In this document: one piece after another, positions 1-64,000 of the stretch
Layout of the letters: each line of letters starts with the position of its first letter
How positions within the stretch are numbered: position 1 is the stretch's first letter
Source of the DNA: Phycisphaerae bacterium
GTDB taxonomy: Bacteria > Planctomycetota > Phycisphaerae > Phycisphaerales > Phycisphaeraceae
Assembly: GCA_030432595.1 (NCBI GenBank)
Contig: JAUIGU010000001.1
Span: 186,001 to 250,000, forward strand
Direction of reading: 5' to 3'
DNA: 64,000 nt
Made by a program: the position numbers and the translations under genes
The notes under the pieces: generated by a model
What the model saw: only the letters and a program-made list of their open reading frames with translations
Databases searched by the model: none
What the model was told of the DNA's origin: nothing

Positions 1-128
1 CACACGCTCAGCACCGCCGCCAACAGCAGCACGCCCAGGCCCAGGCGCTGCCCGGTCGCGTCGCTGGTCAGCCAGAGCCACGCCTGACCGCTCGAAACGT
101 TTGACCAATACTGTTGGATGATGTCCAT
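1..128 (-). CDS. N-terminal fragment of an unidentified membrane protein, cut by the window edge
   Basis: Reading leftwards from an ATG at 128 the frame stays open for 42 codons to the window edge. An AAAGG Shine-Dalgarno (136-140 on the plus strand as CCTTT) lies 7 bases before the start, which supports a real gene. The first ~28 residues are polar and aromatic (it begins MDIIQQYW), then a hydrophobic run LGLGVLLLAAVLSV starts, probably the first transmembrane helix. Too little is present to name a family. Confidence 0.55.
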   Translation of the reverse strand, partial: MDIIQQYWSNVSSGQAWLWLTSDATGQRLGLGVLLLAAVLSV

Positions 129-442
129 CGGTTTGCCTTTCGGTTCGGACTCGTCGCGGCCGCACCCACTCCTGGGCTCAAGCCGTGGCCACACCGAACG
201 TACGATCCGCGCTGCGAGGCACGCACCCTTTCGCCCAAGCAAACGCCGCAACTCTCCGAACTCAAGCCCGCACAACCCGCACACCTTCACACCCAAACGC
301 CCGCAAAACCCACCTCCCCCCGGGAGGGGCCGGGGGAGGGTGCTCGGTAAGCGATCAACTGGCCGAGCAATAAATGACCGTGCCAGACGATCAAACGGCC
401 GGTCGATCCACGCCAAACCTCCAACGCCCATCGACAAACTCA
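129..442. other. Intergenic region without a recognisable gene
   Basis: The frames open here are short and have no start signals or recognisable domains. The segment contains the Shine-Dalgarno of the leftward gene (136-140) and a C/G-rich stretch (309-340) but no clear terminator or repeat. Confidence 0.5.
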
Positions 443-471
443 TTGACACCGCCCGGCCCGACCGATACCTT
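443..471 (+). promoter_or_regulatory. Promoter of the leuA leader
   Basis: A perfect TTGACA (443-448) is followed after 17 bases by TACCTT (466-471). Only 8 bases separate this -10 element from the ATG of the leader peptide at 480, so the transcript probably begins at or next to the start codon. Spacing and the -35 match are seen directly; the start point is inferred. Confidence 0.6.
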
Positions 472-479
472 CCACAGCC

Positions 480-557
480 ATGAACCGCCCCGCCACCCTC
501 GCCGGCAACCTGAGCAAGGCCCTCCTCGGGCTCCTGCTTATCTCGTCCGCCGGCTAG
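480..557 (+). CDS. Leucine-rich leader peptide of the leuA attenuator (LeuL-like)
   Basis: A 25-codon frame (starts MNRPATLAG, stops TAG 555-557) contains seven leucine codons, five of them in a block of six codons (residues 15-20, LLGLLL). It lies directly between the promoter at 443-471 and a rho-independent terminator at 590-619 that precedes leuA. This is the layout of ribosome-mediated attenuation of leucine operons. There is no Shine-Dalgarno; the ATG is 8 bases after the -10, so it would be translated from a leaderless transcript. The alternative is a chance short frame, as Leu codons are common in GC-rich DNA. Confidence 0.55.
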   Translation: MNRPATLAGNLSKALLGLLLISSAG

Positions 558-589
558 GGCTCCGCGATTCATCCCCCGAATCTCACCGA

Positions 590-619
590 CCCCGCCGGCA
601 CGCCCCGACGGGGTTTTTT
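590..619 (+). terminator. Terminator/attenuator upstream of leuA
   Basis: CCCCG-C-CGG (590-598) pairs with CCG-A-CGGGG (605-613), eight base pairs with one mismatch and a 6-base loop, followed by six T (614-619). It stands between the leader peptide and leuA, where only an attenuator makes sense. The hexamer GCCGGC occurs at 501-506, 549-554 and within the 5' stem at 594-599, so mutually exclusive pairings 1:2, 2:3 and the terminator can be drawn. Confidence 0.75.
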
Positions 620-653
620 GTTGGATACTCGCCCACCCACTCCCACACCCGCA

Positions 654-688
654 CCATCCGCCATCCGCAATCCGCCATCCGCCATCCG
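654..688 (+). repeat. Five tandem copies of the 7-mer CCATCCG
   Basis: CCATCCG is repeated five times (654-688); the third copy reads CAATCCG. It lies in the untranslated stretch between the attenuator and leuA. No function can be read from it; a slippage-prone simple repeat is the plain explanation. Confidence 0.8.
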
Positions 689-708
689 GATCACTAAAGG
701 CCATCATC

Positions 709-2322
709 ATGCCCGACGCCAACCCATCACCCGTTGATCCTTCCCCCATCCGCATCTTCGACACGACCCTGCGCGACGGCGAGCAGTCGCCCGGCGCGTC
801 GCTGAACCACCACGAGAAGATCGAGATCGCCCGGCAGCTCGAGAAGCTGGGTGTGGATGTCATCGAGGCCGGCTTCCCCATCACCTCCGACGGCGACTTC
901 GAGGCGGTCAAGGCCATCGCCGGCGAGTTGGAGCACGCGACCGTCTGCGGCCTGGCCCGGTGCGTGCCCAAGGACATCGAACGCGCCGGCGAGGCCGTGA
1001 AAGACGCGGCCGCGCCGCAGGGCGGACGGGTGCACGTGTTTTGCGCGACCTCCAAGATCCACCGCGAGCACAAGCTGCGCAAGGCGTTCGACGAGATCAT
1101 CGCGCTGTCCAAACGCTCCATCGAGCACGCCCGGCAGTACGTCGAAGACGTCGAGTTCTCCCCCGAAGACGGCAGCCGGACCGAGCTGAACTACCTGGTC
1201 GACATCACCGCCGCCGCGATCGAAGCCGGCGCCACCACCATCAACATCCCCGACACCGTGGGCTACGCCGTGCCCGAGGAGTACGGCCACATCTTCGCCC
1301 ACATGCGTGAGCAACTGCCGCAGATCGACCGCGACGGCATCGTGCTGTCCTCGCACTGCCACAACGACCTGGGCCTGGCCGTCGCCAACTCCATCGCCGC
1401 GGTGCAGAACGGCGCGAAGCAGATCGAGTGCACCATCAACGGCATCGGCGAACGCGCCGGCAACGCGGCGCTGGAAGAGATCGTCATGGCCCTGCGCACG
1501 CGCGGCGACTACTACGCCGGCTTCACCACGAACATCAAGCCCGCCGAGATCTTCAAGACCTCGCGTATGGTCTCGAACCTGACCGGCCTGACCGTGCAGC
1601 GCAACAAGGCCGTCATCGGCGAGAACGCCTTCGCCCACGAGTCCGGCATCCACCAGGACGGCGTGCTGAAACACCGCGAGACCTACGAGATCATGGACCC
1701 GCGCGACATCGGCGTGCCCGAGTCCAAGTTGGTTTTAGGGAAGCACTCGGGGCGACACGCGCTGGCCGACCGCATCAAGGACTTGGGCTACCGCATCGAC
1801 GACGACACCCTGCAAAAGGTCTACGACCGCTTCAAACAACTGGCGGACAAGAAGAAGGACGTCTACGACGAAGACATCGAGGCGATCCTGGATGTCCTGC
1901 TGGGCGCCGGCCGGCAGCTGTGGGAACTGGCCAAGTTCTCCGTCACCGCGGGCAGCGACGAGACCTCGGTGGCCCTGGTCGAGCTGCGCGATTCGTCCGG
2001 CGAGATCCGTCGCGAAGCGGCGTACGGCGACGGCCCGATCGACGCGTGCTACTCCGCAATCCAGATCATCACCGGCGTCACCGTCGCGCTCGAGCGCTAC
2101 GAGACCCGCGCCGTCACCGGCGGCAAGGAAGCGCAGGGCGAAGTCTCCGTGCAGGTGAACCACCACGGCCGGAAGGTCCGCGGGCGCGGTCTGTCGACCG
2201 ACGTCATCGAGGCCGCCGTCAAGGCGTACCTCGCCGCGATCAACCGCATCAAGACCACGCAGGAACGCGCCGTCGCCGCGACCAGCCCGGACGCAGACTC
2301 CGAAACGGTGGCGCAGCCGTGA
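709..2322 (+). CDS. leuA: 2-isopropylmalate synthase
   Basis: It condenses acetyl-CoA and 2-oxoisovalerate, the first committed step of leucine synthesis in the cytoplasm. The 537-residue protein has the HMGL-type TIM barrel (about residues 15-285) with the signature DTTLRDGEQSPGASL near the N-terminus and SSHCHNDLGLAVANS carrying metal-binding histidines, then a C-terminal LeuA allosteric domain (about 370-510) that normally binds leucine. Length is typical of the family. AAAGG lies 9 bases before the ATG. The gene follows a Leu-rich leader peptide and terminator, so transcription is probably controlled by leucyl-tRNA charging in addition to feedback inhibition. Its TGA overlaps the GTG start of the next gene. 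Confidence 0.95.
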   Translation: MPDANPSPVDPSPIRIFDTTLRDGEQSPGASLNHHEKIEIARQLEKLGVDVIEAGFPITSDGDFEAVKAIAGELEHATVCGLARCVPKDIERAGEAVKDAAAPQGGRVHVFCATSKIHREHKLRKAFDEIIALSKRSIEHARQYVEDVEFSPEDGSRTELNYLVDITAAAIEAGATTINIPDTVGYAVPEEYGHIFAHMREQLPQIDRDGIVLSSHCHNDLGLAVANSIAAVQNGAKQIECTINGIGERAGNAALEEIVMALRTRGDYYAGFTTNIKPAEIFKTSRMVSNLTGLTVQRNKAVIGENAFAHESGIHQDGVLKHRETYEIMDPRDIGVPESKLVLGKHSGRHALADRIKDLGYRIDDDTLQKVYDRFKQLADKKKDVYDEDIEAILDVLLGAGRQLWELAKFSVTAGSDETSVALVELRDSSGEIRREAAYGDGPIDACYSAIQIITGVTVALERYETRAVTGGKEAQGEVSVQVNHHGRKVRGRGLSTDVIEAAVKAYLAAINRIKTTQERAVAATSPDADSETVAQP

Positions 2323-2921
2323 GCGTTATCGAGCCTCAAACCATCACGCTGCGCGACGGCGCAACACTGTCGCTTCGCAGCCCGGAGGAAAGCGATGCGC
2401 AAGCCCTGATCGATCGACTGGACCGTGTCCGCCGGGAATCCACCGGGATATCGTTCGGCCCCGATGACGAGTTGCCGACGCTGGCGTGGGAGCAGGACTG
2501 GATTCGGCAGCGTCGGCGAGACGGCGGCGTTCAGGTGTTGGCAGTGGCCGAGGACGGCGAGCTGGCCGGGATGTGCGGCGTGGGTGTCGGCAGCCGTGTG
2601 CGGATGCGTCATCGCGGCGTGGTAGGCATCTCGCTCACCGCCAACTGGTGCGGGCGGGGGCTGGGTCAACGCCTGATGCAGGAATTGATCGCGTGGGCCC
2701 AAGCCGAACCGACGCTCGAAGTGCTTTCGCTGTGCGTGAACTCGGACAACCCGCGGGCGATCCATGTTTATGAAAAGGCCGGCTTTGAGCGCGAAGGCGA
2801 GTGCCGATGGGGCACCAAACGCGATGGCCAATACATCGGCGAGTTGCACATGAGTCGATGGGTCGGCAGCACCCCCGTTCAGCCGTCGGTGTCGGCACCC
2901 CCAACAGGAGCGCGTTCATGA
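2319..2921 (+). CDS. GNAT-family N-acetyltransferase
   Basis: A 200-residue protein of the RimJ/RimL-like GNAT type. Acetyl-CoA binding motif A is visible as GISLTANWCGRGLGQRL, followed by the conserved C-terminal NPRAIHVYEKAGFEREG segment. The GTG start at 2319 overlaps the leuA stop (GTGA), indicating translational coupling. The substrate is not apparent: it could be a protein N-terminus, an amino acid or a small amine. It sits in the leuA unit between leuA and a methyltransferase; I see no direct link to leucine synthesis. Confidence 0.85.
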   Translation: MSVIEPQTITLRDGATLSLRSPEESDAQALIDRLDRVRRESTGISFGPDDELPTLAWEQDWIRQRRRDGGVQVLAVAEDGELAGMCGVGVGSRVRMRHRGVVGISLTANWCGRGLGQRLMQELIAWAQAEPTLEVLSLCVNSDNPRAIHVYEKAGFEREGECRWGTKRDGQYIGELHMSRWVGSTPVQPSVSAPPTGARS

Positions 2922-3658
2922 ATGCAGGCTACGACCACAAATCCACCGTCGATGAAATCCGACAACGCTTCGACGCCGACGTCGAACGCTTCAGCAACCT
3001 CGAGACCGGCCAGGCCGCGGCGCTCGACTCGCCGCTGCACATTGAGCTGCTGACCTCGGCGGCGCGGGCGGTGACGCCGAACGCCCAGCACATCCTTGAC
3101 CTCGGTTGCGGGGCCGGCAACTACACGCTCAAGCTGTTGCAGAAGTTCGGGGGTGCGGCACCCACGCAAGTCACCCTGATCGACCTTTCGCAACCGATGC
3201 TCGACCGCGCGACGCAGCGCATCCGCGCAGCGTCCCCGGATTCGCAGATCGAAGCGGTGCAGTCCGACGTGCGTGCGTTCGACTTCGGGCACGAGCACTT
3301 CGACATCGTCATGGCGGCGCAGTGCCTGCACCACCTCCGAGGCGAGGACGAGTGGGACGCCGTGTTTTCCTCGGTGTTCCGTTCGCTTCGGCCGGGCGGG
3401 TCGTTCTGGATCGCCGACTCGCTCGAGTACGGTCGGCCTCCGGTGCGGGCGATGATGTGGGACCGCTGGGGTGAGTACCTGAAGAACTACAAGGACGCCG
3501 CGTACCGCGACCAGGTCTTCGGGTACGTCGAAAAGGAAGACACACCCCGGCCGTTGTTCTGGCAGCTCGCCAAACTCAAGGCTGTGGGCTTCGCCGACCC
3601 CGAGGTGCTGCACGTCAACAGCCGGTTCGCGTCGTTCGGGGCGGTTCGGCCCGGCTAA
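2918..3658 (+). CDS. Class I SAM-dependent methyltransferase
   Basis: A 246-residue Rossmann-fold methyltransferase. Motif I is ILDLGCGAGNYTLKLLQ, the acidic residue after strand 2 is in VTLIDLSQPML, and motif III-like VMAAQCLHHLRG and LRPGGSFWIAD follow. I place the start at ATG 2918, which overlaps the TGA of the GNAT gene (ATGA) and has AGGAG about 8 bases upstream; a longer frame from 2801 would be fully inside the preceding gene. The substrate cannot be deduced; such UbiE/Coq5-like enzymes act on many small molecules. It probably ends the leuA transcription unit. Confidence 0.85.
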   Translation: MNAGYDHKSTVDEIRQRFDADVERFSNLETGQAAALDSPLHIELLTSAARAVTPNAQHILDLGCGAGNYTLKLLQKFGGAAPTQVTLIDLSQPMLDRATQRIRAASPDSQIEAVQSDVRAFDFGHEHFDIVMAAQCLHHLRGEDEWDAVFSSVFRSLRPGGSFWIADSLEYGRPPVRAMMWDRWGEYLKNYKDAAYRDQVFGYVEKEDTPRPLFWQLAKLKAVGFADPEVLHVNSRFASFGAVRPG

Positions 3659-3881
3659 CGCCCCGCAAACACACCCGCGACCGCGAACCCCGCGTGTGAG
3701 CACCGCGTAAGGACACTCCGACGGAAACATGATTCGGCTCCGGGCCAGTGAAAATGAGGTCCAAATAACTTGGCCCGGCCCCGCCGACGCGTCGATAGTT
3801 TGAATGGATCGAGACACGGAGAAAGAACACTGCCGGGCCCGTCGGACGCCACGTCCGAGACCGCCCGGCCGGGAGCCCATC

Positions 3882-5339
3882 TTGAGCGACACCGCCACGA
3901 TCGACCTTCCCCTCACCGACACCCCCGGCACCGAACCCAGCGAGCAGAGCACCGCCAGGCCCGCGGCCGTCAAGACCTTCGTGCTGGACACGAACGTACT
4001 GCTGCACAACTCGGCGGCGCTGTTCCTGTTCGCGGACAACCACGTCGTCGTCCCCTTCGCCGTCATCGAAGAGCTCGACACGTTCAAGAAGAACAACGAC
4101 GACAACGGCCGCAGTGCCCGCGAGGTGATCCGCCAGCTCGACCGGCTGCGCAAAAAAGGCAAGCTCGACGAGGGCGTGGAGTGGAATGGGCACGGCGGGA
4201 CAATCCGCGTCGCCTTCGCCAACGAGGATCAGCGGCCACAAGGCATCCGCCTCGACTCGGCCGACAACCGCATCATCGCTGTCGCGTGGATGCTGCAGCA
4301 GCAGGGCCGCCGCGCGATCCTGGTCACCAAGGACATCAACGTCCGCGTCCGCACCGACGCGCTGGGCATCACCACCGAGGACTTCGAGGCGCTCAAGGTC
4401 GATGCCGACCGGATGTACAGCGGCTACGAAGACCTCGCCGTGCCCGGCCAACTCATCGACCAGCTCTACGAAGAAAAGCAGATCGAGATCGAAGCCGTCG
4501 AGCCGCACCTGATCGTCGAAGACCCCGACCAGGGGTCGAGACAAATCGAGCTGTTCGCCAACCAGTTCGTGCATCTGCGTAACGAGCTCGACGAGTCGCA
4601 CACCGGCCTCGCGCGACGCCTGGCCGACACCGACCACCTCATCCCCGTCACCGCGCTACGCAAGCCCGTGCACGGGATCATGGCCCGCAACGTGCAACAG
4701 ACCATGGCGCTCGACCTGCTGCTCGACGACGACGTGCAGCTCATCACGCTGCTGGGTACGGCCGGCACAGGCAAGACACTACTCGCGCTCGCCGCGGGGT
4801 TGACCAAGACGTTCACCGAGGAGCGTTACGACAAGCTGCTGGTCGCCCGGCCGATCATGCCGATGGGCCGGGACATCGGGTACCTGCCCGGGGACAAGGA
4901 CGAGAAGCTCTCCGCGTGGATGCAGCCGATCTTCGACAACCTCGAATACCTCATGTCCACACGCGGGGCCGGCAGCCAGCACGCCGAGAGCAAGGGCAGC
5001 GACAAGCGCGTCGAACAGCTCATGTCGGCCGGCAAAATCGTGCTCGAGCCGTTGACCTACATCCGCGGCCGGTCGATTCCGCATCAGTTCATGATCGTTG
5101 ACGAGGCGCAGAACCTTACGCCGCACGAGGTGAAGACCATCGTGTCCCGCGTCGGCGAGGGCACGAAGATCATCCTCACCGGCGATGTGAACCAGATCGA
5201 CAACCCGTACCTCGACGCCGCGTCCAACGGCCTGGCGTACCTCATCGAACGCCTCAAGGGCCACGCGCTGGTCGGCCACATCACGCTGGCCAAGAGCGAA
5301 CGCAGCGAGCTGGCGTCGCTGGCGGCGGAGCGGTTGTAA
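3882..5339 (+). CDS. PIN-PhoH fusion ATPase (YlaK type)
   Basis: The protein joins an N-terminal PIN nuclease domain (TFVLDTNVLLHN, EELDTFKKN, DSADNRIIAVAW; roughly residues 25-160) to a PhoH ATPase (Walker A LLGTAGTGKTLLALAAG, PIMPMGRDIGYLPGDKDEK, Walker B FMIVDEAQN). Such fusions are thought to act on RNA as helicase-linked endoribonucleases. I prefer the TTG at 3882 because GGGAG (3871-3875) lies 6 bases before it and the residues upstream are Arg/Pro-rich and non-conserved in character; an in-frame ATG at 3804 has no Shine-Dalgarno. From 3882 the product is 485 residues. It converges on the phosphatase gene with 13 bases between the stops. Confidence 0.9.
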   Translation: MSDTATIDLPLTDTPGTEPSEQSTARPAAVKTFVLDTNVLLHNSAALFLFADNHVVVPFAVIEELDTFKKNNDDNGRSAREVIRQLDRLRKKGKLDEGVEWNGHGGTIRVAFANEDQRPQGIRLDSADNRIIAVAWMLQQQGRRAILVTKDINVRVRTDALGITTEDFEALKVDADRMYSGYEDLAVPGQLIDQLYEEKQIEIEAVEPHLIVEDPDQGSRQIELFANQFVHLRNELDESHTGLARRLADTDHLIPVTALRKPVHGIMARNVQQTMALDLLLDDDVQLITLLGTAGTGKTLLALAAGLTKTFTEERYDKLLVARPIMPMGRDIGYLPGDKDEKLSAWMQPIFDNLEYLMSTRGAGSQHAESKGSDKRVEQLMSAGKIVLEPLTYIRGRSIPHQFMIVDEAQNLTPHEVKTIVSRVGEGTKIILTGDVNQIDNPYLDAASNGLAYLIERLKGHALVGHITLAKSERSELASLAAERL

Positions 5340-5352
5340 AGCGCGGCGACGC

Positions 5353-6312
5353 TCAGGCGCGGTCGCGGCGAAGCCGGGGCACGAAGATGCCGACGATCCC
5401 GACGCGCGACAACTCCGGCCAGGGGACCGGAGCGCGGCTCAACAACCCCTTCAAACCCAGCACAAACCCACGCCACACTCCGGCGACGCGGGCCAGGCCG
5501 CTCGCGCCGCCGCTGCGCTGCGTGCACTCGAACGCGACCGCGGTCAGGTCGTCGTCGAGCGCGTAGCCCTCGACCGCCAGCCGCGCGAGCAACGCATCGA
5601 CCCAGCCCTGCGGTGAGCGCGGCGCTCCGGTTTCGCCGGCCAAATTGTTGAGCGTGTCGCATAAGCCCGCGACATCGAGCATCGCAGACGTGTCTTCACC
5701 CCCGCCACCGCGGTCGGGCCGGCGGGCTTCGATCAGGCAATCGGAGTAGAGCAGCATGACATCGCCCGGGTCGAGCGTGAGCTCGCGGCCTTCGTATCCG
5801 GACTCTTCGAGAATGCCCAGCGGCAGGTTGGCGATCTTACCGGCCGTGTCCGGCTGCTGGATGGGCGACCAGGCGTTCTTGACTTTGCGGTAGAGCATCG
5901 GCGGCGGGTGCCCGGCGTTGCAGAGCGACAGCCCGCCGTCGGGGGCGAAGTACGTGAGGACCACCGCGGTGACAAACCGCCCGCCGTCGACCAATCCGCC
6001 GATGTCCCGGTTCATCTGCGCCGCGAGCGTGCGCGGGTCGATGTGATTCATGTAGCGCTGCATGAGCCGGCGGAGGCTGCCGCCCACGGCCGCGACCTCC
6101 TCGCCGTGCCCGGAGACGTCGGCGATCAGCAGCCGCGCGATGCGCCCGGTGCCGCAGGAGCTGACGTAGTGCACATCGCCGCCGGCCTCCTGCCCGCGGT
6201 ACGGGCGAGCCAGCACCCAGCCGCTCAGCCCGGGCAGGGACAGCGTCGTCGCCACCGCGCGGTTGTCGCCCCAGACCTCGCTGCACGAGATGGTGGTCGC
6301 GGTGGTGTCCAC
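5353..6312 (-). CDS. SpoIIE/RsbU-type PP2C serine phosphatase
   Basis: A 319-residue PPM phosphatase, the type that dephosphorylates STAS anti-anti-sigma factors in partner-switching pathways. The metal-binding motifs are all present: EAGGDVHY, LIADVSGHGEEVA, CNAGHPPPMLY, LLYSDCLIEA and DDDLTAVAF. There is no obvious sensor domain before the catalytic domain, so regulation must come from a partner or from expression. The basic C-terminal tail after residue ~285 is outside the fold. A STAS protein is encoded 20 kb away at 26063-26425; a link is possible but not shown. Confidence 0.88.
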   Translation of the reverse strand: MDTTATTISCSEVWGDNRAVATTLSLPGLSGWVLARPYRGQEAGGDVHYVSSCGTGRIARLLIADVSGHGEEVAAVGGSLRRLMQRYMNHIDPRTLAAQMNRDIGGLVDGGRFVTAVVLTYFAPDGGLSLCNAGHPPPMLYRKVKNAWSPIQQPDTAGKIANLPLGILEESGYEGRELTLDPGDVMLLYSDCLIEARRPDRGGGGEDTSAMLDVAGLCDTLNNLAGETGAPRSPQGWVDALLARLAVEGYALDDDLTAVAFECTQRSGGASGLARVAGVWRGFVLGLKGLLSRAPVPWPELSRVGIVGIFVPRLRRDRA

Positions 6313-6335
6313 GGCGTGATCGTATCGGCATGACG

Positions 6336-6369
6336 AAAAAGAAGCCCACGGCGTGACGCCGTGGGCTTC
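6336..6369 (-). terminator. rho-independent terminator after rpoC
   Basis: A 14-bp perfect inverted repeat (6341-6354 with 6356-6369, arm GAAGCCCACGGCGT) is followed on the minus strand by TTTTT (6336-6340). It lies 34 bases after the rpoC stop and could also stop rightward transcription less efficiently. A nearly identical stem recurs after the STAS gene (26458-26486). Confidence 0.9.
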
Positions 6370-6402
6370 GAGTGGTCCAGGTTGTGGGAGACGCCGGACG
6401 CG

Positions 6403-10893
<4,491 letters not shown>

Positions 10894-10953
10894 GGGTGGG
10901 ACGCTCCGTGTCGGGCGTGGTTTAATGCAGGGAAGGAAAACGGGTGGGGCTAT

Positions 10954-10979
10954 GGACGGGCCGCTTAAGCGACCCGTCC
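10954..10979 (-). other. Hairpin in the rpoB-rpoC spacer
   Basis: GGACGGG (10954-10960) pairs with CCCGTCC (10973-10979) around an inner palindrome CGCTTAAGCG (10962-10971). No T-run follows on either strand, so it is not a standard terminator. A mRNA processing or stability element between the two subunit genes is possible. Confidence 0.6.
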
Positions 10980-10997
10980 GGGAGACCAAGGTTTTGA

Positions 10998-14798
<3,801 letters not shown>

Positions 14799-14916
14799 CG
14801 AGGTCCTCGCGGGGATGCCAGGAGTGGGTCGGGGTCGTTCAGGTTGTCAGAGTGCCGCAGTGCTCGCCCAACGCTGTGCCCAAATCGCCGCGGTCGCCCT
14901 TGACCGCGAACGGGGC

Positions 14917-14965
14917 ACTGTAGCAGGTTCGACACCCCATCACAACTCAAGCCTTGATTTTTTTT
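14917..14965 (-). promoter_or_regulatory. Probable rpoBC promoter with upstream A-tract
   Basis: On the minus strand TTGTGA (14945-14940) and TACAGT (14922-14917) are separated by 17 bases, each matching the sigma-70 consensus at four of six positions. Eight consecutive A (14965-14958) lie 12 bases upstream of the -35, where an UP element would be. It would give a 5' UTR of about 110 bases. Confidence 0.55.
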
Positions 14966-15041
14966 CGTGAAACCGCTAGGCGTGGCCCGGTAATTGCATG
15001 GCGATCCCCGCCCTGCTGACCGCCTGAGGCCTAAAGCACGC

Positions 15042-15848
15042 TCACAAAAGCACTTGCACCAACACCATCCCGGAGAACCCCAGCAGGAACGCCCACGCCA
15101 ACCGCGTCGCCCCGATCCGCTCCAACGCCTCGGGGATCAGCTCTTTGACCACCAGGAACATCATGGCCCCCGCCGCGAACCCCATCAGGCCGGGCATGAG
15201 TGGCTCGAAAAACCACGCCGCCAGCACCGCCGGCACCGCCGCGATCGGCTGGGGCACGCTGGTCAGCACCGCCAGCCAGAAGCACCGCCACAGGCTCACC
15301 CCCGCCGACCGCAGCGGGATCGCCACCGCCAGGCCCTCGGGGATGTTGTGGATCGCGATCGCCAGCGCAATGTAATTGCCCAGGTTGGGGTTGTGGGCGT
15401 ACTCGGTCTCGCCGGCCACATAGCCCACGCCCACCGCCACCCCCTCGGGGATCGAGTGCACGCACATCGCCAGGAAAATCAGCAGCCCCGTCGCCCCGCC
15501 CATGTTCGGCCCAAACGTCTCGCCCAGCCCCTTGCTCTCGATGATCCTCCCGGTCAGGTCCAGGAACAGCGCCCCCACCAGCACGCCGATCAGCACCGGC
15601 CCCACGCCCGAGCCGTCCGCGTTCCACAGCGCCCAGCCGTCCTCGGCGATCGAGCTGCCTCCCTGCAACGCCGGGACGATCAGGTTGTAGACCGACGCCG
15701 CGAACATAAGCCCCCCCGCCGCCGCGTACCCCACGCCCGCGTGCCGTGCCGGGTCCAGCCGCTTCCACAACAGCGGCAGCACCCCCAGCCCGCACGCCAG
15801 CGACGCCAGCACCCCCGCCACTACGGCCTGGATCAGGGCCTCGTTCAA
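15042..15848 (-). CDS. ZIP-family divalent metal transporter
   Basis: A 268-residue inner-membrane protein with about eight hydrophobic helices. The ZIP hallmark pairs HSIPEG and HNIPEG in helices IV and V form the metal pathway; zinc, iron or manganese import are all possible for the GufA/ZupT-like branch. The start is TTG at 15848, supported by GAGGTG five bases upstream. It follows an outer-membrane-type protein gene by 29 bases, so the two are probably cotranscribed and may jointly serve metal or solute uptake. Confidence 0.9.
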   Translation of the reverse strand: MNEALIQAVVAGVLASLACGLGVLPLLWKRLDPARHAGVGYAAAGGLMFAASVYNLIVPALQGGSSIAEDGWALWNADGSGVGPVLIGVLVGALFLDLTGRIIESKGLGETFGPNMGGATGLLIFLAMCVHSIPEGVAVGVGYVAGETEYAHNPNLGNYIALAIAIHNIPEGLAVAIPLRSAGVSLWRCFWLAVLTSVPQPIAAVPAVLAAWFFEPLMPGLMGFAAGAMMFLVVKELIPEALERIGATRLAWAFLLGFSGMVLVQVLL

Positions 15849-15877
15849 CGCTTCACCTCAGCACCCGACCCACCCGC

Positions 15878-16843
15878 TCAAAAGTCCACCCGCCCGCCGA
15901 CCCGGAAATACGCCGCATCATCCAACTCGCGCACCGTGTCGGTATCCCGCAGATCAAACCCGCGCTCGAACTCCTGGTCGAACGCGAACCCGCCGGCGAT
16001 CACCAGCGAGGTCTGCTCGGTCACGCCCAGCTCGACGCCGCCCTCGACCTTCTGGGCCGTGTAGAACAGCCGGCGGTCGCTGTCGTCGTCCGCGACATGG
16101 AAGCCCTCGCCGTCCCCACCGTAGCTGGTAAACAGCCGCACGTTGTCCTGCAGCGCGTACGTCGCCCGGGCGTTGAAGGCGATGCCCGCCACACCCGCCT
16201 GGATCGTCCATCGCTCGTCGGGCGTCCACACGATCTGGTTCACCGGGAAGCCCAGCGCCAGCGTCAGCGTCTCCGAATAACGCGTCTGGTACAGGATCGA
16301 CGGCAGCGGCAAATCAGGGAACACCACGCGGTTGCCGTCGAAATCCACGCCGACCAGCAGCGTGGACTTCTCGTCGAGCTGGGTGTTGGCGAAGACCGAG
16401 CCCAGGGCGTACCACCCGTCGCCGTCGCCGAAGGGGTTGGACGAGGCGTGCCCGACGCCCAGCGTCGCGCCCCACTCCCAGCCGTGATCGAAGGCCTCGA
16501 ACCCGCCGAGCTTCGCGCCCACCGCCACCGCCGAGCTGTGCAAACGCTCGGGCAGCAGCGGGTCGGCGGTATCGAGTTCGAGGTGGATCACGTCGAAACC
16601 GATCGTGAACGCGTGGTCTGATTCCCGGTCGGGACGAACACGCCCGGCAAACCGCGCGAAAGTCAGGTCCAGGTCGGCGGTGGTGCCGTCGAGGTCGGTG
16701 TTGAATCCCGAGACCCCGCCGCCGATGTCCAGCGGGCTGTCCGCCCGCCAGGGCTTGGTCATCAGGGCCAGGTCGGTCTGAGCGAATCCTGTTGAAACCA
16801 TCATCAAAAGCACACAAGTCGTCGCGGCGAAGATACGGAGCAT
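15878..16843 (-). CDS. Exported outer-membrane beta-barrel-like protein
   Basis: A 321-residue protein with a signal peptide (hydrophobic residues 4-18, cleavage after GFAQ). The rest is alternating amphipathic strands rich in Gly and aromatic residues and ends in phenylalanine (GGRVDF), as outer-membrane barrels do. The layout resembles the DUF6268 family, but I cannot confirm that. AGGG lies about 5 bases before the ATG. It is the first gene of a pair with the ZIP transporter. Confidence 0.7.
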   Translation of the reverse strand: MLRIFAATTCVLLMMVSTGFAQTDLALMTKPWRADSPLDIGGGVSGFNTDLDGTTADLDLTFARFAGRVRPDRESDHAFTIGFDVIHLELDTADPLLPERLHSSAVAVGAKLGGFEAFDHGWEWGATLGVGHASSNPFGDGDGWYALGSVFANTQLDEKSTLLVGVDFDGNRVVFPDLPLPSILYQTRYSETLTLALGFPVNQIVWTPDERWTIQAGVAGIAFNARATYALQDNVRLFTSYGGDGEGFHVADDDSDRRLFYTAQKVEGGVELGVTEQTSLVIAGGFAFDQEFERGFDLRDTDTVRELDDAAYFRVGGRVDF

Positions 16844-17045
16844 GGTTTCCCTTTCGGTGTTTCCGAACGACGGTAGACAAACCCACAGACGCGGAGGAGC
16901 AGAGACCGCAGAGCAGATAAAGGAATCAAACCACGAATTCAGGATACCCGCCGCCGAGAGATTGACCCAGCGTCCGCCCCACGAAGCGTCACGCCGACCT
17001 TTGCGGGCTCCGCCTCTCGGGGTTTGTGCGTTTGTTTCACGGTCT

Positions 17046-18155
17046 TCAAGCCCACTTCCGCACCGCCACGCGCGTCCCGCCGTCTTCCGCCGAGCGTTCG
17101 CACGCGTCCAGATACGCCTGCACCTGCGCCCCGCGCACCACGTCCGCCTGATCGTTCTCCCCCGTCTGGATCGAACGCACGAACCGCTCGTAGTTGTTCG
17201 GCGTCTTCGGCACCTCGGTCTCCGTCCACTCGTTCTTCTTCGCCGCCTGCCCCAAACACGTCCGCAGCTTCGTGAAACCCCGCTCCAGGTCGATCTCGAC
17301 CGCGCCCTCCGTGCCGTACACGCCCAGCGCGACCTGGTTCGGATGGCCGACCGCCCAGCGCGTGCTCTGCACGCACCCGAACCCGCCGTTTTCCAGTTCC
17401 AGCTCGATGACCACCGAGTCGTTGGCGTTGAGCTTCCTGCCTTCGTAGCTGGTCAGCAGTTCGCGTGTCTCGGGATGGACCTTCGGGAAGGTTTTGGCGG
17501 TGCAGCGCAACGCCTTGGCGTCGCCAGCGATGGCGGTGGTGAAGTCGAGGATGTGGCAGCCGATGTCGCCGAGCGTGCCGCCCGCCGCCTTGCCGCCGGG
17601 CTTGCCGTGGATGGTGGGGATCTGCTGCCGCCACAGCCAGCCCTCGCTGAGCGGGCTGCCCCACGCGCTGTTGGCCAGCCACGCCTGCATGTACCGCCCG
17701 TCGCAATGGCGGATGTGCCCGAGCTTCCCCGCCGCCGCGACCTTCATGGCTTCCTGGAACGCCGACGAATCGCGGTAGCTGAAGTTGATCATGTGGATCG
17801 TGCCGTGCTTGTCCGCCGCCGCCTGCGCCGCCTTCGCGACCTTCCGCGCGTCGGACAGGTTCGTCGTCAACGGCTTCTCACACAGCAGGTGCTTCCCCGC
17901 GTCGAGCGCCCGCACCGCCAACTCCGCATGAAACGCGTCCGGCGTCACCACCGACACCGAATCACACCCGTCCAGCAACGCCTCCACCGACTCGAACACG
18001 TGCTTCACCCCGTGCTTCTCCGCGTACCCCGCCGCCCGCTCGGCCACGACGTCGAAACACCCGAACAACGCGACGCCTTCGATCGCTTTGAACCGCTCCG
18101 CGTGCGCGTTGGCCATCCCCCCGGTGCCGATGATGCCGTGTTTGAGGTGGGCCAT
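17046..18155 (-). CDS. Gfo/Idh/MocA-family oxidoreductase
   Basis: A 369-residue NAD(P)-dependent dehydrogenase. The N-terminal dinucleotide motif is HGIIGTGGMANAHAERF, the catalytic Lys motif is LLCEKPLTTN, and GDIGCHILDF is in the C-terminal domain. Such enzymes usually act on sugars or inositols; the substrate is unknown. I start at ATG 18155 because the longer frame has no family-like residues. No Shine-Dalgarno is present; TACGCT lies 7 bases before the ATG (18163-18168), consistent with a leaderless transcript. Confidence 0.85.
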   Translation of the reverse strand: MAHLKHGIIGTGGMANAHAERFKAIEGVALFGCFDVVAERAAGYAEKHGVKHVFESVEALLDGCDSVSVVTPDAFHAELAVRALDAGKHLLCEKPLTTNLSDARKVAKAAQAAADKHGTIHMINFSYRDSSAFQEAMKVAAAGKLGHIRHCDGRYMQAWLANSAWGSPLSEGWLWRQQIPTIHGKPGGKAAGGTLGDIGCHILDFTTAIAGDAKALRCTAKTFPKVHPETRELLTSYEGRKLNANDSVVIELELENGGFGCVQSTRWAVGHPNQVALGVYGTEGAVEIDLERGFTKLRTCLGQAAKKNEWTETEVPKTPNNYERFVRSIQTGENDQADVVRGAQVQAYLDACERSAEDGGTRVAVRKWA

Positions 18156-18248
18156 GGCGGAAAGCGTAATGGGGAAGTTTTCCCGTTGCAGCCGTCGTGT
18201 GCGTGCAGGCATCGCTGAGCAGATCGACCGTGGTTTTCTCCGCAGATC

Positions 18249-18433
18249 GCCTGCGCGGCGGGCGGCAGAGCGACACCCCCTGCACCCCCGAGAAACCAAG
18301 GCGGACCGTGATCCGGCTCAACTCACCGCGCTTGGCGACACGAAAACACTCGCGTCAACGAAGCAAAGTATCGAAGATGCACGCCGCTGCTTCGGGGTGC
18401 AGGGGCAGAGCCCATGCCGCTCGCCGCGCAGGC
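18249..18433. repeat. Intergenic segment bounded by ~43-base imperfect inverted repeats
   Basis: GCCTGCGCGGCG (18249-18260) is repeated inverted at 18422-18433, and CCCCTGCACCCC (from 18277) inverted at 18393-18405; the bases between the blocks are partly complementary. The arms therefore extend over about 43 bases each with several mismatches around a core of roughly 100 bases. This takes up most of the 308-base gap between pgk and the oxidoreductase, which contains no gene. It may be a small non-autonomous element or a decayed one. Confidence 0.5.
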
Positions 18434-18463
18434 GCACGCTGACCGATACCAGCGAAAAACCCT

Positions 18464-19657
18464 TCATTTCTCGTCCAGCAGCTCGACGCTGTCGAACGTC
18501 TTGCCCTCGAGCATCTCCAGCGACGCGCCGCCACCGGTGCTGACGTGGGTGACCTGGTCGGCGAAACCGAGTTGTTCGATCGCCGCCGCGCTGTCGCCGC
18601 CGCCGATGATGCTCGTCGCGTCAGAGTCGGCGATGGCCTGGGCGACGGCCTTGGTGCCTTCGTCGAAGGGCGGCATCTCGAACACGCCCATCGGGCCGTT
18701 CCACACCACGGTCTTGGCGTTGCGGACGATTGTCGCGTAGTGCTGTGCGGTCTCGGGGCCGATGTCCAGGCCTTCGTAGCCGTCGGGGATCTCGCCGGCC
18801 TTGACGACCTTTTTGTTGCAGTCGCCGGAGAAGTCGTCGCCGGCGTGGGTGTCGGTGGGCAGCACCAGCTTGTCGCCGCCCTTTTCGATCAGGCTCTTCG
18901 CCAGTTTGACCTTGTCTTTCTCGACCAGCGAGCCGCCGACCTTGCCGCCCTGCGCGAGCGAGAACGTGTACGCCATCGCCCCGCCGATGAGGACCTGGTC
19001 GCAGACGCCCAGCAGGTTGTCGATGACGTTGATCTTGTCGGAGACCTTTGCCCCGCCGAGGATCGCGACGAACGGGCGCTGCGGGTTCGCGAGGGTGTCG
19101 GACAAATACTGGATTTCTTTTTCGACGAGGAAGCCGACGACGGCGGGCTTGCCTTGCTCTTTCATCTTCCGGGGGACGGCGTACATCGAGGCCTCGGTGC
19201 GGTGGCACGTGCCGAAGGCATTGTTGCAATACACGTCGCCGAAGCCCGCGAGCGTGTTGACGTAGGCGTCGTCGTCGCCCTTCTTCTCGCCGGCGTTGAA
19301 ACGGACGTTTTCGAGCACGATCACCCGGCCCGGGCGGATCGCGTTGACGCGGTTGCTCGCGTCGGGCCCGGCGGTGTCGGCGGCGAGCTCGACGTCGGCG
19401 TCGATCAGCTCGCCGAGCTTGTCCGCCGCGGGCTTGAGCGAGAACTTGGGGTCGGGCGCGCCCTTGGGCCGGCCCAGGTGCGACATCAGCACCACCGCCC
19501 CGCCCGCGTCGAGCACGTGCTGGATCGTCGGGATCGCCATGCGGATGCGGCGGTCGTCGGTGACGCCCCCGGAATCATCCAGGGGCACGTTGAAATCGAC
19601 GCGCATGAGCACGGTCTTGCCGGCGACGTCGAGGTCGGCGATGGTCTTCTTGGGCAC
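18464..19657 (-). CDS. pgk: Phosphoglycerate kinase
   Basis: A 397-residue glycolytic enzyme transferring phosphate from 1,3-bisphosphoglycerate to ADP. The substrate-binding RVDFNVPLD and SHLGRPKG, the hinge region and the nucleotide-binding [11 protein letters not shown] near the C-terminus are all present, and the length is normal. The start is GTG 19657 with AGGAG (19665-19669) seven bases upstream. No glycolytic neighbour is present. Confidence 0.96.
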
Positions 19658-19734
19658 GGGGGAACTCCTAAAGGTCGTTGCCCGCATGGTAAAGCCCGCG
19701 ACCGGTCATCGCATCGATCAGCGAGCTCACGCTC

Positions 19735-20199
19735 TCAGAAGCCGCCCATCAACTCTTCCAACGACCGATTGATCGCGCGGATGATCCGGCCCTTCAATCC
19801 GGTCAGCGGCGCGTAGCGATCGAGCTCATCCTTTCGCGTCAGGTGCCGACGAACTTTCTCGATCTCGACCAGGTCTTCCGCGTCGAGCCAAAGCCCCTTA
19901 CATTTCCGGCACATCTCGACGTTGGCCCAGGTCTGCGGGTAGGCGAACGCGAACATCCACGCCTCGTCCACGGGACACCGCCGCCGACTCATTTTTGCGT
20001 CGTCCGCCACGTTCAGGTCCTTGGCGGCGACGTCCAGCACGCGTTCGAGTTCGCGGGCGTCGAACCACAGACCCCCACATCGCGGGCAGCGGTCGAGCTC
20101 GATCTCACGCCCGGTGTGTTTGCCGCGGACGCGCTGCGGCTCCAGTTCGGCGTCGTCGCACGCCGGGCAGCGCAGCACCGGTTCGTCGCCGCGACGCAT
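19735..20199 (-). CDS. Double zinc-ribbon protein (zf-TFIIB type)
   Basis: A 154-residue protein with two TFIIB-like zinc ribbons: CPAC followed by CPRCGGLWFDARELE, then CPVD followed by CRKCKGLWLDAEDLVEIE. In the second ribbon one Cys position reads CPVD, so it may be degenerate. The start is ATG 20199 with GGGAG six bases upstream; it overlaps the stop of the TPM gene (TGATG), so translation is coupled. A basic C-terminal tail ends in EELMGGF. Function is unknown; ribbon proteins of this kind are often in membrane-linked operons. Confidence 0.75.
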   Translation of the reverse strand: MRRGDEPVLRCPACDDAELEPQRVRGKHTGREIELDRCPRCGGLWFDARELERVLDVAAKDLNVADDAKMSRRRCPVDEAWMFAFAYPQTWANVEMCRKCKGLWLDAEDLVEIEKVRRHLTRKDELDRYAPLTGLKGRIIRAINRSLEELMGGF

Positions 20200-21071
20200 C
20201 ACCAGCTCCCCGACGCACCGCCGCCGCCCGAGAACCCCACGCCGAAGCCCCCGCCAAACCCGCCGGAACTCCAGGAACCACTACTGGAACCGCCGCCCGA
20301 CTCGCCGACGTGACGTGCCACGATCCAACCGGTCCGCGCCAGCCAGAGCAGGATGACGATGATGACGCCCACGACGACCCAGCCCCAGCCGCGCTTGCCG
20401 TGGCGGAAGAGGCTGACCGCCACCGCGGCGAGCAGAGGCAACGCCACCACCGCCGCGATGATCGTTCCGGGCGTCAATGACCGCCAGCCGTCGCTCAAGG
20501 TCGCGACGCCTCCGGTCTCTGCGGACAACCCCGTGTCATCCATCCCGGCAAAGGCCGAGATGATTGCGACAACGCCGGCGGTGATCCCGCCCGCGTAGTC
20601 GCCACGCTTGAACGCCGGCACGATCCGTCGCTGCATGATCCGGTCGGCGTCCGCGTCCCGAGAGCGCCCGTGGCCGGCCCCCAGTTCGATCCGCGCCTCA
20701 CGGTCGCCGACCGCCACCAACAGCAACACCCCATTGTTGTCCGGCATGTTGCCCACGCCGTAAGCGTCGAACAACCCGGTCGCAAACCGCTCGATGGTGG
20801 TCGCGCCGGTGTTGGGGTAGTCGTGGATCGATTCGATCGTCACGACCGCGACTTCCAAGCCGGCCTCTTCTTCCGCTTTCCAGAGGCTCTGCTCGATGCG
20901 CTCTTCCTGATCCACCGACAAGACGCCTGCCAAATCAGTGACGTAACCCGCATCCGGGTTCGGGTACGGGGCGAAACTGGCAGGCGTCGCGTTTTGCGAC
21001 AGCGTCGTGCCGGCCAAACACCATGATGCCAACAAAGCCAAGACACAGACAGGCAAGCAGTGGTTACGCAT
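20199..21071 (-). CDS. TPM-domain membrane protein (YgcG type)
   Basis: A 290-residue protein with a signal peptide (cleavage around residue 25), a periplasmic TPM domain (about 40-180; GYVTDLAGVLS, NNGVLLLVAVGDREARIELG, IVPAFKRGDYAGGI), a transmembrane region around residues 212-255 and a Gly/Ser-rich tail ending SGGGGASGSW. This is the YgcG architecture, usually next to LemA and of unknown enzymology. It overlaps the upstream TPM gene by 8 bases and the downstream zinc-ribbon gene, so the three form one operon. Confidence 0.85.
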   Translation of the reverse strand: MRNHCLPVCVLALLASWCLAGTTLSQNATPASFAPYPNPDAGYVTDLAGVLSVDQEERIEQSLWKAEEEAGLEVAVVTIESIHDYPNTGATTIERFATGLFDAYGVGNMPDNNGVLLLVAVGDREARIELGAGHGRSRDADADRIMQRRIVPAFKRGDYAGGITAGVVAIISAFAGMDDTGLSAETGGVATLSDGWRSLTPGTIIAAVVALPLLAAVAVSLFRHGKRGWGWVVVGVIIVILLWLARTGWIVARHVGESGGGSSSGSWSSGGFGGGFGVGFSGGGGASGSW

Positions 21072-21525
21072 CGGTCACCACCTCGTTGCTCAATTCGTTC
21101 TTCGGTGTGTCGTCCGGCGGAAAGTGTTCCGCCAGTACGTCCGCGATCCGTTCGATCCCCGCGACCAGACCTCGCTCGAAATCACCCTTGCGGAAAGCCT
21201 CCACCATGACGTCACGGGTTTCGTCCCAGAAAATCTGGTCAACCTTTGTGTCGATGGCGGTGTCTCCGTGGATCAACAATTCACGGTTCGCCTGCACCAA
21301 GAGGATCATCACCGCGTTGCGGCCAGAGGTTTTGTCTAGCTCCAGCCGGTGAAACACCCGCGCCGCCGTCCGGTCAATCCGGTCCCACCCGTGCCGGCGG
21401 ATCACGACTTTCAATTCGGCGGAGGTTCGTTGCTCCGCCCGCGTCACGGCTGACGCCACCGCTTCGCGCTGCGACGCAGAGAGCAGCGACAAATGACCCT
21501 TCACGACGAAACCGGAACCCGCCAT
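21064..21525 (-). CDS. Soluble TPM-domain protein
   Basis: A 153-residue protein consisting of one TPM domain (TSAELKVVIRRHGW, NAVMILLVQANRELLIHGD, VEAFRKGDFERGLVAGIERI) without a signal peptide. It is the first gene of the TPM/TPM/zinc-ribbon operon. The start ATG 21525 has no Shine-Dalgarno but TACGCT lies 7 bases upstream (21533-21538), the same hexamer and spacing as for the oxidoreductase at 18155. LemA, the usual partner, is not encoded nearby. Confidence 0.8.
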   Translation of the reverse strand: MAGSGFVVKGHLSLLSASQREAVASAVTRAEQRTSAELKVVIRRHGWDRIDRTAARVFHRLELDKTSGRNAVMILLVQANRELLIHGDTAIDTKVDQIFWDETRDVMVEAFRKGDFERGLVAGIERIADVLAEHFPPDDTPKNELSNEVVTDA

Positions 21526-21623
21526 GCATACCAGCGTATCAGGCAATAACCGGCATCCGTGGGATTAAGAACGCACAAAAACGCAAGGCCGCATTCCATG
21601 ACTATCCAGCCGCCGTGCGGCGC

Positions 21624-22835
21624 TCACCAGAACCGGCTCACCCTTAACGTCCGCAGGGACTCGATCAGTCGGCCGTGTTGTTGCTCGACCTGGTCGGCCG
21701 GGCCCCACGCCTCGACGGCGTAGACGTAATCGTCCGTGGCGGAGAGCCCGACGAAGTAGCCCAGGCGGTCCTTGCCCGCGGGCCGATTGCCGGTCATGAC
21801 GTAGCCGGGGTCGTTGTCGCGGATGGTGACGCGCTGGGCGGCGCTGATGGGCACGCCGAGCTCTTCGGTTAAACGGTCGCGGACCTGGTCGACCCAGAAG
21901 GAGGTGTCGGCTTGGTCGTAGTTGGCGTGGCGGGTCACCTTGAGCACGACCTGCCCGCGGTCGATGGCGAACACGCGGTAGTCCTGCTGGTAGAACCGCA
22001 CGAACCCTTCGGGCAAGTCGATGCGGGCGCCCTTGCCGATCCGGCTTTGCGCCTGCGGCAGCCGCGCGGCGCCGAAGGCCTCGCCGCCGACGGTGTTGAC
22101 CCACGGGAACGGCCGGACGCGCGTCGCCAGGCCGCTCGACGTGCCGCGCGGCGCGTTGAAGCGCACCGTGATCGTGCTGAGCGCGACCTGGTCCTTGAGG
22201 AAGCGCAGCTTGCCCTTGATGCGTTCGATTTCGGTGGTCAGACGGCCGAGCTCCTGCTCGATCTTGAGCGCGTCCTCGACCTTGTCCGCCTTTTCCAGCA
22301 GCGCCTTCATGCGTTCGCGCAAGGCTTCGAGGTTGTTGAGGCGGATGTCCAGGTCCAGAAGCTCCTCGGTGACGTCGGCGGCCTGGACGTTGCGGTCGGT
22401 GACCAGGCCGAGTTCCGCGACGGCGTCCATCGCGGCGTCGAACTGCGTGGCGGGCACGCGGATGGTGATCGCCTGGGCGGTGATGTTGGTGGCGTACCCG
22501 CCGAGCCGGTCGGCGAGCTGTTTGACGGCGTCGATCGCGCCGGCGGGGTCGGGGCTGAGCACGGTGAGTGCGCCGGTGTAGACGACCTGCCGCTGGACCT
22601 GCACGACGGTCTGCGCTTCGGGCTTGGGCGCGGCGAGCGCGGTGGTGGGGGCGGGTTCGTTGGCCACGCGTCCGCCGGCCGGGCCGGACAGGTCGCTCAT
22701 GGGCGCGGCCGACGCGGTGCGGCCGAGCATCACGCCGCTGCGTCCTTCCATGGCGGTTTGCGACGTGCATCCCGCCTGCGCGAAAACGAAAAGTCCGACC
22801 AACAACGGGCACCACCACGACTTGATCCGTTTCAT
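21624..22835 (-). CDS. DUF4349-domain lipoprotein
   Basis: A 403-residue protein. The first 22 residues form a lipoprotein signal (FAQAG before Cys23; -3 is Gln, so the lipobox is not ideal). From about residue 80 (VVYTGALTVLSPDPAGAIDAV) to 270 it matches DUF4349 in character: a beta-rich part, then a charged coiled coil (NNLEALRERMKALLEKADKV) and a return strand. The C-terminal ~120 residues are an extra domain. AGGG lies about 8 bases before ATG 22835. The role is unknown; an envelope-anchored scaffold is plausible. Confidence 0.75.
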   Translation of the reverse strand: MKRIKSWWCPLLVGLFVFAQAGCTSQTAMEGRSGVMLGRTASAAPMSDLSGPAGGRVANEPAPTTALAAPKPEAQTVVQVQRQVVYTGALTVLSPDPAGAIDAVKQLADRLGGYATNITAQAITIRVPATQFDAAMDAVAELGLVTDRNVQAADVTEELLDLDIRLNNLEALRERMKALLEKADKVEDALKIEQELGRLTTEIERIKGKLRFLKDQVALSTITVRFNAPRGTSSGLATRVRPFPWVNTVGGEAFGAARLPQAQSRIGKGARIDLPEGFVRFYQQDYRVFAIDRGQVVLKVTRHANYDQADTSFWVDQVRDRLTEELGVPISAAQRVTIRDNDPGYVMTGNRPAGKDRLGYFVGLSATDDYVYAVEAWGPADQVEQQHGRLIESLRTLRVSRFW

Positions 22836-22969
22836 GAGAAGCCCTCGGTTTAGAAAGGATGGAGAAGCCACCGCTGCCATCGCCCACGCGACCACCCCGC
22901 AGCACTGGCATTATGACGCCGCGGCGTCGGCAAAGTTCGCAGATCCCTGACGCGGGATACATTGCCCGC

Positions 22970-24310
22970 ATGCCCGACCCGCTCGCGACGCTCGTGGAGA
23001 TGCAGGAACGCCTGGGTGCCGTCACCTTCCCGTTCGGCCCGCCGGTCTGCGACGGCGTTGAAGGCGGTTCACCCGCGACGCAGCTCGAAGCCGTCGAGGA
23101 CTTCGGCCAGCCCGAGGCGGAGTACGCCGCGGTGCGTCGGCACGTGGGCGTCCTGCATCTGCCGTGGCGGCGCGTGCTGCCGATCACCGGGGCCGACGTC
23201 CGCGACTTTTTGCACCGCCTGCTCACGCAGGACATTAAAACCATGACCGGCGGGCAGACGCGGCGGGCGCTGTTGCTCGACCAGAAAGGCCGGATTCAAG
23301 CCGACACGCTCGTGCACTTCGGCGACGCGGAGACCTGGATCGAGCTCGACGCCTTCGACGCCGGCACGGTCCGTGACAAACTCGACGCGATGTTGTTCGC
23401 CGAGGACGTCACCCTCGGACCGACCACCGATGAAGATGGGCTACCCACCCGGCAATGCTTCGCGCTGCTGGGGCCGGCGTCGGTCGCGCTGTTGGAAGCG
23501 CTGCGCGTCGGGAAAGAAGACGATGAACAGGCCGGTCACCCGCCGTTGGCGACGCCGGACGTGACGCAGGTCGTGCGGCTTTCTGTACCGAACGCGGACA
23601 ACGAGGACGGCCGTGTTGAAATCGCGGTGTCGGTCACGCGGCGCGAGACCTGCGGGGTTATGGAGCTTCGGCTGTGGTGCCGGTCCGAGCACGCGCTGGC
23701 GTTGTACACGGCGCTGCTGGACGCGGCGGGGTACGAGGCGCTGCCGGCCCACGCTGGATCGGTCGCCGCGTCGGAGCCCGGAGCGTCAGCGACGGGTGCG
23801 GACCAGGCCGCGGCGTTCGCCGAGCGCCGCCGCGCGTCGCTGCGCGGCCGGCCCGTCGGCTGGTCGGCGTACAACACCGCCCGGCTCGAAGCGGGCACGC
23901 CCTTGTTCCACATCGACTTCGGCCCCGACTCGCTGCCTGCAGAGGCCGGCGTCGTCGAGCCAACCATCAGCTTCACCAAGGGCTGCTTCCCCGGCCAGGA
24001 AGCCGTCGCCCGCATGAAGAACCTCGGGCACCCCAAGAAGCTCATCGTCGGGCTCAAGCTCGACGCCGACACGGTCCCGCTGGCCGGCACACCCGTGTAC
24101 GAAACCGCCGACGCTGACGACCACGAACGCGTCATCGGCGGCGTCACCAGCTCGGCCGTCTCGCCGCTGTGGGGTCAGCAAGGCCTCGCGCTGGCGATGC
24201 TCCGCTGGGGTCGGCACGAGCCGGGCACCGCGGTCACGGTCGTCGCCGACGGCCAACGCACCCCCGCCACCGTCATCAACCACGCCGACTTCCCCGCGGC
24301 GGGAGCATGA
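22970..24310 (+). CDS. ygfZ: YgfZ/GcvT-type folate-binding protein
   Basis: A 446-residue tetrahydrofolate-binding protein of the family that supports iron-sulfur cluster enzymes. The YgfZ signature KGCFPGQEAVARM contains the conserved Cys, and the N-terminal RRALLLDQKGRIQADTLV is typical. It is longer than E. coli YgfZ (326), mostly through insertions around residues 170-300. It is not a true glycine-cleavage T protein, because the signature Cys motif is present. ATG 22970 has no Shine-Dalgarno; TACATT is 6 bases upstream (22958-22963). It diverges from the DUF4349 gene. Confidence 0.8.
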   Translation: MPDPLATLVEMQERLGAVTFPFGPPVCDGVEGGSPATQLEAVEDFGQPEAEYAAVRRHVGVLHLPWRRVLPITGADVRDFLHRLLTQDIKTMTGGQTRRALLLDQKGRIQADTLVHFGDAETWIELDAFDAGTVRDKLDAMLFAEDVTLGPTTDEDGLPTRQCFALLGPASVALLEALRVGKEDDEQAGHPPLATPDVTQVVRLSVPNADNEDGRVEIAVSVTRRETCGVMELRLWCRSEHALALYTALLDAAGYEALPAHAGSVAASEPGASATGADQAAAFAERRRASLRGRPVGWSAYNTARLEAGTPLFHIDFGPDSLPAEAGVVEPTISFTKGCFPGQEAVARMKNLGHPKKLIVGLKLDADTVPLAGTPVYETADADDHERVIGGVTSSAVSPLWGQQGLALAMLRWGRHEPGTAVTVVADGQRTPATVINHADFPAAGA

Positions 24311-24351
24311 CCGCGCGGCCATCGACTTGACCCTCTGACACGGAGGTCAAA
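24311..24351 (+). repeat. Copy A of a CTYGACC-N12-GGTCRAG hairpin repeat
   Basis: CTTGACC (24326-24332), 12 bases, then GGTCAA (24345-24350) form a hairpin directly after the ygfZ stop, preceded by CCGCGCGGCC. Copies B and C flank the next gene. Confidence 0.6.
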
Positions 24352-24469
24352 ACGAATGACGAAGCACGAGTGACAAAACGGGGGAACTGCTCGGCGTTTC
24401 GTCATTCGTCATTCGGATTTCGTCATTGGCCCAGACCCCGACCTCAAGGCTCAGACCCAGACCCAGAAC
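24352..24469. other. Intergenic spacer with short direct repeats
   Basis: Copies of CGTCATTCG and its relatives (24402-24428) and their inverted counterpart near 24353 (GAATGACGAAG) form a small imperfect inverted repeat. The stretch TCAGACCCAGACCCAGAA follows. The whole gap from 24311 to 24692 has no gene. Confidence 0.5.
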
Positions 24470-24515
24470 CGCGCGACCACCGACTCGACCCTTCCGCCCC
24501 AAGGTCGAGGCGGTT
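24470..24515 (+). repeat. Copy B of the CTYGACC-N12-GGTCRAG hairpin repeat
   Basis: CTCGACC (24484-24490), 12 bases, GGTCGAG (24503-24509), followed by GCGGTTTC. Compared with copy C the stem differs at one base on each arm and both changes keep pairing (T-A becomes C-G). Confidence 0.65.
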
Positions 24516-24692
24516 TCACCCCGGGCCAGCCGACCCAGCCCGCACGACCGGACGCCCGCCGGAGCAAAGGTTGCGAAACCCTTGACTTCTCCGCGGCCTG
24601 GGGTTTGTTTGTGGTCCGTGCCGGCGCGGGCCGGCCTACTCGCCCTACGCTGTTCGATGGTCACACCTTCCGGGGTGGACCTGGGAGACGCC

Positions 24693-25889
24693 ATGAAGTT
24701 TCACGACACCGCCCGGACCGCCGCCCTGACCGCCGCCCTGTTGGCCGGTGCCGCCACCGTGGCCCCGTCCCCCGCCGCGGCGCACGAGACCGACCAGTTC
24801 CTCATGCCCACTCAGGGCGAGTTCGCCGACCTTGGCCGATACTTCAGCGACTTCTTCGGCGAGGCCCTCCGCGACGGCGTCGCCGCCGCCAACCGACGCA
24901 TCGACGAAGCCGAAGGCCCCCGCGCCCGACCCTACGACGCGGGGCCCGAGGGCACCTACGGCGACTACCGACCCGACACCGGCGGCCGGCTGGGCTACCT
25001 CCGCTCCTCCCGCGGCGTCGCCGACATGGTCCGCAAGCAGATCCCCGACGCCCTCACCCTCATCGACGGCCTTGAGTGGAACCCCCCCGACGCGACGCAG
25101 TACGGCTACGGCGACGACGCCATCGTCATCTACAAGCCCCACGCCGACAACGCGATGCACACCGACCTGCACTTCATCCTCGACCCGCGCATCATCGGGC
25201 GCATCTGGCGGGCCGGCACCTTCCAGGCCTACGGCTCGTACATGGGCGCCGACAAGATCGGCCACTTCGTCGACATGGGCCACCGCTACTACAAGCACTA
25301 CGACAAGGCCCGCGACCAGGGCAAGGGCGCCCAGGAAGCCATGGAGCAGGCGGTCAAGTTCGGCATGAACGACGGGCTCATCGGCGAGAACGCGCTGCTG
25401 GGCCGACTCACCGCCGGCGCTTACTCCAACGCCGACCTGTGCAGCAACTACGTCGGCATGCTCTTCTACCGCAACCTCACCGAGCCCGTCCTGCTCCGTG
25501 GCCAGCGCCGCCCCCCCATGCTCGAACTCGACGAACACGGCCGGTGGACCATCGCCGACCACGTCGCCAGCGACCCCGATTTCTTCCAGTGGTTCCTCTC
25601 CGACCACTACAACGAGGCCCTCAACCCCTCGCACTTCGAAAACGGCATGCAGTCCAAGGTCCGCGAGGCCATCGCCAAGCGCTGGTACCGCGTCGCCGGC
25701 TGGTACGCCGACGACGCCGGACGCATGCCCAACGCCGCCTGGTTCACCCAACGCACCGAGAGCCTCGCCACCTACCACGGCCAGAACTACGGCCACTGCC
25801 AGGTCTGGGACGAGCTCTACCACCTCGGCAACGTCACCCCCGACCGCGGCGACGAACCCGAAGACGCCCTCGCCCTGGACCGGAAATAA
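24693..25889 (+). CDS. Unrecognised exported protein
   Basis: A 398-residue protein with a clear signal peptide (residues 1-30, ending PAAAHE). I do not recognise the family. Visible features are an acidic and aromatic composition, a segment GADKIGHFVDMGHRYYKHY with three histidines and an aspartate that could bind metal, two cysteines at CSNY and GHCQVW, and FFQWFLSDHYNEALNPSHF. GGAG lies 5 bases before ATG 24693. It is flanked by hairpin repeats on both sides. A periplasmic or outer-membrane-facing enzyme is possible, but that is inference. Confidence 0.7.
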   Translation: MKFHDTARTAALTAALLAGAATVAPSPAAAHETDQFLMPTQGEFADLGRYFSDFFGEALRDGVAAANRRIDEAEGPRARPYDAGPEGTYGDYRPDTGGRLGYLRSSRGVADMVRKQIPDALTLIDGLEWNPPDATQYGYGDDAIVIYKPHADNAMHTDLHFILDPRIIGRIWRAGTFQAYGSYMGADKIGHFVDMGHRYYKHYDKARDQGKGAQEAMEQAVKFGMNDGLIGENALLGRLTAGAYSNADLCSNYVGMLFYRNLTEPVLLRGQRRPPMLELDEHGRWTIADHVASDPDFFQWFLSDHYNEALNPSHFENGMQSKVREAIAKRWYRVAGWYADDAGRMPNAAWFTQRTESLATYHGQNYGHCQVWDELYHLGNVTPDRGDEPEDALALDRK

Positions 25890-25901
25890 CCCACCAGCCA
25901 C

Positions 25902-25948
25902 CGGGCGACCGTCGACTTGACCCTCCCCGAAAAAGGTCAAGACGGTTT
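25902..25948 (+). repeat. Copy C of the CTYGACC-N12-GGTCRAG hairpin repeat
   Basis: CTTGACC (25916-25922), 12 bases, GGTCAAG (25935-25941), followed by ACGGTTTC, 26 bases after the stop of the exported protein gene. Together with copies A and B this defines a repeat with a conserved 7-bp stem and variable 12-base loop. Confidence 0.65.
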
Positions 25949-26062
25949 CTCCGCCGCGTCCCGCCAAAGTTACACCCCCGCCGGGCCGATACCTCCTGAA
26001 ACCCCCGCGCGCCGTGTCGCGGGCCGAACCGCGCCGAACCGCGCTGCTTCAGGAGCTGAGAC

Positions 26063-26425
26063 ATGCCGCTCGAAGGCTACGAGATCGACCAGACCGGCCC
26101 GATGATTACCGCCCACATCGACGGCCCCGAGCTGTCTCATGAGCAGATGCTCGACCTGCTCGAAGTCTGCAAGGACAAACTCCGCTACGAGAACGCCCGC
26201 AACTTCGTCTTCGACATGGAGAAGGTCACCTTCCTCGCCTCCGCCTGCATCGGCACCCTCGTCGAGCTGCTCCGCGAAGTCGAGCCCATGCGCGGCCGCA
26301 TCGCCCTGGCCGGCTGCTCCGACAACGTCGCCTTCCTCTTCAAGGTCACCAAGCTCGACGACATCTTCGCCCTCTTCGACGACCTCGAAGAAGCCCTCGA
26401 CGAGATGGCCGACGACCTGCGGTAA
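26063..26425 (+). CDS. STAS-domain anti-sigma factor antagonist
   Basis: A 120-residue single STAS domain. Strand-helix pattern and the phosphorylation-site region FDMEKVTFLASACIGTLVELL are clear, with Ser in the place where SpoIIAA-like proteins are phosphorylated. Such proteins release a sigma factor from its anti-sigma kinase and are reset by SpoIIE/RsbU-type phosphatases; one such phosphatase is encoded at 5353-6312. AGGAG lies 8 bases before the ATG. No kinase gene is adjacent. A terminator follows. Confidence 0.88.
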   Translation: MPLEGYEIDQTGPMITAHIDGPELSHEQMLDLLEVCKDKLRYENARNFVFDMEKVTFLASACIGTLVELLREVEPMRGRIALAGCSDNVAFLFKVTKLDDIFALFDDLEEALDEMADDLR

Positions 26426-26457
26426 AGCGAGCCAACCTTCAAATCAAAACCACCCCC

Positions 26458-26492
26458 GAAGCCCACGCCGTCACGGCGTGGGCTTCTCTCTT
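26458..26492 (+). terminator. rho-independent terminator after the STAS gene
   Basis: GAAGCCCACGCCG (26458-26470) pairs perfectly with 26474-26486 around a 3-base loop and is followed by TCTCTTCTCTC. The arm is the same sequence as in the rpoC terminator apart from its inner bases. Confidence 0.85.
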
Positions 26493-26558
26493 CTCTCGTG
26501 CTTTCGTGGAGCGACAACGCCCCTGCTTCACTTGTCAAAGAGCCGGCAGGCGTGTCGG

Positions 26559-26634
26559 GGGTGCCACGGACTTTCCGTCCGTGCCGGCCGTGCCGTGGTT
26601 CCCGAAGCACACGGACCAAAAGTCCGCGGCACCC
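26559..26634. repeat. Paired palindromic repeat (REP doublet-like), copy 1
   Basis: The element starts GGGTGCCACGG and ends with the inverted counterpart CCGCGGCACCC. Each end contains its own small hairpin (CGGACTTTCCGTCCG on the left, CGGACCAAAAGTCCG on the right). Copy 2 with the same outer ends and different inner hairpins lies at 46297-46388. Confidence 0.7.
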
Positions 26635-26639
26635 GGCAA

Positions 26640-27288
26640 CGACGCGTCACCCCAAACACCATCCCACCTTCACCAAGGCCGAACCCTCGTCCCACGCGGC
26701 GGCGGCTCCCACTTCACGCAGCACCACGCTGATGCACACCTCGCATCGACCCCGGCGAGCCGTCGCGTTCGGATCGGACTCGCTCGGCGTGTGTCCCGTC
26801 GGGGGTCTTGCGAAGCGTGGGGTGGCGCTCATTCCTCAACTCTTACGCCTTGCGTGCGAGCATCCACTCGCCGGGCGCACCACCCAATCCCATCCACGCA
26901 GCGGACCCCGCGTTTCACCAGAACACGGCCTCACCGACCTGGAACCCCGCGACAACCTGCGGGCCCCCGCCACCCCCGGCCCCGGAAGGGTCGGGAAGAA
27001 GCGGGGCTTACTTCGGGAAGCGGGCGCATGCTGTTGCGCAGCAAGAGAAACCACGGAGGCACGGAGGTCGCGGAGATGCAGAGCAGGCAACCAGTTGTGT
27101 TTCAGCCGCACTGCCACGCAGTACGAAACGAGCGTCCAGAACCTGCGCCACATACCGCGTCTCGTCGGCAGGCGGCGACGGATCCGTGAGGCCTTCTTCA
27201 GCGAGCTGTCCCGCTGGACGATGTCCCGGATCGGGGCCGTTAAACTCCCGGTTCTCACCCGCCCTCACCCCGCAACGGAGCCCGCCCC
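26640..27288. other. Long intergenic region without a gene
   Basis: The frames open here are rich in Arg/Pro/His, lack ribosome-binding sites and show no domain. At 27049-27075 there are staggered CACGGAG repeats (CCACGGAGG, CACGGAGG, CGCGGAG); similar degenerate strings occur at 16875-16915 and 44098-44115. Otherwise I see nothing; gnd probably has its promoter near 27200-27245. Confidence 0.5.
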
Positions 27289-28839
27289 GTGCCCGACACC
27301 ACTTCCGACATCGGCCTGATCGGCCTGGCCGTCATGGGCCAGAACCTCGTCCTCAACATGGCCGACCACGGCTACACCGTCTCGGTCTACAACCGCACCA
27401 CCTCGACGATGGAAGAGTTCATCGCGCGGTGCCAGAAAGAAGAGCCTTCCGCCGAGCGCGTCATCGGTCACGCGGAACTGAAAGACTTCGTCGCGTCGAT
27501 CAAGCGGCCGCGCAAGATCGTGCTGCTCGTGCAGTCCAAGGCCGTGCTCCCCAGCGACCGCGATGCCGTGGACAAAGTCGTCGATGGTCTGCTCCCGCTG
27601 CTCGACGAGGGCGACCTCGTCATCGACGGCGGCAACTCCAACTGGAACGCCACCATCCGCCGCGAAAAAGAGTACGGCGAGAAAGGCATCCGCTTCTTCG
27701 GCTCCGGCGTGTCCGGCGGCGAACTGGGCGCCCGCTTCGGCCCCTCGCTCATGCCCGGCGGCGACCCCAAGGCCTGGAAAGAGCTCGAACCGATCTGGAA
27801 AGCCATCGCCGCCAAGGTCGACCCCAAGACCGGCAAACCCATCGAGCGCAACGACCCCAACAACCCGGTCACGCTCAAGGAGGGCGAGCCCTGCACCACG
27901 TACATCGGCGCCGACGGCGCGGGCCACTACGTCAAGATGGTCCACAACGGCATCGAGTACATCGACATGCAGCTCATCTGCGAGGCGTACTTCCTCATGA
28001 AGACGCTGCTGGGCATGGACGCCGGCGAGATGAGCAAGGTGTTCGGCAAGTGGAACGAGGGCGACCTCGACAGCTTCCTCATCGAGATCACGACCGACAT
28101 CCTCCAACAGAAGGACCCGGCGGACAAAAAGAAGAAGCGCTGGTTCGTTGACGTCGTGCTCGACACCGCCGGCCAGAAAGGCACGGGCAAGTGGACCAGC
28201 ACCAACGCGCTGGACCTCGGCATCCCCGCCAACGCGATGGCCGAGGCCGTGTTCGCGCGGTGTTTGAGCGCGCTGAAGGAAGAACGCGTCGCCGCGAGCA
28301 AGAAGCTCAAGGGCCCGAAGGACCCCAAGGCGGTCAAGGGCAAGAAGGCGCTGATCGAGGCGATCCGCGACGCACTGTACTGCTCGAAGATCGTCAGCTA
28401 CGCCCAGGGCTTCCAGCTCATGGCCGAGGCCCAGAAGGAGTACGACTGGAAGCTCGACTTCGGCGAGATCGCGAAGATCTGGCGCGGCGGCTGCATCATC
28501 CGCGCCCGCTTCCTGCAGAAGATAACCGACGCGTACGGCAAGAACCCGGACCTGCAGAACCTGCTGCTGGACCCGTATTTCAAGAAGGCGGTGCACGCGG
28601 GCCAAGACAACTGGCGAAAGGTCGTCGCGCTCGCCGTGCAGCAGGGCGTGCCGGTGCCCGCGTTCAGCTCGGCGCTGGCGTACTACGACGGCTACCGCAC
28701 CGCGACCCTGCCGGCGAACCTGCTCCAGGCCCAGCGCGACTACTTCGGGGCCCACACCTACGAGCGCACCGACAAGCCGCGCGGCGAGAAGTTCCACGTC
28801 GACTGGCCCGAGGCGGATCGCCCGCAGCTCAAGATGTGA
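27289..28839 (+). CDS. gnd: 6-phosphogluconate dehydrogenase, decarboxylating
   Basis: The oxidative pentose-phosphate enzyme that makes ribulose 5-phosphate and NADPH. At 516 residues it is longer than the usual ~470. The NADP motif [18 protein letters not shown], the substrate motif [18 protein letters not shown] and the catalytic [18 protein letters not shown] (Lys and His) are intact. The extra length includes a ~24-residue insert (about residues 184-207, [12 protein letters not shown]...) just before the catalytic motif and Lys-rich insertions near residues 280 and 340-355. The start is GTG 27289 with GGAG about 10 bases upstream. A strong terminator follows. Confidence 0.95.
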
Positions 28840-28875
28840 GACGGCTTACGCACCCAAGCGCGAATCCAACCCTAG

Positions 28876-28900
28876 CCCCGGCCGAACGGCCGGGGTTTTT
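28876..28900 (+). terminator. rho-independent terminator after gnd
   Basis: CCCCGGCC (28876-28883) pairs with GGCCGGGG (28888-28895) around a 4-base loop, followed by five T. Confidence 0.93.
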
Positions 28901-28936
28901 CTTTCCGCCGATCCCCGCCGGCACTATCCTCACCCC

Positions 28937-29935
28937 ATGCCCGACATCTCGCTCGAAACCGCGCTGAACAAAGTCGATCCCGACGTGCCGAAGTGGGCGT
29001 CCGTCATCGTCGTCACCGGCCCCGACGATTCGCCGATCTTCACGACGCACAACTTCCGCGACAGCGAAACCTCGATCGACTTCTGGCCCGCAAGCGTCGT
29101 CAAGCTCTACACCTGCGTCGCGTCGTGCGAACTGCTTAACGAGCTTGGTTTTCCGACCGACGTGCTGATGCAGTTCAATCGCGCCGATGCCCGCCCCCGA
29201 TACACCACTTCCGGGGGCGGGGGTAAAGGTTGGCGGGTCGAGGCGGCGAGCATGTTCCCCGAGATGTGCTCGAACATCTTCCGCGAGTCGACCAACGACG
29301 ACTACACGATGCAGCTCCGCTTCGTCGGGCTCGACCGGCTGAATGGATCGTTCTTCACGAAGGCCAACGGCTTCGCTCACACCGCGCTCATGCGCGGCTA
29401 CGTCCACGACCCGCCGCACGTCTACGAGCGCCAAGCCCCGCAGCGCGTCACCGTCTCCGACCCGCTCACCGGGAAGACCGAGACCGTCGAGCACACCTGG
29501 TCCGGCACGTCGTACGCCGAGAAGCTCGGGGCGCACGTGCTGGACAGTAAGACCGGCAACTGCTCGCCGACCGCGGACATGGCCGAGTGTTTGCGGCGGG
29601 TAATGTTCCACGAAGTGGTCCCGTCGGAAGAGCGTTTTAAGCTGACCGAGGATCAACTTGTGTTGCTGCGCGAGGGACGTGATGGGTACACGGGTTTGCG
29701 TAACACGCACTACGCGTACGGCTACGAGGACGCGGCCGACGCTGTCTTCCCCGACGCGGCGTACTACCACAAGTCCGGCAGCATCTCGAACTATCAGCTT
29801 GACCTGGGGTACCTGTACGACCGGGCCACGAACACGCGCTTCATCATGGCCCTGGCGACCGAAAGTAGAGAGAAAGACACGGTCCGCGCGATGGGCAAGG
29901 CGGTCGCGGAATGGGTGCGGGGCATCAACGCCTGA
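28937..29935 (+). CDS. Class A-type beta-lactamase-fold serine hydrolase
   Basis: A 332-residue protein with the three motifs of the serine beta-lactamase fold: PASVVK (Ser53 and Lys56), STN (118-120, the SxN element) and KSG (from Lys279). There is no signal peptide, so it is probably cytoplasmic and not a secreted beta-lactamase; a peptidase or amidase role is more likely. ATG 28937 has no Shine-Dalgarno, and TATCCT (28925-28930) is 6 bases upstream. A GC hairpin inside the gene (29190-29199 with 29212-29221) encodes the Gly-rich stretch TTSGGGGKG. Confidence 0.8.
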   Translation: MPDISLETALNKVDPDVPKWASVIVVTGPDDSPIFTTHNFRDSETSIDFWPASVVKLYTCVASCELLNELGFPTDVLMQFNRADARPRYTTSGGGGKGWRVEAASMFPEMCSNIFRESTNDDYTMQLRFVGLDRLNGSFFTKANGFAHTALMRGYVHDPPHVYERQAPQRVTVSDPLTGKTETVEHTWSGTSYAEKLGAHVLDSKTGNCSPTADMAECLRRVMFHEVVPSEERFKLTEDQLVLLREGRDGYTGLRNTHYAYGYEDAADAVFPDAAYYHKSGSISNYQLDLGYLYDRATNTRFIMALATESREKDTVRAMGKAVAEWVRGINA

Positions 29936-29998
29936 CTGCGCGGATCCGAGAGTGCGCTCAAAACCCGGCGATTCCGGCCCGTAAGGTGGAGACCCACC

Positions 29999-31858
29999 AT
30001 GCGTGCACCGATCCTGCTGGTTCTGGCCGTGTTTTTCGTCTTTTTCGTGCCGGGCTGTGCGGCGGATCGGCACCTCAAGCGGGGGCACGCCGCGCTGGCG
30101 GCGGGGGATGCGCCGTCGGCGCAGCACCATTTTGAGCGGGCGCTGCACCACCGCGAGAAGCTCGCGGACGACGGCGTGTTTCTTGAAGAGCTGCGCGTGG
30201 CGACGCGCGACGCGGAGATCACGCGCGGGCGCGTGGCGATGGCGAAGCGGCAGTGGTCCGCGGCCGCGGCGCACTTCGACCTGGCGCTGGAGCAGGAACC
30301 GGGCTTCGTGCTCGCGGCGGAGCAGCGCGCCGTCGCCGGGCGCAACGCGGCGCCGGGGCTTTACGACGCGGCGGTGCAGCGGGCCGACCTGAACGACCTG
30401 CCGGCCGCGCGGCGCTTCCTCGACGAAGCGCTGCACATGGACCCGCAACACGCGCCGGCGCGGGCGGCGCGGCGTTCGCTCGACGCGCCGTTTCCCGACA
30501 ACGCGAACGAACAGCGGGCCGCGGCGCTGGCCGACGAAGGACGGTGGAGTGAGGCCGTGGCCCTGCTCGCTGGCGTGGTGCGTGACGAGCCGGACCGGCT
30601 CCCGGCCCGCGCCGCGCTACACGCTACCCACGGCCGCGCAGCGGATGATTTGGTCCGCCAGGGCCGCGCGGCGCTCGAAGTGGGCGACCCCGACCTGGCC
30701 GAGCGGCGCTTCCGCGCCGCGACGGACTTCCGCCCGGGCGACCACCGCGTGCGTGTCGGGTTGCGCGACGCCGACGTGCTGCGCGGCGACCGGCACCTCG
30801 CGGAGGGTCTGCCCGGCGCGGCGTTCCTGGCGTATCGGCGTGCGGCGGCCGTCCGGGCCGACGATACGGCGATCCAGTCGGCGCTAAAGGGTGCAGCCGA
30901 CGAGCTGCGCCGCCGTTTCGCGGGTGCGGTGAACGTCGTCGCCCACGCCACGGCCGACACACCGCATCACGGGACTCACGCAGATGTGTTGGCACGCCAT
31001 GTGCTCCGCGAACTTCCCGATGCTACCGGCGGTTGGGTCTACGCGGATGCACAGGCCGACGCCGCGCAAACCACGACGCTGACGCTCGACACGCTCGAGG
31101 TCGTGCGGCGTGCCCCGGTGATCTCAGAAGAGCGTCACGCGTACACCGTCGAGTACGCCGTGCCCAACCCGCGGCTGCCCGGATTGCGGGCGGAGCTCCA
31201 CCGCATCCAGGTATGCATCGCCGACCTGGCCGACGACGAACACCGCGCGATCGGCCGGCTGCGGTGGGCGCGGCAGCGCGGCGACGACCACGCGTGCAGC
31301 ACCCTCGAACGCCGGCTGCGCCGCATCCGCCGCGACCTGCATGACGCACGGGTGCAGCGGGCGCGACTGTCCGAGGCGATCCGTTGCGAGCCGGCCGAGA
31401 TCATCAAGACGCGCACCGAGCACTGGCCTTACGTCCTCGAAACGCACACGCAGACCGGCACGATCGCGGGCACGTGGCGGCGCGGCGACGGCCCGGCCGA
31501 GCCGTTCGACGGCACGTTCACGCAGAGCGACGCCACCATCCCGGACCCGGCCCCCGCGGTCGGGCTGCACCCCGACCCGCTCGTGCTGGACGATGAAGAC
31601 GCCGTCCACGACACGCTTCTTGGCCGCGCGGCGACCGAGCTCGCGCAACGCATCGCCGAAGCCGAACGCCCCGACCACGCCCGCGCACTGCAGGATCAAG
31701 CCGACCGTGTGCGTGATACCGACGAAACGCAATCCCGCGAGTTGGAGATCGCGGCCGTTCTCGCCGCAAATGCAGAGGGACTCAGCACGCAAGGTGTCGC
31801 GGTCCTCGACGCGCTGACGACCGAAGTATTTCCCGCGCTATCCGCGTCGGAAGATTGA
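29999..31858 (+). CDS. TPR-like repeat lipoprotein
   Basis: A 619-residue protein. The signal is strongly hydrophobic with lipobox VPGC (Cys20). Residues 25-310 are helical repeats of TPR type (for example GHAALAAGDAPSAQHHFERAL and GRAALEVGDPDLAERRFRAA). The C-terminal half has an Arg-rich coiled-coil region (about 400-460) and a domain with ETHTQTGTIAGTWRRGDG. GGAG is about 7 bases before the ATG. Probably an envelope assembly or stress protein; function unknown. It overlaps by 4 bases a frame that continues into the next gene, whose real start I place 45 bases downstream. Confidence 0.75.
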   Translation: MRAPILLVLAVFFVFFVPGCAADRHLKRGHAALAAGDAPSAQHHFERALHHREKLADDGVFLEELRVATRDAEITRGRVAMAKRQWSAAAAHFDLALEQEPGFVLAAEQRAVAGRNAAPGLYDAAVQRADLNDLPAARRFLDEALHMDPQHAPARAARRSLDAPFPDNANEQRAAALADEGRWSEAVALLAGVVRDEPDRLPARAALHATHGRAADDLVRQGRAALEVGDPDLAERRFRAATDFRPGDHRVRVGLRDADVLRGDRHLAEGLPGAAFLAYRRAAAVRADDTAIQSALKGAADELRRRFAGAVNVVAHATADTPHHGTHADVLARHVLRELPDATGGWVYADAQADAAQTTTLTLDTLEVVRRAPVISEERHAYTVEYAVPNPRLPGLRAELHRIQVCIADLADDEHRAIGRLRWARQRGDDHACSTLERRLRRIRRDLHDARVQRARLSEAIRCEPAEIIKTRTEHWPYVLETHTQTGTIAGTWRRGDGPAEPFDGTFTQSDATIPDPAPAVGLHPDPLVLDDEDAVHDTLLGRAATELAQRIAEAERPDHARALQDQADRVRDTDETQSRELEIAAVLAANAEGLSTQGVAVLDALTTEVFPALSASED

Positions 31859-31902
31859 CTCGGGCACTGCGGACAGCAGAACACCCCCCTATCCTCACGG
31901 GC

Positions 31903-33807
31903 ATGCGACCACTCCTTTTGTTGGTGCTGTCCATGTCCGCCTTTTTCTCACCTTCGTCTTCCGCCGCCCCACTCGACGGCCTGCGCCCTGGCCACCCGCG
32001 GGTGCTGGCGACCGACGCCGACTTCGAGCGCATCGCTGGGCCGCTGCGTTCCGACCAGATCGCGGTGCGTTGGATGAAACGGATTAAGCAGCGCGGCGAC
32101 GCGATGCTTGACGAACCGGTGGCGGTGTACGAGCTGCGCGACGGCCAGCGATTGCTCTACGTCAGCCGCGAGGTGCTCGACCGCAGCCGGACGCTGGCGA
32201 TGCTGTACCGCGTGACGAACGATCGGCGGTACCTCGACCGGTTGTGGGCGGACATGGAGGCCGTCGCCAACTTCCCGCACTGGAACCCGGCCCACTTCCT
32301 GGACGTGGGCGAGATGTCGCTCGCGGTGGCGATCGCGTACGACTGGTGCTACGACGCGTGGTCCGAAGAGCAGCGCGCGGCGATCCGGGAAGGCCTCATC
32401 AAGCACGGCCTCGACGCCGGGCTCAAGGCGTATGAAGACGACGCGTGGTGGGCCACCGCCGACATGAACTGGAACCAGGTGTGCAACGGCGGGCTGATCG
32501 CGGCCGCGCTCGCGCTGGCGGACGATACGCCGGAGAAGTCCGCGCGGATGGTCGAGCTCGCGGTGAAGTCGCTGCCCCTGCCGATGGCGCGATACAACCC
32601 GCGCGGCGGGTACGACGAGGGCGCGGGCTACTGGAACTACGGCACGAGCTACAACGTCTACGCCCTCGCCGCGCTGCAGTCCGCGCTCGGGCACGACTTC
32701 GGGCTGGGCGACACGCCCGGCTTCAACATCACCGGCGACTTCGTCTTCCACATGACCGGGCCCACGGGCAAGTCGTTCAACTTCGCGGACGCACAGGAAG
32801 GCCGGGTCACCACGCCGATCTTCTTGTACCTCGCGCAGCGCTACCACCAGCCGGCCTACGCGGCGTATGCACGGAAGCACAACCGTGGCGACGCGTTCGA
32901 CCTGCTGTGGCACGACCCGGATAGCCTCGATTCCTTGGAGAAAGCACTACCGCTGAGCGCCGTCTACGACGAGGCCGGCGCGGCGACGCTGCGCAGCGCG
33001 TGGGACGACCCTGATGCGCTCTTCCTGGGCGTCAAGGGCGGCGACAACGGCAAGGTCCACGGGCAGCACGACCTGGGCTCCTTCGTCCTCGACGCCGACG
33101 GCGTGCGGTGGTTCATCGACCCGGGCCGGGACGACTACAACCTGCCGGGCTATTTCGACGCCGGCGCGGACGGCCGACGCTGGACCTACTACCGCAACCG
33201 CGCGGAAGGGCACAACACGGTCGTGGTCAACCCGCGCGACGGCGACGGCCCGGACCAGCGCTGGCACACCACCGCCCCGCTGTCGCTCGTGGGCGAAACG
33301 GTCCGCGTCGACCTGTCCGCGCCGACGGGCGTGCCGCTGCAGCGTGCGTTCACCTTCGACGCCGCGGCGCGGACCGTGACGGTGCGCGACGAGGTCGGCG
33401 AGGTCGAAGCGGTGAATCTGTGGTGGTTTGCGCACACGCGCGCTTCGATCACGCTCCACGACGACGGCCGCCGCGCGGTGCTCACTCAGGACGGCAAAAC
33501 CCTGACCGCCGAGTTGCTTTCGCCCGCCGACGCGACGTTTGCCGTGATGGACGCCCGGCCGCTGCGGACTTCCCCCGACCCGCAGGGCCAGAACCCCAAC
33601 AACGGTGCGACGCTGCAGAACAAATCCGCCGGCCACTTCGTGATGCGCGGCGAGTTACCACGCTGGGGCGAGCCGAACCCGCACCAAGCCCTCCGCAAGC
33701 TCGCGGTCCACGTCAAGCGGGCCGGGCCGTTCAAGGTGGTCGTGGAGCTATCGCCCGGGAAGGTTGACAAAACCACGAGCGCGCACGACAGCCGCCCCGG
33801 GTCATGA
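31903..33807 (+). CDS. Heparinase II/III-family polysaccharide lyase
   Basis: A 634-residue exported protein: signal peptide (1-21), alpha/alpha toroid (about 30-330) with the motif ADMNWNQVCNGG and GGYDEGAGYWNYGTSY, then the heparinase II/III beta-sandwich (KVHGQHDLGSFVLDADG, YYRNRAEGHNTVVVNP). These contain the Asn, Tyr and His expected for catalysis in uronate lyases. It probably degrades an acidic, perhaps algal, polysaccharide. ATG 31903 has no Shine-Dalgarno; TATCCT is 7 bases upstream (31890-31895). A GC-rich hairpin (33791-33801 with 33809-33820) overlaps the stop codon, without a T-run. Confidence 0.88.
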   Translation: MRPLLLLVLSMSAFFSPSSSAAPLDGLRPGHPRVLATDADFERIAGPLRSDQIAVRWMKRIKQRGDAMLDEPVAVYELRDGQRLLYVSREVLDRSRTLAMLYRVTNDRRYLDRLWADMEAVANFPHWNPAHFLDVGEMSLAVAIAYDWCYDAWSEEQRAAIREGLIKHGLDAGLKAYEDDAWWATADMNWNQVCNGGLIAAALALADDTPEKSARMVELAVKSLPLPMARYNPRGGYDEGAGYWNYGTSYNVYALAALQSALGHDFGLGDTPGFNITGDFVFHMTGPTGKSFNFADAQEGRVTTPIFLYLAQRYHQPAYAAYARKHNRGDAFDLLWHDPDSLDSLEKALPLSAVYDEAGAATLRSAWDDPDALFLGVKGGDNGKVHGQHDLGSFVLDADGVRWFIDPGRDDYNLPGYFDAGADGRRWTYYRNRAEGHNTVVVNPRDGDGPDQRWHTTAPLSLVGETVRVDLSAPTGVPLQRAFTFDAAARTVTVRDEVGEVEAVNLWWFAHTRASITLHDDGRRAVLTQDGKTLTAELLSPADATFAVMDARPLRTSPDPQGQNPNNGATLQNKSAGHFVMRGELPRWGEPNPHQALRKLAVHVKRAGPFKVVVELSPGKVDKTTSAHDSRPGS

Positions 33808-33978
33808 TCCCGGGGGCGGCGTGTCAAGCGAGGTCCAGCGTTGCCGTGTCACCGCGTTCAGGCCTTGCGTACATGGGCGATTCATCGCCGTACCGCCAAG
33901 GGAAGCGCCCCGATTCCGCCGCGCGTGACACCGCCGGGTCGCCGTGCTACCGTCCGGGATTCACCCGGAGTTTCTCGC

Positions 33979-35034
33979 ATGAAAACCTTTGCCAAACCCA
34001 GCGACATCAAGGTCGGCGTGGTCGGATACGGCGGCGCGTTCAACATGGGACGCCAGCACCTCAACGAGATGAAGAAGGCCGGCATGTCCCCCTTCGCCGT
34101 CTGCGAGGTCGACCCCGAACGCCTCAAGATCGCCGAGGAAGAGTTCCCCGGCATCGAGACCTACGGCTCGCTGGACGCGATGCTCAAGAAGTCCGACGTC
34201 AACCTGCTCGTGCACATCACGCCGCACAACCTGCACTTCCCGCTGGCGATGAAGTGCGTCAAGGCCGGCAAGCATGTCGTCACCGAGAAGCCCTTCGTCG
34301 TCACCACCAGCGAGGCCGACCGGTTGATCGCCGCCGCCGAGAAAAAGGGCGTCATGGTCAGCACGTACCACAACCGCCACTGGGACGGCTGGATCCTCCG
34401 CGCGAAACAACAGATCGACAAGGGCGTCATCGGCGACGTCTTCCGCGTCGAGGCCCAGATGCAAGGCTTCGGCGGCTACGGCATGCCCGGCGACTGGTGG
34501 CGCTCCAGCAAGAGCGTCTCGGGCGGCGTGCTCTACGACTGGGGCGTCCACCTCGTCGAATACGCCCTGCAGGTCATCGACGACGAAGCCGTCGAGGTCT
34601 CCGGCTTCGCCTACGAAGGCCACTGGGAATCCAAAGCGCCCAAGTCCTATCCCTGGCGTGGCGACATGAATGAGGACGAAGCCACCGCCATCGTCCGCTT
34701 CAGGAAGGGCGCACTGCTGCGGCTGCGCATCTCGCACCTCGAGTCCAACCCCTCGCCGTTCACCATCGGGTTCTTCGGCACCAAGGGCTGCTACCTCATC
34801 GGCTGGGACCAATGGACTACCCGCACGCCCGGCCGCGACGGCAAGCTTGTCGAGAAAACCGGCAAACACCCGCCCGGCAAGCAGCACCTGTTCTACAAGA
34901 ACATCGCCGAACACCTCACCGGCAAGGCCGACCTCATCATCACCCCGCAGTGGGCGCGGCGGCCGATCCATTTGATCGACCTGGCGGGCAAGAGCGCGAA
35001 ACAGAACAAGGCGCTGAAGGTCAAGCACGGGTGA
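33979..35034 (+). CDS. Gfo/Idh/MocA-family oxidoreductase
   Basis: A 351-residue dehydrogenase with the dinucleotide motif VGVVGYGGAFNMGRQHL, catalytic region HVVTEKPFVVT and YDWGVHLVEYAL in the substrate domain. CGGAG lies 8 bases before ATG 33979. It follows the polysaccharide lyase in the same direction, so it could process a released sugar or uronate, but the spacer of 171 bases and the hairpin at the lyase stop argue for separate transcription. It shares only family-level features with the oxidoreductase at 17046-18155. Confidence 0.88.
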   Translation: MKTFAKPSDIKVGVVGYGGAFNMGRQHLNEMKKAGMSPFAVCEVDPERLKIAEEEFPGIETYGSLDAMLKKSDVNLLVHITPHNLHFPLAMKCVKAGKHVVTEKPFVVTTSEADRLIAAAEKKGVMVSTYHNRHWDGWILRAKQQIDKGVIGDVFRVEAQMQGFGGYGMPGDWWRSSKSVSGGVLYDWGVHLVEYALQVIDDEAVEVSGFAYEGHWESKAPKSYPWRGDMNEDEATAIVRFRKGALLRLRISHLESNPSPFTIGFFGTKGCYLIGWDQWTTRTPGRDGKLVEKTGKHPPGKQHLFYKNIAEHLTGKADLIITPQWARRPIHLIDLAGKSAKQNKALKVKHG

Positions 35035-35231
35035 GCCACGGAGTGACCGCCACAGCGATTTCCGCCACGCCGAAGACACCGGCTACGCGCAACCGCCCTC
35101 CGGGGGCCCCCGGACACCACACGGCCACCGGCGAAGGTCTCAATAACTAAACGCAGAGAAAGCTCTTAGCAGATGGGGCCGATCAGTATCAGGGTTCTGA
35201 CTGACGGGGGCACTCTGTGCGAGGATCGGCC

Positions 35232-37637
35232 GTGAATCCGACCAACCTGCTTCCAGACCACCCCGGATCGGTTCCGGGGGAGACGCCCACCGCCACGACG
35301 CCGCCGCGGACCCGCGGGTGGAGACAACAGTCGTTGCCGTGGCTGCTCGCCGCGGTGGTGGTCGCGATCGGCCTGGGTATCACGGTCGACGGCACGCGCC
35401 GCGAACTCAATAAAGCCGCGCACACCGATGCCCAGCGCTTCGACCGACTCGCCGATCGCGTGAAGTCCGAAGTCGTCCGCCGGGTCACGGTCTACCGCTA
35501 CGGGCTGGGCGGGGCGCGCAGCCTGTTCCCGGCCAGCAACTTGGTCGAGCGGCACGAGTTCCTTGCCATGGTCGAGTCGCGGGACCTGCCGAGCGAGTTT
35601 CCCGGCTCACTGGGAATCGGGTACATCCACCGCGTACCGGCCGACCCGGAGGGGTTCGAGGCGTTCCTCACCGCCGCCCGCGCCGACGGCGCGCCCGACT
35701 TCGAGGTCACGATCCCGCCGGGCTCGGAGCCGATGCCCGGCGCGCGGATCAACGACCGGATGATCATCCAGTACATCATGCCGCTGGACGACAACCGCAG
35801 CGCCCGCGGCCTGGACATCGGTGCCCACCCGGTGCGCCGCGAGGCCGCCGAACGGGCCATGGTCACCGGCGAGGGCGCGATCACCGGCCGCATCGAACTC
35901 GTCCAGGACGACCAGAAGGTCGCGGGGTTTCTCTACCTTCTGCCGGTCTACGAAAAGGACGCCGAAACGCGGACCGAAGCGCAGCGCATCGACGCCCTGC
36001 GCGGCTGGGTCTACATGCCGATCCTCGGGCCCGCCGCGCTGGAAGGGACCCCCGAGGTCGCGGACGGTGAGATCGAGATCGAGGTCTACGACGGCCCCGA
36101 AGGCGACGCCGACCTGCTCATCTACGCGACCAGTGACCACGACCACCACCACGCACAGGCCGGACACAACGGCCGTACGCATGACCAACCCGACCTCCAC
36201 CAGCACGCGCCGATCCAGATCGGCGGGCGGACGTGGGCGGTCTCGCTGATCGCCGGCGACCGCTTCGTCCGGGCTTCACGTTCCCCGGCGTGGGTGGTCG
36301 CGGGCACCGGCACGGCGCTGACGACGCTGCTGGTGCTGCTCACGCTGCTCCTGGGCTCGGCGACCCGCCGCGCGTGGGCCATCGCCGAGGGCATGACCGC
36401 CGACATCCGCCGTTACGCCGACGCCGCCAACGCCGCCACCCTGGCCAAGAGCGAGTTTCTCGCCAACATGAGCCACGAGATCCGCACCCCCATGGCCGCG
36501 ATAATCGGCTATAGCGAACTCATGGACCAGGACCCGCTCACCGAGGCACAACGCGATCACCTGGCCACGATCAAACGCAACGGCGACCACCTCCTCAGCG
36601 TCATCAACGACATCCTGGACCTCTCCAAGATCGAGGCCGGCAAACTGAATGTCGAGGTCGTGCCGACCCGGCCCAACGAGGTACTGCTGCAGGTCCTCTC
36701 GCTCATGCAGGCCCAGGCCGCGGGCAAGAACATTACGCTCGACGCACACTTCGACACCGAGGTCCCCGAAGTCATCCAGAGCGACCCGGTCCGCTTGCGC
36801 CAGATCCTGATCAACCTCGTCGGCAACGCGGTGAAGTTCACGGAGATCGGCGGGGTCAACATCGCCGTCCGTCACGAGCCCAAACGGAGTCAACTCCTCT
36901 TCGAGGTCACCGACACCGGCATCGGCATGAGCGACGAACAGCTCGGGCGCATCTTCCAGAGCTTCGAGCAGGCCGACGCCTCAACCACCCGCCAGTACGG
37001 CGGGACCGGACTGGGCCTGATGATCAGCCAACGCCTCGCCGAGATGCTCGGCGGATCGATCGAGGCCGACAGCGTCCTGCACCGGGGCAGCTGCTTCTGC
37101 GTCGCCGTTGCTACGGGCAACACCGAGGGCGTGCCCATGCTGCCTTCCGGCAAGCCCGTCGTCGTCAACGCCGACGCCGAAGACTCCGCGACGGTTCAAG
37201 CACACAACTCCCCTCTCGAAGGGCGGCGCATCGTCCTGGCGGAAGACGGCATCGACAACCAGCGGCTCATCGGTTTCCACCTCCGCAAGGCCGGCGCCGA
37301 CGTGACCGTCGTGAACAACGGCGAAGAGCTGCTCGAAGCGATGTCGCACCACGGCGACGCCGACGGGCTCCTGCTCGACCCGCCGCCTTTCGACCTGGTG
37401 CTCTCGGACATGCAGATGCCGGTTATCGACGGCTATACCGCCGTGGCCCGGCTGCGGAAAAAGGGTTGCCGCCTGCCCATCATCGCGCTCACCGCCCACG
37501 CTATGGCCGGCGATCAGCAGCGCTGCCGCAACGCCGGCTGCGACGGTTACGAGAGCAAACCCATCGCCAAAGACAAACTGATCAACACCTGTATCGACGC
37601 CCTGCAACCCCCGAATACATCGGCCCGCGCCGCGTAA
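35232..37637 (+). CDS. CHASE-domain hybrid histidine kinase
   Basis: An 801-residue inner-membrane sensor. Order: TM1 (about 35-53), periplasmic CHASE domain (about 90-345), TM2 (about 352-378), HisKA with phosphoacceptor His415 in NMSHEIRTPM, HATPase_c (NLVGNAVKFTE, DTGIGM, GGTGLGLMIS), and a C-terminal receiver with Asp726 in LVLSDMQMPV. The periplasmic domain contains a His-rich stretch (about 299-328) with ten histidines, possibly metal-binding. I prefer GTG 35232 (GAGG 7 bases upstream) over GTG 35217. No partner regulator is adjacent. Confidence 0.92.
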   Translation: MNPTNLLPDHPGSVPGETPTATTPPRTRGWRQQSLPWLLAAVVVAIGLGITVDGTRRELNKAAHTDAQRFDRLADRVKSEVVRRVTVYRYGLGGARSLFPASNLVERHEFLAMVESRDLPSEFPGSLGIGYIHRVPADPEGFEAFLTAARADGAPDFEVTIPPGSEPMPGARINDRMIIQYIMPLDDNRSARGLDIGAHPVRREAAERAMVTGEGAITGRIELVQDDQKVAGFLYLLPVYEKDAETRTEAQRIDALRGWVYMPILGPAALEGTPEVADGEIEIEVYDGPEGDADLLIYATSDHDHHHAQAGHNGRTHDQPDLHQHAPIQIGGRTWAVSLIAGDRFVRASRSPAWVVAGTGTALTTLLVLLTLLLGSATRRAWAIAEGMTADIRRYADAANAATLAKSEFLANMSHEIRTPMAAIIGYSELMDQDPLTEAQRDHLATIKRNGDHLLSVINDILDLSKIEAGKLNVEVVPTRPNEVLLQVLSLMQAQAAGKNITLDAHFDTEVPEVIQSDPVRLRQILINLVGNAVKFTEIGGVNIAVRHEPKRSQLLFEVTDTGIGMSDEQLGRIFQSFEQADASTTRQYGGTGLGLMISQRLAEMLGGSIEADSVLHRGSCFCVAVATGNTEGVPMLPSGKPVVVNADAEDSATVQAHNSPLEGRRIVLAEDGIDNQRLIGFHLRKAGADVTVVNNGEELLEAMSHHGDADGLLLDPPPFDLVLSDMQMPVIDGYTAVARLRKKGCRLPIIALTAHAMAGDQQRCRNAGCDGYESKPIAKDKLINTCIDALQPPNTSARAA

Positions 37638-37730
37638 GCATCGACATCACGGTACTTCACCGCGAGAAAGCACCCTCAATTCGGAAAACTCCACCGTACC
37701 CATTCCGTGGGCAATGCACGGGTTACCCAA

Positions 37731-37814
37731 AGGCCGCGGTGGGATTCGAACCCACGACTGGCAGAGCCAAGCGGATTTGCAATCCGCCCCCTTAGTCCAC
37801 TCGGGCACGCGGCC
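37731..37814 (-). tRNA. tRNA-Cys (GCA) with a long, class II-like variable arm
   Basis: On the minus strand the cloverleaf has a 7-bp acceptor stem (GGCCGCG with CGCGGCC), a 3-bp D stem with an 11-base loop, anticodon arm GCGGA-TTGCAAA-TCCGC giving anticodon GCA, and T arm GTGGG-TTCGAAT-CCCAC. The discriminator is U, as in tRNA-Cys. The variable region is 15 bases, TTGGCTCTGCCAGTC, and forms a 4-bp stem TGGC/GCCA; ordinary tRNA-Cys has a 4-5 base variable loop. CCA is not encoded. Confidence 0.93.
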
Positions 37815-37911
37815 GGCGTGTCGGCCCGGGAGGGGACGGGCCGAGCGGCGTAGTGTAGCGTGCGGTAACGCCCGCGCGCGGTGGTGGAGGTTTCGGGGCG
37901 CGGCGCCCGAT

Positions 37912-40900
37912 TCACGCCGAGGCCCGGGCCGCGATGTTGACGTGCCGACGCCCGCGCCACGCCAACGACAAATACGCCAGCCCCAGCACGCCCGGCTCGG
38001 GGACGGGCGAACCTGAGAAATCCGGCGACTGGGTGTTGCCCCAGTTCAGCAGCACGCCGTCGAGCTGGGTCTGAGCGATGAGCCCGGTGGGCACCTGGTT
38101 CACCCAGCCGTTGGGCACGCCCTGCGTGCTGGTGTCGCGGCCCCAGTTCAGGAGCACGAGGTCCAGGTCGCCCTGCTCGACGCCGCCACTGCCGTTGTAG
38201 TCACCGGGGATGAACGCGGCGGCCACGACTTCGAGCTGCACGCTGTTGGAGAGGTAGTTCACGTCGAACGTCAGGCCGCCGGGCATGCCGATCGGCTGGA
38301 AGATGTTGTTGAATGTGCCGACGACGCTCGACGCCGAAAGGACATCAAGGGTGTCGCCGAGCGCGGGCGTGTAGCCGTTGATCAGCGAGAGCCGCAGCGT
38401 GCCGTCGAGGGTGGCGGTGCGGTTGGTGGTGAGGCGGTCGTGTTCGGTGGGCGCAGTTCCGCCCAGGCCGAAATCGAGACGGCCGGTGTTTTCCTGGGTG
38501 AAGAGGCCAAACACTTCGATCAGGCCGGAGGTGTCAACGGCGTTCTCGTTGCCGGGCGCGAGGGTGCCGCGGTTGATGACGGTGCCGATGCTGGAGATGA
38601 ACGACAGCGCGCCGATGCCGCGGATCTCGCCGGTGGTTTCGTTGGTGGTGGTGCCGCTTCCGATGTATTGGGGCCTGCCACCGGCCGAGTTGTCAAGCAC
38701 GATCTCGCCGCGGTTGATCAGGGGGTCGCCGCCGGAGGGGAGGCCCCAACTCGCCGTGCCGGTGTTGCCGGCGATGAGGTGAACGGTCGCGTTGGGGCTG
38801 ACCTCTCCACCGAGGCCGCCGCCGCCTTCGAGCATGAACGTGCCGCCGCCCGTGACGCCGGAACCGAAGTTGAGCGCGCCGCCGTCGAGATGGATCGGGT
38901 TGCCGGTGATGTTTCCGCCGTCGTAGTTGAACCGAGCGCCGCCTATATCGATCGTGCCGTTGATGGTCAGCGTGCCGGCCTGCTGAGTGAAGGTGCCGCC
39001 GCTGAGGCCGGACACCGAGCCGCCGGCCTGAACGGTGAAGTTGGCGCGGTTGGTGGTGCGCAGGGCGCGGTATTCGGAGTTGGGCTCGACGACGACGAGG
39101 TTGCGGTTGTCGATCTCGCCGTTGACCTGGCGGACGCCGCCGTCGCCCAGGGCGTGGTCATTGCGGGTGCGGAAGGTGCCGAAGTTGGTGAGGTTGAGGT
39201 TGGCGAAGAGCGGCCCCATGCGGAAGACGTGCAGGCCGGTGCCGTCGCCGCCGAGAATGATGGTGCCGTTGTTGCTGAGGTCGCCGGGCGTGTCGGACAC
39301 GAGGGAGACGACCGCGTCGTTGCGGAGTTCGATCGTCTGGCCGGGCCGAACGTTGCCGGCCAAGTGACCGCCGCGGAGGATGAACGACGCCGGACCGGTG
39401 GTCGGCCCCAACGTGAGCGCCGCGCCGGTGATGTCGATGGCGTTTCCGGTGATGGTGCCGCCGTTGAAGGTGAAGTCGTCGCCGGACAGCAGGAACGCGC
39501 CTTGGTTATTGATGTTGCCGGCGTCGTGGGTGAAGTCGCTGCTGCCGGTGGTCGAGTTGATTGTGCCGTTAACGCCGATGTTGACATCGCCGTTGTTAAC
39601 GACCGCGGGATTGAGGGTGAGCGTGGTGTCGGGATCGACGTTGATCTGTCCGAAGTTGGTGATGCGCGCGCCGCTGGACGCACCGATGGTGCGCTGGTTG
39701 GTGCTGCCGGGCACGCCGACGGCGTGGATCTCGCCGGTGTTGGTGAGGACGGACTGGTTGCCGTTAAGGCTGAAGGTGGGCGAGCCGTTGGACGCGGCAC
39801 CGGTGATGCGGAGCGTGCCGTGGTTGGAGAAGGAGAAGTCGCCGCTGAAGACCGTGCCGCGTCGCAGGCTCGTGTTGCCGGTCTGAGCGTCGAGGACGAC
39901 GGTCTGACTCGATCCGATATCGCCGCCGCGCAGCTCGTTGAACGTGCCGCCGATGAAGTGGAAGGTGGCGGGCGAGTTGCCGCCGGCCAGGTCCAGCTGC
40001 CCGCCGCTGAATTCAATGGGGTTGCCGGTGAGGGTGCCGCCCGCATAGCGGAAGACCGACTCGCCGCTGGTGCCGTTGAAGAAGAGCCGGCCCTGGTTGT
40101 TCAGCGTGCCGCCGTTCATGTCGAAGTCGTCGGAGCTGCCGAAGAGCAACTCGCCGCCGGTGCCGACCATGACCGTGCCGGTGTTGGTCAGGTCACCGTC
40201 GAAAGTAAGGGTCGCGCCGGGATCGACGATGAGGTCGCCCGAGCCGACGTTGTTGACCGTGCCCTGCCCGCCGGAGATGCGGCGTGCTTGGTTGCCGCCG
40301 GCGGCGAAGGCGGCGCGGAGGGTGCCGACGTTGGTCATGGTCGCGCCGCTCTGCAGCCCCAAGGCCGTGGTGGCGGTGGTGGCGCCGGTGAGGCGGACCT
40401 CGCCGCGGTTCTCGAAGCTGCCGGTGGTGCTGACCGTGGTGGCGCCGGTGGCGTCGCCGATGAACAGGTCGATGTTGGCGTGGATGCTGCCGGTTAGGGC
40501 CCCGCTCTGGTTGAACTGGAAGGCGGGGTTGCCGACGCTGCCGCCGGGCGTGGCCAGCGGGACCAGGAGGTTCAGGGCACCGCCCTCCATCTCGATCGCG
40601 TTGCCGGTGATCGTGCCGCCGTGGTGGTTGAACACACCGCCGGGGTTGATGTTGAACTCGGTGTTGGCCCCGGTGTTGTCGATCGACCCGGAGCGCAGGT
40701 CGATGGTGCTGTTGGAGCCGATGTTGAAGATGCCGCGGTTGTTGATGGCGGCGCCATCGAGGTCGAGGACGGCGCTGCTGCCGAGGTTGACGGTGCCATC
40801 GTTGGTGATCGTGCCGCCGTCAAAGTTGAGGGTGTGACCGCTGCCGGTGAAGTTGGCGGTGCCGCCGGCCAGGACATCGAACGCACCCGCGGTCTGGTTG

Positions 40901-41475
40901 AAGGTGGCGCCGGCGCGGTTGAGATTCATGGTCCCGCCGCCGCCGACCGAAAAGGTGCCAGAGTTGGCGACATTGCTGCTGATGGTGCCGCTGCCGGAGA
41001 TGATGCGGACGGTGCCGCCGTTGGTGAGTTGGGCGGCAGAGTTGTTGACCGTACCGCTGGTGAACGAGAGCGTGCCGGCGGTGTTGGCGAAACCAGTGAT
41101 GGTGGTCAGAGTGCCGCCCTGCATCAGCAGCTCGCCGCCGTTCATCACGGCCGAGTCGATCATCACGCTGGTGTTCAGCGTCGTGGTCTTGTCCAGCCCG
41201 AAGATCGCACGGTCGCTCACGTCGTCGGGGTGCTCCCCGGAGATGCCGCCGCCGAACAGTTGCCACGGGGAAAAGCCCGGCGGGCCGTTGGGCGTCTCCC
41301 GATCAAACCAGCCGAACACGTCCGCCGTCGCCGACCAGAAAAAATCCACGGCGGACGCGGGCATCGCGCACGCGCAGACCAAGCCACCGACGGCCGCGAC
41401 CGGGCCCCGGGCACGCCCCAGACCCGCCACTCGACGCCGGCTGCCGCCGTTCACACCACTACGACGTTCTCGCAT
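37912..41475 (-). CDS. Large exported repeat protein with dockerin-like motifs and PEP-CTERM anchor
   Basis: A 1187-residue protein: signal peptide (about 1-43), then roughly 1000 residues of degenerate beta-helix repeats with recurring GGT(I/L)xGNxI, xNxGTxxxG and GGxLxL units, as in autotransporter-like adhesins. Near the C-terminus are calcium-binding dockerin-like motifs (GDYNGSGGVEQGDLDLVLLN and a second, degenerate unit ending LDGVLLNWG), then the PEP-CTERM sorting tail (VPEPGVLGLAYLSL and a basic end). It should be exported and processed by an exosortase, none of which is in this window. AGGAGA lies 6 bases before ATG 41475. Surface or matrix role is inferred. Confidence 0.85.
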   Translation of the reverse strand: MRERRSGVNGGSRRRVAGLGRARGPVAAVGGLVCACAMPASAVDFFWSATADVFGWFDRETPNGPPGFSPWQLFGGGISGEHPDDVSDRAIFGLDKTTTLNTSVMIDSAVMNGGELLMQGGTLTTITGFANTAGTLSFTSGTVNNSAAQLTNGGTVRIISGSGTISSNVANSGTFSVGGGGTMNLNRAGATFNQTAGAFDVLAGGTANFTGSGHTLNFDGGTITNDGTVNLGSSAVLDLDGAAINNRGIFNIGSNSTIDLRSGSIDNTGANTEFNINPGGVFNHHGGTITGNAIEMEGGALNLLVPLATPGGSVGNPAFQFNQSGALTGSIHANIDLFIGDATGATTVSTTGSFENRGEVRLTGATTATTALGLQSGATMTNVGTLRAAFAAGGNQARRISGGQGTVNNVGSGDLIVDPGATLTFDGDLTNTGTVMVGTGGELLFGSSDDFDMNGGTLNNQGRLFFNGTSGESVFRYAGGTLTGNPIEFSGGQLDLAGGNSPATFHFIGGTFNELRGGDIGSSQTVVLDAQTGNTSLRRGTVFSGDFSFSNHGTLRITGAASNGSPTFSLNGNQSVLTNTGEIHAVGVPGSTNQRTIGASSGARITNFGQINVDPDTTLTLNPAVVNNGDVNIGVNGTINSTTGSSDFTHDAGNINNQGAFLLSGDDFTFNGGTITGNAIDITGAALTLGPTTGPASFILRGGHLAGNVRPGQTIELRNDAVVSLVSDTPGDLSNNGTIILGGDGTGLHVFRMGPLFANLNLTNFGTFRTRNDHALGDGGVRQVNGEIDNRNLVVVEPNSEYRALRTTNRANFTVQAGGSVSGLSGGTFTQQAGTLTINGTIDIGGARFNYDGGNITGNPIHLDGGALNFGSGVTGGGTFMLEGGGGLGGEVSPNATVHLIAGNTGTASWGLPSGGDPLINRGEIVLDNSAGGRPQYIGSGTTTNETTGEIRGIGALSFISSIGTVINRGTLAPGNENAVDTSGLIEVFGLFTQENTGRLDFGLGGTAPTEHDRLTTNRTATLDGTLRLSLINGYTPALGDTLDVLSASSVVGTFNNIFQPIGMPGGLTFDVNYLSNSVQLEVVAAAFIPGDYNGSGGVEQGDLDLVLLNWGRDTSTQGVPNGWVNQVPTGLIAQTQLDGVLLNWGNTQSPDFSGSPVPEPGVLGLAYLSLAWRGRRHVNIAARASA

Positions 41476-41584
41476 CGTTCTCTCCTGAAATGACCGGAGT
41501 CGCACGGGTTTCCTTGAAAGCCCAGCACAACCCACGCGGAGGACATGACTCACCAACCCCCTTTGTACCCGCAACCAAGCCCCG

Positions 41585-41600
41585 TGCGGTAAGGGAAAAC
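41585..41600 (-). promoter_or_regulatory. TCCCTTA motif upstream of the large PEP-CTERM gene
   Basis: On the minus strand TTTTCCCTTAC lies about 115 bases before the start codon. The same core precedes the other two PEP-CTERM genes (42585-42595 and 60813-60822). Confidence 0.35.
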
Positions 41601-41625
41601 CGCAGGGTGAGACAAATCACTACGA

Positions 41626-41658
41626 AAAAACGCCGCGCGGGAGCCCGCGCGGCGTTTG
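41626..41658 (-). terminator. rho-independent terminator after the 41694-42455 gene
   Basis: A 14-bp perfect stem (41629-41642 with 41645-41658, arm AAACGCCGCGCGGG) runs on the minus strand into TTTTTT. It separates the two PEP-CTERM genes. Confidence 0.93.
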
Positions 41659-41693
41659 GGATGACAAACTGGGTATTCAGCCTTGGGTCGCGA

Positions 41694-42455
41694 TCACGCC
41701 GAACGGCGACGCAGCATCGCCAAACCACCGACGCCCAGCAGGGCCAGCGACGCCGGCTCGGGCACGACGTGGAGGAACGGTGCCGTGCTGCCGTTGTTCT
41801 GCTCCTTGGGCCAGAACCGCGCCTGGTTGCCGCTGGTCGACTCGTTGCCGCGGAGGATCAGGAACGTGACTTCACCGTTGGTGTCGTTGTTGATGAAGTC
41901 GTCGATCAGCGAGCCGCTGAACGAGTAGACCTCGTTGGTCACCTGCGGGCCGTACCCCTGGTTGTCCACCAGCAGCGACAGATTCGCGAGGTCGAGGTCG
42001 CGGATGTCATCGAAGGTGTTGCCGTTAGTGACTTCATCGCTGGGGATCACGCCGTCGGCGATCAGGCCCGGGGCGTTGTTGTAGGTGACGGTGGTCTCGT
42101 CCCACGTCGTTTCGTCCGGGTCGGTCTCGGCCAGGCCGTAAAGATTAAGCGTGTTGGACGAGCTCGAGTCGCTGCGCTGCCAGTACAGGTTGACCGACGC
42201 GCCCGAGACCGGCGTGGTGAACGCGGTGGTGTCGAAGCGGAGCAGAATGACATCGTTGTCGTCCGCGTCCAGGTCGGTGCGGGCGTTCATCTGGTCGTTG
42301 CCGTCGCGGTTGCTGTCGGGGTTGTCCTCGCGGACCCAGGTGTCGTCGCTGGCGATGACCGTCTGCCCGACCGCCGAAACGGAGGCGACCGACGCCAAGA
42401 ACGCCGCGGCCGTGCAAAGAACCCGCGAACCCAACGCTTGATCGAAAATCTTCAT
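41694..42455 (-). CDS. PEP-CTERM protein with DNRLRE-like beta-sandwich domain
   Basis: A 253-residue exported protein: signal peptide (1-28), a DNRLRE-like domain (SDDTWVREDNPDSNRDGNDQ, VILLRFDTTAF, LNLYGLAETDPDETTWDETT) common in planctomycete surface proteins, and a PEP-CTERM tail (VPEPASLALLGVGGLAML, then basic residues). GAGGAG lies about 9 bases before the ATG. It has its own terminator. Cell-surface adhesion or matrix function is inferred from architecture only. Confidence 0.85.
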   Translation of the reverse strand: MKIFDQALGSRVLCTAAAFLASVASVSAVGQTVIASDDTWVREDNPDSNRDGNDQMNARTDLDADDNDVILLRFDTTAFTTPVSGASVNLYWQRSDSSSSNTLNLYGLAETDPDETTWDETTVTYNNAPGLIADGVIPSDEVTNGNTFDDIRDLDLANLSLLVDNQGYGPQVTNEVYSFSGSLIDDFINNDTNGEVTFLILRGNESTSGNQARFWPKEQNNGSTAPFLHVVPEPASLALLGVGGLAMLRRRSA

Positions 42456-42797
42456 CTGAGCATTCTCCTCTGCAAAGAAAGAAAGGCAGTTGTGAAACGG
42501 CGAGACGCCGGGAAACCAGAGAAGCGAAGCATATCGCCGGTTTTTCGCGGTGACAAGCCGTTTTTACCGTCACGGGCCAAACCCGTAAGGGATTGACGCG
42601 ATCCCTACAAAAAGGGATTTCATTTCTGCCAAACACGACAAGGAACAACCCCAACCTGTCGGTATCCGTTGGTCCTATCCGAGAATCACCCACCTCCCAT
42701 CCCCCCTAATCCATCGCACAAATCACTTGGGCAGGCCCCCATATCCACCCAGCTTGACGCTGGCTCCGTTGACTTGCACGGACCAGGCGGGCGTCGC
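42456..42797. promoter_or_regulatory. Intergenic region upstream of the 41694-42455 gene
   Basis: No gene is present. On the minus strand there are two TCCCTT elements (AATCCCTTACGG at 42583-42594 and AATCCCTTTTTG at 42609-42620) and an inverted pair ATCCCT/AGGGAT (42600-42618) that could form a hairpin. The right part (42660-42797) follows the purH stop and has no clear terminator. Confidence 0.4.
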
Positions 42798-43979
42798 TCA
42801 GTGCAGGAACAGCCGCAGCCCCGTCGCCGCCATCGCCATGCCGTGCTGGTCGGCGGCGGCGATCACGTCCTCGTCGCGGGCCGAGCCGCCCGCCTGGGCA
42901 ACCACCGACACGCCCGACGCGGCCGCGCGGTCCAGGTTGTCGCGGAACGGGATGAACGCGTCGCTGCTCAAGACAACGCCGTCGAGTTGGGCAAGCCATG
43001 CCGCACGCTCGTCCGGGGTGATCGGGTCCAAGTTGGCCGTGACCTGCTTAGAGAGTTCGTCACGTTCGCCGGCGTTGAGCTCGTGCCAGCGCACGAAGTT
43101 GTCCAGTGCGTTCACCCGCTCGGCCTTGGCCAGGCCTTCCGCGTACTGCAAGGCCAGCGCCTTGGGGTGCGTCTTGAGCAGCCAGCGGTCCGCCTTGTCA
43201 CACGCGATCCGCGTGCAGGCGATCCGACTCTGCTGGCCCGCCCCGATGCCCACCGCCTGCCCCGCGTACCCCACCGCGATCGAGTTGCTCTGCGTGTGCT
43301 TGAGCGTGATCGTCGTCACCACCAGGGTCTCCATCACGTCGTCCGGGATCGTCGCGTTTTTCGTCACGACGTTTGCAAACGTGTCGGCCGAGATAGCGAC
43401 ATCGTTGTGCGTCTGCTCGAGCGTGATGCCGAAGTCGGTGCGGGCGTCGATCGCGGGCGGCTCGTACGCCGGGTCAATCTGAAGCATGACGTAGTTGCCG
43501 CGCTTCTTGGCCTTGAGCACCTCAAGGGCGTCGTCGTCGTAGCCGGGCGCGATGATGCCGTCCGACACCTCTGGTTTGATGACCGACGCGAGCGCCGCGT
43601 CTACGGGCTCGGACACCGCGATGAAGTCGCCGAAGCTCGCGACGCGGTCGGAGCTGCGCGCCTTTGCGTAGGCGGTCGCGACGGGACTCCATCCGCCCGT
43701 TTCCGACGGCGGGTCGGCGTAGAAGAAAGCAGTCTTGAAGTTGTCGGTAATCTCGCCCGCCACCGCCGCGCCCGCGGGGCTGACGTGCTTGAACGACGCG
43801 GCCGCCGCCTTGCCGGTTGCGGCTTTGAGGTCGCGCACGAGTTGCCACCCACGCAGCCCGTCGAGCAGGTTGATGTAGCTGGGCGCCCCGTTGACGATCG
43901 TCAGCGGCGCCGGGTCGGGCTGCCGCAGCAGCGCGTGGGTCTGGTTGGGGTTGCAGCCGTACTTGAGCGGGGTGTCCAT
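42798..43979 (-). CDS. purH: Stand-alone AICAR transformylase
   Basis: A 393-residue protein corresponding only to the C-terminal half of bifunctional PurH, the formyltransferase that converts AICAR to FAICAR in purine synthesis. KYGCNPNQ is near the N-terminus, catalytic Lys-His is in SFKHVSPAGAAVA, and SSDAFIPFRDNLDRA and the ending TGLRLFLH match the family. The N-terminal IMP cyclohydrolase domain (about 200 residues) is absent, so ring closure must be encoded elsewhere or by another enzyme. ATG 43979 has no Shine-Dalgarno; TACATT is 6 bases upstream (43986-43991). Confidence 0.9.
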   Translation of the reverse strand: MDTPLKYGCNPNQTHALLRQPDPAPLTIVNGAPSYINLLDGLRGWQLVRDLKAATGKAAAASFKHVSPAGAAVAGEITDNFKTAFFYADPPSETGGWSPVATAYAKARSSDRVASFGDFIAVSEPVDAALASVIKPEVSDGIIAPGYDDDALEVLKAKKRGNYVMLQIDPAYEPPAIDARTDFGITLEQTHNDVAISADTFANVVTKNATIPDDVMETLVVTTITLKHTQSNSIAVGYAGQAVGIGAGQQSRIACTRIACDKADRWLLKTHPKALALQYAEGLAKAERVNALDNFVRWHELNAGERDELSKQVTANLDPITPDERAAWLAQLDGVVLSSDAFIPFRDNLDRAAASGVSVVAQAGGSARDEDVIAAADQHGMAMAATGLRLFLH

Positions 43980-44014
43980 GCGGAGAATGTAACGCCGAGA
44001 ATGGCGGGCGTTTT

Positions 44015-44284
44015 AACCGCAGATTTCGCAGATGACGCAGATCGGAAACAAGAACCGCCAAGACGCCAAGACGCCAAGAAGTCCGGTCAGAAGATGTATC
44101 ACAGAGGACACGGCGTCACAGATTATCGCATGGGTTGGTGTTGCCGATGACGCGGGTGTCTTTACGACATCCATTGTCAGGGTGGACAGCATCGTCAGGA
44201 GCGCGTCAGAACTGTCTTCATCCTGGCCATCTTGCGCCTCCTGTTCCTGCCTGCATCTGCGTCATCTGTGAAATCTGCGGTTCA
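44015..44284. mobile_element. MITE-like element with 28-bp terminal inverted repeats
   Basis: The first 28 bases (44015-44042) and the last 28 (about 44257-44284) are inverted repeats with a single mismatch; the outer bases are AACCGCAGATTT. Weaker complementarity continues inward for about 25 bases. The 270-base segment contains no gene, only GCCAAGAC direct repeats (44057-44080) and CACAGAGGACACGG. It fills the gap between purH and ruvA and its ends come close to both start regions. No target-site duplication is obvious. Confidence 0.6.
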
Positions 44285-44319
44285 ATGCTTTTGCGTTCTC
44301 CGGCCGCTACATTGCCCCC

Positions 44320-45030
44320 ATGATCGCTCGCGTCACCGGCAACCTGCTTGAGACCGACCCGGAGAAGAGCCGGGCGTTCGTCGACACCGGGCACGGGCTG
44401 GTCTACGAGGTGTTGCTGCCGGCGTACCTCGCGACGCGGCTGGCGGTCAAGGAGGGCCAACCCGTCACGCTGCACACACTCAGTTTTTTCGAGGCCACCG
44501 CGCAGGGCGCAACGATCTTCCCGCGGCTGGCGGGCTTCGCGTCGCGGCGGGACCAGGCGTTTTTTGAGTTGTTCGTCACCGTCAAGGGCATCGGGCACCG
44601 GCGGGCGCTGCGGGCGCTGGTGCTCGAGCCCGGCACGCTCGCCGCCGCCATCGCCGACCGCGACCTCAAGCTCGTGCAGACCATGCCCGAGGTCGGCAAG
44701 AAGCTGGCCGAAACCATTGTGGTCACGCTCAAGGACAAGGTCGAGGGGTTCGTGAGCTCCGCGGCGTACCCCGATCCGGGCGACGCCGACGAAGGGCGTA
44801 GCCCCGGAAGCGCTTCCGGGGCTGAAGGCGACGATGATTCAACGTCCTCAGCCAAGACTTCCGGGGGGGGCGGCACGCTGGCGCGCGAGGCTTTGGAGGT
44901 GCTTCTCCAACTCGGCGAGGCCCGGCTCGACGCGGTGCAGATGATCGACCGCGTGCTGGCGGACGAGGATGCGCCGCGCGAGGTGGCGGGCGTGATCGAA
45001 GCGGTGTTCGCGCTCAAAGCGCGGGTGTGA
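44320..45030 (+). CDS. ruvA: Holliday junction DNA helicase subunit RuvA
   Basis: A 236-residue protein that binds Holliday junctions and loads RuvB. The N-terminal OB domain (MIARVTGNLLETDPEKS...) and two helix-hairpin-helix motifs (VTVKGIGHRRALRAL and MPEVGKKLAETIVV) are visible; the first is divergent. A flexible linker (about 147-187) is longer than usual and is partly encoded by a perfect 24-base palindrome (44800-44823) plus a run of G giving SGGGG. The C-terminal RuvB-binding helices follow (AREALEVLLQLGEAR). TACATT lies about 6 bases before the ATG and no Shine-Dalgarno is seen. ruvB and ruvC are not adjacent. Confidence 0.88.
   Translation: MIARVTGNLLETDPEKSRAFVDTGHGLVYEVLLPAYLATRLAVKEGQPVTLHTLSFFEATAQGATIFPRLAGFASRRDQAFFELFVTVKGIGHRRALRALVLEPGTLAAAIADRDLKLVQTMPEVGKKLAETIVVTLKDKVEGFVSSAAYPDPGDADEGRSPGSASGAEGDDDSTSSAKTSGGGGTLAREALEVLLQLGEARLDAVQMIDRVLADEDAPREVAGVIEAVFALKARV
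44800..44823. repeat. 24-base perfect palindrome inside ruvA
   Basis: AGCCCCGGAAGC (44800-44811) is followed directly by its reverse complement (44812-44823). It is read in frame as SPGSASGA in the RuvA linker. It resembles intergenic REP-type palindromes more than coding sequence. Confidence 0.75.
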
Positions 45031-45240
45031 CGCGTTCAAACGAACGCAAAATGATCAAGTTGCAAAGTCAGCCGCAGCCCAACGAGCTGCGCACCGACTA
45101 TGGGATCAAGACGCGCAGGCCGTTGGCCTGCGGCTAACCAAGCGAAAAAGTCTTGTCCGTTTCACGTTCGGATCTGAACTCCGCGATCCGCCCGTCGACG
45201 ATATTCCCGACCGTTCGCACAATGGCCCGATGGAACGGTT

Positions 45241-46242
45241 ATGTCCACCCCGCTTGCCACGACCCCCGCCGCCACACCACCCGCCAACAACCCGCTCGAA
45301 CGCCTGCCCGACGCCCACCGCCAGCAGGTGCAGCAGATGATGGCGCTGGTCGCCCAGGTGCTCAAGCCCGCGGGCATCAACTCCGTCGCCTTCAACTTCA
45401 CCCAGCCCGGGCTGCCCCGCATCCAGCTCGGCGTCCACCCCAGCGGCGCCCCGACCATCGTCCTCGCGACCCTGCCCAAGTCCGGCAGCCTCTTCATCCG
45501 CAACAGCCTCGTCCGCCGGCTCAACATGACCATGGCCTCGGTCTCGGGCGACTTCTTCCCCGAAGACCTCATCGTGCCCGGCCTGCTCAAGCAGATCGCC
45601 GGCGGCGGGCATGTCGTCCAGACCCACATCCCCGCCCACGAGCTCAACGCCGCCCTGCTCGAGCAGTACCTCGGCCGGGTCGTCGTCCACGTCCGCGACC
45701 CCCGCCAGGCCACGCTCTCCTGGGTCCACCACCTTGACCGACTCCAAGGCGACGCCGACGTCCGCGACCGGCTGCGCGTCGTCCAGCCCGCGCTGCCCGC
45801 CGACTACTTCGATCGGAACTTTGAACAGAAAGTCCAGTGGAACCTCGATCACCACCTGCCCAACTGCGTGCGTTGGGTGCGCGACTGGGTCGCGTTGTCC
45901 GAGTCGTCGTCGCGGAACCTGAACGTCTGCTTCACGACGTTCGCGAAAATGAAGCACGACCCCGACGCCTTCTTCGCCGAGCTGCTGGGGTTCTACGGCG
46001 TCGACCCGGCCCGGCTCTCACCGGACGACGCCGCGCCCGACGCCGATATCAAGAAAGACCACTTCCGCAAGGGCGAAACCGACGAGTGGCGCCGCGTCTT
46101 CACGCCCGACCAGTGCGCCCAAGCCACCGAGGCGATCGACGCCGACCTCGCCGAACGCTTCGACTGGTCCCGCGACGCTAGCCCGGCGTCCGTCGAGGCT
46201 GAAGCCCTCGCGGACGCCGAGATCAAACAGCACGCTGCGTAA
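45241..46242 (+). CDS. Sulfotransferase-fold protein
   Basis: A 333-residue protein with PAPS-dependent sulfotransferase motifs: the 5'-phosphosulfate loop ATLPKSGSLFIRN (Lys80), the 3'-phosphate site VVVHVRDPRQATLSWV (Arg and Ser) and the C-terminal RKGETDEWRRVFT segment. The first ~60 residues are an extra N-terminal region. It probably sulfates a carbohydrate or small acceptor in the cytoplasm. The ATG at 45241 has only a weak GGA upstream. Two larger sulfotransferase-like genes lie at 56.7-59.7 kb. Confidence 0.85.
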   Translation: MSTPLATTPAATPPANNPLERLPDAHRQQVQQMMALVAQVLKPAGINSVAFNFTQPGLPRIQLGVHPSGAPTIVLATLPKSGSLFIRNSLVRRLNMTMASVSGDFFPEDLIVPGLLKQIAGGGHVVQTHIPAHELNAALLEQYLGRVVVHVRDPRQATLSWVHHLDRLQGDADVRDRLRVVQPALPADYFDRNFEQKVQWNLDHHLPNCVRWVRDWVALSESSSRNLNVCFTTFAKMKHDPDAFFAELLGFYGVDPARLSPDDAAPDADIKKDHFRKGETDEWRRVFTPDQCAQATEAIDADLAERFDWSRDASPASVEAEALADAEIKQHAA

Positions 46243-46296
46243 CGGCACCGCCATACAACCGGGCCAAAGCCGACGCGATTCAACCTGAGACGGGCT

Positions 46297-46388
46297 GGGT
46301 GCCACGGCCGCTTGCGACCGTGCCGTTCACAAAATCCCAGCGTTCTCTGGATTGCCGAGAAACACGGTCGAAAGCGACCGTGGCACCC
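46297..46388. repeat. Paired palindromic repeat (REP doublet-like), copy 2
   Basis: Begins GGGTGCCACGG and ends CCGTGGCACCC, with inner hairpins CGGCCGCTTGCGACCG and CGGTCGAAAGCGACCG. The outer ends match copy 1 (26559-26634) while the hairpin interiors differ. It lies between two convergent genes. Confidence 0.7.
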
Positions 46389-46438
46389 GAGACGAATGGA
46401 ATTCATTCGAAGCCATCTATCGAACATCGCGGGTTCAT

Positions 46439-46861
46439 TTACGACCCGTAGCCCGTCGGGTCCCAGTAGAACTCGACCTGGCTGATCTTGCCGGCCTTCA
46501 CTTCATAGACGCACACCTCGGCCATCTTCATGCGCTTGCCGGCCATGGGGCCTTCATTCGAGGTGCAGTCGATCTCCATCCAGACCGCGAAGCTGCCGTT
46601 GCCGTGCGGGTACGGGCCTTTGAGGTCCATGCCGTGCACCTCGTGGGCCCCTTCCCACCAGTCGCTCATCTTCAGGAGCGCCTCTTTGCCCGCCGTGACC
46701 TGCGGCATGTCCGGCCCCATCGCCAAGGCTTCGACGTGCTTCGCGTCGTCGGCGTAGAGGTCCACGATCGCTTCGCGGAACTTGCCCTGCTCGCAATACG
46801 ACACGAGTTGCTTGCCGAGGTCCAGGGCGGCGGCGAGTTCCGGGGGCAGCGACATCTCCAT
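46439..46861 (-). CDS. SnoaL/NTF2-like protein
   Basis: A 140-residue single-domain protein of the NTF2-like cone fold (DLGKQLVSYCEQGKFREAIVDLYADDAKHVEA, SDWWEGAHEVHGMDLKGP, ISQVEFYWDPTGYGS). Such domains serve as isomerases, hydrolases or binding proteins; none can be assigned. GGAG lies 8 bases before ATG 46861. A TATACT element (46941-46936) overlapped by a 7-bp inverted repeat (46918-46924 with 46931-46937) suggests its own regulated promoter, although it also ends the ArsR gene series. Confidence 0.75.
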   Translation of the reverse strand: MEMSLPPELAAALDLGKQLVSYCEQGKFREAIVDLYADDAKHVEALAMGPDMPQVTAGKEALLKMSDWWEGAHEVHGMDLKGPYPHGNGSFAVWMEIDCTSNEGPMAGKRMKMAEVCVYEVKAGKISQVEFYWDPTGYGS

Positions 46862-46917
46862 GGTCAGGCTCCAAAACAAGGAATGGCGGAAAATCAACGG
46901 GCAACGAAAGAGGCGGG

Positions 46918-46941
46918 CTCCGACCCGCGAGTCGGAGTATA
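46918..46941 (-). promoter_or_regulatory. Candidate -10 element with overlapping inverted repeat
   Basis: TATACT (46941-46936, minus strand) is overlapped by CTCCGAC (46918-46924) and GTCGGAG (46931-46937), a possible operator for the SnoaL-like gene. No well-spaced -35 element is seen. Confidence 0.3.
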
Positions 46942-47016
46942 CCGTCAATATGTTTGGATTTTGTCAGTATTTTCCCGAGTGGGCGAATCCTGGCGTTGAC
47001 CCGCCGCTCCCCCGGC

Positions 47017-47619
47017 TCATTCCGCCGGCACGCGATGCAACTCGGTCACGCCGCAGCTCTCTTCCATCGGGGCGCCGTTGAGCCAGCCCTCGCCGTAGAT
47101 CTTGATGTGGTCGGCGTCGATCCACTCGTAGGTGGCGTTGCGCATGTGCATCGCGTTGGGGTCAGGCATGTTGGTCGCCGAATCAAACTTGAGGTCGATG
47201 ACGTTGTCTTTCTCGCCGGGCGAAGCGATAAGCGTCGGCTGGTTCTGCGCGAGGCAGTAGTGCGTCATCTTGAGCGTGTCGCCGTCGAGGAAGTACACGC
47301 TGACCATCTCCATGGGCGTGCCGGGCATGATGGTCTCGACCAGCGCGCTGCCGCCGGCAGTGAGGTGGTACACGGAGGTGTAGGGCATCGCGTCGCCGCC
47401 TTCGCCCATCTCCATCGTGCCTTCCCACGTGCCGACGAGCGTCTTGAACTTGTCGAACAGCGGGTGCGCGACAGGCTCGGGCATCGGGTGCTCGGGCGCG
47501 GCGGCCTGATGGTCGGCGTGATCGTTCGTCGCCTGCGCGAACGCGACGGCGCACGTCACGCCCAGTGCCAACACGGCCAAACCGGAAACCAAAAACCTCA
47601 AACCATGGTGCTTCAACAT
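47017..47619 (-). CDS. Exported DUF1579-like protein
   Basis: A 200-residue protein with a signal peptide (about 1-29) and a lipocalin-like domain starting FDKFKTLVGTWEGTMEM, the pattern of DUF1579 proteins, with SVYHLTAGGSALVETIM and THYCLAQNQPTLI. Likely periplasmic ligand-binding; ligand unknown. AAAGGAG lies 6 bases before the ATG, a strong site. It follows the SnoaL-like gene at 47644 by 24 bases. Confidence 0.75.
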   Translation of the reverse strand: MLKHHGLRFLVSGLAVLALGVTCAVAFAQATNDHADHQAAAPEHPMPEPVAHPLFDKFKTLVGTWEGTMEMGEGGDAMPYTSVYHLTAGGSALVETIMPGTPMEMVSVYFLDGDTLKMTHYCLAQNQPTLIASPGEKDNVIDLKFDSATNMPDPNAMHMRNATYEWIDADHIKIYGEGWLNGAPMEESCGVTELHRVPAE

Positions 47620-47643
47620 AAAAGTCTCCTTTCGAGGATGAAA

Positions 47644-48111
47644 TCAAGCGGTTTCGTCGGCGTTCCACGCCGGCGCGTCGGGGTCCATCACGGCCTGGGA
47701 CGTCTCGCAGTCGAACGGGGCCGAGATGTGGTCGTGGAAGATCTTCCATTGCCCGTCGACCTTGCGACAGCACGAGGTCATGCGCAGCCAGCCCTTGCCG
47801 CAGGGGTGGTCTTTGTCGTCGCAGTCGAAGTGGTTGAGCCAGTGGACGACGGCCATGCCGTCGGTGAGGTGCAGCCGCTCGTCCCGCTTCACCACGCGGT
47901 ACGTGCCGACCTCGGGGAAGTACGGCAGGCAGGCTGACCAGCTCTGCGCGAGCGTGTCGCGGTCCTGCTGGAACGGCGGGATCGCGTCGTACATCGTGAT
48001 GTCGTCGGCGTAATGCGACATGATGCGGTCGACGTCCTTGGCTTCGATCGCCCGGGTGATGTCGTCGATCAGTTTGCGGATTTCGGCTTCAGCGGTGGAC
48101 TGGGCGGGCAT
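47644..48111 (-). CDS. SnoaL-like (SnoaL_3/DUF4440 type) protein
   Basis: A 155-residue cytoplasmic NTF2-like domain: RKLIDDITRAIEAKDVDRIM, HYADDITMYDAIPP, MAVVHWLNHF and WLRMTSCCRKVDGQWKIFHDH. The last segment is the usual C-terminal strand signature of this group. It has an unusual number of cysteines and histidines near CDDKDHPCGKGW and SCCRK. AGGAA lies about 9 bases before the ATG. Part of the ArsR-led series. Confidence 0.8.
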   Translation of the reverse strand: MPAQSTAEAEIRKLIDDITRAIEAKDVDRIMSHYADDITMYDAIPPFQQDRDTLAQSWSACLPYFPEVGTYRVVKRDERLHLTDGMAVVHWLNHFDCDDKDHPCGKGWLRMTSCCRKVDGQWKIFHDHISAPFDCETSQAVMDPDAPAWNADETA

Positions 48112-48133
48112 GGTGTGGGTTCCTGTTCAAGGT

Positions 48134-48499
48134 TCAATCAAAAGCGTGGACCGGGTGGACATCGACGCGCCAGCCGAGCTGCTCGCCCTCGGCGACACGC
48201 GTGGTCGGGTGGACCTTCGCCAGTTCAGCGGCGTGGTCCAGGTCGTCGGCCTCGAGAACAAAGACGCTGCCGATCTTCATGTCGTTCGCCACCGTCGGCG
48301 TGTCGCGGCGTTCGACCTGGCCGTTCACCCGACCGATGGACCGGACCTCCGGCTCGACGCCGACATCGAACACCACCCGCCCGGTGCGATTCAACTCGTC
48401 CATGTGCGGTCCGCATTTCGCCATAACGGCCGCGAGCTCCGACTCGGAAAGCGCGCTCATTATCGCGTGGTCGTAGTACCCGAAGCAGACAAAACGCAT
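48134..48499 (-). CDS. YCII-related protein
   Basis: A 121-residue ferredoxin-like dimeric domain of the YCII/DUF1330-like type (MRFVCFGYYDH..., RVVFDVGVEPEVRSI, IGSVFVLEADDLDHAAELAKVHP). Many members sit next to ArsR and AHSA1 genes, as here. AAGGA lies about 9 bases before the ATG. A near half-site of the ArsR operator (TGGTTCAA) is upstream at 48521-48528. Confidence 0.8.
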   Translation of the reverse strand: MRFVCFGYYDHAIMSALSESELAAVMAKCGPHMDELNRTGRVVFDVGVEPEVRSIGRVNGQVERRDTPTVANDMKIGSVFVLEADDLDHAAELAKVHPTTRVAEGEQLGWRVDVHPVHAFD

Positions 48500-48577
48500 A
48501 CACCGGTTCCTTCAAAACACTGGTTCAACCCGACGGACCGACAACTTCATAACACTCCCAGACACGGACCCGAACGG

Positions 48578-49108
48578 TCACGCCCGCAGCGCCGCCACCG
48601 CCGCGGCCCGGCTCTCGGGCCAGGTCGCGTGGAAGTGGTAGCCGAGGTTGCGGAGGCAGCCCATCCAGCCCGAGCAGTGGTCGCTGCGCGTCGGCGCGTC
48701 CGGAAGTTTCGCGTGCGTCAGCACCAACTCCGTCGCGGGCTTCCCCTCGTGCTGCGACTCGAAAAAGTCCAGCGTCACCTCCGACACCGCCGCGTCCGGC
48801 CCCTGGTACTCCCATTGCCACGAGAACACGATCCGGCTCGGGCGCTCGAGCTTCTTGTAATGCCCGTGTACGACGAAAGACTCCGGCTCATCCGGCGCGT
48901 CCGGCCCGGCCTTGGGGTTAAGCATCCCCATCCGGTACGACCCGCCCACCGTCGCGTCCACCTCGCAGATCGTGCAAGGCATGTTCACGTCCGCCCCCCA
49001 CCACTGCCGCAGCGTGTCCGGCTTAAGCCAGGCGTCGTACGCACGCTCGGGCGGCACCCGGAGAAACTTGCAGATGCGGACCGTTTCGCTGTTCAACACG
49101 CTGGACAT
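48578..49108 (-). CDS. AHSA1/SRPBCC-domain protein
   Basis: A 176-residue START-like hydrophobic-pocket protein: FLRVPPERAYDAWLKPDTLRQ, the WW motif, GGSYRMGML, FSWQWEY, LDFFESQHEGKPATELVLTH and the C-terminal SGWMGCLRNLGYH. This family is the usual target neighbour of ArsR/SdpR-type repressors. AGGAG lies 7 bases before ATG 49108. An operator half-site TTAACCA occurs upstream at 49177-49183. Confidence 0.88.
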   Translation of the reverse strand: MSSVLNSETVRICKFLRVPPERAYDAWLKPDTLRQWWGADVNMPCTICEVDATVGGSYRMGMLNPKAGPDAPDEPESFVVHGHYKKLERPSRIVFSWQWEYQGPDAAVSEVTLDFFESQHEGKPATELVLTHAKLPDAPTRSDHCSGWMGCLRNLGYHFHATWPESRAAAVAALRA

Positions 49109-49208
49109 CGGACACTCCTGAACACGGTGCAAGAAAACACAGAACTCAGAACTCGTTCAATACACTCAAACCCGGCTTAACCACAGATCACGACCAGGCG
49201 CTCACGCG

Positions 49209-49592
49209 TCATGCACGCGAAGCACGCCCGGCCTTTTTCTTTGCCTTCGGAACTTTCGATGACTTCGGCTTGGTCGGCAGCGTCTCGACGAACGCCACCG
49301 CCTGACCCACCCACGTGCCGAGTTGCTTTTTCGTCCTGAACCCCGCCGGCTCGACCATCACCCAGTTGCGCATCGGCCGGCCCGTGATGTCAAACGGCAA
49401 CACGCGGTCGCGGTCGAGCGCCGCCAGCGCCGCGTCGGGCCCGAGCCGGAGAATGAGGTTCTCGTGCCAGACGCCGCAGCAGATGTTGCCGCCCAGGAAC
49501 CAGCAGTACCCGCCGAACATGGACTTGCGGGTGAAGCCGTGCGTCTCGGCGAGCGCGTCGAGGCGGGCAACGAGCTTCGGGTCGCTGTGCAT
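49209..49592 (-). CDS. TfoX N-terminal-domain-like protein
   Basis: A 127-residue protein with the TfoX-N/YjbR-like fold: LAETHGFTRKSMFGGYCWFLGGNICCGVW, ENLILRLGPD and MRNWVMVEPAGF. The tail is Lys-rich (KSSKVPKAKKKAGRASRA) and may bind nucleic acid. Its ATG at 49592 overlaps the ArsR stop (TGATG), so it is translationally coupled to the regulator. These small proteins are frequent in ArsR-AHSA1 clusters; function unknown. Confidence 0.82.
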   Translation of the reverse strand: MHSDPKLVARLDALAETHGFTRKSMFGGYCWFLGGNICCGVWHENLILRLGPDAALAALDRDRVLPFDITGRPMRNWVMVEPAGFRTKKQLGTWVGQAVAFVETLPTKPKSSKVPKAKKKAGRASRA

Positions 49593-50110
49593 CACGCCCT
49601 CTCCGTCGTCTTGGATAGCTTGGAGGAGTCCTGAGTCGTGTCGGCCAGATCTCCTTCGAGGAAAGCCGCAAGGTTGTCGAGTTGGCTGCTCCAGAACCGG
49701 CGGTAGAACGCGACCCACTCCGACGCCTCGCGCAGCGGCTCGGCCTCGAGGTGGCATCGCCGCACCCGGCCGTCCTTCTCCTGCCGGAGCAACCCCGCGC
49801 CCTCGAGCACCCGCAGGTGCTTGCTCACGGCCGGCCAGCTCATGCCGAACGGTTCGGCCAGCCGGCCCGCGGGGAGGCCGTCTTCTTCGGCCAACTTCGC
49901 GAGAATCGCTCGCCGCGTCGGGTCCGCCAACGCCGCGAACGTGCGGTCGAGGCGGTCGTGGTCGGGTTGTGGCGCAGCCGTCCGTGCGGAGCGCGACGCG
50001 GGCTCCGCGTGTTTCGCCCCCGGTCGCGGATGTCGGCGGCCAGACGCTTTGGCGGGCGACGTGGCTCCGGGTTTCGGCCGCCGCATCCGGGATGATTTTT
50101 TATTAACCAT
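49592..50110 (-). CDS. ArsR-family transcriptional repressor
   Basis: A 172-residue regulator: a basic, proline-rich N-terminal extension (about 50 residues), then a winged helix (FAALADPTRRAILAKLAEEDGL, helix-turn-helix FGMSWPAVSKHLRVLEGAGL, wing RVRRCHLEAEPL). No metal-binding cysteines are present, which fits the SdpR/SRPBCC-associated branch rather than metal sensors. The ATG lies inside a perfect operator-like palindrome and 8 bases after the -10 element, so the mRNA is probably leaderless and autorepressed. Confidence 0.9.
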   Translation of the reverse strand: MVNKKSSRMRRPKPGATSPAKASGRRHPRPGAKHAEPASRSARTAAPQPDHDRLDRTFAALADPTRRAILAKLAEEDGLPAGRLAEPFGMSWPAVSKHLRVLEGAGLLRQEKDGRVRRCHLEAEPLREASEWVAFYRRFWSSQLDNLAAFLEGDLADTTQDSSKLSKTTERA

Positions 50111-50147
50111 CTGGTTAAGTTTTAACCCAGGCCTGCCCGTATGTCAA
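50103..50147 (-). promoter_or_regulatory. arsR promoter with operator over the start codon
   Basis: On the minus strand TTGACA (50147-50142), 17 bases, TAAAAC (50124-50119), then 8 bases to the ATG at 50110. The perfect inverted repeat TTAACCATCTGGTTAA (50103-50118) covers the region just after the -10 and the start codon itself. Confidence 0.75.
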
Positions 50148-50237
50148 CCGCGGGTTTGCCCGGCTGAGGAAAAAAAGCATGATCCACCGGTTCTGCCAGC
50201 TCACCCGCCACACCGGCGCGCGACCCGAGGCCCGCCC

Positions 50238-52010
50238 TTGCCCCCCGAAACACCGCCTACACAGAATCCCCCGGACCTCACCGCCGTCACAGGCCGGCTC
50301 GTTGATCTGGACGCCCGCGCGGTCCGGCCCACCACGCTCCACCTCGCCGATGGACGCATCGCCGACATCACCGACGCCGAAGAACGTGACCTTCCCGCCG
50401 ACGCGCCGTTCCTGCTGCCAGGTTTCGTGGACGCCCACGTCCACGTTGAGAGCTCGATGCTCACGCCCTCGCGCTTCGCCGCCGCCGCCGTAACGCACGG
50501 CACCGTCGCCACCGTCTCGGACCCCCACGAGATCGCGAACGTGCTCGGCGTGCCCGGGGTGAAGTTCATGCTCGACGACGCGCAGCGCGTGCCGTTCAAG
50601 TTCTGTTTTGGTGCCCCGTCGTGCGTGCCCGCCACCACGTTCGAGACCGCCGGCGCGGCGCTGGGCGTGGACGAAGTCACCCAACTGCTCGACGACCCGC
50701 GCATCGGGTACCTCGCGGAGGTCATGAACTTCCCCGGCGTGCTCAACGGCGACGAAGCACTGCACGCGATGATCGCCGCGGCCAAGGCACGCAACAAACC
50801 CGCCGACGGCCACGCACCCGGGCTGCGCGGCGACGATGCGCAGTGTTACTTCACTTCCGGCATCACCACCGACCACGAGTGCTTCACCCTCGACGAAGCC
50901 CTCGACAAACTCGCCTGCAACGACGCCGTGAAGATCCTCATCCGCGAGGGCTCGGCCGCGCGGAACTTCGACGCGCTGTTCCCCCTGATCGACCGCTTCC
51001 CCGGCCGCATCATGCTCTGCAGCGACGACAAACACCCCGACGACCTCGCGCTCGGGCACATCAACACGCTCTGCGCCGAAGCGATCAAGCGCGGAGCGGA
51101 CCTCTTCAATGTCCTCCGCGCCGCGTGCGCGGTGCCGGTCGAGCACTACGGCCTCAACGTCGGCCAACTCCGCGTCGGTGACCCGGCCGACTTCGTCGAG
51201 GTTGATGACCTCACGACCTTCAGTGTGCGACGTACCTGGATCAACGGCCAAATTGTCGCCGAAGCCGGGCAACCACATTTCAAACTGCCGGGACTGAACC
51301 CCATCAACCGCTTCCACGCGGACCGCGTAAACCCCGACGCGCTGCGCATCCCCCTTAAGCCCGGGGATAGCCATCCCCGGGCTTTAACCAATGCACCACA
51401 CTCCAACGAAACCACCCCGCCGTCCCTCCGCGTCATCGTCGCCCACGACGGCCAACTCGTCACCACCGAAGAACACCACGCGCCCACCGTCGTAGACGGC
51501 CACGTCGTCGCCGACCCGTCGCGCGACCTGCTCAAGCTTGTGGTCATCGACCGCTACACCCGGCCCACGCCGCCGCCCGCTGTCGCGCTCATCCGCGGGT
51601 TCGGGCTCCAGCGCGGGGCCATCGCCGGCTCGGTCGCGCACGACTCGCACAACCTGCTCGCTGTAGGTGCTTCGGACGATGCGCTCGCCACCGCGCTCAA
51701 CGCCGTCGTCGACGCCCGCGGCGGCCTCGCCGTCGCCACGCCGCGCGACGACGATGCCAACACTTTCGACGTCGATGTCTTGCCGCTCCCCGTGGCCGGG
51801 CTAATGTCCGACCAACCGCTCGCCGCCGTCGCCGCCGACTACGAACGCCTCGACCGAGCGGCCCGTCAGCTCGGCGCAACCCTCCGCGCCCCGTTCATGA
51901 CCCTCGGCTTCATGGCCCTGCTCGTCATCCCGGCCCTCAAACTCTCCGACCGCGGGCTGTTCGACGGCAACGCCTTCTGCCCCGTCTCGCTCTGGGTTCA
52001 CGACCCGTGA
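50238..52010 (+). CDS. adeC: Adenine deaminase
   Basis: A 590-residue amidohydrolase converting adenine to hypoxanthine. The metal ligands are visible in DAHVHVESSM, DGHAPGL, TTDHECF and CSDDKHPDDLALGH, and the C-terminal adenine deaminase domain has AGSVAHDSHN and FMALLVIPALKLSD. No ATG or GTG fits; TTG 50238 with GAGG about 9 bases upstream is the best start. A palindrome (51357-51384) lies in frame in the linker between domains. It diverges from arsR. The stop overlaps the GTG of the VKOR gene. Confidence 0.92.
   Translation: MPPETPPTQNPPDLTAVTGRLVDLDARAVRPTTLHLADGRIADITDAEERDLPADAPFLLPGFVDAHVHVESSMLTPSRFAAAAVTHGTVATVSDPHEIANVLGVPGVKFMLDDAQRVPFKFCFGAPSCVPATTFETAGAALGVDEVTQLLDDPRIGYLAEVMNFPGVLNGDEALHAMIAAAKARNKPADGHAPGLRGDDAQCYFTSGITTDHECFTLDEALDKLACNDAVKILIREGSAARNFDALFPLIDRFPGRIMLCSDDKHPDDLALGHINTLCAEAIKRGADLFNVLRAACAVPVEHYGLNVGQLRVGDPADFVEVDDLTTFSVRRTWINGQIVAEAGQPHFKLPGLNPINRFHADRVNPDALRIPLKPGDSHPRALTNAPHSNETTPPSLRVIVAHDGQLVTTEEHHAPTVVDGHVVADPSRDLLKLVVIDRYTRPTPPPAVALIRGFGLQRGAIAGSVAHDSHNLLAVGASDDALATALNAVVDARGGLAVATPRDDDANTFDVDVLPLPVAGLMSDQPLAAVAADYERLDRAARQLGATLRAPFMTLGFMALLVIPALKLSDRGLFDGNAFCPVSLWVHDP
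51357..51384. repeat. Palindrome inside adeC
   Basis: AAGCCCGGGGAT (51357-51368) pairs perfectly with 51373-51384 around AGCC. Read in frame it gives KPGDSHPRA in a linker that is not conserved in character. Confidence 0.75.
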
Positions 52011-53305
52011 ACGCCCGCACCACCCAACCGCATACGGACGCACCCGCACACATCACATGGTGGCCCCGCGTCGTCGCCGCGTTCGGCCTCACCGTCGCCA
52101 CGCTGCTCGCCTACCGCACCTGGACCGCCGACCCGCTGCCCGGCTGCGGCGGCGCATCCGGCTGCGCTGAACTACTTGCTGGCCGCTGGGCGTACTGGCT
52201 GAGCCCGCACCTGCCCGTCGCGGCGATGGGCTTGCTCACATGGATAGCCATCAACGTCGCGGCGTGGCTGCGTTCCGCGCGTCCGTGGCTCATGCCCCTG
52301 GCCGTCCTCGCCGCCGGCGCGGCCGTGTGGTTCATCGTCGTCCAGGCCGTCTTCGCCCGGCAGTGGTGCCCGTACTGCCTCGCCGCCCACGCCGCGGCGT
52401 TCGTTCTGTTGATCGGGCTCTTGATCCAACGAGCGCCGATGCGCCTCGCCGTCAACGCTTTGTCTCTGTTGGCCGTTGCGCTCTTAGTTGCCGGACAACT
52501 GTTCGCCCCCGTCCACCCCGATGAAATCATCGCCGCCAAAACCGACCCCAACGAACCGCTCGCCGTCACGCCCCGGGCCACAAGCACGGACACTCAGAAT
52601 AAGACCAACACCGACACCGTTGCCGACACCGACACAAACAAAAACACCGACACCACCCCCGAACCCACCTCCGCCTACGCCGACTTCCCCCGCCTCGGCC
52701 CCGCCGACGCGCCGCACACCCTCGTCAGCTTCTTCGACTACACCTGCCGCCACTGCCACCAGATGCACGCGCTGATCGACGCCGCCCGCGAGCAACACGC
52801 CGACCGGCTCGCGGTCGTCCTCGTGATCGCCCCGCTCAACGAGTTCTGCAACCCCCGCGTCAACTACACCGCGCCCGACCACCGCGACGCCTGCCGCCTC
52901 GCCCGCATGGCCCTGGCCGTCTGGCGCGCCGACCCGAGCCGGTTCCCCGAGATGCACGACTTCCTGATGAACGCGCCCGGACCCACGCCGCACCAACCCG
53001 CCGACGCCCGCGTCTTTGCCGTCTCGCTCGTCGGCGAAGACGCCTTCGTCGCCGCCCTCGCGGACCCGATCACCGGCGACCTCATCGAACGCGGAGCCGA
53101 ACTCAATTTCGAGACCGGCCAAGCCCTCGACCCGCCCGCCGACAACGTCCTGCCCAAGACCGTCCTGCCCGACGGCCGCGTCGTGCTCCGCCTGCCCCGC
53201 TCCCGCGACGCGTTCCTCCAAGTGCTGGCCGACGCGATGAACACTTCTCTGAGGAACCGACGCAACAACACACCGCCAGACACGCCCGCCCCGCCGTCGC
53301 CGTAA
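52007..53305 (+). CDS. VKOR-DsbA fusion (disulfide-bond formation)
   Basis: A 432-residue membrane protein. The N-terminal VKOR domain (about 20-165, 4-5 helices) has loop cysteines Cys47 and Cys53 and the quinone-side CPYC (Cys121, Cys124). A Thr/Asp-rich linker (about 190-220) leads to a periplasmic thioredoxin/DsbA-like domain with CRHC (Cys247, Cys250). The fusion should oxidise exported proteins and pass electrons to quinone by itself. The GTG start overlaps the adeC stop (GTGA), so the two are coupled despite unrelated functions. Confidence 0.9.
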   Translation: MNARTTQPHTDAPAHITWWPRVVAAFGLTVATLLAYRTWTADPLPGCGGASGCAELLAGRWAYWLSPHLPVAAMGLLTWIAINVAAWLRSARPWLMPLAVLAAGAAVWFIVVQAVFARQWCPYCLAAHAAAFVLLIGLLIQRAPMRLAVNALSLLAVALLVAGQLFAPVHPDEIIAAKTDPNEPLAVTPRATSTDTQNKTNTDTVADTDTNKNTDTTPEPTSAYADFPRLGPADAPHTLVSFFDYTCRHCHQMHALIDAAREQHADRLAVVLVIAPLNEFCNPRVNYTAPDHRDACRLARMALAVWRADPSRFPEMHDFLMNAPGPTPHQPADARVFAVSLVGEDAFVAALADPITGDLIERGAELNFETGQALDPPADNVLPKTVLPDGRVVLRLPRSRDAFLQVLADAMNTSLRNRRNNTPPDTPAPPSP

Positions 53306-53314
53306 CCTGTTCCC

Positions 53315-54850
53315 ATGACCACCGACCCCCACGACCCCGGCGCCGCGCACGGCCTCAAAACCACCCTCGTCGTCGGCCTCGAGATCCACGTCGAACTCGC
53401 CACCGCCTCCAAGATGTGGACCGCCGCGCCCAACGTCGCCCACCCCGACCACTTCGACGCCGAGCCCAACACCCTGCTCTCCCCCGTTGCCGTCGGGCTG
53501 CCCGGCACGCTGCCCGTCATGAACAAGGCCGCCGTCGAGATGTCCGTCAAAGTCGGCCTGGCCCTCAACTGCTCCATCGCGAAGCGCTCCAAGTGGGACC
53601 GCAAGAGCTACTACTACCCCGACCTCCCGAAGAACTACCAGATCAGCCAGTACGACATCCCGCTGTGCTACGACGGCGGCTTCGAGATCCCGCTCAGCAA
53701 TGACGAAGAGCCCGAGCACAAACACATCAACATCATCCGCGCACACTTGGAAGAAGACGCCGGCAAACTATTGCACGAACTTCCGGGGGGCGGCTTCTCC
53801 GATGGGTCGCTCGTGGACCTCAACCGCGCCGGCACGCCGCTGCTCGAAATCGTCACCGCGCCCGACTTCCGCACCGCCGACGAGGCCGTGACGTTCTGCA
53901 ACATGCTGCGCGACATCTGTCGGCACCTGGGCGTCACCGAGGGCATCATGCAGCGCGGCCACATGCGCTTCGAGCCCAATATCAACGTCATCATCGAGAA
54001 CAAGGCCGGCGAAACCTTCAAGACCCCCATCGTCGAAGTCAAAAACCTCAACAGCTTCCGCGCCGTCCACGGCGCGATCATCCACGAACACACCCGCCAG
54101 GTCGAGGCATGGATGGTCGACGGCCGGGTCATGGGCGGCGGCGAAAAATCCACCCGTGGTTGGGATGACGCCAAGGAAGTCACCACGCTCCAACGCGAGA
54201 AGGAAGACGCCCACGACTACCGCTACTTCCCCGACCCCGACCTGGTGGAAGTCGTCGTTGACGAAGCCTGGCTTGAGGAGCAGCGCGCCGCCCTGCCCGA
54301 ACTCCCCGCCGCCAAACGCAAACGCTACATCGACGACCTGCATCTCAAGCCCATCGACGCCGACACGCTGCTCGCCGAGCCCGCCAACGCCGCGTACTTC
54401 GACGCCGTCATTGATGCCGGCGCGGACTCGAAGCGTACGGGAGCGTTCCTCCTCAACACCGCCATGAAACGCGCCAACGAGCACAACACCACACTCGACC
54501 GCCTCGGCGCGACCCCGCAGCAGACCGCAGGCCTGGTCGCCATGCTCGCCAACGACAAGATCAGCAGCAGCGCCGCCGAGCCCCTGTTCGGCTACTGCTG
54601 CGAGAGCGACGAAACCCCCGAGAAGCTTGCCGAACACCACGGCCTGATCCAGGTCAGCGACGACGGCGCCCTGGACGCCTGGGTCGACGAAGTGATCGCC
54701 AACCCCAAGCTCGCCCAGGCCGTGGAGGACGTGAAGGCCGGCAAAGGCAAAGCCATCGGTGCCCTGGTCGGCGCGGTCATGAAACTCAGCAAGGGCCAGG
54801 CCAACCCCAAGGCGGTGAGCGCGAAGATCAACGAGAAGTTGTCGGGATAG
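53315..54850 (+). CDS. gatB: Aspartyl/glutamyl-tRNA amidotransferase subunit B
   Basis: A 511-residue subunit that activates misacylated Glu-tRNA(Gln) or Asp-tRNA(Asn). GLEIHVELATASKMW, KSYYYPDLPKNYQISQYD and LVDLNRAGTPLLEIVT are signatures; the C-terminal YqeY-like tail (EKLAEHHGLIQVSDD to NPKAVSAKINEKL) is present. It starts 9 bases after the VKOR stop; no Shine-Dalgarno, but TAACCT lies 6 bases upstream. gatA and gatC are not in the window. Confidence 0.96.
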   Translation: MTTDPHDPGAAHGLKTTLVVGLEIHVELATASKMWTAAPNVAHPDHFDAEPNTLLSPVAVGLPGTLPVMNKAAVEMSVKVGLALNCSIAKRSKWDRKSYYYPDLPKNYQISQYDIPLCYDGGFEIPLSNDEEPEHKHINIIRAHLEEDAGKLLHELPGGGFSDGSLVDLNRAGTPLLEIVTAPDFRTADEAVTFCNMLRDICRHLGVTEGIMQRGHMRFEPNINVIIENKAGETFKTPIVEVKNLNSFRAVHGAIIHEHTRQVEAWMVDGRVMGGGEKSTRGWDDAKEVTTLQREKEDAHDYRYFPDPDLVEVVVDEAWLEEQRAALPELPAAKRKRYIDDLHLKPIDADTLLAEPANAAYFDAVIDAGADSKRTGAFLLNTAMKRANEHNTTLDRLGATPQQTAGLVAMLANDKISSSAAEPLFGYCCESDETPEKLAEHHGLIQVSDDGALDAWVDEVIANPKLAQAVEDVKAGKGKAIGALVGAVMKLSKGQANPKAVSAKINEKLSG

Positions 54851-54853
54851 TCA

Positions 54854-54880
54854 TTGACATGCCAGACCGCCGCGTAGAAT
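54854..54880 (+). promoter_or_regulatory. Promoter of the MntA-HepT pair
   Basis: TTGACA (54854-54859) and TAGAAT (54875-54880, five of six matches) are 15 bases apart, shorter than usual. The ATG at 54891 is 10 bases after the -10. It lies immediately after the gatB stop. Confidence 0.55.
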
Positions 54881-54890
54881 AGTGCTGGAT

Positions 54891-55202
54891 ATGACTTTTG
54901 ACGCTACGCCATACGCCGAATCCATCGCCGCGTTCTGCCGACGCTGGGATGTCGTCGTGTTCGAACTGTTCGGATCGTCCACCGGCGATCGGTTCACTCA
55001 GGAAAGCGACATCGACGTATTGATCACGTTCGCGCAGGACGCAAAACGTTCGCTTTTGGACATGGTGCCGATGCGGGAAGAACTTGAGCAGTTGTTCGGC
55101 AGGCCGGTGGACCTGCTTACGCGTCCGAGCGTCGAACGGAGCCGCAACCCCGTTCGTCGCGAAATGATCCTGGGCTCGACACGGACGCTTTATGCCGCTT
55201 GA
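54891..55202 (+). CDS. mntA: MntA-type nucleotidyltransferase antitoxin
   Basis: A 103-residue minimal nucleotidyltransferase with the exact GSx10DxD motif in LFGSSTGDRFTQESDIDVLITF and a second carboxylate in PVDLLTRPSV. In MntA-HepT systems this protein AMPylates the HepT toxin on tyrosine. ATG 54891 is preferred over GTG 54882. It overlaps hepT by 11 bases. Confidence 0.88.
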   Translation: MTFDATPYAESIAAFCRRWDVVVFELFGSSTGDRFTQESDIDVLITFAQDAKRSLLDMVPMREELEQLFGRPVDLLTRPSVERSRNPVRREMILGSTRTLYAA

Positions 55203-55521
55203 CGATGCGCTCGTCATCGATGTCTTGAACGCCTGCGATCTGACGGCAGAGGCTTGCGCCGACATGTCTCTGGACGATTTCGGCCGCGACTTGATCCGCC
55301 AAGCCGCGGTGCTGTACCAGATCACGATCATCGGCGAGGCCGTCGGGCGGATGTCGGACGAACTTAAATCTCGGCATCCTGATATCCCTTGGCGACGCGT
55401 GCGTGACATGCGGAACTTCGTGGTCCATCAGTATCACGACGTCGATCTGGACCTGCTGTGGGAAGTCGTTCAGGTTCATATGCCTGTGCTCCGAGACGCC
55501 ATGGCCATCGAACACGGATAA
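55192..55521 (+). CDS. hepT: HepT-type RNase toxin
   Basis: A 109-residue helical HEPN protein. The active-site motif Rx4HxY appears in MRNFVVHQYHDVD, including the tyrosine that MntA modifies. Length and gene order match the known pair. The product would be an mRNA- or tRNA-cleaving RNase held in check by AMPylation. Confidence 0.88.
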   Translation: MPLDDALVIDVLNACDLTAEACADMSLDDFGRDLIRQAAVLYQITIIGEAVGRMSDELKSRHPDIPWRRVRDMRNFVVHQYHDVDLDLLWEVVQVHMPVLRDAMAIEHG

Positions 55522-55564
55522 CGATCCGACACCTCGGCCGGGCCAACGAATACCATCGCCCTCC

Positions 55565-56707
55565 GTGCTGCTCTTCGACGCCCGCTACCTCCGACAGCCG
55601 CGAAGCGGGATCCCGCGGTATGCGTTGAACCTGTTGCGGGCGGTGCGGGAGGCCGACCCGGGCCGGCGGGTGACGGTGCTGGTGCCTGGTGGCGACGCGT
55701 TGCCGGCGGACCTGGCGGGGCACGGGCCGTTCGAGGTCGTGGTGGACACCAACCCGCCTCGTAACCCGCGTGAAGTGTGGCGCTGGCCGGGCCGGCTGCG
55801 TCGGCTCAAACCCTCGGCGGTCCATTGCCCCGACGCGTACGGGCCGCTGCGCTGCGGCGTCCCGAACCTCATCACGATCCACGACCTGATCCCGCTGCGC
55901 TGCCGCGACGGACTCGCGAAGTCGCGCAAACAAAAGATACTGCCGCTGTGGACCGCGTGGATGAAGCTCCAGGCCCGCCGGGCGTCCGCGGTCGTCACGG
56001 TCAGCGAACACTCCGCGAACGACCTGTCCGAACTGCTGGGCGTGCCGCGCGACCGGGTGCATGTGATCTACAACGCCGTGCCCGGGCCGGAGGAATCGGC
56101 GTCCTCTTTAGCCAGTGACAAGTCGTGCGATGGCAAACGTTCGAAACCGCCTTACGTCCTCTGCGTCTCTCGGCTCGACCCCTACAAGAATGTGCCGGGT
56201 TTGATCGACGCGTTCGCGCTGCTGAAAGCCTTTAACGACGGCGGTCCGCTGATTCCCCACCGCCTCGTCATCGTCGGCCCGCCCGACCCGCGCTACCCGC
56301 AAGCCCAACAACGCGTCCAGCACCACGGCCTCGACGCCGACGTCAACTTCACCGGCGCCGTATCCGACGAAGAGCTCGAACACCTCTACCGCGACGCGGC
56401 CCTGCTGGTCATGCCCAGCACCTACGAGGGCTTCGGCCTGCCGGCCGTAGAGGCGATGCACCACGGCGTCCCTGTCGTCGCTGCGGACTGCGCCGCCCTG
56501 CCCGAGGTCGTCGGCGACGCGGCCGTGCTCGTCGATCCCGAACAGCCCGCACAACTCGCCGACGCCATGCGCCGCGTGCTGGCCGACCCCGCCGTCGCCG
56601 ACGCCCTGATCGAGCGCGGCCGGCGACGTGTCGAGGCCTTCGCACCGCGTCGCATTGGTGAACGGTACCTCGACCTGCTCGACCGCCTATCGACGCGTCG
56701 GCAGTGA
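55565..56707 (+). CDS. Glycosyltransferase family 4 protein
   Basis: A 380-residue GT-B enzyme: N-terminal acceptor domain (ARYLRQPRSGIPRYALNLLRA, TIHDLIPLRCRDG), C-terminal donor domain (VLCVSRLDPYKNVPGLIDAF, MPSTYEGFGLPAVEAMHHG with the E-x7-E pattern). It probably transfers a sugar in surface polysaccharide synthesis. The start is GTG 55565 without Shine-Dalgarno; TACCAT (55551-55556) is 8 bases upstream. Its stop overlaps the GTG of the sulfotransferase-like gene, suggesting a joint role in making a sulfated glycan. Confidence 0.9.
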   Translation: MLLFDARYLRQPRSGIPRYALNLLRAVREADPGRRVTVLVPGGDALPADLAGHGPFEVVVDTNPPRNPREVWRWPGRLRRLKPSAVHCPDAYGPLRCGVPNLITIHDLIPLRCRDGLAKSRKQKILPLWTAWMKLQARRASAVVTVSEHSANDLSELLGVPRDRVHVIYNAVPGPEESASSLASDKSCDGKRSKPPYVLCVSRLDPYKNVPGLIDAFALLKAFNDGGPLIPHRLVIVGPPDPRYPQAQQRVQHHGLDADVNFTGAVSDEELEHLYRDAALLVMPSTYEGFGLPAVEAMHHGVPVVAADCAALPEVVGDAAVLVDPEQPAQLADAMRRVLADPAVADALIERGRRRVEAFAPRRIGERYLDLLDRLSTRRQ

Positions 56708-58185
56708 GCTTCGAACGAACGGGTTTTGACGGTGGTTCGCCTGCGCTCGATCATGTCGGCGTGACCGTGTTGCAGACATTCCGCCCCGAGCCTAACCCCG
56801 CCGTGTTGCAGCACGATTCCGGGACGCGTGTCCGACTGCGCGGCGACCCCGCGGACCAACTGCACTGGTCGGCCCATCTCAACGGCGCCGGGTTCCGCCT
56901 GCTGCCCTACGGTGTTTCGGGTGGCGACACATCGAATGGCGACATTATCGCGTACTCGCCGGGCACACCGCCGGCAGTCTTTTATCGTGCGCTCGAACCG
57001 TTGCGCAAGACCACACCGGACGGCACCGACCTGCTGCACCCCGTCGCCCGCGCCGGATTCACCGGCTTGCCGGACACCGGGCGGTTCGCGGTCACCGGCT
57101 ACAGCGGGCACGGCAACATGGTGGTCCAGGCGTTGCTCCGCGCGATCGACGACACCGTGCTCGGCCCCGACGAGAAACGCTCCCGCCCCGCCGCCGTCGA
57201 ACAACTCCGCATCGACGCCGACCACCACAGCCAGGCTTTGCGTGCCGCGTGCACCGAACTCTTTCAAACCGTCGCGCACGAACTCGGCACCGGCTTCCGC
57301 GACTACGTCGTTGCGCCCGGCCAGGCGGCCGACTGCACCGTCCGGGCACGTTTCGAAAACGGCGAGACGCTTGTGCTCGGCGGCGTGCCCTACGCCGGTT
57401 TTGTCGGCCATGACTTCGGCGCGCACAGCTTCTGGGACGAGCGTGTCGCGCGGTTCTTCGATCGCTTCGGATACCGCTGGGTCTACTTGGTCGTGCGTGA
57501 CCCGCTGGCCGGGCTGGCGTCGAACGCCGCGAAGACCACCCGCCCGCTCGAGCGTGTGCTGCACGACAAGGCCTGGTTCGAACAGGCCGCCCGGGAAACC
57601 GCGGAGTACCTCGAAGCCGCCGACCCGTTCCGTGACCGCTTCACCCTGCTGCGTTTCGAAGACCTGCTCCGCGAGCCGGTTTCCACGATTACGAGACTGG
57701 CCGAACACGCGGGATATGAACTCACTGAATCTCAGGCAAAAGACATCTGGGACCGTGTCGGCTTCAAACCCGTCACCGACGCCGGCGTCGAGCACCTCGT
57801 CGATCCGCTGGCGGACAAACGCAAGCACTTCCGACGGGCCCATCTTGCGTTGATGGACGGTGTGGGCCTGACGCCGTGGTTTGAACGCTTCGGCTACACG
57901 CCGCCGAAACCTGACGACCTCGAAGACGCGCCACTCAACCCCGAACGCGCCAACGCCGCCGACGAGAAAACCGCCACCCCCTCGACCCTCTACGGCCGGC
58001 TCAACCCGGTCACCCTCACCCACCGCACGCTCGAAAACCAACGCGTCCTGATCCGCGCCACGAGCCCCGGGCTCGCTGACGCGATTCAGCGCGTCTTGCC
58101 CCGTCACCCATTCGCCCTTTTCCTCCGCACGCTCGGCGACGCGTTCTCCGACGGCGTATCCTGCCCGCCGCGCCTGGTGTCGTGA
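56704..58185 (+). CDS. Sulfotransferase-like protein, paralog 1
   Basis: A 493-residue protein with an N-terminal domain of about 120 residues of unknown type and a sulfotransferase-like fold. The loop where PAPS phosphosulfate binds reads FAVTGYSGHGNMVVQALL (about 128-145), with Gly-His in the place of the usual Lys/Arg-Ser. The 3'-phosphate site is YLVVRDPLAGLASNAAK (about 260-276), with RFEDLLREP downstream. It is coupled to the GT4 gene (GTGA). It is homologous over its length to the next gene. Whether it still uses PAPS is uncertain. Confidence 0.78.
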   Translation: MSFERTGFDGGSPALDHVGVTVLQTFRPEPNPAVLQHDSGTRVRLRGDPADQLHWSAHLNGAGFRLLPYGVSGGDTSNGDIIAYSPGTPPAVFYRALEPLRKTTPDGTDLLHPVARAGFTGLPDTGRFAVTGYSGHGNMVVQALLRAIDDTVLGPDEKRSRPAAVEQLRIDADHHSQALRAACTELFQTVAHELGTGFRDYVVAPGQAADCTVRARFENGETLVLGGVPYAGFVGHDFGAHSFWDERVARFFDRFGYRWVYLVVRDPLAGLASNAAKTTRPLERVLHDKAWFEQAARETAEYLEAADPFRDRFTLLRFEDLLREPVSTITRLAEHAGYELTESQAKDIWDRVGFKPVTDAGVEHLVDPLADKRKHFRRAHLALMDGVGLTPWFERFGYTPPKPDDLEDAPLNPERANAADEKTATPSTLYGRLNPVTLTHRTLENQRVLIRATSPGLADAIQRVLPRHPFALFLRTLGDAFSDGVSCPPRLVS

Positions 58186-58246
58186 CCCACCGCCGCGCGG
58201 CCGAACCTTGACCCATTCGATTCATCGCCCCGCTCCACATACCCGC

Positions 58247-59689
58247 ATGCCTGACGCCGAACGCCTGTTTACCGACACCGCCGGCGATCTCTGGCGGTTT
58301 CACGGCTCGGAGGCAGCCTTTCAACACACACGCCCGTTGATCGACCGCGCGGCCTTGACGCCCGTCTCCACACACGAGGGCAATGAACCGACCGCGCACG
58401 TCCTGCTCTGTGTTCCCAGCCCCGCCGAAGACACGCCTGCCGACTACGTCAACCGGCTACGCCAACTCCACCGCCAACTACCGCGCGGCGCGGTCGTGCG
58501 TCACCCCGCCGCGCTCGTCGGGCTCACCGGGATACCCGCTGGACAGCGCTGGGCGGTGACCGGGTACCCCGGCGCCGGGAACATGGTGCTGCAGGGCGTC
58601 CTTCAGAAGATCGACACCCTGCGCCCCGAGCCACCCGCGGACCCACAGACCCGCGAAGCGTTCGAGTTGGGCCAGCACCACAAAGCGGTGGTGAACGAAG
58701 TCGTGTCGCGCCTGCTTCACACGATCCGCCGACGCGGGTCGCGCCAACTCGAAGACTTCGTGATCGGCCCCGGGCACCTCGGGCAGTGCAGCATCCGCGC
58801 GACCTTTGCAGACCAGACCGTTCTGCTGATGAACCACCTGCCCTACGCCGGGTTCATCGGCCACGACTACGGCGCCCACGCCCGGTGGACCCGTGAGGCC
58901 GCCGCGTTTTACCGACGCTTCGGCTACCGCCGGGTCTACCACGCGGTGCGGGACCCGCTCGCGGTGCTGTGCTCCAACGCGGCCAAGACGGTGCGTCCGC
59001 TCGAACACGCCCTGCACGACCCCGCCTGGTTCGAGCCGACCGCGAAACAACTCGCCGCCTACTTCGATGCCGCGCAGGCGGTACTCGACAAAACGCCCGA
59101 CGCGTTCAAACTCGTGCGCTACGAAGACCTGACCGGGCACCCACACGAAACGATCCAAAAGCTCGGCCGGGACGCGGGACTCGACCTCACCAACGCCCAG
59201 GCCGACGACATCTGGGATCAGGTCGGCTTCAAGTCGTTGACCCCCGCCGGCGACGAACACCTCTTCAACCCCACCGCCGACAAACGCCCGCACTACCGCG
59301 CCGCGCACCTGGGCATGATGGAACACGCGGGACTGACGCCGTGGTTCGACCGGCTCGGCTACACGACGCCGACCGCGGGAGACCTGCCGGATGGCCCGTT
59401 GGCACCGACGCCGACGCCGGACAAGGTGCCCTCGGCGTTGTACGGCCGGATCGACCCGCGCGCGATGCACGAGTGCCGCGACCCCGACCTGCCGCTGTGG
59501 ATCCGCAGCAACGACCCGAAGCTGCCCCACCGCGTCGCGCAGACGCTGCGTTCGTCGTACCTCGGCCGGGTGATGACGTCGCTGGGCGATGCGTACGGCC
59601 GACTCACGCCGCAACCCGCGTCCACGCCCGAGTTGCCGAAGTGGCGGGCAGCGATCCGGAGCATCCGATCCCTCGTCACCGCACGTTGA
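58247..59689 (+). CDS. Sulfotransferase-like protein, paralog 2
   Basis: A 480-residue tandem paralog of the preceding protein. Matching blocks include WAVTGYPGAGNMVLQGVL (about 103-120), PYAGFIGHDYGAHARW, YHAVRDPLAVLCSNAAKTVR, VRYEDLTGHP, DDIWDQVGFK and TPWFDRLGY. The phosphosulfate loop again lacks Lys/Arg, having Gly-Ala. I start at ATG 58247; an in-frame TTG at 58208 is the alternative and neither has a good Shine-Dalgarno. The pair plus the GT4 gene form a likely operon. Confidence 0.75.
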   Translation: MPDAERLFTDTAGDLWRFHGSEAAFQHTRPLIDRAALTPVSTHEGNEPTAHVLLCVPSPAEDTPADYVNRLRQLHRQLPRGAVVRHPAALVGLTGIPAGQRWAVTGYPGAGNMVLQGVLQKIDTLRPEPPADPQTREAFELGQHHKAVVNEVVSRLLHTIRRRGSRQLEDFVIGPGHLGQCSIRATFADQTVLLMNHLPYAGFIGHDYGAHARWTREAAAFYRRFGYRRVYHAVRDPLAVLCSNAAKTVRPLEHALHDPAWFEPTAKQLAAYFDAAQAVLDKTPDAFKLVRYEDLTGHPHETIQKLGRDAGLDLTNAQADDIWDQVGFKSLTPAGDEHLFNPTADKRPHYRAAHLGMMEHAGLTPWFDRLGYTTPTAGDLPDGPLAPTPTPDKVPSALYGRIDPRAMHECRDPDLPLWIRSNDPKLPHRVAQTLRSSYLGRVMTSLGDAYGRLTPQPASTPELPKWRAAIRSIRSLVTAR

Positions 59690-59836
59690 GGTCTCGGATA
59701 GTTTTTGCTCGCCTCCGCATGGAGCACTCACCAGAGAGCAAGGGCGTGTCTGGTCAGATGGCGGCCAGGTTTGACCCTCGTGCCGAACACGCCGCGACGA
59801 GACCGGGTTTGGGATGATGCCTCGGCGGAGTGTTTA

Positions 59837-59864
59837 CAAAAACCGGAGCCGTGCAGGCTCCGGT
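59837..59864 (-). terminator. rho-independent terminator after the 59907-60632 gene
   Basis: ACCGGAGCC (59842-59850) pairs with GGCTCCGGT (59856-59864); on the minus strand TTTTT follows. Confidence 0.93.
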
Positions 59865-59906
59865 CGGTTGAGTCGTAAGCTGTCGGGAGGGAATGGGCTT
59901 GTCCGT

Positions 59907-60632
59907 TCAGCGACGCCGACGGGACAGCAGCGCGACCGCGCCCAAGCCCGCGAGGGTGAGGGTGGCGGGCTCGGGGACGAGGGTCAGCGAGAACTGGTCA
60001 AGGAAGGCCGACTGGCCACCGGGGGCGTTGAAGTCCTGGCCATCGACCATGGCACCGGTCACGGTAAGGGTGTCGCCGGCGGTGACGCCGGTGACGGTAA
60101 CGCTAAACGGGTTACCGCCCAAGGCCGGGGAGGCGGCACCGCCGATGTTTCCCGCCACCATCGGCGCGATGAGCAGGTCGACCGAGGCCGAGCCGCCGGT
60201 GCCGCTGGAGCTGAGCGCGACAAAGAACTCGCCCGCGGTGAAGTTGTCTTCACGCCCCGCGACGAAGTTGAGGATGTAGTCGCCGCTGGAGGGGGCGATG
60301 ACCGACTGGGTGATATCGGCGTTGGCGGTGGGGATGGCGGTGTCGCCGCCGCGCACGCCCAGGAAGGACTTGAACCAGATGCCGTTGCCACCGTCGCCGG
60401 CACCGCCGGAGCCGTTCTCGGAATTGGCGAAGCCGCCTTGGAACTGGGCCGCCTCGTCGGTGGGGCTGTTGGGGTCGGGGAAGTCGGCGGTGAGGACCCA
60501 CGCGCTGTTGCTGACCAGCCCGCCGCCGGTAGCGAGGTCGAAGGTGCCGTCGTCGAGCAGGTTCGGCCGGGCCTGACCGGTCACCAAAGCCATGAACGCA
60601 GCCGTCAGAGCCATCACAACGCAGCGTTTCAT
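59907..60632 (-). CDS. PEP-CTERM protein
   Basis: A 241-residue exported protein: signal peptide (1-20), a CBM-like or choice-of-anchor beta domain (NLLDDGTFDLATGGGLVSNS, YILNFVAGREDNFTAGEFFV, NPFSVTVTGVTAGDTLTV, SAFLDQFSLTLV) and the PEP-CTERM tail (VPEPATLTLAGLGAVALL followed by four Arg). GGGAG lies about 9 bases before ATG 60632. Its own terminator follows. Function unknown beyond surface location. Confidence 0.85.
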   Translation of the reverse strand: MKRCVVMALTAAFMALVTGQARPNLLDDGTFDLATGGGLVSNSAWVLTADFPDPNSPTDEAAQFQGGFANSENGSGGAGDGGNGIWFKSFLGVRGGDTAIPTANADITQSVIAPSSGDYILNFVAGREDNFTAGEFFVALSSSGTGGSASVDLLIAPMVAGNIGGAASPALGGNPFSVTVTGVTAGDTLTVTGAMVDGQDFNAPGGQSAFLDQFSLTLVPEPATLTLAGLGAVALLSRRRR

Positions 60633-60876
60633 CGGGGTCTCTCCCTCAAAAATGACATGATTCAGAACACCCGGCTTGTTGGCCCTCCCCCAAACGGGAC
60701 GGCCGCCGGAACAGGAGGCCAACGCCTCCAAACCCAAGATAATCCCCAATGAAACCGCATTCAAGACAAAACCCGTGGTACCAAGCAAAAACCCTATGAA
60801 GGACAAATCTCGTTAAGGGAAAGTCCTTGTCGGCGGGATCTCGAGCCCGCCGTGGAGACCCCGAAGCGGGCCCACG
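60633..60876. promoter_or_regulatory. Upstream region of the 59907-60632 gene
   Basis: No gene is present. On the minus strand TTTCCCTTAAC (60822-60812) lies about 180 bases before the start codon, matching the TCCCTTA core upstream of the other two PEP-CTERM genes. ATTTGTC beside it (60804-60810) also occurs beside the motif of the large gene. Confidence 0.4.
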
Positions 60877-60900
60877 AAAAACCCCCGGAGTGTCCGGGGG
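60877..60900 (-). terminator. rho-independent terminator after the fibro-slime gene
   Basis: CCCCCGGA (60882-60889) pairs with TCCGGGGG (60893-60900); on the minus strand TTTTT (60881-60877) follows. Confidence 0.93.
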
Positions 60901-60938
60901 CTTGGAGGGGGATGCCGGGCGGGTTCTTCGGCCCCGGC

Positions 60939-61748
60939 TCAGTCGTACAGCGGCGCGGTCTCGGTTGTGAGTTGCAGGGTGGTTTCGATGCGGAAGTTCG
61001 ACTCGGTGATGCGGCGTTCGGCGAAGAAGACCTTCAGCTCGTAGGTGGAGCCTTCGACCAAACCCAGGGTCGCGGCGAGGTCGTCGAGGTTGACACTGCC
61101 GGACTCCTGGACGTGGATGCCGCCCAGGTCCACCACGAGGTGCCCGTTGACGAAGACCCATACGTCGTCGTCGCCGACGAAGCGGAACACGAGGTCCTGC
61201 GACGGGTCGGCCCGGTTGGCCCGTGCCGTGTATTCAAACAGGGTCGCAAGTTCGTAGGTGAAGTAATAGTTGTGCGTGCCCACGCCCGTCACCTGCTCGT
61301 CGGCCCAGCATTCCGAGTTCGACCGACCATCGAGCGGGAAGAAGTACTGGTTCGCCCCGCTGCTCTGCTTCTCCCGGGCGTAGTAGTACACACCAGTCGC
61401 GCCGGCCTTCGGCTCGAGCGTGATCGCGAACGGCACCGTCTTGTTGACACCCTTGGTGTCGCGGAACCATTGGGCGAAGTTGGCCTGCGTCGAGAGCAGC
61501 CCCGTCGCCGCCGCCGTCGAGCTGTCGTTCAGAACCGGCTTACCCTCGGCGTCGAGTTGGTTCTTCACCATGCCGGTGACCAGACCGCTGCCGTAGCCCC
61601 ATTCGAAGTCGGGGTGGCTGGCCTTGAAGTCGCGGACGGTGCCGTTGAGCACCATGAGGTCGGAAGACTGGGCGCCGGCGAAGGGCGCGGCGACCGCGCT
61701 CAGCAGCAACGCGGCGGCACCGGAACGGACAGAAGCGAAGAGGTTCAA
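60939..61748 (-). CDS. Fibro-slime domain protein
   Basis: A 269-residue exported protein with signal peptide (1-27, ending AGAQ). The fibro-slime domain (related to PA14) is recognised from LNGTVRDFKASHPDFEW, NYYFTYELATLFEY, FRFVGDDDVWVFVNGHLVVD, LGGIHVQESGSV and LKVFFAERRITESNFRIET. It is a calcium-dependent carbohydrate-binding type domain in surface and cellulosome-like proteins. No PEP-CTERM tail is present, so it is probably secreted. A strong terminator follows. Confidence 0.9.
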   Translation of the reverse strand: MNLFASVRSGAAALLLSAVAAPFAGAQSSDLMVLNGTVRDFKASHPDFEWGYGSGLVTGMVKNQLDAEGKPVLNDSSTAAATGLLSTQANFAQWFRDTKGVNKTVPFAITLEPKAGATGVYYYAREKQSSGANQYFFPLDGRSNSECWADEQVTGVGTHNYYFTYELATLFEYTARANRADPSQDLVFRFVGDDDVWVFVNGHLVVDLGGIHVQESGSVNLDDLAATLGLVEGSTYELKVFFAERRITESNFRIETTLQLTTETAPLYD

Positions 61749-61993
61749 GATGTCACCTTTCGGTTGATCCCTTCACCGTCGCCGCCGGCCCTCGCGGGCC
61801 ACCCCGGGACGATGAATATCAACCCCACGGTCGAATTCAGACGGCCCGCCGACCAGCCGAACGCCCCGAGAAAACCACGGGATCGCGGCGTCGGGTCCGG
61901 TTGTGCGGGCTGCGGCTTCGGGGCGCACCGGCGGCGGGGCGGGCCCGCGTGGGTGCCACCACTCCACGCGGCTCGATGTGGCTATCTTCCGGC

Positions 61994-62617
61994 ATGGACG
62001 ACGCCCGGTTCTGGGAACGCAAGGCCCGCCGCTACGACGCGAAGCTCCCCCCCAAGGGCCCGAACTTCGCCGCCCGCATCGAGCGGGCCCGGAAGGTGTT
62101 CCCACCCGACGGCCGGGTCCTCGACGTCGGCTGCGCGACCGGCGAGATCACGCTCGACCTCGCGCCGCACTGCGGAAGAATCACCGGGTTGGACACCGCG
62201 CCGACGATGATCGAAATCGCGAACCGCAAAGCCCAAGACCGCGGCGTCACCAACGCCAACTTCGAGGCGAAAGACCCGGCCGACCCGACCTTCGCACCGG
62301 CTTCGTTCGACGCGATCACCTGCTACAGCGTGTTCCACCTCGTGGACGACTACGCAACGATGCTGCGGCGGTTCCACGAGCTGCTCAAGCCGGACGGGCA
62401 CGTGCTCAACGAGACGCCATGCCTGGGCGACTGGGGGCCGCACTGGCGCGTCATCCTCGGCGTCGTCACGGGGGTCGGGTTGGTGCCGCGGGTCCGACGC
62501 ATCCGGCGGGCAGACCTCGAAGCGCAGTTCGAGCGCGTCGGTTTCGAGGTGATCGACAGCGCGGTCTACAACCCCAAGAGCGGCCAGCACTGCGTGCTCG
62601 CGCGAAAGCCCGCGTGA
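61994..62617 (+). CDS. Class I SAM-dependent methyltransferase
   Basis: A 207-residue methyltransferase: motif I RVLDVGCATGEITLDLAP, acidic residue in ITGLDTAPTMIEIA, FDAITCYSVFHLVDDY and LLKPDGHVLNETP. ATG 61994 follows TATCTT by 5 bases (61983-61988) and lacks a Shine-Dalgarno; longer in-frame starts add only Arg/Gly-rich residues. The substrate is unknown. It converges with the serine hydrolase gene. Confidence 0.85.
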   Translation: MDDARFWERKARRYDAKLPPKGPNFAARIERARKVFPPDGRVLDVGCATGEITLDLAPHCGRITGLDTAPTMIEIANRKAQDRGVTNANFEAKDPADPTFAPASFDAITCYSVFHLVDDYATMLRRFHELLKPDGHVLNETPCLGDWGPHWRVILGVVTGVGLVPRVRRIRRADLEAQFERVGFEVIDSAVYNPKSGQHCVLARKPA

Positions 62618-62669
62618 TGTTTTCTTCGCGAGTCGTTGCGACCGCTGAAGTGGAGCGAAACCGGGCGGA

Positions 62670-63920
62670 TCAACGGTCGGCGAGCGCGTCGTAGACGAGC
62701 GGCCGGATCAGGTCGGCGGTGGCGTTGGAGTACGGCTGCCGCTGCTCGAGAGTGATGACGAACAGGTCGTCGGCCGGGCTGACCCAGGCGTGCGTTGAGG
62801 CCGCGCCGCTCCATCCGAACTGCCCGACGGGCCGGTCCGGGACGCCGGGGTTGGGCTCGACGACGACGGAAAACCCGAACCCGAAGCCCACGCCGGGGTC
62901 GGGCTGGCCGAACCCGATCGGGAATGCGGCGGGCGGGAGCTGGTCGTGGGTCATGAGCGCGACGGTCTCGGGCTTGAGGATGCGGTGGCCGAACAATTCG
63001 CCGCCGTTGCGGACCATCATGAGGAAGTGGGCGTAGTCGCGGGCGGTGCTGACCAGGCCGCCGCCGCCGCTGATGAGCGTCGGCGGTTCGATGAAACGGT
63101 CGCCGCCCTGCTGTCGCGCGAGCCCGTCTTCGCCGGGTTCGTACACGGCGGCGAAACGGTGAAGCTTTTCCGGCGGGCAGAAGAACCCGGTGTCCTTCAT
63201 GTCCAGCGGGTCGAAGAGGCGCTCCTGCAAAAAGACGTCGAACGGCTGGCCGGACGCACGCTGCACAACCAGCCCGAGCACATCCACCGACAACGAATAA
63301 AGCCAGGTGTCACCAGGATGGTCCGCCAGCGGCAGCTTCGCCAATCGTTCGGCCATCTCGTCCAGGTCGTGCGCGCCAAGCGGCTGAACTTCGTTATAGA
63401 GCGGGTCGATGGGGTGTCCCAGAAACCCGTAAGAAAACCCGGCCGTGTGTCGCATCAAATCCGCGACGGTCATCGGGCGTTTGGGATCCACGCGCTCATC
63501 ACCGACCGCGACCTTCACGCCGGCCAGCTCCGGCACAAACTTCGTCACCGGGTCGTCGGGGTGCAGCTTGCCCTCGTCAACCAGAATCATGGCCGCGGCG
63601 GTGGCCACCGGCTTGGTCATGGAGTAGATGCGGAAGATGGTGTCGGTCTGCATCGGCGCGGCGGGCTCGGTGTCGCGTTGACCGAACGCTTCGAGATGGA
63701 TCACCCGGCCTTGCCGCGCCACGAGCACGACGCCGCCGACGATGTCGCCGTCGGCGATCTGGCGTTTCATGGCGTCATCGACCGCGGCGAGTTTGGATGC
63801 TGACAAACCCACGGCTTGCGGCACCGCTGTTCCAAGTTCGGTGCTGTGACGGCAGCCGGTCCCGGCCAGCAATACGAGGGCGGACACAACGACGGCAAAG
63901 GAGGGGAAGCGGCTTTTCAT
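62670..63920 (-). CDS. Class C-type serine hydrolase lipoprotein
   Basis: A 416-residue protein with lipobox LAGTGC (Cys23) and a class C beta-lactamase/esterase domain. The nucleophile is Ser100 in IYSMTKPVAT with Lys103. The second motif reads YSLSV in place of Y-x-N, and the third is FGWSGAAST, closer to esterases such as EstB than to AmpC. It probably acts on esters or peptides in the periplasm. ATG 63920 is chosen over TTG 63932. Confidence 0.87.
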   Translation of the reverse strand: MKSRFPSFAVVVSALVLLAGTGCRHSTELGTAVPQAVGLSASKLAAVDDAMKRQIADGDIVGGVVLVARQGRVIHLEAFGQRDTEPAAPMQTDTIFRIYSMTKPVATAAAMILVDEGKLHPDDPVTKFVPELAGVKVAVGDERVDPKRPMTVADLMRHTAGFSYGFLGHPIDPLYNEVQPLGAHDLDEMAERLAKLPLADHPGDTWLYSLSVDVLGLVVQRASGQPFDVFLQERLFDPLDMKDTGFFCPPEKLHRFAAVYEPGEDGLARQQGGDRFIEPPTLISGGGGLVSTARDYAHFLMMVRNGGELFGHRILKPETVALMTHDQLPPAAFPIGFGQPDPGVGFGFGFSVVVEPNPGVPDRPVGQFGWSGAASTHAWVSPADDLFVITLEQRQPYSNATADLIRPLVYDALADR

Positions 63921-64000
63921 GGACGGGCTCAAGATGAAGACGTGGACGAGCGGGCATCGTACCGTCGATTCGAAGCTTGCCGCGTGATCGAATCAACGAA

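Follow-up and report, generated by a model that had tools for sequence, protein, structure and literature searches.

A tRNA-Cys of class II shape as the only cysteine tRNA found in a planctomycete genome

We found that a 64-kb stretch of a Phycisphaerae genome (hereafter the window, meaning the whole stretch analysed) carries a tRNA-Cys(GCA) gene of class II shape with 7/5 acceptor and T stems, and that this is the only tRNA-Cys found in its genome. This combination appears to be new: a literature search, with subscription journals mostly outside it, turned up neither a class II tRNA-Cys with 7/5 stems nor a class I tRNA-Leu in bacteria. The function of the gene is most likely the ordinary one, cysteine decoding, and its form is unusual. 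The explanation that best covers the data, to which we assign a probability of roughly 0.85, is that the gene is the sole working tRNA-Cys of the organism, that it passed from class I to class II in place, and that CysRS relies on GCA and U73 to charge it, without regard to the arm.

ARAGORN called the gene at 37731–37814 on the minus strand as an 84-nt tRNA-Cys(GCA), and Rfam RF00005 matched the same positions (56.9 bits, E 1.3e-9, gathering score 29). ARAGORN called no further tRNA in the 64-kb window. The flanking ORFs, described from reading their translations, are histidine-kinase-like (35217–37637, plus strand) and long and repeat-rich (37912–41574, minus strand); no consensus promoter or terminator was seen in 37600–38000, where about zero would also be expected by chance. 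Both ARAGORN and the minimum free energy (MFE) fold pair the acceptor strands GGCCGCG (37808–37814) and CGCGGCC (37732–37738) and form the T arm GUGGG-UUCGAAU-CCCAC (37739–37755), giving 7/5 stems without a bulge. The gene ends in discriminator U73 (37731), listed as a cysteine identity element in the part of a review that we cite (PMC9976931), and CCA is not encoded. The anticodon GCA (37778–37780) begins at gene position 35. The D arm (37789–37805) has a 3-bp stem, CCC/GGG, and an 11-nt span from G13 to A22 (unpaired) that includes G15, 20a and 20b. With G9 at 37806, positions 9-13-22 read G-G-A, the base set common to class II tRNAs.

The variable region (37756–37770) is 15 nt long and consists of U44, the arm UGGC-UCU-GCCA and an unpaired GUC. 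The MFE fold of the 84-nt gene is a class II cloverleaf (−40.7 kcal/mol, z −1.93, equalled by 10 of 200 shuffles) with a 7-bp acceptor stem, a 3-bp D stem, an anticodon stem, a 4-bp variable arm and a 5-bp T stem. In this fold the variable arm (37759–37769), whose pairing is also seen in relatives, has a 3-nt loop, three unpaired nucleotides precede the T stem and U73 is unpaired. A better fold with a short variable loop was looked for and rejected, both the MFE and the centroid structure being the class II fold. The class II tRNA-Cys of the window is real, and the initial annotation was right about GCA and the discriminator U, which indicate cysteine, and about the 15-base variable region with its 4-bp stem and 3-base loop. 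It had also read the 3-bp D stem as a class II feature; the stem is there, but it does not set class II apart: the unarmed tRNA-Cys genes of relatives show a 3-bp D stem as well, in most cases beside an A13·A22 mismatch.

The whole genome (4.39 Mb, 73 contigs, 99.1% complete) gave 46 tRNA matches in a covariance search. At these 46 places ARAGORN called 45 different tRNA genes, one of which has the anticodon GCA, so both cysteine codons must be read by the window tRNA unless another gene lies in a contig gap. The idea of an additional tRNA is thus not supported, no second tRNA-Cys having been found by the genome-wide search that the initial annotation had proposed. One weak match (L046, G000:C39:48967–49046; 30.1 bits), with a well-paired T arm, a mismatched acceptor stem and no ARAGORN call, is probably a tRNA remnant. 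The genome also encodes a single CysRS above the curated cut-off (357 bits against 340), a protein of 518 amino acids in which HIGH- and KMSKS-type motifs can be read.

Comparison with the tRNA-Cys of other planctomycetes, also proposed at the outset, gave a divided picture. We surveyed relatives with a pattern that begins in the anticodon loop and ends in the T loop, and took the class from the match length; the pattern requires a UUGCAAA loop and is blind to GCA tRNAs with other loops, such as a class I tRNA-Cys in a tRNA array of genome G009. Across 61 genomes, our own included, 30 had a class II tRNA-Cys, 27 a class I tRNA-Cys and 4 no match; in the family of the organism the numbers were 25, 8 and 4. 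Double matches in G019, G025 and G027 were of the same class within each genome, the G019 match at L057 being a 3′ half only, and G009 has a class II gene in addition to the array copy with the other loop. In a sample of the phylum, a class II-only pattern matched 20 of 392 genomes. Eleven of these matches are real by reading, all within the order of the organism (31 genomes sampled there); the match in G021 is a chance one, and among the 8 outside the order ARAGORN called a tRNA-Cys at G351 only.

A GTDB-wide scan with the pattern returned at least 119 stretches, at least 103 of which hold a class II tRNA-Cys by ARAGORN. Among the 103 class II genes listed, 95 come from records titled Planctomycetota (77 of them Phycisphaerae), 4 from unnamed records and 4 from others. 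The titles point to Phycisphaerales as the probable order of the organism. The 103 include a gene with a poor fold (L210), a selC*-like gene (L203), a 93-nt form like that in G351 (L158) and L187, a Phycisphaerae-type tRNA-Cys in a record titled Leptolyngbya sp. PLA1 that looks mislabelled. Sixteen of the 119 stretches listed lack an ARAGORN class II tRNA-Cys: four are from Phycisphaerae, three of them 3′ halves (L129, L170, L173) and one cut by a contig end (L195), and the remaining 12 received no tRNA-Cys call, L199 resembling one by eye. L199 (Roseivivax) and L213 (Salipiger) are Rhodobacterales tRNA clusters with a GCA tRNA that has a long variable region and an encoded CCA (L199 by eye only), and these GCA tRNAs are probably mobile-element tRNAs. 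The suggestion of a lineage-specific tRNA-Cys is thereby upheld, as the sole GCA tRNA found in this genome is of a form that recurs in one order and whose named records are mostly Phycisphaerae.

Once genes with an identical first 70 nt had been reduced to one and structures that the parser could not read set aside, 79 armed and 38 unarmed unique tRNA-Cys genes remained, where armed means a variable region of at least 10 nt. U73 is present in all 79 and all 38. Pairing within the arm was compared with shuffles, which ignore relatedness. Among 23 distinct variable regions of 14 nt, 76 of 92 cells are paired against a shuffle mean of 52, a count that 0 of 1,000 shuffles reached; the 13 distinct regions of 16 nt have 55 of 65 cells paired, again reached by 0 of 1,000. 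For regions of 15 nt, the length found in the window gene (11 distinct), the count of 45 of 55 was reached by 100 of 1,000 shuffles and is not significant. The variable region is only 12–13 nt long in 13 of the 79 armed genes, and 4 of 54 distinct variable regions form only 2 bp.

Within the family, armed and unarmed tRNA-Cys have their acceptor, D, anticodon and T arms in common. In the clearest case, a class II gene (L052, in G007) becomes, on removal of 10 nt, a class I gene (L053, in G015) letter for letter. The matching bodies mean that the arm appeared or disappeared within an existing tRNA-Cys gene, which speaks against the proposed descent from a class II ancestor. Mapped on a 57-row CysRS tree, the tRNA-Cys class needs nine changes, at least three of them forced by well-supported (starred) branches, and tRNA-Cys of class II shape thus appears to have been gained or lost several times.

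An alternative source for such a gene is a tRNA-Tyr recruited to cysteine by one anticodon change (GUA to GCA) together with A73 to U73. The arm layout is indeed of the tRNA-Tyr type: within the genome, three unpaired nucleotides separate arm and T stem in tRNA-Cys and in tRNA-Tyr (a comparison based on one tRNA-Tyr gene), two in all three class II tRNA-Leu and one in all four tRNA-Ser. Near-identical arms also occur in some tRNA-Tyr and tRNA-Cys of relatives, for example UGGCGUAAGCC, and tRNA-Tyr is of class II length in 39 of 41 relatives, our own genome included (counted by eye). However, the acceptor and T arms match class I tRNA-Cys of the family and not tRNA-Tyr, and the hairpin is the only difference between the two genes matched letter for letter, so we regard recruitment of a whole tRNA-Tyr as very unlikely. 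It is possible that the arm alone was copied from tRNA-Tyr by recombination, and GNRA-type loops could also have converged between the two tRNAs.

We therefore return to a change in place, for which the core of the molecule offers a further pattern. Positions 9-13-22 are G-G-A in 71 of the 79 armed genes and in 7 of the 38 unarmed ones, and A9 and A13 are kept in 8 of the 79. G9 and G13·A22 interact in class II cores, as in the structure of tRNA-Ser. In unarmed tRNA-Cys from outside the order, A13 is found in 19 of the 20 genes fetched, so that the 13–22 pair is mostly absent there; the 11-nt D span is already present in 25 of the 38 unarmed genes. Within the tree set, all 25 armed genes and 7 of the 20 unarmed ones have G13. 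Only three independent armed/unarmed pairs stand on starred branches, however (sign test, median p 0.5), and G-G-A occurs in 49 of 98 unarmed phage tRNA-Cys (among the class I viral genes listed, repeats included). The G-G-A core is thus not specific to or diagnostic of the arm, and the link between G13 and the arm is a pattern, not proof.

On the preferred reading, a class I tRNA-Cys in the ancestry of this lineage would have become class II in place by gaining a hairpin in the variable region, a direction suggested by the comparison of relatives. By comparison the added hairpin measures about 7–11 nt across most relatives, and 10 nt between the two genes matched letter for letter. The starting tRNA probably mostly lacked a 13–22 pair, and a long D loop that includes 20a and 20b is already found in many unarmed relatives. 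Armed forms would then mostly have taken on G9 and G13·A22, like tRNA-Ser and tRNA-Tyr, although the order of these steps may have differed.

We found no sign that CysRS has adapted to the arm. U73 and GCA are the major cysteine determinants, to which the 15–48 pair is added in E. coli, according to the cited portion of the review (PMC9976931); in the window gene the parsed positions hold G15 and C48. Among the 25 armed and 8 unarmed genomes of the family, the best of 743 tests for CysRS residues that track the arm reached p 0.0017, against a threshold of 6.7e-5, and no CysRS column has disjoint residues between 30 armed and 25 unarmed genomes. The matching CysRS changes that the initial annotation had envisaged are thus missing, in that no column separates armed from unarmed genomes. 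An ordinary CysRS may therefore read GCA and U73 and leave the arm unused, a view that also draws on the repeated gain and loss of the arm.

A long arm could instead draw SerRS, so that UGU and UGC would be read as serine or as a mixture of serine and cysteine. SerRS identity lies mainly in the variable arm and not in the anticodon in the review's partial account (PMC9976931), and the D arm of the window gene is similar to that of the genome's own tRNA-Ser. Yet the discriminator is U rather than the G73 of tRNA-Ser and tRNA-Sec, and the arm has 4 bp and three unpaired nucleotides, as opposed to 6–7 bp and one in the four tRNA-Ser of the genome. In the 30 armed genomes, moreover, TGC or TGT falls on cysteine columns in 90 of 101 scored cases, and those 90 are three invariant CysRS cysteine columns in each genome, two of which presumably match known zinc ligands. 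As these conserved cysteines are encoded by TGC/TGT in 30 of 30 genomes, full reassignment to serine is very unlikely. We consider a serine-charged tRNA as a whole highly improbable, with low-level serine/cysteine ambiguity the part of it that might still occur. Reassignment of cysteine or leucine codons is not supported by the codons at conserved columns.

Charging by CysRS, the reading that we favour, also fits the geometry of the arm. The number of unpaired bases in the arm is among the predicted class II determinants, as far as the cited text goes (PMC9976931). A short stem followed by three unpaired nucleotides is the tRNA-Tyr type, whereas tRNA-Ser has one such nucleotide and class II tRNA-Leu has two; this difference would guard against SerRS and LeuRS, and C35 and U73, in place of the U35 and A73 of tRNA-Tyr, would guard against TyrRS. 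The window tRNA would then read both UGU and UGC as cysteine.

A phage, an integrating element or a mobile tRNA array might also have brought the arm by replacing the tRNA-Cys or its 3′ half. Class II tRNA-Cys do occur in viruses: a class II pattern matched 63 IMG/VR stretches (L330–L392), 56 of which hold a class II tRNA-Cys (43 unique, all 43 with U73), and one of these viral genes (L340) has a body like those of planctomycete tRNA-Cys and no CCA. A class I pattern matched at least 120 stretches, with a class I tRNA-Cys called by ARAGORN in 96 of the 120 listed, so class II is the smaller group in IMG/VR. The Karamvirus (Tevenvirinae) phages PG7 and Pet-CM3-4 (L513, L514), whose recorded hosts are Enterobacter and Cronobacter, each have an annotated tRNA-Cys of 85 nt with a class II arm and U73 (ARAGORN). 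Pseudomonas phage D6 shows a full-length 92% sequence match at an annotated tRNA-Cys, and Acj61 has a class I tRNA-Cys gene. Since phages presumably must rely on host CysRS, their armed genes would mean that an ordinary CysRS accepts the arm. When the window tRNA was compared by similarity with phage records, 27 of them matched, each over less than 80% of the tRNA.

Armed tRNA-Cys 3′ halves, which start in the anticodon stem or loop, extend to the gene end and lack a 5′ half, occur at L057 (G019), L129, L170 and L173. They are the trace expected from integration at a tRNA gene and could move arms between genes. No Pfam integrase was found in the 20 ORFs tested around the four halves. Near the half at L129 there are matches to Cas1, Cas2 and a Cas9-like RuvC-III domain. 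Relatives also carry tRNA arrays that look mobile, of 36 genes (L532, G009:C13) and 38 genes (L533, G018:C180), with another dense array in G024 (L097); odd tRNA-Ser and tRNA-Tyr folds occur in the arrays, and L533 includes a tRNA called SeC(tca). The arrays of G009 and G018, however, carry class I and not class II tRNA-Cys, and the body of the window gene is that of the family's class I genes. Import of the arm is, in our judgement, very unlikely.

A pseudogene or a special-purpose tRNA, either selC*-like or an allo-tRNA, would be a further way to explain a long variable arm combined with GCA and U73. selC* tRNA-Cys is extra to the normal tRNA-Cys. It shares with the window gene cysteine identity, GCA, U73 and the long variable arm, but it is tRNA-Sec-like, with 8/4 acceptor and T stems and an A51a bulge (Mukai et al. 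2017, as covered in part of a review, PMC7609411), whereas the window gene has unbulged 7/5 stems and is the sole tRNA-Cys found. A selC*-like origin was rejected on the stems, and with recurrence of the gene through the order we hold the whole alternative to be extremely improbable. The genome of a distant planctomycete, G351, has a 93-nt selC*-like tRNA(GCA) (L523, G351:C100) and two CysRS-like genes (loci L283 and L289), the second in a 422-aa frame; this system resembles selC*/CysRS*, and the listing of phyla in the cited part of that review (PMC7609411) does not include planctomycetes.

The window gene is closest to ordinary bacterial class I tRNA-Cys, sharing GCA, U73, 7/5 stems, the T arm, a D arm mostly without a 13–22 pair and the gene body of its class I relatives; it differs in the added variable hairpin and in G9 with G13·A22, which usually replace A9 with A13·A22 in armed genes. 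Nematode nev-tRNAs likewise place a class II arm on a tRNA with the anticodon of a class I amino acid, but in the sections cited (PMC4033280, PMC4810241) they are eukaryotic, nev-tRNA-Gly decoded its codon as leucine and two were very lowly expressed. In contrast to these nematode-specific tRNAs, which are extra to a normal isoacceptor, the window gene is bacterial, stands alone for its codons among the tRNAs found and retains the cysteine identity elements.

The rule, invoked by the initial annotation, that class II arms belong to Leu, Ser, Tyr and Sec has a second exception in this genome. Its only tRNA-Leu(UAA) (L036, G000:C69:138270–138343, minus strand) is class I, with 74 nt, a short variable loop and A73, whereas the other three tRNA-Leu are class II. 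ARAGORN called no tRNA-Leu(CAA) in the genome, so the tRNA-Leu(UAA) should read both UUA and UUG. Across 12 unique class I tRNA-Leu(UAA) verified by ARAGORN (this one and 11 from relatives), A73 is present in 12 and A15–U48 in 11, and positions 9-13-22 are A-C-A in all 12, whereas G9 is found in 14 of 14 unique class II ones. In E. coli, LeuRS depends on A73, A15–U48 and bases of the D loop and accepts a tRNA that has lost the arm, according to the review in the part cited (PMC9976931); the armless tRNA-Leu(UAA) runs against a statement in that same text. One LeuRS lies above the cut-off in the genome. In the 15 genomes with class I tRNA-Leu, one of them (G018) so labelled from its tRNA array, TTA or TTG falls on leucine columns in 50 of 53 cases. 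Animal mitochondrial tRNA-Leu and tRNA-Ser without a long arm give a precedent for arm loss (PMC9976931, in part); here, by contrast, the gene lies on a bacterial chromosome beside three class II tRNA-Leu.

The arm classes of tRNA-Cys and tRNA-Leu do not go together. Counted by eye and given as Cys/Leu class, 9 genomes are II/I, 18 are II/II, 5 are I/I and 20 are I/II, and the Leu class needs four changes on the CysRS tree. The arrays of G009 and G018 carry class I tRNA-Leu with anticodons CAG, CAA and GAG, and that of G018 also UAA, so a mobile source of class I tRNA-Leu is possible. A broader and improbable idea is that the variable-arm class is an exchangeable module here and in phages, carried on tRNA 3′ halves by integrating elements and arrays. 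Under tRNA-cleaving or tRNA-modifying enzymes such as host defence nucleases, and not by neutral drift, it would be switched on for tRNA-Cys and off for tRNA-Leu, making the arm a shield and not a charging signal.

Bacterial tRNA genes have been called surprisingly uniform (in the passage cited from a review, PMC4033280), and one author, in the part of the work cited, lists tRNA-Cys as class I and argues for a single origin of class II tRNAs (PMC4810241). The order described here runs against these views, and does so in presumably essential genes. Textbooks tie the arm more closely to the amino acid than these tRNAs bear out. Armed tRNA-Cys are natural templates for engineered tRNAs, and close armed/unarmed pairs make the share of the arm in tRNA identity testable.
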